A DNA stretch of 35,301 bases. It comes from Bacteroidota bacterium (GTDB lineage Bacteria > Bacteroidota > Bacteroidia > Bacteroidales > JAIFNL01). The stretch is from positions 2,741-38,041 of the forward strand of contig JAIFNL010000308.1 in the NCBI GenBank assembly GCA_020047755.1, given 5' to 3'. The position numbers and the translations under genes were made by a program. Under the pieces are notes generated by a model. The model was not told the DNA's origin and did not search any database. It worked only from the letters and a program-made list of their open reading frames with translations. This document shows positions 1 to 35,301 of this stretch, one piece after another. Every line of letters begins with the position of its first letter. Position 1 is the first letter of the stretch.

Positions 1-46
1 TACGTTGGTGTTTTATTTTCCTATCGCTATTACACCTCTACGAGGT
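1..46. repeat. Truncated copy of a hairpin-bearing intergenic repeat
   Basis: The sequence CTATCGCTATT at 21-31, followed by a mini-hairpin (ACCTC, loop TAC, GAGGT) at 34-46, matches the right half of the repeat at 23072-23233, where TTTCTATCGCTATT is followed by TACACC, loop TAC, GGTGTA. The hairpin arms differ between copies but stay complementary, and the TAC loop is kept. The left half would lie outside the window. A more degenerate relative of the left arm may be present at 73-100, where ACTT-cgta-AAGT sits inside a GCAAC/GTTGC inverted pair. Confidence 0.6.
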
Positions 47-121
47 AAGTAATCCTTGATTATATGATATTTGCAACTTCGTAAAGTAGAAATAGGTTGC
101 ATTAAATTATTCTTTAATATT

Positions 122-165
122 TTTAAACAACCTCTAAAGAAAAATAGAATTTAAACAACCTCTAA
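122..165. repeat. 16-bp direct repeat, two copies
   Basis: TTTAAACAACCTCTAA occurs at 122-137 and again at 150-165, a 28-bp period. It lies downstream of the stop of the Spy-like gene. No further copy was seen nearby, so this is a short direct duplication of unknown meaning. Confidence 0.55.
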
Positions 166-192
166 CAATTTTATTAAAACCAAAAAAGTTAG

Positions 193-657
193 CTATTCTT
201 CGCTAAATTCGCGTTGATTTCCCAATTTTTTGAGCAAAATATTCTTAAACTTTCTTTCGGCAGCATAAAGTTTTACCACTTTTTTGATGGGCAACACTTT
301 TTTAAATTTCTCATGATATTCCATATCTAGTTGAGAAAGTTGAAGTTGTGTGTTTAAAATAGTATTTGCCATGTCATTCAATTCTTTGTCAGCCAAATTC
401 TCATCAAGATTAACCTGCTTCATAGTTTTGTTAATCGTTTGTTGAAGTTTAAAACGCTTAGCATCATACTCATTGTAAACAGGCCAAAATGTTTGCGCTT
501 CGTTAGGCGTTAGTGCCAACTGCTGAGAAATAAATGCAATCTTTTGGCTTTGAATCTGTTCGCGTTGCGAATTCAAATTTCCATTCTTTTGAGCAAATCC
601 CCAAACACTAAGAGTAAAGAAGAAACCAAAAAATATATATCTTTTTAAAGTATTCAT
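193..657 (-). CDS. Spy/CpxP-like exported protein (LTxxEA motif)
   Basis: This 154-residue protein has an N-terminal signal peptide (about residues 1-22, hydrophobic core ending in FAQ), so it should act outside the inner membrane. The mature part looks all-helical and carries LTPNEAQTFWPVYNEYDAKR at 49-68, a Bacteroidetes version of the LTxxQ-type motif of the Spy/CpxP/CnrX superfamily, followed by a basic helical C-terminus. It is the last gene of a minus-strand cassette with a membrane anti-sigma-like protein (37 bp upstream) and an ECF sigma factor. The context suggests a periplasmic stress sensor or chaperone feeding into that sigma factor. Family-level assignment is reasonable; the signal sensed is unknown. 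Confidence 0.7.
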   Translation of the reverse strand: MNTLKRYIFFGFFFTLSVWGFAQKNGNLNSQREQIQSQKIAFISQQLALTPNEAQTFWPVYNEYDAKRFKLQQTINKTMKQVNLDENLADKELNDMANTILNTQLQLSQLDMEYHEKFKKVLPIKKVVKLYAAERKFKNILLKKLGNQREFSEE

Positions 658-694
658 TGTATTTTATTTTATTTTTTTGATACAAACTATTTTA

Positions 695-1126
695 TTAATA
701 TTCAATTATCTCCGAAAGACTAATATCTTCTTCTATCAAATAATCAATTATTGCTGTGGTTTCAACATTCGGTTCTTCCACTTTATAATCTTCTGCAAGA
801 ACTTCAATAATTTCGGTCTCCGACAAACTAGAAAGCTCATAATCAGAATAGTTTGTAGAATCCGAAGTTTGCTCTTGTGCCGAAACCATTTTTTCTTCTG
901 GCGAAACACTATAAAAAGTAATCACCTTCCAAATTGTAAAAATAAGTGCAAACGATGCAGCAATAGCTAAATACGGTTTTAACATCTGATAACCAGACGA
1001 TTTCTTTTCAACTGCTTGCATTTTGAAATTAACCATTGCATCAAAATCTTCAAAATAATTCTTTGGCACCTCAAACGGATTGCCTTCATTCTTAAGCTTT
1101 TCGAGTATATTTTCGTCTATATTCAT
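695..1126 (-). CDS. Single-pass membrane protein, putative anti-sigma factor
   Basis: This 143-residue protein has a cytoplasmic N-terminal part with NPFEVPKNYFEDF at 16-28, a motif I associate with Bacteroidetes proteins encoded beside ECF sigma factors. One transmembrane segment lies at about 51-71. The C-terminal tail (about 75-143) is strongly acidic, rich in Glu, Asp and Ser. No zinc anti-sigma motif (HxxxCxxC) is present, so it is not a standard ZAS-domain protein. It lies 59 bp after the sigma gene and 37 bp before the Spy-like gene. I infer that it holds the sigma factor at the membrane; this rests on topology and position, since no binding motif can be recognised. Confidence 0.6.
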   Translation of the reverse strand: MNIDENILEKLKNEGNPFEVPKNYFEDFDAMVNFKMQAVEKKSSGYQMLKPYLAIAASFALIFTIWKVITFYSVSPEEKMVSAQEQTSDSTNYSDYELSSLSETEIIEVLAEDYKVEEPNVETTAIIDYLIEEDISLSEIIEY

Positions 1127-1185
1127 TGTTTCTAGAAAATTTGCAAAATGTAATTTTAAATTAGACTCAAAAATAGAAAAAAGGT

Positions 1186-1734
1186 TTAATTGTTTTTCAA
1201 AAAATCTTCCACTTTTTTTACTGCATGGTGATAACTTGCTTTGAGCGCACCCACCGAAGTATCCAAAATTTCAGACATTTGGTCGTATTGCATTTCATCA
1301 AAATATTTCATATTAAAAACAATCCTCTGTTTTTCAGGTAGTTCCAATATAGCTTTTTGAAGTTTCAGTTGTATTTCACTTCCCGAAAAATAAACATCGC
1401 TTTCAATGGTATTTTTCAAATATTCCTCTACACTTGTAAAAGAAACGAAAATTTTCTTCTTTTTCTGATTCAAAAATGTAAGAGCTTCGTTGGTTGCAAT
1501 GCGATAAATCCACGTGAAAAGCTTTGATTCTCCTCTAAAGTCGGGCAAAGATTTCCATATTTTCACAAACGTATTTTGAGCCACATCATCAGCATCATCG
1601 TGCGAAATGACTATTTTTCTGACATGCCAATAAATTTGCTTCTTGTATTTTTTTAGAATTAGCCCAAAGGCAAACTCTTTTTTTTTGTCCTGCTTAAAAA
1701 GTTCAAGAATCTCTATATCAGAATATTCACTCAT
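1186..1734 (-). CDS. ECF-type RNA polymerase sigma factor
   Basis: The length of 182 residues is typical of ECF sigma factors, with region 2 and region 4 only. Region 2 spans about 22-92 and includes DDADDVAQNTFVKIWKSLPD and the -10-recognition stretch FTWIYRIATNEAL. Region 4 spans about 125-180 and includes LPEKQRIVFNMKYFDEMQYD and a helix-turn-helix ending SVGALKASYHHAVKKVEDFL. It is the first gene of a three-gene cassette with a putative anti-sigma factor and a Spy-like exported protein. Its specific regulon cannot be told from sequence. The start at 1734 gives a full region 2 and no better upstream start was seen. Confidence 0.9.
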   Translation of the reverse strand: MSEYSDIEILELFKQDKKKEFAFGLILKKYKKQIYWHVRKIVISHDDADDVAQNTFVKIWKSLPDFRGESKLFTWIYRIATNEALTFLNQKKKKIFVSFTSVEEYLKNTIESDVYFSGSEIQLKLQKAILELPEKQRIVFNMKYFDEMQYDQMSEILDTSVGALKASYHHAVKKVEDFLKNN

Positions 1735-1818
1735 TTTAGAAAAATATATGTTCTTTTTTTTTCAAAATACTTATTTTATTCAGTCAATTTCTATACCAAA
1801 AAAATGAACTAGATTCAT

Positions 1819-1849
1819 TTTGAAAACCAATTTTAAAACCTTACTTTTG
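1819..1849 (+). promoter_or_regulatory. Bacteroidetes-type promoter for the M64 peptidase gene
   Basis: TTTG at 1819-1822 and TACTTTTG at 1842-1849 match the -33 TTTG and -7 TAnnTTTG consensus with a 19-bp spacer. The predicted start is near 1856, leaving about 70 nt of leader before the ATG at 1926. This is the best full promoter match noticed in the window. Confidence 0.6.
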
Positions 1850-1889
1850 AAAAAAAAAATTATCTGCTTTATCTTTAAATACAAAAACG

Positions 1890-1897
1890 CAAAGATA
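1890..1897 (-). promoter_or_regulatory. Candidate -7 box for the sigma-factor cassette
   Basis: On the minus strand this reads TATCTTTG, a TAnnTTTG match upstream of the ECF sigma gene. No TTTG is found at the proper distance, so the call is weak. If real, it leaves a leader of about 150 nt and divides the intergenic region with the divergent M64 promoter. Confidence 0.3.
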
Positions 1898-1925
1898 CTA
1901 TATTCAAAATAAAAAAATAAAATAA

Positions 1926-3206
1926 ATGAAAACAAATTATATTTTTTTAGCATTTTTATTTCTAACATTTAATGTCGCTTTTTCACAAAGCAATTTTTCA
2001 AATGTTTTTGAAGAAAAAACACTTCGATTCGATTATTTCATTGGAGGAAATGCCGACACAAGCATTGTTTTTTTTAAAGAACTAAGGCAAGAACCGTTTT
2101 GGGGAGGCTCACAAATTAATTTAATCGACACCTTCAACTTGGGCGAATATCAAGTACAGGTTTTTGATTCGATAACTTCTCAATTGCTTTATTCGCGTGG
2201 CTTTTCATCGCTTTACCAAGAATGGCAAACCACAGCCGAAGCAAAAAAAATAGACAAATCGTTTGCAGAAACGGTTGTTGTTCCTTATCCAAAAAATACC
2301 ATAAAACTAAAAATATTAAGGCGTTTGAAAAATCAAACGTTTGTGTCTTTGCATGAACTTTATGTCAATCCTAAAAATTATTTCATATCAAAAGAACAAC
2401 CACACAACTACAACGTTTTGCAAATTTCGGGCAAGCACAAACCATCACAAAGCCTTGATATTGCTCTAATTCCCGAAGGTTACACTCAAAACGAAATGGA
2501 AAAGTTCAGAAAAGATGCCAAGCGCTTTATGAACTATACTTTTGAGGTTGAGCCTTTTGCAAAATACAAAGACAACATTAATTTCATGCTCATCGAAGCA
2601 GCCTCATTAGAGTCCGGTGCTGATATTCCGGGCGAATCGGTTTGGAAAAATACTCTGGTAAACAGCCATTTTTATACTTTCGACATAGATAGATACCTAA
2701 CCTCGCCCGATGTGCATAAAATCAGAGATGTTGCTGCAACTGTGCCTTACGACCAAATTTTTATACTTGTGAATACCAACAAATACGGTGGAAGTGGCAT
2801 TTTTAATTCCTATAATATTTGCGCTTCAGACCACAGCCAATCGCGTGAGGTATTTACGCACGAATTTGGTCATGGTTTTGCCGCTCTTGCCGACGAATAT
2901 TTTGATTCTGAGGTTGCTTACGAAGATTTGTACGATTTTTCGGTCGAAATTTATAATAAAAATATAACAACTTTGGTTGAATTTGATAAAAAATGGAAAG
3001 ATATGCTCGATAAAAATACACCAATCCCTACGCCAAACACAGCACAATATAAAGATAAATTGGGTGTTTTTGAGGGAGGTGGTTATGTGTCAAAGGGTAT
3101 TTACAGACCCGTTTGGAATTGCAAAATGAAATCGAACGAAACCAATGAGTTTTGTCCTGTTTGCAAACGAGCAATTTCTCAACTTCTCGATTTTTATTTG
3201 AAATAA
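1926..3206 (+). CDS. Secreted M64-family zinc metallopeptidase
   Basis: This 426-residue protein has a signal peptide (about 1-20, ending AFSQS). A beta-rich N-terminal domain (about 21-160) is followed by the peptidase domain. The zinc-binding signature HEFGHGFAALADEY at 312-325 supplies two His ligands and the catalytic Glu and is characteristic of the M64 (IgA-peptidase-like) family in Bacteroidetes. A C-terminal pair of Cys residues occurs in NEFCPVCKR. The family name comes from an IgA-cleaving clostridial enzyme; nothing here indicates that substrate, and general proteolysis outside the cell or in the periplasm is the safer reading. It has its own promoter and stands 52 bp before lnt. 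Confidence 0.85.
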   Translation: MKTNYIFLAFLFLTFNVAFSQSNFSNVFEEKTLRFDYFIGGNADTSIVFFKELRQEPFWGGSQINLIDTFNLGEYQVQVFDSITSQLLYSRGFSSLYQEWQTTAEAKKIDKSFAETVVVPYPKNTIKLKILRRLKNQTFVSLHELYVNPKNYFISKEQPHNYNVLQISGKHKPSQSLDIALIPEGYTQNEMEKFRKDAKRFMNYTFEVEPFAKYKDNINFMLIEAASLESGADIPGESVWKNTLVNSHFYTFDIDRYLTSPDVHKIRDVAATVPYDQIFILVNTNKYGGSGIFNSYNICASDHSQSREVFTHEFGHGFAALADEYFDSEVAYEDLYDFSVEIYNKNITTLVEFDKKWKDMLDKNTPIPTPNTAQYKDKLGVFEGGGYVSKGIYRPVWNCKMKSNETNEFCPVCKRAISQLLDFYLK

Positions 3207-3258
3207 AATAGTATAATTTTATATTTTTTGTAGAATAATTTAAATTTTTATATTAAAA

Positions 3259-4866
3259 TTGAAAAAGAATTTATTGTTATCTGTTTTGTCTGCGCTTTTG
3301 CTTACCTTTCCGTTTGTGAGCAATATGTCGGGCTTTATTCTTTTTATAGGATTTTTGCCGCTTTTTTTCATCGAAAAGCAATTTTCGGAGCAAAAAAATA
3401 ATTACAAGCCCATTGTTTTTTTCAATTATGCTTACCTTACTTTTGGCTTATGGAATTTGTTTACGCTCTGGTGGACAGCCAACTCTGCTTGGTTTTCGGT
3501 GTTGCCACCAGTTTTGCTCAATTCATTTTTTATGGCTGTAGTGTTTTTAGTTTTTCATATTGCGCACCGAAATTTACCCGAAAAATTTGCTTATTCAACG
3601 CTTGTTTTCTTTTGGTTAGCTTTTGAATATCTGCATTTTAACTGGTTTTTGGCTTTTCCATGGCTCACTTTGGGAAATGCTTTTTCCAATGATTTGTATG
3701 CAATTCAATGGTACGAATTTAGTGGTGTTTTGGGTGGAAGCTTCTGGATTTTGTTGGTTAATGTGCTTATTTTTAGAATGATTAGACTTTGGTTAAAATT
3801 CAAAACGCCAAGAGCTTTTATTTTAGAAAGTTTGGCTTTCTTGTTTTTGGTTTTTGCCCCTATTCTCTTTTCTCAAAAACTTAAAAATAATTACATTGAA
3901 GAGAAAAATCCTATACAAATAGCTATTATTCAACCAAATATAGATTCTTATACTGAAAAATACAATGCAAATTTGCAGATTAGTAATTTCAATAAAAATA
4001 GTAATCTCATCAATAAAATAACGCAACCCGTTGATTTTATTGTAGCTCCCGAAACTACTGTTTCGCGCGATTTGGAAATTATTTGGCAAGAAAATTACAA
4101 TGCAAGCCAAAGTTTAGCTCAACTTCGTAACTTGCTCAAAAACAAACCACAAGCAAACATGATTTTAGGAATCAATTCCTTTAAAAAAGCAAAAAAAACA
4201 CAACAAAACTTAGCAACTGTAAATTATGACAAAGGCTTAAATGTTTATTATGAAGCTTTTAGTTCTGCCATTCAGCTCAATCTAGGCGATGAAATTCAAG
4301 CTTACCATAAATCAAAATTTGTGCTAGGAGTTGAAAAAATGCCGTTTGCCAATCTTTTTCCTTGGCTCGATAATTTAATGGTCGATTTTGGCGGAATTGT
4401 AGGAAGCTTGGCGAGCGATACTGAGCGTAAAATATTGACAAACAGCCAAAATTCTGCTAAAGTAGGTGTTCCAATTTGTTACGAAACTTTGTTTGGCGAA
4501 TTTGTTTCGGAGTTTGCAAAAAATGGTGCAAGCGTTTTATTTGTAATCACAAACGATGGCTGGTGGGGCAATACGCCGGGTTATCGGCAACATGCCAAAC
4601 TTTCGCAACTTAGAGCCATCGAAAATCGACGAAGCGTTGCACGTGCAGCAAATACAGGCATTTCGAGCTTTATCAATCCGCTTGGCGAAACCATAAAAGC
4701 AAGCAATTACGATGAAGAAACGCTTCTTATAGAAAAGCTAAATCTGAATACAAAATTAACGTATTATACTAAAAATGGGGATTTTATAGGACGAATTGCT
4801 GCTTTTTTTGCTATTCTATTTTTACTTTATTTATTTGTGCAGCTAAAAGCAAAAAAAATAAAGTAA
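3259..4866 (+). CDS. lnt: Apolipoprotein N-acyltransferase (TTG start)
   Basis: Lnt adds the third acyl chain to the N-terminal Cys of lipoproteins at the inner membrane, the last step of lipoprotein maturation. The 535-residue protein has multiple N-terminal membrane helices (about 5-205), a periplasmic carbon-nitrogen hydrolase domain (about 218-505) and a final membrane helix (about 510-530). The catalytic triad is visible: Glu265 in APETTVSRD, Lys351 in YHKSK and Cys407 in PICYE, matching E267/K335/C387 of the E. coli enzyme. The start is TTG; the next in-frame ATG lies inside the first membrane region, so TTG with MKKNLLLS is preferred. The lipoprotein at 24905 would be a substrate. Confidence 0.92.
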   Translation: MKKNLLLSVLSALLLTFPFVSNMSGFILFIGFLPLFFIEKQFSEQKNNYKPIVFFNYAYLTFGLWNLFTLWWTANSAWFSVLPPVLLNSFFMAVVFLVFHIAHRNLPEKFAYSTLVFFWLAFEYLHFNWFLAFPWLTLGNAFSNDLYAIQWYEFSGVLGGSFWILLVNVLIFRMIRLWLKFKTPRAFILESLAFLFLVFAPILFSQKLKNNYIEEKNPIQIAIIQPNIDSYTEKYNANLQISNFNKNSNLINKITQPVDFIVAPETTVSRDLEIIWQENYNASQSLAQLRNLLKNKPQANMILGINSFKKAKKTQQNLATVNYDKGLNVYYEAFSSAIQLNLGDEIQAYHKSKFVLGVEKMPFANLFPWLDNLMVDFGGIVGSLASDTERKILTNSQNSAKVGVPICYETLFGEFVSEFAKNGASVLFVITNDGWWGNTPGYRQHAKLSQLRAIENRRSVARAANTGISSFINPLGETIKASNYDEETLLIEKLNLNTKLTYYTKNGDFIGRIAAFFAILFLLYLFVQLKAKKIK

Positions 4867-4896
4867 TTTTTTAAAATTAAATTCATATAAAATTGA

Positions 4897-4904
4897 TATT
4901 TTTG
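4897..4904 (+). promoter_or_regulatory. Candidate -7 box before the DUF6122 gene
   Basis: TATTTTTG matches TAnnTTTG and lies 21 bp before the proposed TTG start at 4925, predicting a very short leader of roughly 14 nt. No -33 TTTG was found. Confidence 0.3.
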
Positions 4905-4924
4905 TTGCTTAAAATCTAATTAAT

Positions 4925-5230
4925 TTGCAATTTTTTGTTCACTATTTTCTGCATTTAATTTTTCCGGCTTTTGTTGCTTACTTTTTTTTCAAAGAAAACT
5001 GGAAAAATGCTTGGTTTATAATGCTGGCAACCATGTTTATAGACTTAGACCATTTGCTAGCTAACCCTATTTATGATGCAAATAGATGTAGCATAAATTT
5101 TCACTTATTGCATCAATATTGGGCTATTTGTGTCTATATTGTTCTGTTGTTTTTCAAAAAAACACGCATTGTAGCAGTTGGTTTACTTTTGCATATACTA
5201 ACTGATTTTCAAGATTGTATATGGCGATAA
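4925..5230 (+). CDS. DUF6122 family small membrane protein (TTG start)
   Basis: This 101-residue protein is mostly hydrophobic, with three probable membrane helices (about 5-22, 28-46 and 65-90). The conserved MFIDLDHLLANPIYDANRC stretch (about 37-55), with its Asp and His residues, is what I recall for DUF6122, a Bacteroidetes family of unknown function; the pattern of Asp/His at a membrane boundary resembles metal-dependent membrane hydrolases, but that is only a resemblance. The TTG start gives MQFFVHYFLH, which matches the usual N-terminus of the family, and no ATG start fits as well. It follows lnt by 58 bp. Confidence 0.72.
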   Translation: MQFFVHYFLHLIFPAFVAYFFFKENWKNAWFIMLATMFIDLDHLLANPIYDANRCSINFHLLHQYWAICVYIVLLFFKKTRIVAVGLLLHILTDFQDCIWR

Positions 5231-5273
5231 TTTAATATTTTAACATATAATACAATTTATTTTAAAAATGTTT

Positions 5274-5281
5274 TAATTTTG
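5274..5281 (+). promoter_or_regulatory. Candidate -7 box for the PafA-like gene
   Basis: TAATTTTG matches TAnnTTTG. It is followed by a run of A residues and a leader of about 58 nt to the ATG at 5346. No -33 TTTG is present at the right spacing. Confidence 0.35.
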
Positions 5282-5345
5282 TAAAAAAAAAAAAAGAAAA
5301 TTAAACGTAATAAAAAAAGATATAACATTAAGAATTGATAATAAA

Positions 5346-7004
5346 ATGCATTATTCAAAAAATAATACTAAAAAAATATTCCTTTTTTTTATAATTTCAA
5401 CCGTATTTATAATTAAAAGTTTTTCTCAAGGAACAGTTAAACCAAATCGTCCAAAGCTTATTATTGGAATAGTAATTGAGCAAATGCGTTACGATAATAT
5501 AGAACGTTATTGGGAAAAATACGAAAACGGTGGTTTTAAAAAACTGTACAAAAATGGTATGGTTTTTAACAACGCTAGATACAATCACATGTTTGCGCAA
5601 CAAGGAGTTAGCCATGCAACCATTTCTACTGGAACTACACCTTCGTTTCATGGAATTATTGGCACAAATTGGTACGATACTAAGCGCAATTTGCCTGTTT
5701 ATTGCGTTCAAGATGAGAAACCTTTTACCACAGGAAGCGATTCGTATGAAGGCAAGCGTTCGGCGCAATATCTCGAATCGACTACCGTGGGCGATGAAAT
5801 CTTGCTTTCGACCTCAAGAAAATCGAAAGTTGTAAGTATTTCAATGTCTGACTGTTCGTCAATTTTATCCGCAGGAAACTTAGGCAAAGCATTTTGGTTT
5901 GATGATAGAGCGGGAGCTTGGATAACTAATTCACTGTATATGACTAAATTACCTCAATGGGTTAGCGATTTCAACGACGAATTTTTGCCCGATTTGTATT
6001 TAACCAAAACATGGGAAACGGTTCTTCCTATTGAAAAATATACCGAAAGCCAAGCTGATGATAGTAAATTAGAGCAAGGTTTTTTGAATGAATACAAAAC
6101 ATTTCCTTATGAATTGAGCCGACTCAATAAACAAATGCGCGAATTTTCGCTGCTAAAAATGACTCCATTTGCCAATTTATTTACAAAGGATTTTGCAATA
6201 AAAGCCATTCAGTCCGAAAATTTAGGAAAAGATGATTATACCGATTTACTTTTAATCAGTTTTTCGGCAACTCACGAAATTGGAAAACTTTTTGGACCCG
6301 AATCAATAGAGGTAGAAGATGCTTTTTTGCGTTTAGACAGAGATTTGGCGCATCTGCTTATGTTTCTCGACAGCTCGCTGGGTACTGATAACTACCTGAT
6401 TTACTTAACTTCGAGCCACGGAAGTATCAATACCGAAGCCTACATGGAAGAGTTGGGTTTGCCTAGCGGTCATTTTAACCAAGGAACTGCTATTTCGCTC
6501 TTAAAGGCGTATTTGCGCAATAAATTTGGAAATGATGAATGGGTAAAAACGTATTTAAACCAGCAATTTTATTTGGACAGAAGATTGATAGAATCAAAAA
6601 AATTATCCTACAATACAATTGAAAAAGAAGCAGTTGAATTATTAAAAGAATTTACTGGCGTAGCAAATATTGTTTCTGCAAGCCAATTGCAAGACGAGGA
6701 TTTTAATAAATACCCACAAACTTATATTCAAAATTCGTATTATTACGGTCGTTCGGGTGATATTTTAATCAATTTACTTCCGGGTTGGACTGAAAATGTG
6801 AAAGAAAGAACTTATAACTCGTTTTATGAGTACGATGCTCATGTGCCTCTTATTTGGTATGGCTGGAAAGTAAAACCACAATTTGTAAATCGAAATGTAA
6901 CAATGACCGACATTGCTCCAACTATTTCAACGCTTCTAAATGTCTCTTCGCCAAGTGCTTGCACTGGAAAAGCACTGGAAGAATTTTCTAAACTGGGGGA
7001 ATAA
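5346..7004 (+). CDS. PafA-like alkaline phosphatase-fold protein, probably catalytically inactive
   Basis: The 552-residue length, signal peptide (about 1-28) and overall sequence match the PafA alkaline phosphatases of Bacteroidetes, e.g. NGGF, AFWFDD, ITDIAPT-like MTDIAPT and the C-terminal YDAHVPLIWYGW. Against PafA of Elizabethkingia (recalled numbering) nearly every active-site residue is changed: metal ligand D38 is Glu45, nucleophile T79 is Gln86, N100 is Thr107, K162 is Ser168, R164 is Cys170, D305 is His310, H309 is Lys314 and D352 is Ser357. Only H353 (His358) and H486 (His499) remain. The reading frame is intact, so it is not a decayed gene. I infer an exported pseudo-enzyme with a binding or regulatory role; a quite different chemistry cannot be excluded. 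Confidence 0.8.
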   Translation: MHYSKNNTKKIFLFFIISTVFIIKSFSQGTVKPNRPKLIIGIVIEQMRYDNIERYWEKYENGGFKKLYKNGMVFNNARYNHMFAQQGVSHATISTGTTPSFHGIIGTNWYDTKRNLPVYCVQDEKPFTTGSDSYEGKRSAQYLESTTVGDEILLSTSRKSKVVSISMSDCSSILSAGNLGKAFWFDDRAGAWITNSLYMTKLPQWVSDFNDEFLPDLYLTKTWETVLPIEKYTESQADDSKLEQGFLNEYKTFPYELSRLNKQMREFSLLKMTPFANLFTKDFAIKAIQSENLGKDDYTDLLLISFSATHEIGKLFGPESIEVEDAFLRLDRDLAHLLMFLDSSLGTDNYLIYLTSSHGSINTEAYMEELGLPSGHFNQGTAISLLKAYLRNKFGNDEWVKTYLNQQFYLDRRLIESKKLSYNTIEKEAVELLKEFTGVANIVSASQLQDEDFNKYPQTYIQNSYYYGRSGDILINLLPGWTENVKERTYNSFYEYDAHVPLIWYGWKVKPQFVNRNVTMTDIAPTISTLLNVSSPSACTGKALEEFSKLGE

Positions 7005-7010
7005 CAAGCC

Positions 7011-7027
7011 TTGCAAATAATTTGCAA
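7011..7027. promoter_or_regulatory. 17-bp palindrome upstream of gltX, operator-like
   Basis: TTGCAAAT-A-ATTTGCAA is a perfect palindrome with a single central base, just after the stop of the PafA-like gene and 30 bp before the gltX -7 box. A one-base loop makes an RNA hairpin unlikely, so it looks more like a binding site for a dimeric DNA-binding protein. No regulator is identified. Confidence 0.35.
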
Positions 7028-7057
7028 ACAGATTTTAACTAATTGCTGAAAAAAATT

Positions 7058-7065
7058 TACCTTTG
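7058..7065 (+). promoter_or_regulatory. Candidate -7 box for gltX
   Basis: TACCTTTG matches TAnnTTTG. The leader to the ATG at 7151 would be about 80 nt. There is no well-spaced TTTG, but the 17-bp palindrome at 7011-7027 lies just upstream. Confidence 0.4.
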
Positions 7066-7150
7066 CATCGAGTTAGGATAATTTAAAATTAAAAATTCAT
7101 AATTAAGAATAAAGAAACGATAGAAAACAGATAAAAAACGATATAAAAAA

Positions 7151-8662
7151 ATGAATAAAGTACGAGTACGATTTGCTCCAAGCCCAACGGGTCCGTTGCA
7201 CATAGGTGGCGTGAGAACAGCCCTGTTTAATTATTTATTTGCAAAAAAACACGGTGGCGATTTTTTGCTCAGAATAGAAGACACAGACCAGAAGCGATAT
7301 GTGGAAGGTGCTGAAAATTATATACTTGAAGCTTTTGAATGGTGCGGTTTGCCTTTCGATGAAAGTGTGAAAACTGGCGGAAACTATGGTCCATATCGCC
7401 AATCGGAACGTAAAGCTATTTACGAGAAATATATAAGCGAGCTACTTGCTCTCGGACATGCTTATTATGCCTTCGATACAGCCGAAGAGCTTGAAACAAT
7501 GCGCATTAGATTGCAAGAAGCCAAGTCAGATATTCAGCTTTACAATGCCGAAACTCGTGGTGAAATGAAAAATTCGTTCACCATGTCAGCCGACGAAGTA
7601 CAAAAATTGCTGGCAAATGGCGAAAATTATGTGATTCGTTTCAAAATGCCTAGCGACGAAATTTTGAAAATTCACGATATTATTCGTGGCGAAATTACTG
7701 TAAATACAAGGCTTTTGGACGATAAAGTGCTTTTTAAATCTGACGGAATGCCTACTTATCATTTTGCAAACATTGTAGATGACCACTTAATGGAAATTTC
7801 ACACGTAATTCGTGGCGAAGAGTGGCTTCCTTCGATGCCTTTACATATTTTGCTTTACCGCAGTTTTAGTTGGGAAGCTCCACAATTTGCTCATCTTCCG
7901 TTGATTTTAAAACCCAAAGGCAATGGTAAATTGAGCAAAAGAGATGGCGACCAAATGGGCTTTCCAGTTTTTCCTATCCAATGGAAAACTCCCGAAGGCG
8001 AAATTTATGCAGGTTACCGCGAAGATGGCTATTTGCCTGATGGTTTTCTCAATATGTTAGCCGTTTTGGGCTGGAACTCAGGCACTGAGCAAGAAATTTA
8101 CACCATGGACGAACTTATTTCGGCTTTTTCGCTCGAAAAAATAGGAAAATCGGGCGCAAAATTCGACCCAGAAAAGACAAAATGGTTTAACCATCAATAC
8201 ATTATACGAAAATCTGATGCCGAGTTAGCAACGCTTTTTATGCCTATTTTGGAGAGGAAAGGGATAAAATCAAGCGCCGAGTATGTGGAAAAAGTAATGT
8301 CGCAAATTAAAGAAAGAGCCAATTTTCTTTCCGATTTTTGGGATTTAGCAACCTATTTTTTCCAAGCACCCGAAAATTACGATGAAAAAATGGTCAAAAA
8401 GAATTGGAAAGAAGGTATTAGCGACAAAATTAGAGAAATTGCTCTTTTAATCAGCAATTTAACTGATTTTTCTACCGAAACGATTGAATCTTCTATTAAA
8501 GAATTTATTACCGAAAAACAATACGGTTTGGGGCAAATAATGAATGCGCTAAGACTTGTAATTGTAGGCGAAGCAAAAGGTGCTAGTTTATTTGAAATTA
8601 TGCACACTATAGGACAAAAGGAAACTCTACTTCGAATTGAAAACGGTATAAAAAAACTATAA
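7151..8662 (+). CDS. gltX: Glutamate--tRNA ligase
   Basis: This class I aminoacyl-tRNA synthetase charges tRNA-Glu with glutamate in the cytoplasm. The 503-residue length is typical. The class I HIGH-type signature is PSPTGPLHIGG at 10-20 and the KMSKS-type loop is KLSKR at 260-264; RIEDTD at 41-46 and HVIRGEEWLPS near 218-228 are further conserved blocks. The C-terminal third is the helical anticodon-binding region. The ATG at 7151 places MNKVRVRFAPSPTG exactly where the family begins. It appears to be transcribed alone from the promoter at 7058. Confidence 0.97.
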   Translation: MNKVRVRFAPSPTGPLHIGGVRTALFNYLFAKKHGGDFLLRIEDTDQKRYVEGAENYILEAFEWCGLPFDESVKTGGNYGPYRQSERKAIYEKYISELLALGHAYYAFDTAEELETMRIRLQEAKSDIQLYNAETRGEMKNSFTMSADEVQKLLANGENYVIRFKMPSDEILKIHDIIRGEITVNTRLLDDKVLFKSDGMPTYHFANIVDDHLMEISHVIRGEEWLPSMPLHILLYRSFSWEAPQFAHLPLILKPKGNGKLSKRDGDQMGFPVFPIQWKTPEGEIYAGYREDGYLPDGFLNMLAVLGWNSGTEQEIYTMDELISAFSLEKIGKSGAKFDPEKTKWFNHQYIIRKSDAELATLFMPILERKGIKSSAEYVEKVMSQIKERANFLSDFWDLATYFFQAPENYDEKMVKKNWKEGISDKIREIALLISNLTDFSTETIESSIKEFITEKQYGLGQIMNALRLVIVGEAKGASLFEIMHTIGQKETLLRIENGIKKL

Positions 8663-9072
8663 TTCAATAAAAATTAAGGCGGTTTTCCCAAAATACTTTT
8701 TCTAACTGTTTTTGATTTTAAAATACCCATTCACAACGTAAATTGAGGTTTTAAAATTTTAGAAACATCGAAAAATCTAATTTTGGGATACCACCTTAAG
8801 CCTTTAATAGCGTAACAGCAGAGACCAAAATTCTAAAAAAAGTAAAATTATGCGTTTTTTTTAAGCTCAAATAACAAATTTTTCTATTCTTTTTTATTAC
8901 AAAAAAAATTAAAACGTATAATTTTAAGTTATATTAAAAAGCACCCATCAGTAAAATACATAAAAAAATTAAAATCTACAATAAAACCAAAAGTTCTTTA
9001 ATGCTTTTTCGGCTTCATTACTAGCGAAATAGACTATTTCCTTCGATTAAAAATTAAGTCAATACTTGTTAT
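8663..9072. other. 410-bp intergenic region with one long imperfect inverted repeat
   Basis: No gene is seen here. Its first 140 bp hold the inverted repeat at 8673-8800. The rest (8801-9072) is AT-rich and shows no clear promoter, terminator or RNA gene to me. Confidence 0.5.
8673..8800. repeat. Imperfect inverted repeat, MITE- or large-hairpin-like
   Basis: The left arm TTAAGGCGGTTTTCCCAAAAT (ending 8694) and the right arm ATTTTGGGATACCACCTTAA (from 8780) are inverted copies with two substitutions and one extra base, separated by about 85 bp. Within the loop, ATTTTAAAAT near 8715 and GTTTTAAAAT near 8752 may pair too. The left arm begins about 10 bp after the gltX stop. No coding capacity is present. 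Confidence 0.5.
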
Positions 9073-11541
9073 ATGAAAAATCAAAAAATATACTTTTTAC
9101 TATTTCTATTGCTCTATTTTTTTAATACCAAAATAACTGCTCAAACTTACAAAATAGAAGGAATAGTAATAGATAGCGTTACTAATCAGCCACTTCCATT
9201 TGTTAATATTATCTATAACAAAAACAAAGAAGGCTTTATTTCAAACATCGATGGCGGCTTTGATATTGAAAATGCAGAGAAAGTTGATTTTTTGCAATTT
9301 AGCTATTTAGGATATGAAAATAAGTTTTTAGGCAAAAAAACACTTGAAAGGAATAAAAAGTTAGTAGTCAAATTAAAACCAAAAGTATTTGATATTGATG
9401 AAATTACCGTTTTTGCAAAAGAAAATCCAGCACATCGAATTATAAAAAAAGTAGTAGAAAATAGTAATTTGAACAAACCAGAAAACCTCGAATTTTACTC
9501 TTATACAGCCTATAATAAGTCTGTTTTTACTTTTAATCTCGACGAAGCTTTACAAGAAGCCCAAGAAAAAAAACAGAATATCGATTCCATATTGCTTGAT
9601 TCATCATACATTAAAGCACGAAAAATAATCGACAGCCTTTATTTTTTCATGATGGAATCCATTAGTGAGCGAAAATTTAAAAAACCAGATAAATTAAATG
9701 AGAAAATAATTGCATCTAAAGTTTCAGGACTCAAAAATACTTCTTTTTTTATGCTTGCCACGCAAATACAATCGCTTTCATTTTACGACGAAATGATTAC
9801 AATTGCTAACAGCCGCTACGTAAATCCAATAAGCAAAGGCAGCACAAATCGCTATTTTTTCAACATCGAAGACACTACTTTTACCGAGCGAGGCGACAGT
9901 ATATTTATAATTTCTTATAAGCCCAAACGGGGTAAAAATTTTGAAGGACTCGAAGGTGTTTTAAGTATCAACACCTTTAACTATGCAATACAAAATGTAA
10001 TTGCAAAACCAATTGATAATGAAGGTTTTATTAGTGCTGAAATACACCAAAAATACGAATTAATCGACAATAAATACTGGTTTCCGAGCGAGTTGAATAC
10101 TAAAATGATACTCCTCAATTTAGTAGCACAAGCCGGCAGTTTACCCCTCAAAATGAATTGGCTATCAAAATCTTACATTTACAACATTAAAATTAATGAA
10201 GAAATTGATAAAAAAGAATTTTCACTAGCCCAACTAGAAATTGACAAAAATGCAAACAACAAAGATTCGATATTCTGGAACGCAAATAGACACCAACTAC
10301 TTGATAAAAAGGAAAATAACACCTATCGTCTAATTGATAGCATTGGCAAAAAAGAAAATTTAGATTTGAAAGTAAAACTTATGCAAAATCTAGGCAAAGG
10401 CTATTTTCCGATTTCCGTTATAGACCTGAATTTAAGTCAATTAATCAGTACTAATCCATTTGAAAAATTTCGGCTCGGAGTAGGATTTAAAACAAATGAT
10501 AAAATTTCATCACATTTTTCGCTCGCTTTTTACTCTGCATACGGTTTTGGCGACAAAGAATGGAAATATGGCAGCGAATTGAATCTTAAACTTTATAAAA
10601 AAAGAGACTTAAATCTTGCGTTCTCATACAAAAACGACCTAATTGAATCCGGTGGCTATTCTTTTGCCGAAAAACTTAATCAAAATTCAACAGAGGTCTA
10701 TCGAAAATATTTGATAAAAGACATGACTTACGAGCAAAACTACACTATAAAATTGCATTTTTTAGCAACAAAAAAATTACAAATAAATTTATCAGCACAA
10801 AAACTAAAAAATACCATTTCTAAAGAAAATACCTATTTATTTTCACCTACAAGTTTAAGTTCTATACCAAATTATTCGTTTGCCGAAACAAATCTTCAAC
10901 TGCGCTACGCACCTAAAGAACAAAAAGCATATATTGATAATGAGTATGTTGCGCTCGAAAACTATACTTCTCCTATTTTTTTGGTAAATGTAATAAAATC
11001 TTATCCGCTTTATGGTGGAAATTTTGATTATTTTAAAACCGAAGCCAAACTAAATTTATCTTTTCTAACAAAAGCTTTAGGAAAAACAAATCTACAATTT
11101 ACAACTGCAAAAATTTGGGGAGATGCACCATATTTCAAACTTTACAATGGGCACGAAAGTTATTCAAATTTTTCAATCGAAGCAGCAAACAGTTTTACAA
11201 CTATGCGAATGGGCGAATTTTTATCGAGCGAGTTCTTTACAGTCTATTTTAGGCAAGATTTTGGTAGTTTGCTGCTAAAAACATCGAAATTTAAACCCAA
11301 AATTGTACTTGTAAACAATTTTACCATCGGAAAACTCTCAAATGCCAATTTTCATAGCAATATTTCATTTAAAACCTTAGAAAAAGGCTATTTTGAGTCG
11401 GGAATTATTGCAAATAACCTAATTCAACAGTTCAAAATAATAGGTTACGGCTTTGGCGTTTTTTATCGCTATGGCTATTATAAATTTGAAAAAACACGCG
11501 ACAACTTCGCTTTTCGCTTCTCAATAACTTTCGACTTATAA
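9073..11541 (+). CDS. DUF5686-type outer-membrane protein with carboxypeptidase-like regulatory domain
   Basis: This 822-residue protein has a signal peptide (about 1-23, ending ITAQT). An N-terminal carboxypeptidase-regulatory-like (CarboxypepD_reg-type) beta-sandwich follows at about 25-105 (IEGIVIDSVTNQPLPFVNI, then FLQFSYLGYEN). The rest matches the DUF5686 pattern: a mixed region to about residue 430, then alternating hydrophobic beta strands to the end, finishing in FAFRFSITFDL with a C-terminal aromatic-rich strand expected of an outer-membrane barrel. The function is unknown. It lies between gltX and a convergent terminator and seems to be a single-gene unit. Confidence 0.8.
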   Translation: MKNQKIYFLLFLLLYFFNTKITAQTYKIEGIVIDSVTNQPLPFVNIIYNKNKEGFISNIDGGFDIENAEKVDFLQFSYLGYENKFLGKKTLERNKKLVVKLKPKVFDIDEITVFAKENPAHRIIKKVVENSNLNKPENLEFYSYTAYNKSVFTFNLDEALQEAQEKKQNIDSILLDSSYIKARKIIDSLYFFMMESISERKFKKPDKLNEKIIASKVSGLKNTSFFMLATQIQSLSFYDEMITIANSRYVNPISKGSTNRYFFNIEDTTFTERGDSIFIISYKPKRGKNFEGLEGVLSINTFNYAIQNVIAKPIDNEGFISAEIHQKYELIDNKYWFPSELNTKMILLNLVAQAGSLPLKMNWLSKSYIYNIKINEEIDKKEFSLAQLEIDKNANNKDSIFWNANRHQLLDKKENNTYRLIDSIGKKENLDLKVKLMQNLGKGYFPISVIDLNLSQLISTNPFEKFRLGVGFKTNDKISSHFSLAFYSAYGFGDKEWKYGSELNLKLYKKRDLNLAFSYKNDLIESGGYSFAEKLNQNSTEVYRKYLIKDMTYEQNYTIKLHFLATKKLQINLSAQKLKNTISKENTYLFSPTSLSSIPNYSFAETNLQLRYAPKEQKAYIDNEYVALENYTSPIFLVNVIKSYPLYGGNFDYFKTEAKLNLSFLTKALGKTNLQFTTAKIWGDAPYFKLYNGHESYSNFSIEAANSFTTMRMGEFLSSEFFTVYFRQDFGSLLLKTSKFKPKIVLVNNFTIGKLSNANFHSNISFKTLEKGYFESGIIANNLIQQFKIIGYGFGVFYRYGYYKFEKTRDNFAFRFSITFDL

Positions 11542-11570
11542 TATTTTAAATATATATATTTATAAAAAAA

Positions 11571-11606
11571 TTGGAATTAAAAAGCAAAAATACTTTTTAA
11601 TTCCAA
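11571..11606. terminator. Bidirectional terminator between DUF5686 gene and pcm
   Basis: A perfect 14-bp stem TTGGAATTAAAAAG / CTTTTTAATTCCAA with an 8-base loop lies between convergent genes. A-rich and T-rich flanks on both sides make it usable from either strand. Confidence 0.8.
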
Positions 11607-11645
11607 TTAAAATAAAATCGGTAAAAATTTAAAGTCTAAAGAAAT

Positions 11646-12284
11646 TTATCTTACACCTTCTAATAAAGGAACAAAACGAAAATTCCCATGCTCTTTTTGT
11701 TCGTAATCCGACTCGCCAACTCGCACGATGGAATACATAACTTGTTCATTTTCACCAATTGGCGCTACTAAAATGCCGCCAATTTTAAGTTGCGATAAAA
11801 GCTCAGGCGGTAAAAAAGGAGCTCCGGCAGTAATCAAAATTTTATCGAAAGGCGCGTAAATAGCCTTCCCTTTGTAGCCATCACCCCAAAATAAATTAGC
11901 TGAATAGCCCAATTTTGGCAAAAAAACACGAGTTTGTTCGTACAAATTCCGTTGTCGTTCAATAGAATAAACTTTTGCACCCACTTCGAGTAGCACAGCC
12001 GTTTGATAACCAGAGCCAGTGCCTATTTCCAAAACTTTGTCGCCTCGTTCAAGTTCTAGCAACTGGGTTTGAAAAGCAACCGTGTAAGGCTGCGAAATAG
12101 TTTGTCCTGAGGCAATTGGCTGCGCTCTATCTTCGTAAGCAACTTTATCGAGAAAACTTTCCATAAACAAATGCCTTGGAATTTTTCCAATTGCATCAAG
12201 CACTCTTTCGTCAGTAATGCCCTTGCTTTTAATCGTTTCAACTAATTTTTTACGCCTTCCTTTGTGAAGTAAGTTATCAAGCAT
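11646..12284 (-). CDS. pcm: Protein-L-isoaspartate O-methyltransferase
   Basis: Pcm methylates isoaspartyl residues in damaged proteins with S-adenosylmethionine so they can revert to aspartate. From the start chosen here the protein has 212 residues. It contains IASGQTISQP (about 57-66), the PCMT-specific loop, and the SAM-binding motif VLEIGTGSGYQTA (about 84-96), then DKILITAGAP. The open frame extends upstream to 12386, but those 34 extra residues are the out-of-frame end of the neighbouring gene; starting at Met 12284 gives MLDNLLHKGRRKKLVE, as in homologues. The start overlaps the upstream stop by 8 bp, suggesting translational coupling. Confidence 0.93.
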   Translation of the reverse strand: MLDNLLHKGRRKKLVETIKSKGITDERVLDAIGKIPRHLFMESFLDKVAYEDRAQPIASGQTISQPYTVAFQTQLLELERGDKVLEIGTGSGYQTAVLLEVGAKVYSIERQRNLYEQTRVFLPKLGYSANLFWGDGYKGKAIYAPFDKILITAGAPFLPPELLSQLKIGGILVAPIGENEQVMYSIVRVGESDYEQKEHGNFRFVPLLEGVR

Positions 12285-12876
12285 ACCGCATATAAACATA
12301 TTGGAAAAATTTGCGAACTGTATTGTTTTGATAATCCCAATTAAATTGATTATCAACATAATCCACTGCTTGTTCCAGATATTCAAAATTATTTAACTTT
12401 TGAACCGTTTCGTTGAAGTGGTTCAAATTTCCATTGAAAAGAGTTTTTGTAAACCAAATTTTATCGTTTAAATCAATAGCTTCAGCAATAGACTTGATGG
12501 GATTAAAATTAATTTGAACACTCAAAAAGTCTTGTTCTCTGAGCTTTACAATTTTTTCGTAATCCGAAATGGGTTTTACAATTTGTTCCTTTGGAGTGCT
12601 TTGCGTTTCTATTTTTATCGTTGGTTCATTGTCTAAAATATGAACAATATCTGAAGCGAATTCTTTGAAAGTCAAATCATTCTCTGGGATTTCTCGCAAA
12701 AGTTTGAATTGAACATACAAATTTCGAATCTTCGATAAACTAAGTTCGTAAAAAACCGAAGGAATTACTGTATTTTCATCTAAATTTTCAGCTATTTTAT
12801 TTATTTCATCTACATTACTCTTTATTAAATTAATTAACAATTTTTTATTCATATTATTGGTTTTATTTATTTGCAA
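12277..12876 (-). CDS. Unknown protein, coupled to pcm
   Basis: This 199-residue cytoplasmic protein has no signal or membrane segment. An N-terminal helical part (about 9-80) is followed by a linker with Thr/Pro/Lys and a conserved-looking C-terminal block, AEAIDLNDKIWFTKTLFNG then HFNETVQKLNNFEYLEQA and a closing FNWDY. I recall this LNDxxxFxxxLFxG pattern from uncharacterised Bacteroidetes proteins, but no function. The true start may be Met9 at 12852 (MNKKLLINLIK), which looks more natural. It is upstream of pcm with an 8-bp overlap, so the two are probably co-translated. Confidence 0.65.
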   Translation of the reverse strand: MQINKTNNMNKKLLINLIKSNVDEINKIAENLDENTVIPSVFYELSLSKIRNLYVQFKLLREIPENDLTFKEFASDIVHILDNEPTIKIETQSTPKEQIVKPISDYEKIVKLREQDFLSVQINFNPIKSIAEAIDLNDKIWFTKTLFNGNLNHFNETVQKLNNFEYLEQAVDYVDNQFNWDYQNNTVRKFFQYVYMRYA

Positions 12877-13244
12877 GTTTTAAAAGTCAAAAGAAAGAAA
12901 CTTTCCTACAAAATCTTTCTTTTTTCATAGATAACAATTCAAATTTAAAAAAAATGGCTCTTTTATTGTATTTTTTTTGCTTTTTTATTCTTATTTTAAT
13001 AAATTTTATTTTCGCCAAAATAAGAATTAATCCTTTGTTATCTATCTGTTTAAATATGAAATTTCATTCTATTTTTGATAATTATTGGCAGAAAAAAAAG
13101 AAGTTTTTTCGTTAAAAATAGAATTCTTATACTTTTGTAAAGTTATAAACTTAAAGTTGATTTTAAAAATTTCATTTAAAAAAGACCCGTTTAAAATATA
13201 AAAAATCAGATTAAATCATTAATTAACAAATCATTACAACGTAA
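12877..13244. other. 368-bp divergent intergenic region
   Basis: It separates the divergent pcm-side gene and tdk. The sequence is very AT-rich. Apart from the tdk -7 box at 13130-13137 I see no hairpin, repeat or small ORF that stands out. Confidence 0.4.
13130..13137 (+). promoter_or_regulatory. Candidate -7 box for tdk
   Basis: TACTTTTG matches TAnnTTTG. The predicted leader before the tdk ATG at 13245 is about 100 nt. A -33 TTTG is not evident. Confidence 0.35.
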
Positions 13245-13823
13245 ATGTTTTTAGAAAATACTCCCAATGCCAACTCGCAACGCGGCTGGATAGAAGTTAT
13301 AGCTGGTTCAATGTTTTCGGGCAAAACAGAAGAATTGATACGTAGGTTGAAGCGTGCAAAAATAGCTCAACAAAAAGTTGAAATTTTTAAGCCCCAAATT
13401 GATACTCGGTACTCCGAAAAAAAAGTTGTTTCGCACGATTCTAACTCAATTCACTCCACGCCAGTTGAATCTGCCGCAAAAATACTTGATATTGTTCAAG
13501 ATGTTGATGTAGTGGGAATTGACGAAGCTCAATTTTTTGACAACTCGCTTATTGATGTTGTTAATAAACTGTCTAACAAAGGAATACGTGTTGTTATTGC
13601 AGGGCTCGATATGGATTTTCAAGGAAAGCCTTTCGGACCCATTCCATCGCTTTTGGCTGTGGCTGAATATGTTACAAAAGTTCATGCAATTTGTATGAAA
13701 TGTGGAAATTTAGCACACTACTCACACAGAACGAGTTCGTCGGAAAATTTAGTGGAATTGGGCGAAAAAGATATTTACGAGCCACTTTGCCGTACTTGTT
13801 TCAATTTGGCAATTGCAAAATAG
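13245..13823 (+). CDS. tdk: Thymidine kinase
   Basis: Tdk phosphorylates thymidine to dTMP with ATP in the pyrimidine salvage pathway. The 192-residue protein is a type II (TK1-like) enzyme: P-loop GSMFSGKT at 21-28, the acidic block [11 protein letters not shown] with the catalytic Glu near residue 98, and the lasso-type zinc site with CMKCG near 151-155 and CRTC near 183-186, giving four Cys ligands. The N-terminus [19 protein letters not shown] matches Bacteroidetes homologues, supporting the chosen ATG. It appears monocistronic. Confidence 0.95.
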
Positions 13824-14099
13824 TATTTTTAAGTTACAACGCTTTTATTTTAAGTTGTTTTACTTTGTTATTATTTGTTTTTCAGAGACTTAACAAATGA
13901 AACGCGAATAAATATTGTTCAGTATTCGGATAGAATTCTTTCGCAATTTTTTTTTTTGCAAAAATAAAGTAACTTGCATTCGTTTTATATTACACAAAAA
14001 AGTATTTGCTTATTTGTTTTTACTCAAAAAAAGAGAAATAGATACGAATATTTTATATTCTTTTTTGAATCAAAATTAATAAAATTAACAACAAAATTT

Positions 14100-14657
14100 A
14101 TGAAAAACATATTATTAACAATACTAATTTTCAGCCTATTAAGTTTAAATAGTGCTGCCCAAAGCTTTTATAATTTAACTGCAAAAACAATCGATGGCAA
14201 AGAATTCAAGTTTAGCGATTTGAAAGGAAAACGAGTAATGATTGTAAACGTAGCTTCAAAATGCGGTTATACTAAGCAATACAAGGAGTTACAAGATCTT
14301 AACGCAAAATATGGCAACGATAAATTTGTAATTATCGGATTTCCGGCAAATAACTTTTTAAGTCAAGAACCCGGAAGTGATGCTGAAATATTAGAATTTT
14401 GTACAAGTAAATACAATGTAAGTTTCCAAATGATGTCGAAAATTTCAGTGAAAGATGAAAATGTAGATGCTGTTTATAAATGGCTTTGTCAAAAGCAATT
14501 AAACGGTGTTTCTGATTACGAAGTAAAATGGAATTTTCAGAAATTTTTTATCGACGAAAATGGAAAACATGCAGGAAAAGCAAATCCGAAAATTGATCCA
14601 TTACACGAAGATATTATCAAATGGTCGAAAAGAGAAATTTCAACAATTGACTTATAA
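14100..14657 (+). CDS. Exported glutathione-peroxidase-family thiol peroxidase
   Basis: The start at 14100 gives 185 residues with a signal peptide (about 1-21, ending SAAQS); the frame is open further upstream to 13974, but that extension lacks a recognisable N-terminus. The peroxidatic Cys is Cys55 in NVASKCGYT, so this is a Cys and not a selenocysteine enzyme. The catalytic tetrad is complete with Gln89 (SQEPG) and Trp144-Asn145 (KWNF). Cys101 in FCTSKY fits the resolving Cys of thioredoxin-dependent family members. The usual FPCNQF is FPANNF, so the third Cys is missing. It likely reduces hydroperoxides in the periplasm with a thioredoxin-like donor. Confidence 0.88.
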   Translation: MKNILLTILIFSLLSLNSAAQSFYNLTAKTIDGKEFKFSDLKGKRVMIVNVASKCGYTKQYKELQDLNAKYGNDKFVIIGFPANNFLSQEPGSDAEILEFCTSKYNVSFQMMSKISVKDENVDAVYKWLCQKQLNGVSDYEVKWNFQKFFIDENGKHAGKANPKIDPLHEDIIKWSKREISTIDL

Positions 14658-14712
14658 TTCGTTTAGCTAGAGATAAATAATTCGGTAAAAAAGAACCGAT
14701 TTCCCCAACTCA

Positions 14713-14780
14713 GATTCAAAATTTTATTCACTAATTTCACTAAATTTAGAGAATAAAATTTTGAATCGTCATTTTTTTTT
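14713..14780 (+). terminator. Strong terminator after the peroxidase gene
   Basis: A perfect 17-bp stem GATTCAAAATTTTATTC / GAATAAAATTTTGAATC (14713-14729 and 14751-14767) with a 21-base loop is followed by GTCA and a run of nine or more T. The orientation fits the upstream plus-strand gene. Confidence 0.85.
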
Positions 14781-14821
14781 CCTTATTTTGTATTTAAAAT
14801 TAAACATATTCTATAAAAAAA

Positions 14822-15496
14822 ATGGAGCGTTATAGCCGACATTCGGAACTAATAGGAAAACTAGACTTTCAAAAAATTAAAAATTCCAAAATCGCCGTTA
14901 TTGGAAGTGGCGGCTTGGGAAGTACTGTTTTACAATTACTTGCACGAATAGGATTTGGTGAAATTCACCATTGGGATTATGCAATTTTAGATTTACCCGA
15001 TTTGAATCGGCAAATTTTATACACGAGCCTAGATATTGGAAAACCGAAAGCGTTGCTTGCAAATCAAAAGCTTAAAGAAATAAATCCCGAAATTAAAATT
15101 TTCAGCTACAATGAAAAATTAGACGAACACACGAAAATACCAAAAGTGGATTTAGTTATCGATTGCCTTGATAATTTTAAAAGTAGGTTGGTGCTCGACA
15201 AAGTTTTTTTTGACAAGGGAGTACCGGTTATTCATGCAGGAGTTTTCAGGTATATTGGTCAAATTACTGCTCTCATTCCAGGAAAAACGCAAAATTATGC
15301 CGAAACTTTTGGCATGGAAAGCGACCCAAAAGAGGTTACAATTAAGGAAGTTTTTCCTTCGATTGTTACAACTTTGGCTTCAATTCAAGTAAATGAAGCT
15401 GCAAAATACATTACAGGAAGAACAGATAAAATGCTGATTAACAAAATTTTAGTTGTCGATTTATTCAATAACTCGTTTGATACCATCGAAATTTGA
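14822..15496 (+). CDS. ThiF/MoeB/HesA-family adenylyltransferase
   Basis: This 224-residue E1-like protein should use ATP to activate the C-terminal Gly of a small sulfur-carrier or ubiquitin-like protein. Visible elements: nucleotide-binding GSGGLGS at 28-34, the DLPDLNRQ block at 57-64 with its Arg and Gln, Lys76 in GKPKA, and DCLDN at 114-118 with the Mg-binding Asp. It has only one Cys (115), so it lacks both the two CxxC zinc pairs and the downstream catalytic Cys of MoeB or ThiF; the CYRC region is replaced by FGMESDPKE. No ThiS or MoaD gene is near. It could be a reduced ThiF-like or TcdA-like enzyme. The substrate is unknown. Confidence 0.8.
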   Translation: MERYSRHSELIGKLDFQKIKNSKIAVIGSGGLGSTVLQLLARIGFGEIHHWDYAILDLPDLNRQILYTSLDIGKPKALLANQKLKEINPEIKIFSYNEKLDEHTKIPKVDLVIDCLDNFKSRLVLDKVFFDKGVPVIHAGVFRYIGQITALIPGKTQNYAETFGMESDPKEVTIKEVFPSIVTTLASIQVNEAAKYITGRTDKMLINKILVVDLFNNSFDTIEI

Positions 15497-15501
15497 AAAT
15501 G

Positions 15502-15537
15502 CAAACCCGCAAAAATCATGGAAAATTTACGGGTTTG
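15502..15537. terminator. Weak hairpin between convergent genes
   Basis: CAAACCCG at 15502-15509 pairs with CGGGTTTG at 15530-15537 around a 20-base loop, between the adenylyltransferase gene and ilvN. Flanking T runs are short on both strands, so termination is likely but not certain. Confidence 0.5.
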
Positions 15538-15580
15538 TTCAAAAAATACAAAAATAAAACAGCTATTTATTAAAATTTAC

Positions 15581-16132
15581 CTAATCTACAAATTCCAACT
15601 TGTGTGCGCCTACGTCTTCTAAGTCTTTCAAGTGGTCGTGAAGGCGTTTCATGGGTTTAGTTACAATCACACGCCCCGAACGAATAAATTCGTGCACATC
15701 GAAAGGTGCCAATTTTTCGAGAAACTCTTGAGTTTCAGTTTGTCTCCCCGTTTTTTCGATTACAATATATTCAGGCTCTATTGCCAAAATACGGCTGTTG
15801 CTGTTTCTAACCAATTCTTCTACCGTATTATTTTGAGCTAACGCCTTGGTAGAAACCTTATAAAGAGCTACTTCTTGGCTCAAAATCATATCTTCATCAT
15901 AAAGAAATACTTTCAAAACCTCTACCTGTTTTTCTATTTGTTTCTGAATTTTTTCTACTTTGTCGCGCGTTTCCTCTATCACAATCACAAAGGTATGAAT
16001 GCCTTTATGCCTTGAAGGTGAAGTAGTTAAACTTTCTATATTTACCTTGCGGCGAGTAAATATTATTGAAATTCTGTTCAGCAAACCAATATGGTTTTCT
16101 GAATATATAAGCAATGTGAATTTTCTTTTCAT
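15581..16132 (-). CDS. ilvN: Acetolactate synthase small (regulatory) subunit
   Basis: IlvN is the regulatory partner of acetolactate synthase, the first shared enzyme of branched-chain amino acid synthesis, and in characterised enzymes confers valine feedback inhibition. The 183-residue protein has an N-terminal ACT domain (about 5-80) with IYSENHIGLLNRISIIFTRR, followed by the C-terminal domain typical of the longer IlvN/IlvH forms (about 85-165). It lies 97 bp downstream of ilvB on the same strand and should be controlled by the same leader attenuator. Confidence 0.93.
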   Translation of the reverse strand: MKRKFTLLIYSENHIGLLNRISIIFTRRKVNIESLTTSPSRHKGIHTFVIVIEETRDKVEKIQKQIEKQVEVLKVFLYDEDMILSQEVALYKVSTKALAQNNTVEELVRNSNSRILAIEPEYIVIEKTGRQTETQEFLEKLAPFDVHEFIRSGRVIVTKPMKRLHDHLKDLEDVGAHKLEFVD

Positions 16133-16229
16133 TTTATTTATTTAAGTTTATAATCTAAATTTGAAAATTGGGAAATTTAGAAATTAATAATCCAATATTC
16201 TATAAATATAACAATCAACGATTTAACAA

Positions 16230-17942
16230 TTAAACTTCTTCGAGAATCATTTCCGAAACCGCTTTTCCGGCAGGAACCATCGGAAAAACGTGGTTTATTT
16301 TTTCTACTACCACTTCCAAAAAATACGGTCCATCGTGGGCAATCATCTCATCTACAGCCGATTTCAAGTCTTCTCGTCGCTCCACTTTGCGCGAAGGCAA
16401 ATTGTAGGCAGCAGCAATTTGTTGAAAGTCAGGATTGTCCAATTCGCCAAAAAAATCACGGCTATTGTAGTACACATCATGCAATTGGCGAATCATGCCT
16501 AAAAAATTGTTGTTCAAAACCACAATTTTAACCGGAATTTTGTAATGCCTAATTGTTCCAAGTTCTTGCATGGTCATTTGAAAACCGCCATCGCCAATAA
16601 ATGCTACAACTTGGCGATTTTTTGCAGCCCATTTTGCGCCCATTGCCGCTGGCAAAGCAAACCCCATTGTGCCCAAACCGCCCGAAGTTACTTGGCTATT
16701 GGTGTCGGCATAATCGTAATAGCGAGCCGATGCCATTTGGTGCTGACCTACATCGCTCACAGTTATGGCTTTACCTTGCGTAGCTTCCGAAACGGCACGC
16801 ACTACTTCGGGCATACTTAACTGACCTTGAGTTCGTTCCAAATTTGGCTTGTGAATTTTTTCTAATTCGATGGCGTGATAATTTTTAGCAATTTCGAGCC
16901 ACTTTGTGTGCGAATTTGCCCTAATGCGCTTATTTATAACACGCAAAGCAACTTTTGCATCGGAATTAATGGCTACGGCAGCCATTACATTTTTATTAAT
17001 TTCAGATATATCTATCTCAATATGAATCACTTTAGCTTGTTTGGCATATTTGCTCAACGCACTTGTTACGCGGTCGTCGAAGCGCATTCCTACAGCAATG
17101 AGCACGTCGCACTCGTTGGTCATCATGTTGGGCGCATAATTTCCATGCAAGCCCACCATGCCTTGCGCAAGCCTGTGTTTAGAGGGAAAAGCCGAGATTC
17201 CCATCAAAGTCCACGCCACCGGAATGTCAGCTTTTTCGGCTAATTGCAAAATATCTTGCTGTGCATTGGAAATCAAAACGCCTTGCCCAATGAGTAACAG
17301 TGGCTTTTTTGCACTATCAATTAAATGTACCGCTTCGTCTATCGAATCCATATCTGGCTTAGGATAAGGGTGATAGCTTCTTATTCGCTCACATTTGCTG
17401 TACTCAAATTCGGTAAGTATTTCATTTTGAGCATCTTTTGTTATATCCACCAAAACCGGTCCCGGACGACCCGAATTTGCAATATAAAAAGCTTTTGCAA
17501 AAGTTTCGGCAATTTCGGAAGCTTTTGTAACTTGAAAATTCCATTTTGTAATTGGCATCGAAATTCCCACTACATCGGTTTCTTGAAAAGCATCGAAACC
17601 CAAATAGGGCGACTCTACCTGTCCCGTAATGCACACAATTGGCGTGCTATCTATCATAGCATCAGCTATTCCGGTAATTAAATTTGTAGCTCCCGGACCC
17701 GAAGTAACCATGCACACACCTGTTTTTTTTGTGGCACGCGCGTAGCCTTGTGCAGCATGCACAGCTCCTTGTTCGTGCCGAACCAAAATGTGTTTAATTT
17801 CCTTTTTATAATGATACCACGCATCGTAAATGGGTAAATTTGCGCCACCCGGATAGCCAAATACAGTATCAATTCCTTCGGCTATCAAAGCTCTAAAAAT
17901 AGCTTCTGCTCCGCGAATATTTTGTAATGAAATTTCTGCCAT
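16230..17942 (-). CDS. ilvB: Acetolactate synthase large (catalytic) subunit
   Basis: This thiamine-diphosphate enzyme condenses two pyruvates (or pyruvate with 2-ketobutyrate) in isoleucine, leucine and valine synthesis. The 570-residue length is standard. Near the N-terminus it has [13 protein letters not shown] and [16 protein letters not shown] with the catalytic Glu; the FAD-associated middle domain spans about 190-340; the C-terminal domain has [17 protein letters not shown] and the ThDP/Mg motif [14 protein letters not shown] then [10 protein letters not shown]. The other pathway genes (ilvC, ilvD, leuA) are not adjacent. Expression is predicted to be controlled by a Leu/Ile/Val leader-peptide attenuator at 18005-18133. 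Confidence 0.96.
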
Positions 17943-18004
17943 AATTTAAAAAAATTTAGTTCTAATTATTAATTAATATCTGCTTTTCAATTATTTACAA
18001 AATT

Positions 18005-18041
18005 AAAAAGCACCATTCCGTTTGAAAGGAATGGTGCTTTT
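18005..18041 (-). terminator. Attenuator terminator in the ilvBN leader
   Basis: On the minus strand the RNA reads AAAAGCACCATTCC, loop TTTCAAAC, GGAATGGTGCTTTT, then TAATTTTG. This is a perfect 14-bp stem followed by U residues, 63 bp upstream of the ilvB start and 26 bp after the leader-peptide stop. A terminator placed before the gene it precedes points to attenuation. The 5' arm contains CATTCC, which can instead pair with GGAATG at the end of the leader ORF (18069-18074), with four extra U:A pairs beyond a small internal loop. Confidence 0.8.
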
Positions 18042-18067
18042 CAGCCTACACTTTTATACATGCAAAA

Positions 18068-18133
18068 TCATTCCTTCATTAAAATTTTAAGAAAGAGGAC
18101 CAGATAAATATAAAAGCTATGCAATTTTTTCAT
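18068..18133 (-). CDS. ilvBN leader peptide (21 codons)
   Basis: The short ORF encodes MKKLHSFYIYLVLFLKILMKE. Eight of 21 residues are Leu, Ile or Val, and seven of them fall in residues 9-18 as IYLVLFLKIL. It begins about 27 nt after the predicted transcription start and ends just before the terminator at 18005-18041. The stop region overlaps the GGAATG segment that can pair with the terminator 5' arm. This is the classical arrangement for ribosome-mediated attenuation: stalling at Leu/Val/Ile codons would free GGAATG and prevent the terminator, whereas translation to the stop would mask it. The call is by pattern; translation has not been shown. Confidence 0.75.
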   Translation of the reverse strand: MKKLHSFYIYLVLFLKILMKE

Positions 18134-18167
18134 TTTATATACTGAAAATGTAACTAATTTTACTTCT

Positions 18168-18195
18168 CAAAAATAAAGATAGTTTTTGGTTCAAA
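18168..18195 (-). promoter_or_regulatory. Promoter of the ilvBN leader transcript
   Basis: On the minus strand TTTG (18195-18192) and TATTTTTG (18175-18168) fit -33 TTTG and -7 TAnnTTTG with a 16-bp spacer, slightly shorter than usual. The start would be near 18160, leaving about 27 nt before the leader ATG at 18133. Confidence 0.55.
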
Positions 18196-18267
18196 AAAAC
18201 ATTTTCAATAAAGAAACAGATATTTAATTTTAATTTAACATAAAGAACCTTGTTTTAATTGTAAATC

Positions 18268-18352
18268 ATAAGCAATTGTTCAAAATAATGAACAGAAAAT
18301 AAGCACCCATGCTATTTTATTTTTGAACAAACCCTTGCTTCTTGCTTATTTT
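18268..18352. other. Region of competing inverted repeats between ilvB and the methyltransferase gene
   Basis: TTGTTCAAAA (18276-18285) is a perfect inverse of TTTTGAACAA (18321-18330). TTGCTTAT (18342-18349) can pair with ATAAGCAA (18268-18275), giving one extended stem, and TGCTTATTTT (18343-18352) can instead pair with AAAATAAGCA (18296-18305). The two folds exclude each other. The rest of the 732-bp gap (17943-18674) holds the ilv attenuator, its promoter and the methyltransferase -7 box; 18360-18570 shows nothing recognisable. Confidence 0.4.
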
Positions 18353-18575
18353 TCAGCATTTGGCAAAACAAAATATACAATTAAATTTGGTTCATTACTT
18401 AAATACATTTATTGCAGATAATCCATTTTTTTAAGAAAACTAGAAAAATCAAAAATAACGGCTAATATATTCAAAAATAGATAAATATACACTAGTGGTT
18501 TGAGCAAAATAAATCGAATTTTCTAAAAAACACAAAAATTATTGGTAAAAAAACAAACAAATCAATCTATTATTT

Positions 18576-18583
18576 TATATTTG
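18576..18583 (+). promoter_or_regulatory. Candidate -7 box for the methyltransferase gene
   Basis: TATATTTG matches TAnnTTTG, 92 bp before the ATG at 18675. No well-placed -33 TTTG is seen. Confidence 0.35.
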
Positions 18584-18674
18584 TGAAGTTTTATTTTAGA
18601 AATTAGCTCAAAATAAAAGAATTAAAAATTTAAAATTAGAAATCTCAAAATTGTAACTTAACGAATTAAGAACT

Positions 18675-19481
18675 ATGAAAAATATAGTAGAGCAGTATTG
18701 CGAATTGCCGAAAAGTGTAAGAAAACCACTATGGAGCTTTTGGCACAAATTGATATTAAAACTAGATAAAGAACAAAAAACTGTATTTTTGAACTATGGA
18801 TATGCTAGCCCAAATGGGGAATTTAAAGATTTAGTAATTTCACCCGAAGAAGAAGCCGACCGCTACTCGATACAACTATATCACAGAGTTACAAAAAATC
18901 ATGACTTTGCAAACACGCACGTGCTTGAAGTAGGAAGCGGAAGAGGCGGCGGAGCGTCTTTTCTTACAAGAACCTTTAAACCAGCCTCTTATACAGCAAT
19001 TGATTTGGCTCAAAAAACAATAGATTTTTGCAACGAACACCATAAAGTTCCCAATTTGAAATTTTTGAAAGGCGATGCCGAAAATTTAACTTTTGAAAAT
19101 GAGAAATTTGATGCAGTAGTAAACGTAGAATCAGCACGTTGCTACCCAAATATTGATGTGTTTTTCAAAGAAGTAATGCGCGTTTTGAAACCAGGAGGCA
19201 AATTTTTATATGCCGATATGATTAAAAAAGAAGAACTTCCAAAAATTGAAGGATTACTTGCAAAAACAGGTTTTAAAACGATTGACAAAACAGATATTCG
19301 CGAGAATGTAGTTTTGGCTCTAAAAAAAGATTCCGAAGCTAGAAAAAAAGACATCGATGGTAGAGTTCCAAAATTAATCAGAACTTCTTTTTATGAATTT
19401 GCTGGTGTAGAAGGAAGCGACCGATATAAATCATTTGAAAGCAGCGAGATGCAATATTGGAGCTTTACACTTCAAAAATAA
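18675..19481 (+). CDS. Class I SAM-dependent methyltransferase
   Basis: This 268-residue protein has a standard SAM-binding domain: motif I HVLEVGSGRGGGASFLTR (about 76-93), an acidic strand end in YTAIDLAQKTIDFC, KFLKGDAENLTF (motif III region) and MRVLKPGGKFLYADM. Sequence style and length recall phthiotriol/phenolphthiotriol-dimycocerosate-type and sterol/MPBQ-type lipid methyltransferases, with a C-terminal YWSFTLQK. A small hydrophobic acceptor is therefore plausible, but the substrate cannot be stated. It appears to be a single-gene unit ending in a strong terminator. Confidence 0.8.
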   Translation: MKNIVEQYCELPKSVRKPLWSFWHKLILKLDKEQKTVFLNYGYASPNGEFKDLVISPEEEADRYSIQLYHRVTKNHDFANTHVLEVGSGRGGGASFLTRTFKPASYTAIDLAQKTIDFCNEHHKVPNLKFLKGDAENLTFENEKFDAVVNVESARCYPNIDVFFKEVMRVLKPGGKFLYADMIKKEELPKIEGLLAKTGFKTIDKTDIRENVVLALKKDSEARKKDIDGRVPKLIRTSFYEFAGVEGSDRYKSFESSEMQYWSFTLQK

Positions 19482-19508
19482 AAAACTCGCAAAACTCGCA
19501 AAACTCAC
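19482..19508. repeat. 9-bp tandem repeat, three copies
   Basis: AAAACTCGC, AAAACTCGC and AAAACTCAC follow the methyltransferase stop codon directly and run into the terminator stem. This is a short microsatellite-like array. Confidence 0.7.
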
Positions 19509-19555
19509 AAAACTTCTAAAAAAACTGCAAAAAGCAATTTTTAGAAGTTTTTTTT
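19509..19555 (+). terminator. Terminator after the methyltransferase gene
   Basis: The stem AAAACTTCTAAAAA / TTTTTAGAAGTTTT (19509-19522 and 19538-19551, 14 bp) is extended by a smaller TGC/GCA pair in the loop and followed by TTTTATTTT. Confidence 0.8.
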
Positions 19556-19702
19556 ATTTTATTTTTTAATCCTTTAAAATAGAAATGTTTTTTGTGTTTT
19601 TTTCAAAAAAACAAAACAAAAATAAAACACAAATTATTTTTTCATATCAAAAAAAAACACTAAATTTAAACAAATTTTTATTAACAAAACAATTGAAACA
19701 AT

Positions 19703-20188
19703 ATGTCAGAAAAATTAACAAATCTCATCTCAGACGAAGTAAAAGATGTTGTAAAAGACAATTTAGTAAATAATATTGGCATAAATAAAGCCGATACTGA
19801 CAGTGTGGTAAAAGCTGGAACAGGTTCTATTTTCGAGAGTTTGAAAGAAGAATTAATGGAAGGCGATTTTCAGGCAGTAATGAATATTTTCAAAACCCAA
19901 GCTGGCGATATGCTTGACAATCCGATGATTAAAAATATAATAAGCAAAGCTAGCGGCAAATTATCGGCAGCTCAAGGCTTGGATTTAAAAACCTCGGAAG
20001 ACGTAGTTAAAAGCACTTTGCCTGCTGTGATGGACAATCTTGGCAAAAAAGATGCCGACGACAGCCCATTTAGCATCGCTTCGATGCTCAATATGCTCAA
20101 AGGCGACGGCGACGAAGATGGCTTACTCGGTAGTATTACCTCTAAAATTACACGCGGATTGGGAAATATTGGCGGTTTTTTTAAGTAA
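19703..20188 (+). CDS. Small DUF937/YidB-like protein
   Basis: This 161-residue soluble protein has no signal peptide or membrane helix. The pattern of short amphipathic helices with repeated Gly, Asp and Leu, including VKAGTGSIFESLKEEL and the C-terminal DEDGLLGSITSKITRGLGNI followed by GGFFK, resembles DUF937-type proteins, which are abundant and uncharacterised in Bacteroidetes. An Asp-rich stretch (KGDGDEDG, about 132-139) precedes the C-terminus. It sits between two strong terminators, so it is probably monocistronic. The family call is by resemblance only. Confidence 0.55.
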   Translation: MSEKLTNLISDEVKDVVKDNLVNNIGINKADTDSVVKAGTGSIFESLKEELMEGDFQAVMNIFKTQAGDMLDNPMIKNIISKASGKLSAAQGLDLKTSEDVVKSTLPAVMDNLGKKDADDSPFSIASMLNMLKGDGDEDGLLGSITSKITRGLGNIGGFFK

Positions 20189-20207
20189 ATTTATCTTCCT
20201 ACGCATC

Positions 20208-20252
20208 AAAAGCAGTCATTTTGTTTCTCAAAACAAAATAACTGCTTTTTTA
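20208..20252 (+). terminator. Terminator after the DUF937-like gene
   Basis: AAAAGCAGT-C-ATTTTGTTT (20208-20226) pairs with AAACAAAAT-A-ACTGCTTTT (20231-20249): 18 pairs, a single C-A mismatch and a 4-base loop, followed by TTTATTT. Confidence 0.85.
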
Positions 20253-20370
20253 TTTACACCAAAAGTATGTTTTATATCATTTTACTTTTTCCGATTATTA
20301 AAAAAATAATGAATAATTTTGTTTTTTATTTAGAGGAAAAAAAATAATAGCAAAATATAATTTGTTAAAA

Positions 20371-20378
20371 TAAATTTG
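20371..20378 (+). promoter_or_regulatory. Candidate -7 box for tdh
   Basis: TAAATTTG matches TAnnTTTG and would leave a leader of about 24 nt to the ATG at 20409. Another match, TAATTTTG, lies at 20314-20321. Neither has an obvious -33 TTTG. Confidence 0.3.
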
Positions 20379-20408
20379 TTAAAAACTTACAATTATATGA
20401 GACAAAAA

Positions 20409-21431
20409 ATGAAAGCATTAGTAAAAGCAAAACCAGAAAAAGGTTTATGGCTCGAGGAAACTTGTATGCCCGAAGTAGGAGTAAATGACGTACTTATAAA
20501 AGTTTCTAAATCAGCTATTTGTGGTACCGATTTGCACATTTATCGTTGGGACGAATGGTCGGCACGCACCATCAAAACTCCCATGATTATCGGGCACGAA
20601 TACGTAGGGCATGTAGCCGGATTTGGCTCAGGTGTAACGGAATTCACTATTGGCGAACGTGTTACAGGCGAAGGTCATATTGCCTGCGGACAATGCCGCA
20701 ACTGCCGCCGTGGACGCACTCACGTTTGCGAAAACACCGTAGGAATTGGCGTAAACCGCGACGGCTCATTTGCTGAATATGTGGCTGTACCTAAAGGAAA
20801 TGTGCTCCGAATGCACGCCGATATTCCCGATGAAATGTTGGCAATTATGGATCCTTTCGGAAACGCAACGCACACAGCGCTTTCGTGGAATTTGCTCGGC
20901 GAAGACGTGCTCATTACTGGTGCCGGACTCATTGGAAGTATGGCTGTGGCGATTGCTAAATTTGCTGGTGCTCGCTACATTGTTGCCACCGAAACCAATC
21001 CTTATCGCATCGAATTGGCTAAAAAAATGGGAGCTACTCGTGTAATGAATCCTCAACACGAAAAACTCGAAGATGTGCTTAAAGAGCTGGGAATGATTGG
21101 TTTTGATATAGGTTTGGAGTGTTCGGGTTCGCCTCATGCTTTCAACGATATGTTAAACCACATGTACAACTCTGGAAAAATTTCCCTTTTGGGCTTATTG
21201 CCAACTTCTACTCAAATAAATTGGGACAAAATTATTTTCAAAGGTTTAACCGTGAAAGGAATTTATGGCAGAGAAATGTTTGAAACTTGGTATCAAATGG
21301 AACAAATGTTGCACACGGGCATCGATTTGTCTCCAATAATTACGCATCGTTTCAAAATTGACGATTTCCAAAAAGGATTTGACCTTATGGATAGCGGAAA
21401 CTGCGGGAAAATTATCCTAGAATGGGATTAG
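20409..21431 (+). CDS. tdh: L-threonine 3-dehydrogenase
   Basis: Tdh oxidises threonine to 2-amino-3-ketobutyrate with NAD in threonine catabolism. Starting at the ATG at 20409 gives 340 residues beginning [14 protein letters not shown], matching the E. coli enzyme (341 residues); the 11 extra upstream codons are dropped. It is a zinc-dependent medium-chain dehydrogenase: catalytic zinc Cys in AICGTD, HEYVG, the four-Cys structural zinc loop [15 protein letters not shown], and the NAD-binding [11 protein letters not shown]. The partner gene kbl, which cleaves the product to glycine and acetyl-CoA, is not in the window. Confidence 0.94.
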
Positions 21432-21444
21432 AAAGTAAAAAATG

Positions 21445-21488
21445 AAAAGTAAAAAGTGAAAAAAAATTTTTTTTCACTCTTTACTTTT
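21445..21488. terminator. Bidirectional terminator between tdh and guaA
   Basis: A 44-bp near-perfect palindrome with no loop: AAAAGTAAAAAGTGAAAA continuing in A, then T followed by TTTTCACTCTTTACTTTT, with one mismatch in 22 pairs. It lies between convergent genes. Confidence 0.75.
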
Positions 21489-21513
21489 CTATTTTATCTT
21501 TTCACTAAAAAAA

Positions 21514-22995
21514 CTATTCCCATTCGATAGTTGCCGGTGGTTTTGAGCTTATGTCGTAAACTACACGATTGATTCCTCGCACGCGATTAATGATTTGGTT
21601 TGAAATTTTTGCCAAAAATTCGTAAGGCAAATGCACCCAATCGGCGGTCATTCCATCAGTTGAAGCAACCGCACGCAAAGCCACAACTCGCTCGTAAGTA
21701 CGCTCATCACCCATAACTCCAACCGATTGGATAGGCAAAAGCATCACTCCGGCTTGCCAAACATCGTTGTAAAGTCCAGCTTCTTTCAAGCCTTCGATAA
21801 AAATGTGGTCGGCTTCTTGCAAAAGAGTTACTTTTTCGGCAGTTATGTCGCCCAAAATACGAATGCCCAAGCCCGGACCCGGAAACGGATGTCGTCCCAA
21901 AAGTTCAGCCGAAATACCCAACGCCTTGCCTACTCTTCTCACTTCGTCTTTGAAGATAAGTCTCAGAGGTTCAACTATTTTCAGCTTCATGTAATCAGGC
22001 AAACCTCCCACATTGTGGTGCGATTTAATCGTTTGCGAAGGTCCATTAACCGACACGGATTCAATCACATCGGGATAAATAGTGCCTTGTGCAAGCCAAA
22101 TTACATTTTCAATTTTTTTTGCTTCGGCATCAAAAACATCAATAAACGTTTTTCCGATGGCTTTTCGCTTGGCTTCGGGTTCGGAAATGCCTTTGAGAGC
22201 AGCCAAAAATTGCTCCTTCGCATTTACTCCTATTACATTCAAACCCATGCCTTTGTATGAATTGAGCACGTTTTCAAATTCATTTTTGCGTAGCAACCCG
22301 TTATCTACAAAAATACAGGTAAGTCTCTCGCCAATAGCTTTGTGCAACAAAACCGCCGCTACGCTCGAATCCACTCCGCCCGAAAGCCCAAGAATTACAT
22401 TGTCGTTGCCAAGTTTGGCTTTTAACTCATCAATGGTTGTTTGCGCAAACGAATCGGCAGTCCAATCTTGTTTACAACCGCAAATATCTATAATATAGTT
22501 CCTTAGCATTTCTTTTCCTTCGGTGGAATGATACACTTCGGGGTGAAATTGAATGCCATAAGTTGTTTCACCTTTAATTTTGTAAGCAGCCACTTTTACG
22601 TCGGCAGTGCTTGCTATAATTTCGTAATTATCAGGCACTTTGGCTATTGTATCGCCGTGCGACATCCACACTTGCGAGTTTTGGCTAATTCCTTTGAGTA
22701 ACTCATTTTCGGTATTAACAAACTGTAAATTAGCACGTCCGTATTCTCTGTTGTCGGAAGGTAAAACCTCACCGCCAAAATGCTGAGCCAAGTGTTGCGC
22801 ACCGTAGCAAACGCCCAAAAGTGGCATTTTTGCCTTGATTTGTGTCAAATTGGGCACAGGTGCTTCTGCATCTCTTACCGAAAACGGACTTCCCGACAAA
22901 ATTACTCCTTTTACCACGTTTAATTCGCGTATTCTTCTGGCAATCAACTGAGTATATTGAGAACCAAAATCTAAAATGATTATTTTTTCTTGCAC
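21514..22995 (-). CDS. guaA: GMP synthase (glutamine-hydrolysing), glutaminase domain shortened
   Basis: GuaA converts XMP to GMP using glutamine and ATP. The 493-residue protein has the glutaminase triad Cys63 (GVCYGAQ), His151 and Glu153 (HPEV), the ATP-pyrophosphatase loop SGGVDS at 205-210, and the dimerisation C-terminus ending [11 protein letters not shown]. The anomaly is near residue 26: the family reads RELxVYCE, then about 20 residues, then xGVILSGSP, but here RRIRELN runs directly via VVK into GVILSGSP. The second strand and helix of the glutaminase Rossmann-like core are therefore missing, in frame. It could be a true short variant, a recent deletion that impairs glutaminase activity, or an assembly fault. 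Confidence 0.93.
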
Positions 22996-23043
22996 TTTAT
23001 TTTCTATTTTAATTTTTAATTCTTAATTAAATGTCTGTGGTCT

Positions 23044-23321
23044 AAACCTGTCAGTTGGGCTGTAAAAAATCATTTTCGTTTTCGTACCTTTTTTTTAGCC
23101 TTCGTAGAAGGCAAATAGCGATAGAAAAAGAAATCCTCAGCCTATTTCGCCCCGTTGGGGCGATACCTGCGTGAGGTGAGAGCTTATTTCTATCGCTATT
23201 CTACACCTACGGTGTAAAAAAAAGAACGAAAATACTTTTAGTATAAATTTTTGCAACCAATTGATATAATCAAATTTAAAACATTTTCAAATTGCAATTT
23301 TTTAGCCCACCTGTCAGGTTT
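23044..23321. repeat. Nested palindromic intergenic repeat
   Basis: The 383-bp gap 22996-23378 is filled with ordered inverted repeats. From outside in: AAACCTGTCAGTTGGGCT (23044-23061) and AGCCCACCTGTCAGGTTT (23304-23321), 16 of 18 inverted; ATTTTCGTT (23072-23080) and AACGAAAAT (23225-23233); AATAGCGATAGAAA (23114-23127) and TTTCTATCGCTATT (23187-23200), 14 of 14; CCTCA and TGAGG; and a central CGCCCC-GTT-GGGGCG (23148-23162). Each side carries a mini-hairpin, GCCTTC-GTA-GAAGGC (23098-23112) and TACACC-TAC-GGTGTA (23202-23216). A related truncated copy is at 1-46. No ORF is present; it looks like a REP- or MITE-type element. Confidence 0.75.
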
Positions 23322-23342
23322 TGAAAATCTGACAGGTTTTTA
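23309..23342 (+). terminator. Terminator-like hairpin in the repeat region
   Basis: ACCTGTCAG / CTGACAGGT (23309-23317 and 23329-23337) with an 11-base loop is followed by T residues on the plus strand. No plus-strand gene precedes it, and on the minus strand (after radA) no T run follows, so it is more likely part of the repeat element than a working terminator. Confidence 0.35.
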
Positions 23343-23378
23343 ATTTAATAACATTGATTCTTAATTAACAACTATTTA

Positions 23379-24740
23379 TTAACCAAACATGGCTCTAAAC
23401 ACTTCATCAACTTTGGCAGCTAACGAAATTTTAATTTTGAATTTACTTTGTAAGCTTTGAATTTTGTTATGCTTTGAAATAAAAATTTCCTTAAAACCCA
23501 ATTTCTCCGCCTCACTTATGCGCTGCTCAATGCGAGTAACAGGTCTAATTTCGCCCGAAAGTCCAATTTCGCCAGCAAAACATTTGGTTTTATCAATCGA
23601 CAAATCTTGGTCGGACGACAAAATGGCACAAATAACAGCCAAATCAATAGCGGGGTCATCGACTTTTATGCCTCCGGCAATGTTCAAGAAAACATCTTTC
23701 TGCGCCAAACGAAATCCGGCTCTTTTTTCTAAAACCGCTAAAAGCATATTCAAACGCCTCAAATCGAAGCCAGTAGATGAACGTTGCGGAGTTCCATAAA
23801 CAGCCGAACTGACCAAAGCCTGCACTTCAATCAAAAAAGGTCTGATGCCTTCCACGCTTGCCGAAATTGCTACACCACTCATATCCAAATCGTTGTGCGA
23901 AAGTAACAATTCCGAAGGATTGCTCACTTCGCGCAAGCCATCTTGTTGCATTTCGAAAATTCCAAGCTCAGAGGTTGAACCAAAACGGTTTTTGATAGCT
24001 CGTACTATTCTGTAAATGTGGTTTCTATCTCCTTCAAATTGCAAAACGGTATCGACCATGTGCTCCAAAAGTTTGGGTCCGGCAAGGCTTCCGTCTTTGG
24101 TAATGTGCCCTATCAAAAGCGTTGGAACTGAGTAAGTTTTGGCAAATTTGAGCAGTTCGCTAGTGCATTCTCTAATCTGCGAAACACTTCCTGGCGAAGA
24201 ATCAAGTTTCTCAATTTGCATGGTTTGAATGGAATCAATAACCAGCAAATCGGGCATAATTTCTTTGGCATGAAAAATAACGTTTTCGAGCAAATGTTCG
24301 TTCAAAATTAGGCAATTTTGACTATTTTCGTCGATTCGCAACGCTCTGAGTTTTATTTGCTGCTCACTTTCCTCACCCGAAATGTACAAAGTTTTTAAGT
24401 TTCGAGCACGCAAAGCAATTTGCAAAGCCAAAGTAGATTTACCAATTCCGGGTTCGCCACCAAGCAAAATGATAGTTCCGGGCACTAAACCGCCACCAAG
24501 AACTCTGTTAAACTCATTATTTCCGGTGTCGATACGTATTTGTTCGTTCAAATTGATACCCGAAAGCAATTTTGGCTTCGAACGTTCCTTATTTTGTACA
24601 ATTGTTGCACTTTTATTTGACGAAACTTGAACGTTTTCCTCCAAATACGTATTCCAACTGCCACAAGACGGGCATTTGCCTATCCATTTGGGCGATTGTG
24701 CGCCACATTCTTGGCAAAAAAAGACGGATTTTATTTTCAA
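23379..24740 (-). CDS. radA: DNA repair protein RadA (Sms)
   Basis: RadA is a RecA-related ATPase/helicase that helps branch migration and recombination repair. The 453-residue protein has the N-terminal four-Cys zinc finger (CQECG at 9-13, CPSCG at 23-27), Walker A GEPGIGKST at 95-103, Walker B LLVIDSIQTM, the RadA-specific KNRFG motif near residue 250, and a C-terminal Lon-protease-like domain without visible protease catalytic residues. It starts 32 bp after a terminator that ends the upstream lipoprotein gene. Confidence 0.95.
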   Translation of the reverse strand: MKIKSVFFCQECGAQSPKWIGKCPSCGSWNTYLEENVQVSSNKSATIVQNKERSKPKLLSGINLNEQIRIDTGNNEFNRVLGGGLVPGTIILLGGEPGIGKSTLALQIALRARNLKTLYISGEESEQQIKLRALRIDENSQNCLILNEHLLENVIFHAKEIMPDLLVIDSIQTMQIEKLDSSPGSVSQIRECTSELLKFAKTYSVPTLLIGHITKDGSLAGPKLLEHMVDTVLQFEGDRNHIYRIVRAIKNRFGSTSELGIFEMQQDGLREVSNPSELLLSHNDLDMSGVAISASVEGIRPFLIEVQALVSSAVYGTPQRSSTGFDLRRLNMLLAVLEKRAGFRLAQKDVFLNIAGGIKVDDPAIDLAVICAILSSDQDLSIDKTKCFAGEIGLSGEIRPVTRIEQRISEAEKLGFKEIFISKHNKIQSLQSKFKIKISLAAKVDEVFRAMFG

Positions 24741-24771
24741 TTGAATCTGTTTTTTATAAAAAATTCATTAA

Positions 24772-24801
24772 AAAAAGCTCGCCAAAGTTAGCGAGCTTTT
24801 T
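24772..24801 (-). terminator. Terminator between lipoprotein gene and radA
   Basis: AAAAAGCTCGC / GCGAGCTTTTT, an 11-bp stem with an 8-base loop. On the minus strand it is followed by T-rich sequence, so it ends the lipoprotein transcript just before radA. Confidence 0.8.
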
Positions 24802-24904
24802 GTAATTCAAAAAAAAAAGTTTTGATATTAAAATTTTAATAACTTAAATTATTATTAATCCAAATTTCAATAATAATTTAATACATTATTCTTTTATAAA
24901 AAAA

Positions 24905-25567
24905 TTATTTTATTGGCGCACCGCAATTTTTACATTTTTCATTTGTTGCTTCATTTTTACTATCGCAATGTTCGCATTTTACCATTTTTACTTCAGTTGC
25001 ATTAGTTGTATTTGCGTTTGTTTTCGTAGAATCGGTAACGGTTTCTGATGCGCTAAGTTTTGTAATAGCGGTAGTTAAATCGGTAACAACGGTTCCTAAT
25101 TTCTCAAAGGCTCTGTCGATATCATCACAAGAACTGCCTGTAAGTGCTTCTTTTGCAGCAGTTAAAGCTTTTTCAGCATCGGTGATTGCATCTTCGGCAT
25201 AAGTTCTGTTTTCTCCTTCTTTACCTTTCCTAAGGCTTTCTACTTTGTCTAAATTCTCTTGCACCTCTTTTATTTTGTCTTTCATGCCAATTAAATTACC
25301 TACACATTCGGTTGATAATAAAGCATTTGCCGCCGACATTTTTTCAGCTTTAGCTTTTTCATCACTTACCGAAGCGGCTTCGTCCCAAAGGGCTTTGGCT
25401 TCAGCTACTTTTGTATCGAGCAAGCTAGCAAAAGAAGGATAGTCGGCTTTGGCTTTTTCTACTGCTTTCAAATTTGCTTCCCATTCTTTGGTTTCGCCTT
25501 CTACACTTGGTCCACAAGCATTTACTAAAATTAAAAATGCTACTAAAATAAAGCTAAGTTTTTTCAT
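24905..25567 (-). CDS. Lipoprotein with helical domain and C-terminal zinc ribbon
   Basis: The 220-residue protein begins with a lipoprotein signal (LVNAC, lipid-carrying Cys18), so the mature chain is anchored to a membrane outside the cytoplasm. Residues 25-170 are Ala/Lys/Glu-rich helices likely to form a coiled-coil bundle. A Ser/Thr/Asn-rich linker (171-192) leads to a compact four-Cys ribbon, C198-C201 and C212-C215 (KCEHCDSKNEATNEKCKNCG). Two more Cys (88, 147) may form a disulfide. Such ribbons are usually cytosolic, and an exported one is uncommon. No known function. It is followed by a terminator and is probably monocistronic. Confidence 0.75.
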   Translation of the reverse strand: MKKLSFILVAFLILVNACGPSVEGETKEWEANLKAVEKAKADYPSFASLLDTKVAEAKALWDEAASVSDEKAKAEKMSAANALLSTECVGNLIGMKDKIKEVQENLDKVESLRKGKEGENRTYAEDAITDAEKALTAAKEALTGSSCDDIDRAFEKLGTVVTDLTTAITKLSASETVTDSTKTNANTTNATEVKMVKCEHCDSKNEATNEKCKNCGAPIK

Positions 25568-25876
25568 ACGTTTTTATTAATTTTTAAAAGGTTATTATCT
25601 ATTTTCTCCGAGTTTTATATTTATAAAAAAATATTATGTAAAATCATATTAATCAAAAAAAAATAACATTATATATTTTAATAATGCGACAAAATTCGGA
25701 AAAATTTTAATTATAATGCAATTTTTAAATAAATAGTACATTGAAAAGATAAAAATTACACTTGTGCAAGTTACACAAAAAAAATTAACTATCCAAATTC
25801 ATACAATTATTATGTATTTAAAATTTCAAAATCATTGTTTTGGATAGTTTCACAAATTCTAATTTTCAAATGCTTT
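25568..25876. other. 309-bp intergenic region with terminator
   Basis: It contains the terminator of the histidine kinase gene (25777-25849) and, at 25759-25770, the palindrome ACTTG-TG-CAAGT. No promoter for the lipoprotein gene was recognised. Confidence 0.4.
25777..25849 (-). terminator. Terminator after the hybrid histidine kinase gene
   Basis: AACTATCCAAA (25787-25797) and TTTGGATAGTT (25839-25849) form an 11-bp stem with a 41-base loop that itself holds ATACAAT/ATTATGTAT-type pairing. On the minus strand the stem is followed by AATTTTTTTT. Confidence 0.65.
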
Positions 25877-28264
25877 TCAAGCTTTTCGCCCATATTTATC
25901 TATAATTTCGTAAATTGTTTTAATTTCAATAGGTTTTAAAATCAAATCGTTAAAAAAAGTTTCGGGGTCTTCTACTTCTATTTTGGGCACATAAGCTGTA
26001 AGTGCTATTATTGGAACATCTTTATGCATGCTTTTTATTATTTTGGCGGCTTCAATGCCGTTCATTTTAGGCATTTCAATGTCCATCAAAATCAAATCAA
26101 TCGTTTCATTGTGCGAGCAAAAATCAACGGCTAACTCGCCATCTTCGGCATAATAAATATTTCGGCAAAAACCATATAAAATTTCAGCCAAATATTCATA
26201 ATTAGAGTAATCATCTTCAACAATCAAAACATTTTCAAAATAAGTATTTTCAAAACTAGATATTGCTTCTTGCTCTAAAGTATAAGCAATTTCGATAGGC
26301 AAGCTTATTTTTACCGAAGTTCCTTTATCTATAACTGTTTCTATATCAATAGTTCCACTTAGCAAATCAACAAAACCTTTCACTAAAGCCAAACCTGCAC
26401 CGTTGCCGCCATAGCTTCGATTCAAACCTATATCAACTTGCCTAAATGGCTCAAATATAACATCTTGCATATCTTTAGATATTCCAATTCCTGTATCAGT
26501 AACCTGGAAGTTTAATTGAGCTTCTAAAAGTTCTAACGATACAGAAACGCTTCCATTGTTTGTAAATTTTATAGCATTATCAACAAGATGCGATATAATT
26601 TTAATTAATTTCTTTTTATCTGTTTTTATTAATCTTAACTCTGGCAGATATTGAAAATTTGTAGATAAACGAATGCCTTTACTTTGTGCGATTAACTCAT
26701 ATTCACTAATAATATCTTTAAAAAAATCGACAAAGTCAAATACCTCTTTTATTAAAATAGATTGCTTTGAATGAAGCTCAGAAAGCTCTATAACATCTGT
26801 AATTATATTTATAAGTTTTGCACTGCCTTCCGAAATAACTTGGGAGAATTTCATGCGCTTTTCGTGCGAGAGATTTGGAAGTGAGATTATTTGCGAAAAC
26901 CCGTTAATTGCATTTAAAGGAGTACGAATTTCATGGGAAATATTGTTCAAAAATGCAGATTTTAATCTATCGCTCTCCTCTGCTTTTTCTTTTGCCAAAA
27001 GTAATTCCTGAGTTCGTTTTTCTATTGTTCTTTCTAAATTTTCTTTATAATTATTAAGCTGATTATTTTGGTTTTCAATATATTCGCTTTGCACAAATAC
27101 TTCTACACTTTTCTCATACAATTCTAAATTTGCATGTTTGTATTGTTTGTAATATTTATAAATGAACGAACTGCCAATGATGGAAAAAAACAAAAAAACA
27201 ATCAAAAATATAATAATTAACTGATTGACAGACGCTTCTTCTCGTAAATGCTGGTTTTCTTTTTCTGACTGAATAGTCTCAAACTTTGCCTTTTGCTTTA
27301 ATATCCTATCGTTTTTTTCTTTAGTAAAAATACTATCCGATAACTGAGAATATTTCTGATAATGCAACAAGGCTGATTTATAATTTCCAACGGTACTATC
27401 TAATCTGAAAAAACATAAATAAACCGGTATTTTTTGATTCGTAAAATTATATTTTATACACGTATCCAAAGCTCTTTGCAAATACTCTTGCCCCTGCTCT
27501 AGGTTGTTTTGCAATCGAGAAATATCACCTAAATTAGTCAAAATTTTGGCAATATTTAATTTTTCATCGTATTTCGTTACTATCAAAAGGGATTTTTGAT
27601 AAGCCGAAAATGCACTAGCATAATTTTTCTTTTTAATATCTATTTCTGCCAAATTATTTATCAAGTATGCGGTACTTAACTCGTCGTCTGTTTCGTCAAA
27701 TAATTTTTTCGATTTTAACCAAAAAGCTTCTGCTTGCTCAAAGCTATCTAATGCAAAAAAATGTGCACCCCACTGATTGTAGGTTTTTGCCAAACCTTGC
27801 TTATCATTGAATTTTTTAAATATTTTTTCTGCCTTTTTAATGTATCTCAAATTATTTATATAATCTTTATTTTCAGCATATACAGAGCATATATTTAAAA
27901 AAGTAATTGCCAATTCTTTTTCGTTTTTAGAATGCTCTAAGGTTGATGCTTTTTTAAATAAAAAATTGAGTGATAATTCGTAATCGCTTGTAGCCCAATA
28001 AGCAGCGGCTAAAGCATCGTAAGAATATATAAGCTGTGTAGTATAATTTATTTTTTTCGACAAATCAATGGATTCTGTGGCTAGCTCAATACATTTTTCA
28101 GGATTTGCTTGATACAACGAAATTGCCAATTTATTTAATGCTTTTACCTTATTAGTGTCGTCAGGCATAGAAAGAATAAGCTTTTCTTGAGCAATAAAAT
28201 TCGGTTGTGAAAAAATTTCCACAAAAAGAAAAAAGAAAAAAAAGGTTAAAAATAAATATTTCAT
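25877..28264 (-). CDS. TPR-containing hybrid sensor histidine kinase
   Basis: Starting at 28264 (MKYLFLTFFFFF, a signal peptide ending FSQPN) gives 795 residues; the frame is open to 28342, but the extra 26 residues lack signal character. TPR-like helical repeats fill about 30-310 in the periplasm. One transmembrane helix lies at about 350-370, then a coiled coil (380-430), HisKA with His444 in NNISHEIRTPLNAING, HATPase_c (DNAIKF, DTGIGI, GGNGAGLALVKG) and a receiver domain with phospho-acceptor Asp728 in ILMDIEMPKMNG. There is no DNA-binding output, so a separate phosphotransfer or response regulator is needed; none is adjacent. The input signal is unknown. Confidence 0.9.
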   Translation of the reverse strand: MKYLFLTFFFFFLFVEIFSQPNFIAQEKLILSMPDDTNKVKALNKLAISLYQANPEKCIELATESIDLSKKINYTTQLIYSYDALAAAYWATSDYELSLNFLFKKASTLEHSKNEKELAITFLNICSVYAENKDYINNLRYIKKAEKIFKKFNDKQGLAKTYNQWGAHFFALDSFEQAEAFWLKSKKLFDETDDELSTAYLINNLAEIDIKKKNYASAFSAYQKSLLIVTKYDEKLNIAKILTNLGDISRLQNNLEQGQEYLQRALDTCIKYNFTNQKIPVYLCFFRLDSTVGNYKSALLHYQKYSQLSDSIFTKEKNDRILKQKAKFETIQSEKENQHLREEASVNQLIIIFLIVFLFFSIIGSSFIYKYYKQYKHANLELYEKSVEVFVQSEYIENQNNQLNNYKENLERTIEKRTQELLLAKEKAEESDRLKSAFLNNISHEIRTPLNAINGFSQIISLPNLSHEKRMKFSQVISEGSAKLINIITDVIELSELHSKQSILIKEVFDFVDFFKDIISEYELIAQSKGIRLSTNFQYLPELRLIKTDKKKLIKIISHLVDNAIKFTNNGSVSVSLELLEAQLNFQVTDTGIGISKDMQDVIFEPFRQVDIGLNRSYGGNGAGLALVKGFVDLLSGTIDIETVIDKGTSVKISLPIEIAYTLEQEAISSFENTYFENVLIVEDDYSNYEYLAEILYGFCRNIYYAEDGELAVDFCSHNETIDLILMDIEMPKMNGIEAAKIIKSMHKDVPIIALTAYVPKIEVEDPETFFNDLILKPIEIKTIYEIIDKYGRKA

Positions 28265-28620
28265 TGCTTTCTTTTTATACAGACCAAACGAATTTTGAAT
28301 TTTATTCAAAGAAAAAAACACTAAGTATTTAGTAAATAACACTATAAATAGTGAGACAATTTTGAAAATTGACGAGTTGAAAATTAAATTTTAAAATACA
28401 AATTGTTAAGTTTCACAAGGTTGTTTATGAAAACAGGAAAATTTTCAATTTTAAGCAAAATTCAAATAATTTAAATAAAATGCTCACAATTTAATGCTAT
28501 GCAAATTTAAAACAATTTTGGTAAATTACAAGATAAAATACAGATTTTATTCAATAAAAAAACCGACAAAATGAAAATATGTCGGTTTTTTTAATTATTC
28601 ACAAAATTTAAGCAATAATG
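28265..28620. other. 356-bp intergenic region between terC and kinase gene
   Basis: It contains the terC terminator (28556-28592) and, next to the kinase start, the palindrome CACTAT-AA-ATAGTG at 28340-28353, which could be a regulatory site. No ORF and no full promoter match were seen. Confidence 0.4.
28556..28592 (-). terminator. Terminator after terC
   Basis: AAAAAAACCGACA / TGTCGGTTTTTTT, a 13-bp stem with an 11-base loop, 28 bp after the terC stop on the minus strand, flanked by T-rich sequence in both directions. Confidence 0.85.
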
Positions 28621-29568
28621 CTATTTGATTATCTCGTTGCCATCTAAATCCGGTTTTTTTTCTGGAATTATAATGGAAAGTAGAACCGAAACTGCAAGCA
28701 AACCCAAAATAATAAGCAAAGACCAAGTGATTGGAAACTTATAAAATCCGGAAATAATCATTTTGATGCCTACAAAAGAAAGAATGAAAGCAAGCCCGTA
28801 TTTTAAATAACGGAAATATTTTACAATTCCGGCTAATGCAAAATACAGCGAACGTAAACCTAAAATAGCAAATACATTGGAAGTGTAAACAATAAAAGTA
28901 TCGCTAGAAATAGCCAAAACCGCTGGTATAGAATCAACTGCAAAAATTAAATCAGAAAATTCAATTACAATTAGTGTTATAAATAAAGGAGTTGCATATT
29001 TTTTGCCATCTATTTTAACAAAAAAGTGATTTCCATGCAATTCGGTGGTTACTGGCATAAATTTTTTAAACAAACGTACCAATGGATTTTTATCGGGTTC
29101 TATCTGATTGTCTTCTTTTTCAAATGGAATTTTTATTCCAGTATAAAGCAAAAATGCGCCAAATATGTAAATTATCCAGTGGAAATGCTGTATTAATTGT
29201 ATACCCGCTATGATAAAAATAATACGCAAAAATAAAGCACCTAAAATACCCCAAAATAAAATTTTGTGCTGAAATTCAGGTTTAATTTTGAAATAGCCAA
29301 AAATCATTATAAAAACAAAAAGGTTGTCCACACTTAGCGATTTTTCTATTACATAAGCCGCCAAATATTCCATTGCCTTTTCGTAACCCGACCAAAGATA
29401 TACAAAATAATTGAATATCAATGCCAAACTTATCCATACAGCACTCCAAATTAATGCCTCTTTTATTTTAACTTCGTGTGTTTTTTTGTGAAAAACAAAC
29501 AAATCTAAAAAAAGCATCACCACAACCAATAAGCTAAATGCTATCCAATGTATTAAATTATCACTCAT
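28621..29568 (-). CDS. TerC/Alx family membrane protein
   Basis: This 315-residue integral membrane protein has about eight to nine helices. The family-typical acidic motifs are present: SLSVDNLFVF (78-87) and FAVDSIPAVLAIS (about 210), and the order matches Alx/TerC proteins, which are linked to manganese export and metal homeostasis or tellurium resistance in other bacteria. A cytoplasmic loop with the FKKFMPVT stretch (about 168-175) and a C-terminal charged tail are visible. Nothing in the neighbourhood (YitT upstream, kinase downstream) narrows the metal. No riboswitch-like (yybP-ykoY) structure was recognised upstream. Confidence 0.88.
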   Translation of the reverse strand: MSDNLIHWIAFSLLVVVMLFLDLFVFHKKTHEVKIKEALIWSAVWISLALIFNYFVYLWSGYEKAMEYLAAYVIEKSLSVDNLFVFIMIFGYFKIKPEFQHKILFWGILGALFLRIIFIIAGIQLIQHFHWIIYIFGAFLLYTGIKIPFEKEDNQIEPDKNPLVRLFKKFMPVTTELHGNHFFVKIDGKKYATPLFITLIVIEFSDLIFAVDSIPAVLAISSDTFIVYTSNVFAILGLRSLYFALAGIVKYFRYLKYGLAFILSFVGIKMIISGFYKFPITWSLLIILGLLAVSVLLSIIIPEKKPDLDGNEIIK

Positions 29569-29596
29569 AAATTTATTATTTTCGTTTAAAATTGTT

Positions 29597-29604
29597 CAAA
29601 TATA
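29597..29604 (-). promoter_or_regulatory. Candidate -7 box for terC
   Basis: On the minus strand TATATTTG matches TAnnTTTG in the 41-bp gap between yitT and terC, about 30 bp before the terC start. No -33 TTTG is present, and terC may simply be co-transcribed with yitT. Confidence 0.3.
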
Positions 29605-29609
29605 ATTAA

Positions 29610-30473
29610 TTAATGTAACTTTTTTTTGCGGATTATACCGCCTCTTGCATCATTTATTGTATATTCTATTATAAAAGCTTTCTCATCAATGCCTTGAATA
29701 ACTGAATGTAACTTATTAACTTCCAATCGAGTAACTACAGTTTGAATAATATCAATGTCATTATTTTCTCTCTCATTTTTCTGGTAACCTCTTTTACCTC
29801 GGTAAATAGTTGCTCCATACCCCATCTCCTCGGTAATCGCTTTTCTAATGGCATCACTTTTTTCCGATATTATTGTTATTCCAATGTATTCTTCGATACC
29901 ATGTATTATATAATCTGCTGCCTTTGAGGCTGTTATATAAGTAAGAATTGAGTACATCGCAACTTCCAAACCAATAAGAACGGCAGCAATGGAAAAAAGA
30001 ATAATATTAAAAACTAAAATTACTGTACCAATAGTAGTTCTAAATTTCTTACTCAAATAAATAGCCAAAACCTCTGTACCATCAATCACCGTGCCACCGC
30101 GTACCGAAAAACCAATTCCAAGACCTAAAAATAAACCACCAAAAACAGCAATCAACAGCTTATCTTCTGTAACCGTAGGAAGATTTACAAGATGCACTAC
30201 TATGGCGAGTAATGCTATGGTAATGAACGATTTAAATGCAAAAATCTTAGATATTTGCTTGTAAGCTAGCACCATAAAAGGAAAATTAATCAACACAATC
30301 AAAAGCGAAATATCAACTCCGCCGAGCCGATTAATCAAAAGGGACACTCCAGTTACCCCTCCATCAAGAAACAAATTTGGCAACAAAAAAGCTTTTAATC
30401 CGATACTTGCCGATGTGATTCCGGCTGTAGTAAGCACTAAATCACGAAATATTCGTCTTATTTTCATTTTCAT
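29610..30473 (-). CDS. YitT family membrane protein (DUF2179)
   Basis: This 287-residue protein has about five membrane helices (about 10-200) in the YitT arrangement, with GGVTGVSLLIN, LGIGFSVRGGTVIDGTEVLA and ITASKAADYIIHGIEE. A C-terminal soluble DUF2179 domain (about 205-285) has GYGATIYRGKRGYQ followed by a ligand-type alpha/beta fold. The molecular function of the family is not settled. It lies 41 bp before terC on the same strand, so the two membrane proteins may share a transcript. Confidence 0.87.
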   Translation of the reverse strand: MKMKIRRIFRDLVLTTAGITSASIGLKAFLLPNLFLDGGVTGVSLLINRLGGVDISLLIVLINFPFMVLAYKQISKIFAFKSFITIALLAIVVHLVNLPTVTEDKLLIAVFGGLFLGLGIGFSVRGGTVIDGTEVLAIYLSKKFRTTIGTVILVFNIILFSIAAVLIGLEVAMYSILTYITASKAADYIIHGIEEYIGITIISEKSDAIRKAITEEMGYGATIYRGKRGYQKNERENNDIDIIQTVVTRLEVNKLHSVIQGIDEKAFIIEYTINDARGGIIRKKKLH

Positions 30474-30539
30474 TATTCCCGTGGTTTTTAATTATTTAAC
30501 ATGCCAACAACGCAAATTAAAAACTAAAAATAATTGCAA

Positions 30540-30547
30540 CAAAGATA
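30540..30547 (-). promoter_or_regulatory. Candidate -7 box for yitT
   Basis: On the minus strand TATCTTTG matches TAnnTTTG, leaving about 60 nt of leader before the start at 30473. No -33 TTTG was found. Confidence 0.35.
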
Positions 30548-30685
30548 TGCTTTTTTTAGTAAATTGCTATAATTTTTAGCACTAAAATATGATGTTTTCT
30601 AAAAAAAATCCAATAATTATTTGATTTTCATTTTTTTACAAGTTCCATTTTATACAAATTTAACAAATTTATTAAAAGTATTATT

Positions 30686-30728
30686 AAAAAAAAGCCCTTC
30701 AACGTTTGTGCTTGAAGGACTTTTTTTT
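30686..30728 (-). terminator. Terminator after the TIM44-like gene
   Basis: A-run, GCCCTTCAA (to 30702) and TTGAAGGAC with T-run (30712-30728) pair with one C-A mismatch around a 9-base loop. On the minus strand the 3' arm ends in U residues. It lies 47 bp after the stop at 30775. Confidence 0.8.
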
Positions 30729-30730
30729 AA

Positions 30731-30766
30731 AAATGAAACATACAGAACTATTTCTGTATGTCATTT
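30731..30766 (-). other. Extra hairpin between stop codon and terminator
   Basis: ACATACAGAA / TTCTGTATGT (10 bp, 4-base loop) is extended by AAATG / CATTT beyond a small bulge. It lies between the stop of the TIM44-like gene and its terminator, so the transcript would end in a double hairpin, which could protect the 3' end. Confidence 0.55.
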
Positions 30767-30774
30767 ATTTTGAG

Positions 30775-32313
30775 CTATTTATAAACTTCATCTTGCGTAA
30801 TTACTGCAAGAACCCAAGAAAAATCGCCATTGCTAATTTTAGCATTACAATAACCACAAACAGCAGCTTGCCCCATTTTATCAGCTGGTGCACCGCAATT
30901 GGGGCAATTTTTCAAATCAAATTCTTCTTCTGGCTTGTTTACGCCACTCTTGCGTATAAAAGTCCAATATTCTGAGTAAGAGCGTCGGTTTCGCTTCGAG
31001 CCACCTTTTACCGTTCCGGCAGCATCGCTCACATAATCGTAGCACGACGCGTAGATGCGAACGGTTAAGCTATCGTAATATTTATCTACATCTAAATCAA
31101 CTAATTGAACTTTAGATATTTGAATACCATCAAGCTTATTAATCAAGCCTTCACGATTGTAGGCATCAATCCAAAAACTATACGATTCATACAAACGGTC
31201 AGAAATTACGTTTCTGATTGAACTCCAGCGCCTTTCGCTCCAAGCTGCATAAATTGCCAAAAAGTAAGGACGAACGATATTGTTCTCAAAACCACGCCAA
31301 TAATCCTCCCACTCTATCACGCTGTGGTTTTTCATAAACTTGCCAATATTCGAATTCAAATCGCGGCTAAAAACGGTTGGATAATTCGTTCCTACTTCTT
31401 CAGAATAAGTTGTTAAATTATTGGTTCTGAACGATTGAGAACTCATCACTTTTCGCTTTTTCAACATCCACTGTTGCTCACCTGCTTCTAAGAAAGTATG
31501 GCAATAATTACACTCACCAGCATCAGTAAAATCGGCAGGAGCACCACAATTTGGACACGATAAATTTTGCATGTCCTTTGGTTCTTTAGACAAAACACCT
31601 GCTTTTCGGTTAAATAACCAACGCTCGGTTACCACATAACGCGTATTTTTCCCAGCAACCGATGCCGTATAATTTGCATCAATATCCACAACTATTCCGG
31701 TAATTTCATTAGTAAAAATAATTTCAGAAATAACCATACTTCCTATAACAATTTCGTTGTAACGCAAATTTGGGTTTAAGTTATTTTCGACAACAAATTT
31801 TTCGGTATTCGATAAAAATGGATTTAAAAGTTTAAAATCTTTAGACCCTTGATAAGAATAATAGCGATGATAAAGCGAATTTACAAAATCGAGAAATACA
31901 TATTTAGAAAAATTAGCATCACGCTCCTTTAAAGTAGCAATTTGAGAATCAGCATTTACAAAGGCTTTTGCTAATAATTCGGAAGCATTAAAAGAAGAAG
32001 AAACATGCTTTCCATCTTTTTTCATTCTATTATTTTTAATAATACTGTAAATTACAAAAATGATAACCAGCGGAATACTAATTTCGGCGGGCAATACATC
32101 AAATAAAATCCAGAAAATCAACGTAAAAAGACCATCGCCACCACCGCCACCGCCGCTTCCACCGCCGCCAGAATATCCGCCGCCACCACCGCCAGAATAA
32201 CTATGCCCACCTCCCGGACGAGCAAATAAAACATCGGTGGTAAGTGTAATAATTGCTAATATAGCAATTAGCAAAAAGAATATGGGAACTATATATTTTT
32301 TAAAATTTTTCAT
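30775..32313 (-). CDS. TIM44-like membrane protein with two zinc ribbons
   Basis: The 512-residue protein has a first membrane segment (about 8-30), a Gly-rich low-complexity stretch (33-59, mostly GGG/SGG), a second membrane segment (about 62-92), then two similar units. Unit 1 has a TIM44-like region (about 112-250) and a zinc ribbon C253/C256 and C268/C271. Unit 2 has a TIM44-like region (about 320-465) and a ribbon C470/C473 and C486/C489; both ribbons begin CPNCGAPAD. This looks like an internal duplication. Bacterial TIM44-like domains are thought to bind membranes or translocation partners. The TPM-domain gene is 49 bp upstream, so the two proteins probably work together. The cellular role is unknown. 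Confidence 0.75.
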   Translation of the reverse strand: MKNFKKYIVPIFFLLIAILAIITLTTDVLFARPGGGHSYSGGGGGGYSGGGGSGGGGGGDGLFTLIFWILFDVLPAEISIPLVIIFVIYSIIKNNRMKKDGKHVSSSFNASELLAKAFVNADSQIATLKERDANFSKYVFLDFVNSLYHRYYSYQGSKDFKLLNPFLSNTEKFVVENNLNPNLRYNEIVIGSMVISEIIFTNEITGIVVDIDANYTASVAGKNTRYVVTERWLFNRKAGVLSKEPKDMQNLSCPNCGAPADFTDAGECNYCHTFLEAGEQQWMLKKRKVMSSQSFRTNNLTTYSEEVGTNYPTVFSRDLNSNIGKFMKNHSVIEWEDYWRGFENNIVRPYFLAIYAAWSERRWSSIRNVISDRLYESYSFWIDAYNREGLINKLDGIQISKVQLVDLDVDKYYDSLTVRIYASCYDYVSDAAGTVKGGSKRNRRSYSEYWTFIRKSGVNKPEEEFDLKNCPNCGAPADKMGQAAVCGYCNAKISNGDFSWVLAVITQDEVYK

Positions 32314-32362
32314 AATACATATTTTCTATAAAACTTAAAATATTCATTATCAACAAAATAAA

Positions 32363-32986
32363 CTACAAATCAACTTCTAAATCGTCAGGCAATTCGTTAA
32401 TGTCATTTTCTATTGGAGGAATATACGACGAAAATATTGATTTACAAATCTTTAACTGTCCAATTAAAGCATCTGCCGGATTTTTTGCTTTAAAAATACT
32501 GTTCAAATTCAAATTCAAACTATCCCAATCTTCTTGAGGTACAGCCATTTTAGCTCCATCGTCTGGCAAAATACATACTTTTTGCTCAAACACCGAAACA
32601 AAAATTAAAGTTCCTATTTTTGCATTTGTTTTTCTAATTCCAGCCTTCTGAAAAATAGCTCGTGCCATTATTTCCACATTTTTTTCCATTCGCTGCTTGC
32701 TAATAAGCGGTCTCTGCATTGGAATAAAAAGCCAAGCACCTATCAAACCACCAAAGAATGAGAACAATACGGCTGCATAAAATGTATAATCGCCAAAAAC
32801 AAAAGGAACAAACATCATTACAGTAAAAGTAACGAACATAAAAAATACTCCCCACCAAAGAGGCACATCTCTGTAACTTTCAGAGCGAGGACGAACAATA
32901 GTAACTATCTCAATAAGAGAGTTTTTCTCAATATCTTCGACAGCCGTTCTCAAACGTTGTTTAAAATTTTCATCAAACTGTTTCAT
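32363..32986 (-). CDS. TPM-domain membrane protein
   Basis: This 207-residue protein starts with part of a TPM (TLP18.3/Psb32/MOLO-1) domain (RLRTAVEDIEKNSLIEIVTIV, about 11-31), which is interrupted by two membrane helices (about 45-68 and 70-92) and resumes at about 100-185 with RKTNAKIGTLIFVSVFEQKV and a C-terminal acidic tail. TPM domains occur in proteins linked to photosystem repair in plants and to membrane-protein quality control. It precedes the zinc-ribbon TIM44-like gene by 49 bp, a pairing I recall from other Bacteroidetes. Confidence 0.75.
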   Translation of the reverse strand: MKQFDENFKQRLRTAVEDIEKNSLIEIVTIVRPRSESYRDVPLWWGVFFMFVTFTVMMFVPFVFGDYTFYAAVLFSFFGGLIGAWLFIPMQRPLISKQRMEKNVEIMARAIFQKAGIRKTNAKIGTLIFVSVFEQKVCILPDDGAKMAVPQEDWDSLNLNLNSIFKAKNPADALIGQLKICKSIFSSYIPPIENDINELPDDLEVDL

Positions 32987-33155
32987 ATATATAATTGTTT
33001 AGTTTTGTTTTAATCAACATAAAATAATACGATACCCTTCATCTATAAAATACAAGCTTATTTTTTTTAGATATAGCCTGAATTTATTTTACAAAGCAAA
33101 TTTAAAAATCAATATGTGATAAAAAATAGATACCTTTTGCGTGCACAAGTAGGCA

Positions 33156-34235
33156 TTATTTTATGCCTAATTTCTTTTTAATTTCTTTTGAAATAGCATC
33201 TTTGTGAACCATAAAAGCAACCGTTTTTAGTCGAATGAAATCTTCTGACATATACAAATAACCACCAAAATTGTTAGAATCGGCACTCCACGAATTTTTG
33301 GTTTGAAAGAAAATTTGTCCCTTTTCATCTTTTGCCAAGCCCGTTAAATGCATCAAGTGATCGTCGGTAGTTTGGTAATTATCAAAGGTTTGCTGCCTTG
33401 TTTGGTCAGTTACATTCATGGGCGAATCGTAAGTAGCTAAGCCTGAACGATGCGAAAACTCCTTTTCGCTTACATCGCCATCCCAGCACACCGAATAGCC
33501 ATTCTCAACTGCCGTTTTCATTATTTGTGTAGCCTCATCAATTGGCAAATTATAATACAAACCATGCGACCAATTATCGGGTACATCAAGTTCAACTTGT
33601 TGATAAAAAGGAAGATAGCTATACGAAGTTATTTCAATATAATCGTTGGGATTAAATTTAAGTGCATCTCGCGAAAAATCAAAAGGCGAATATTCAGCAC
33701 CATTGTATTTAACTTTTGTAGGAATTTCGCCCAAATACGCTTTCAAAATACCTTCAAAAGCTGAACGCCAAGCTGTTGTTGGCTTTTTACTTTTAGCTAC
33801 CGTTTTTACCAAGCTCGCCAGAACTTCTTCTAATTCAGCATGATCGTGGTTCTCTAAACCATAATTCAACCCTTTAAAGTTTTCTTCAGGAACAAAACCA
33901 AAACGCTGCACTACGTTCATAACATCGTGGGCTTGACCACCTTGGCTAAAATTGGCTTTACCTTGTAAGCGAACAAATTTATCCGCTTTATCCAAATAAC
34001 CATAATAAACAAAATATATTTCTGAAAGGTTCAATTCACCACCACCTGTGCGCAAAATTTCAGTTTCCACAAAAGACGTTGTTGCAAAACTCCAACAAGT
34101 TCCTGTGTTATTTTGGTTCTTTACTGGTGTCGTTTTCAATTGTTTAGTAATCACAATTCCTTCCTTACTTTGAGCAAAAAAGAAACTTGAATATGAAAAT
34201 AAAAAAGCTAACAATATAATTTTCTTTGTTTTCAT
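33156..34235 (-). CDS. Secreted C1-family cysteine peptidase (bleomycin-hydrolase-like)
   Basis: The 359-residue protein has a signal peptide (about 1-22, ending FFAQS), unlike the cytoplasmic PepC/bleomycin hydrolases it otherwise resembles. The papain-type active site is complete: oxyanion Gln41 and nucleophile Cys47 in NQNNTGTCWSF, His293 in DDHLMHLTG and Asn314 in KNSWS. Typical C1B spacing with a long insert between Cys and His (about 60-285) is present. There is no long propeptide before the active site, so it may be active without processing. The substrate is unknown. Confidence 0.88.
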   Translation of the reverse strand: MKTKKIILLAFLFSYSSFFFAQSKEGIVITKQLKTTPVKNQNNTGTCWSFATTSFVETEILRTGGGELNLSEIYFVYYGYLDKADKFVRLQGKANFSQGGQAHDVMNVVQRFGFVPEENFKGLNYGLENHDHAELEEVLASLVKTVAKSKKPTTAWRSAFEGILKAYLGEIPTKVKYNGAEYSPFDFSRDALKFNPNDYIEITSYSYLPFYQQVELDVPDNWSHGLYYNLPIDEATQIMKTAVENGYSVCWDGDVSEKEFSHRSGLATYDSPMNVTDQTRQQTFDNYQTTDDHLMHLTGLAKDEKGQIFFQTKNSWSADSNNFGGYLYMSEDFIRLKTVAFMVHKDAISKEIKKKLGIK

Positions 34236-34425
34236 TGTAATAGTTTATATATTTTTATAAAAATTATGGCTAATTTTGATTGATATTTATCTTGTAAGTT
34301 CTAGTTAAAATTTCACCAAACTTATTAAAATTTGTCATATTTTCCAAATAATTTCACTAAAAATTAAGAAATAACCTATTTTAATTTTATTTTGTCAAAA
34401 TTGCTAAAAATCGGATATAAATAAA

Positions 34426-35301
34426 CTAAACTTCAAGAAGTTCTGCTTTTTCAGCATAATACAAAAATCCTTTTACTTGCTTATTTTTCAATTCATTAAC
34501 AGAACTTAGTAATTCTTTATACTCTTGCACTTGCACTAAATGCTCTTCTCTAAAAATACCAAACTTAAAATCAACCACAATCAATTCATTTTCAGAAATT
34601 AATAATCTATCTGGTATTTTTTTCTCGCCAGAAACAGTCAATATTTCTGCCTCTGTTTTTATTTCATAACTGTTACTAAACCAATGAGCAATTTGTTTGT
34701 TTTCAACTATTTCATTCAATTTAAGCAAAAAATATTTTCGCTCCGGAATAGAAATTTTTCCGGCAAAATATGCCTCCTGCAAAGCACTTTCTATATCAAT
34801 AGGTGTTTGTATTTTCGACAATATTTCGTGCATCAAACTACCGTAATTAATTTGCTGCTGCCTATATTCATCTTTTTCAACAAAATAATTGCCGGCATTT
34901 GTTCTAATTGCTAACTTATTTGCCCAATCGCTCGACGCATAATTAGCAAGCAAAATGCTGGGTTTTTCGTCTGTTCGCTTGTAAGGTGCATCGTCAATAT
35001 ATTTGTAATTTTCGTCTAAATTAAACTCAAATTTTTCAGATTCGTAGAAATTACATAAATTTATAAATTGCTTGCTATCAGAATTTTGCAATTCAATTTT
35101 ACTTACTACGCTCGCATAAACCAAATCTGCCACCGAGCTAATTTTTTCCACGCTCCCAAGTGTTGGCATAAACAAAAGCAACTCCTGATAAGGACGCGTA
35201 AATGCCACATAAAGAGCATTTAAGCTATCCATGTATTGAAATAATTTCTCTTCAAAATAATCTTCCTTGTATTGAGTTTGTGCTAATGATTTCTGATATT
35301 T
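34426..35301 (-). CDS. UvrD/AddA-like helicase with RecB-type nuclease domain (partial, runs off the window)
   Basis: The frame stays open through the window end: 23 more codons (YFEEKLFQY before MDSLNA) precede the first visible Met, so the N-terminus lies beyond 35301 and only the last 291 residues are seen. They start at helicase motif VI (LYVAFTRP), a core motif of superfamily 1 UvrD-type helicases. The C-terminal part is a PD-(D/E)XK nuclease of RecB type, with the GSLMHEIL His, DRLLI and VVDFKFG (Asp and Lys) followed by QVQEYKELL. This combination is found in AddA-type double-strand-break processing enzymes. The exact family and partner gene are outside the window. Confidence 0.82.
   Translation of the reverse strand, partial: KYQKSLAQTQYKEDYFEEKLFQYMDSLNALYVAFTRPYQELLLFMPTLGSVEKISSVADLVYASVVSKIELQNSDSKQFINLCNFYESEKFEFNLDENYKYIDDAPYKRTDEKPSILLANYASSDWANKLAIRTNAGNYFVEKDEYRQQQINYGSLMHEILSKIQTPIDIESALQEAYFAGKISIPERKYFLLKLNEIVENKQIAHWFSNSYEIKTEAEILTVSGEKKIPDRLLISENELIVVDFKFGIFREEHLVQVQEYKELLSSVNELKNKQVKGFLYYAEKAELLEV

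Follow-up and report, generated by a model that had tools for sequence, protein, structure and literature searches.

Introduction

In Escherichia coli, the ilvBN operon responds to leucine and valine, and ilvGMEDA to isoleucine, leucine and valine. Attenuators were reportedly surveyed bacteria-wide by Lopatovskaya et al. (2010), and Bacteroidota cases may be listed there. By 2010, leader peptide systems were unproven beyond Proteobacteria and Actinobacteria, to which Firmicutes were then added (PMC2965389). Attenuation is known or has been proposed for the leaders of Corynebacterium ilvBNC, of ilvB-OMG and of Leptospira ilvB (PMC10272879), and the C. glutamicum leader peptide is reported, in work cited in the same paper, to be made without a ribosome binding site. 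Within Bacteroidota, 5´ UTR sORFs of B. thetaiotaomicron resemble such leaders (PMC7366714), and a 2021 study of F. psychrophilum speaks, in its relevant passage, of "strong clues" of attenuation upstream of amino-acid operons (PMC9723704). Here we describe the leader of a stand-alone ilvBN operon from Bacteroidales which, judged from its sequence, is very probably a ribosome-mediated transcription attenuator controlling that operon.

The ilvBN locus and its leader

The DNA analysed (hereafter the window) is a stretch of 35,301 nt from a Bacteroidota bacterium (Bacteroidales; JAIFNL01), positions 2,741-38,041 of the forward strand of contig JAIFNL010000308.1, assembly GCA_020047755.1. Its minus strand carries ilvB (16230-17942), the putatively regulated gene, coding for the acetolactate synthase large subunit (TIGR00118, 688.5 bits, cut-off 538.35), and ilvN (15581-16132), coding for the small subunit (TIGR00119, 96.4 bits, cut-off 56.9). 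Along the same strand TTTG, TATTTTTG, a leader ORF, a terminator and ilvB follow each other in this order, with a methyltransferase gene (18675-19481, plus strand) upstream of them all. Since the latter gene is divergent, the terminator at 18043-18004 does not belong to the 3´ end of some neighbouring gene.

A candidate promoter of the Bacteroidota -33/-7 type (18168-18195, minus strand) was recognized by sequence match. It consists of TTTG (18195-18192) and, 16 nt further on, TATTTTTG (18175-18168), the latter box lying 42 nt before the leader ATG. Another -7-like box, TAATTTTG (18005-17998), matches TAnnTTTG within the terminator tail and might provide a second start independent of the attenuator. 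We did not adopt such a start after the terminator; the box lacks an obvious -33 partner and is not seen at that place in three related loci (L007, L008, L078). Elsewhere in the window, a long A/T-rich hairpin of 20 pairs (21489-21444) downstream of guaA is probably the guaA terminator.

The leader ORF (18068-18133, minus strand) runs from ATG at 18133 to TGA at 18068 and encodes MKKLHSFYIYLVLFLKILMKE in 21 codons. Eight of the 21 residues are Leu, Ile or Val (5 L, 2 I, 1 V), seven of them within a single stretch of ten codons. The preliminary description of this DNA had ribosomes stalling at Leu, Val and Ile codons; not all eight, however, are likely sensors. The probable control codons are the consecutive CTG GTC CTC (Leu-Val-Leu, 18095-18103, minus strand), which are shared with the closest relative and are rare in the genome, each making up a small share of the codons for its amino acid in 13 window genes (4.5%, 3.2% and 7.3%, respectively). 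The device most likely senses a shortage of leucine and valine.

The intrinsic terminator (strands 3 and 4; 18004-18043, minus strand) was recognized by terminator scan, folding and covariation, and is followed by a U-rich tail. Its core is formed by AAAAGCACCATTCC (18041-18028), the loop TTTCAAAC and GGAATGGTGCTTTT (18019-18006), with 14 perfect pairs. The scanner extended the stem to 16 pairs (18043-18004), with ATTTTGTAAA next to it, and of all terminator-like sites listed for the surrounding 12 kb this one came first. The 5´ strand of the antiterminator, AAGGAATG (strand 2; 18069-18076, minus strand), makes eight contiguous pairs with CATTCCTT, which sits in the 5´ arm and loop of the terminator. 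Its GGAATG part (18074-18069) overlaps the leader stop codon (GAAGGAATGA), and the preceding AA extends the pairing to eight. The terminator and antiterminator pairings are predicted to be mutually exclusive.

Most of these elements had been listed before. The two promoter-like boxes, the 21-codon ORF with eight Leu/Ile/Val residues (its start being 18133), the perfect 14-bp terminator with U tract and the GGAATG/CATTCC alternative pairing were all found where the preliminary description had placed them, the terminator stem being extendable to 18043-18004.

Proposed mechanism

We propose that transcription would start at about 18161 and that a ribosome would start the leader ORF, where no Shine-Dalgarno site is evident. 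When charged Leu- and Val-tRNA are plentiful, the ribosome would reach the stop codon and cover AAGGAATG; with this strand covered, the terminator would form and RNA polymerase would halt short of ilvB. If either Leu-tRNA or Val-tRNA runs low, the ribosome would stall at CTG-GTC-CTC, about 20-30 nt upstream of AAGGAATG, and the free strand would pair with nascent CATTCCTT before the 3´ arm of the terminator exists, resulting in read-through into ilvBN.

Predicted folds of the nascent RNA, with a ribosome footprint assumed to reach 12 nt beyond the A-site codon, agree with this scheme. With the ribosome modelled as stalled at CTG, GTC or CTC, the antiterminator is free and the nascent fold amounts to -15.3 kcal/mol. 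A ribosome that has reached the stop codon instead covers the antiterminator strand; -3.6 kcal/mol is left and the terminator then forms. At equilibrium the terminator wins once its 3´ arm is made. Like known attenuators, the switch must therefore be kinetic.

The preliminary description also considered all four elements of classical attenuation to be present. This goes too far: the boxes are a candidate promoter, translation of the ORF and the amino-acid response are predicted, and the 1:2 hairpin is weakly supported in the window. A tentative protector pairing of GCTTTTATAT (18117-18108) with TGTATAAAAG (18060-18051), spanning 18051-18117 on the minus strand, is part of the minimum-energy fold, and 1:2-type pairings beat shuffled sequences (p<=0.05) in 34 of 101 related units. 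Classical three-hairpin attenuation, in which the 1:2 protector would be as important as masking at the stop codon, is thus a possible sub-variant, compatible with our explanation; we nevertheless regard it as rather doubtful, because shuffled sequences equal the 1:2 pairing in 15 of 100 cases in the window (not significant) and in 88 of 100 in one relative (L009), and because masking at the stop codon alone suffices for the switch in our models.

Chance controls on the window

The leader might instead be a constitutive partial terminator or a short non-coding RNA, its ORF being nothing but a chance frame. Leu/Ile/Phe-rich frames do arise readily in AT-rich DNA, and although the leader RNA folds with z = -5.68 (none of 200 shuffles being as stable), this signal comes mostly from the terminator alone. 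The combination of a terminator with an ORF so rich in Leu, Ile and Val is a different matter. It did not appear in any of 2000 first-order Markov sequences modelled on the 732-nt intergenic region, where only 24 terminators reached the threshold, none of them with an ORF having 7 L/I/V in 10 codons. On both strands of the 35-kb window, the leader described here is the sole match to this combination.

Conservation in close relatives

Four close relatives of the locus were compared with the window. Their IlvB proteins are 95% (L007), 76% (L008 and L078) and 67% (L009) identical to that of the window, most IlvB of Bacteroidota being 50-62% identical. L007 shares one contig with a further locus, L004. 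All four relatives have a short Leu/Val/Ile-rich leader ORF of 20-25 codons at the same place as in the window, encoding MNHFFHFFTLLVLFVCYLVKE, MNRVINSSVLVNLFLLTLFKGMV, MILSKIIHSSVLLYVFLLTLFKGMV and MDSKYLHITLLLIVFIVFTT, and in all four the ORF ends beside a strand complementary to the 5´ arm of the terminator. The five leader peptides diverge at most positions. CTG GTC CTC is identical in L007; in the other three, GTC occurs again together with CTC or CTA. The comparison of relatives suggested in the preliminary description thus found all three features kept: the rich ORF, the terminator and the pairing that competes with it. That an ORF rich in Leu, Val and Ile and ending at the antiterminator strand persists while its sequence mostly changes speaks against a chance frame. 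In L007, tandem TTTTCAAA-like units, absent from the window, lie between the terminator (ending at 258) and ilvB (441).

When the five complete leaders were simply aligned with MAFFT, the result had to be discarded: it misplaced the antiterminator strand, which may precede, overlap or follow the stop codon, depending on the relative. We therefore restarted the alignment from the antiterminator strand. Such an alignment is biased towards pairing, and the figures to trust are those of the controls by shuffling and sliding. In the terminator, changes on both sides occurred at 4 of 14 pairs, a number equalled by none of 500 shuffles. In the antiterminator, 94% of the alignment cells were paired, against 39-65% in the slid alignment. 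Covariation of the antiterminator taken alone amounted to one both-sided change (T-A to C-G in L009), equalled by 86 of 500 shuffles; five sequences are too few for significance here, and the antiterminator claim rests on the test of 100 units described below, which uses no alignment. In L009, strand 2 changes from AAGGAATG to AGGGAACG, strand 3 from CATTCC to CGTTTC and strand 4 from GGAATG to GAAGCG, so that at one position T:A:T became C:G:C in strands 2, 3 and 4 together.

Leader units across Bacteroidales and Bacteroidota

In 80 Bacteroidales genomes we searched the DNA ahead of ilvB over a distance of up to 3 kb, the second ilvB copy of the window genome being one of the 80. A unit was defined as a terminator together with an ATG ORF (10-45 codons, at least 7 L/I/V in 10 codons) lying within 60 nt before it. 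Such units were present upstream of ilvB or ilvD in 57 of the 80 cases; the reverse strand gave 2 in 80, and five dinucleotide-shuffled sets gave none. This again argues against a chance frame, and with leader peptides such as MKHLLNISILVNIVLVVVVVVISMK and MKLLNTVLVVVVVVVLKNIE there is little room for doubt. The Leu-Val-Leu leader of the window is less extreme than those typical for Bacteroidales. Further leader loci were found in records named Cytophagales, Cyclobacteriaceae, Saprospiraceae, Flavobacteriaceae and Balneolaceae.

One hundred non-redundant units were collected, with leaders mostly of 17-28 residues; related genomes are counted separately in the statistics on these units, which overstates their independence. 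When the best helix was compared with shuffled spacers, the antiterminator beat shuffles (p<=0.05) in 80 of the 100 units, with its 5´ strand concentrated around the leader stop codon. Of the 100 leader ORFs, 71 have TAnnTTTG in the 120 nt upstream (74 sites, 9.1 expected), with a peak 20-40 nt before the ATG.

Synonymous codon bias is strong in these 100 Bacteroidota leaders, favouring Val GTC, Leu CTA or CTC and Ile ATT. Relative to the long gene at each of these loci, over-use was seen for GTC (0.45 against 0.13), CTA (0.19 against 0.05) and ATT (0.74 against 0.46). In E. coli, leaders use the codons that respond most sensitively to starvation (PMC1183508).

Several ilv operons are preceded by tandem units, each with leader ORF and terminator (L016, L034, L035, L057, L081, L120, L121, L125, L133, L165), the terminators lying about 130-250 nt apart. 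Such double attenuators could make the response sharper.

Leaders of other operons

The window genome has a second ilvB (58% identical), which is preceded by an Ile-rich leader, MNFNIHILSIIIINVIIILLMR, and a terminator (L142:501-629, G000:C24). The gene upstream of this ilvB is, by its position and operon homology, ilvD. The difference between the two leaders suggests that the two acetolactate synthases of this genome answer to different amino acids.

Leaders of matching composition were found upstream of operons for other amino acids. At hisG loci of the window's relatives, leaders with His runs and terminators occurred in 18 of 23 cases, and none in shuffles; the window genome itself has MIFQLHTIRHHHNLLFEVGG there (L213, G000:C34). 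The hisG loci concerned, most of them with such leaders, are L213, L195-L212 and L215, and L197 has two leaders in tandem. At trpE-family loci, paralogues included, Trp leaders were present in 15 of 30 cases, again with none in shuffles, the window genome having MTNLSLNINWWRFLENKFVKGTKRM (L234, G000:C300). Among the trpE loci L220-L236, the Trp leaders have WW or WWW and the terminator loops often contain TCACG; L230 has a tandem pair.

Nothing speaks more strongly for attenuators than the way in which the amino acid of the leader tracks the operon. A partial terminator with a chance frame does not account for his and trp leader peptides that match their pathway, and all things considered we find it improbable. 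Still less probable is that the choice between terminator and antiterminator is set by an RNA switch that binds a metabolite or a protein, be it a riboswitch, a T-box or some unknown aptamer: such a switch would show the same two structures, and certain ilvB leaders elsewhere are indeed ppGpp riboswitches (PMC10272879), but Rfam covariance models at gathering score found no leader or ilvB RNA family in the window and 15 related loci (only a tRNA matched), the T-box model found none in 31 genomes (the control being positive in 5 known genomes), and the interval between promoter and terminator is mostly ORF, its alignment being devoid of a conserved aptamer-like core. Ribosome-mediated attenuation of ilvBN through a leader peptide, as put forward in the preliminary description, is supported both by conservation in relatives and by the same arrangement across the order. 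The putative device of the window is evidently one of a widespread set of ribosome-mediated attenuators.

Discussion

Taken further, the data lead to a more general proposal, on which we are evenly divided. Bacteroidota, with no T-boxes in the genomes searched and no Shine-Dalgarno initiation, would use leader-peptide attenuators of ilv, his and trp operons throughout the phylum. These would be compact, with the antiterminator strand at the leader stop codon and arrival of the ribosome there as the main repressing event. Tandem attenuators and a split between paralogues (Leu/Val for stand-alone ilvBN, an Ile-rich leader for ilvD-ilvB) would belong to the same picture.

If this is true, the compact design demands close coupling of transcription and translation in Bacteroidota. 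Attenuation needs a ribosome close behind RNA polymerase, here on mRNA without Shine-Dalgarno sites, and the conserved leaders are therefore natural reporters of coupling. The question is directly testable in Bacteroides or Flavobacterium. Moreover, the leaders predict which amino acid is sensed by each operon, and they represent short coding genes overlooked by gene finders.

The mechanism itself is classical and belongs to textbooks; in Bacteroidota, a major phylum both in the gut and in the environment, it is scarcely documented. The preliminary description regarded it as little described in this phylum, which is correct as to the scarcity, but a precedent exists in the "strong clues" from Flavobacterium, as worded in the passage concerned (PMC9723704). 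The putative leader-peptide attenuators of F. psychrophilum come from the same phylum as the window. In that passage, the report is one sentence within a transcriptome survey, without structural model, covariation or phylum-wide survey (PMC9723704).

The motifs of Corynebacterium ilvBNC (ilvB-II), ilvB-OMG and Leptospira ilvB share with the window a uORF rich in branched-chain amino acids upstream of ilvB, and ilvB-II shares also the intrinsic terminator upstream of ilvB (PMC10272879). They differ in belonging to other phyla, and the window matches no Rfam family.

The likeness to E. coli ivbL-ilvBN (and ilvL-ilvGMEDA) is close: a short leader ORF with codons for branched-chain amino acids, a terminator and an alternative antiterminator precede ilvBN in both. 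The E. coli split is mirrored as well, the leader of the stand-alone ilvBN of the window being Leu-Val-Leu and that of ilvD-ilvB Ile-rich. Unlike in E. coli, the leader peptide of the window is a different one (compared by eye) with a control run of three codons, the antiterminator strand and the leader stop codon overlap in the window, and its protector hairpin is tentative. It is this stop-codon-centred design, proposed for the whole phylum, that might count as a variant of the classical mechanism.
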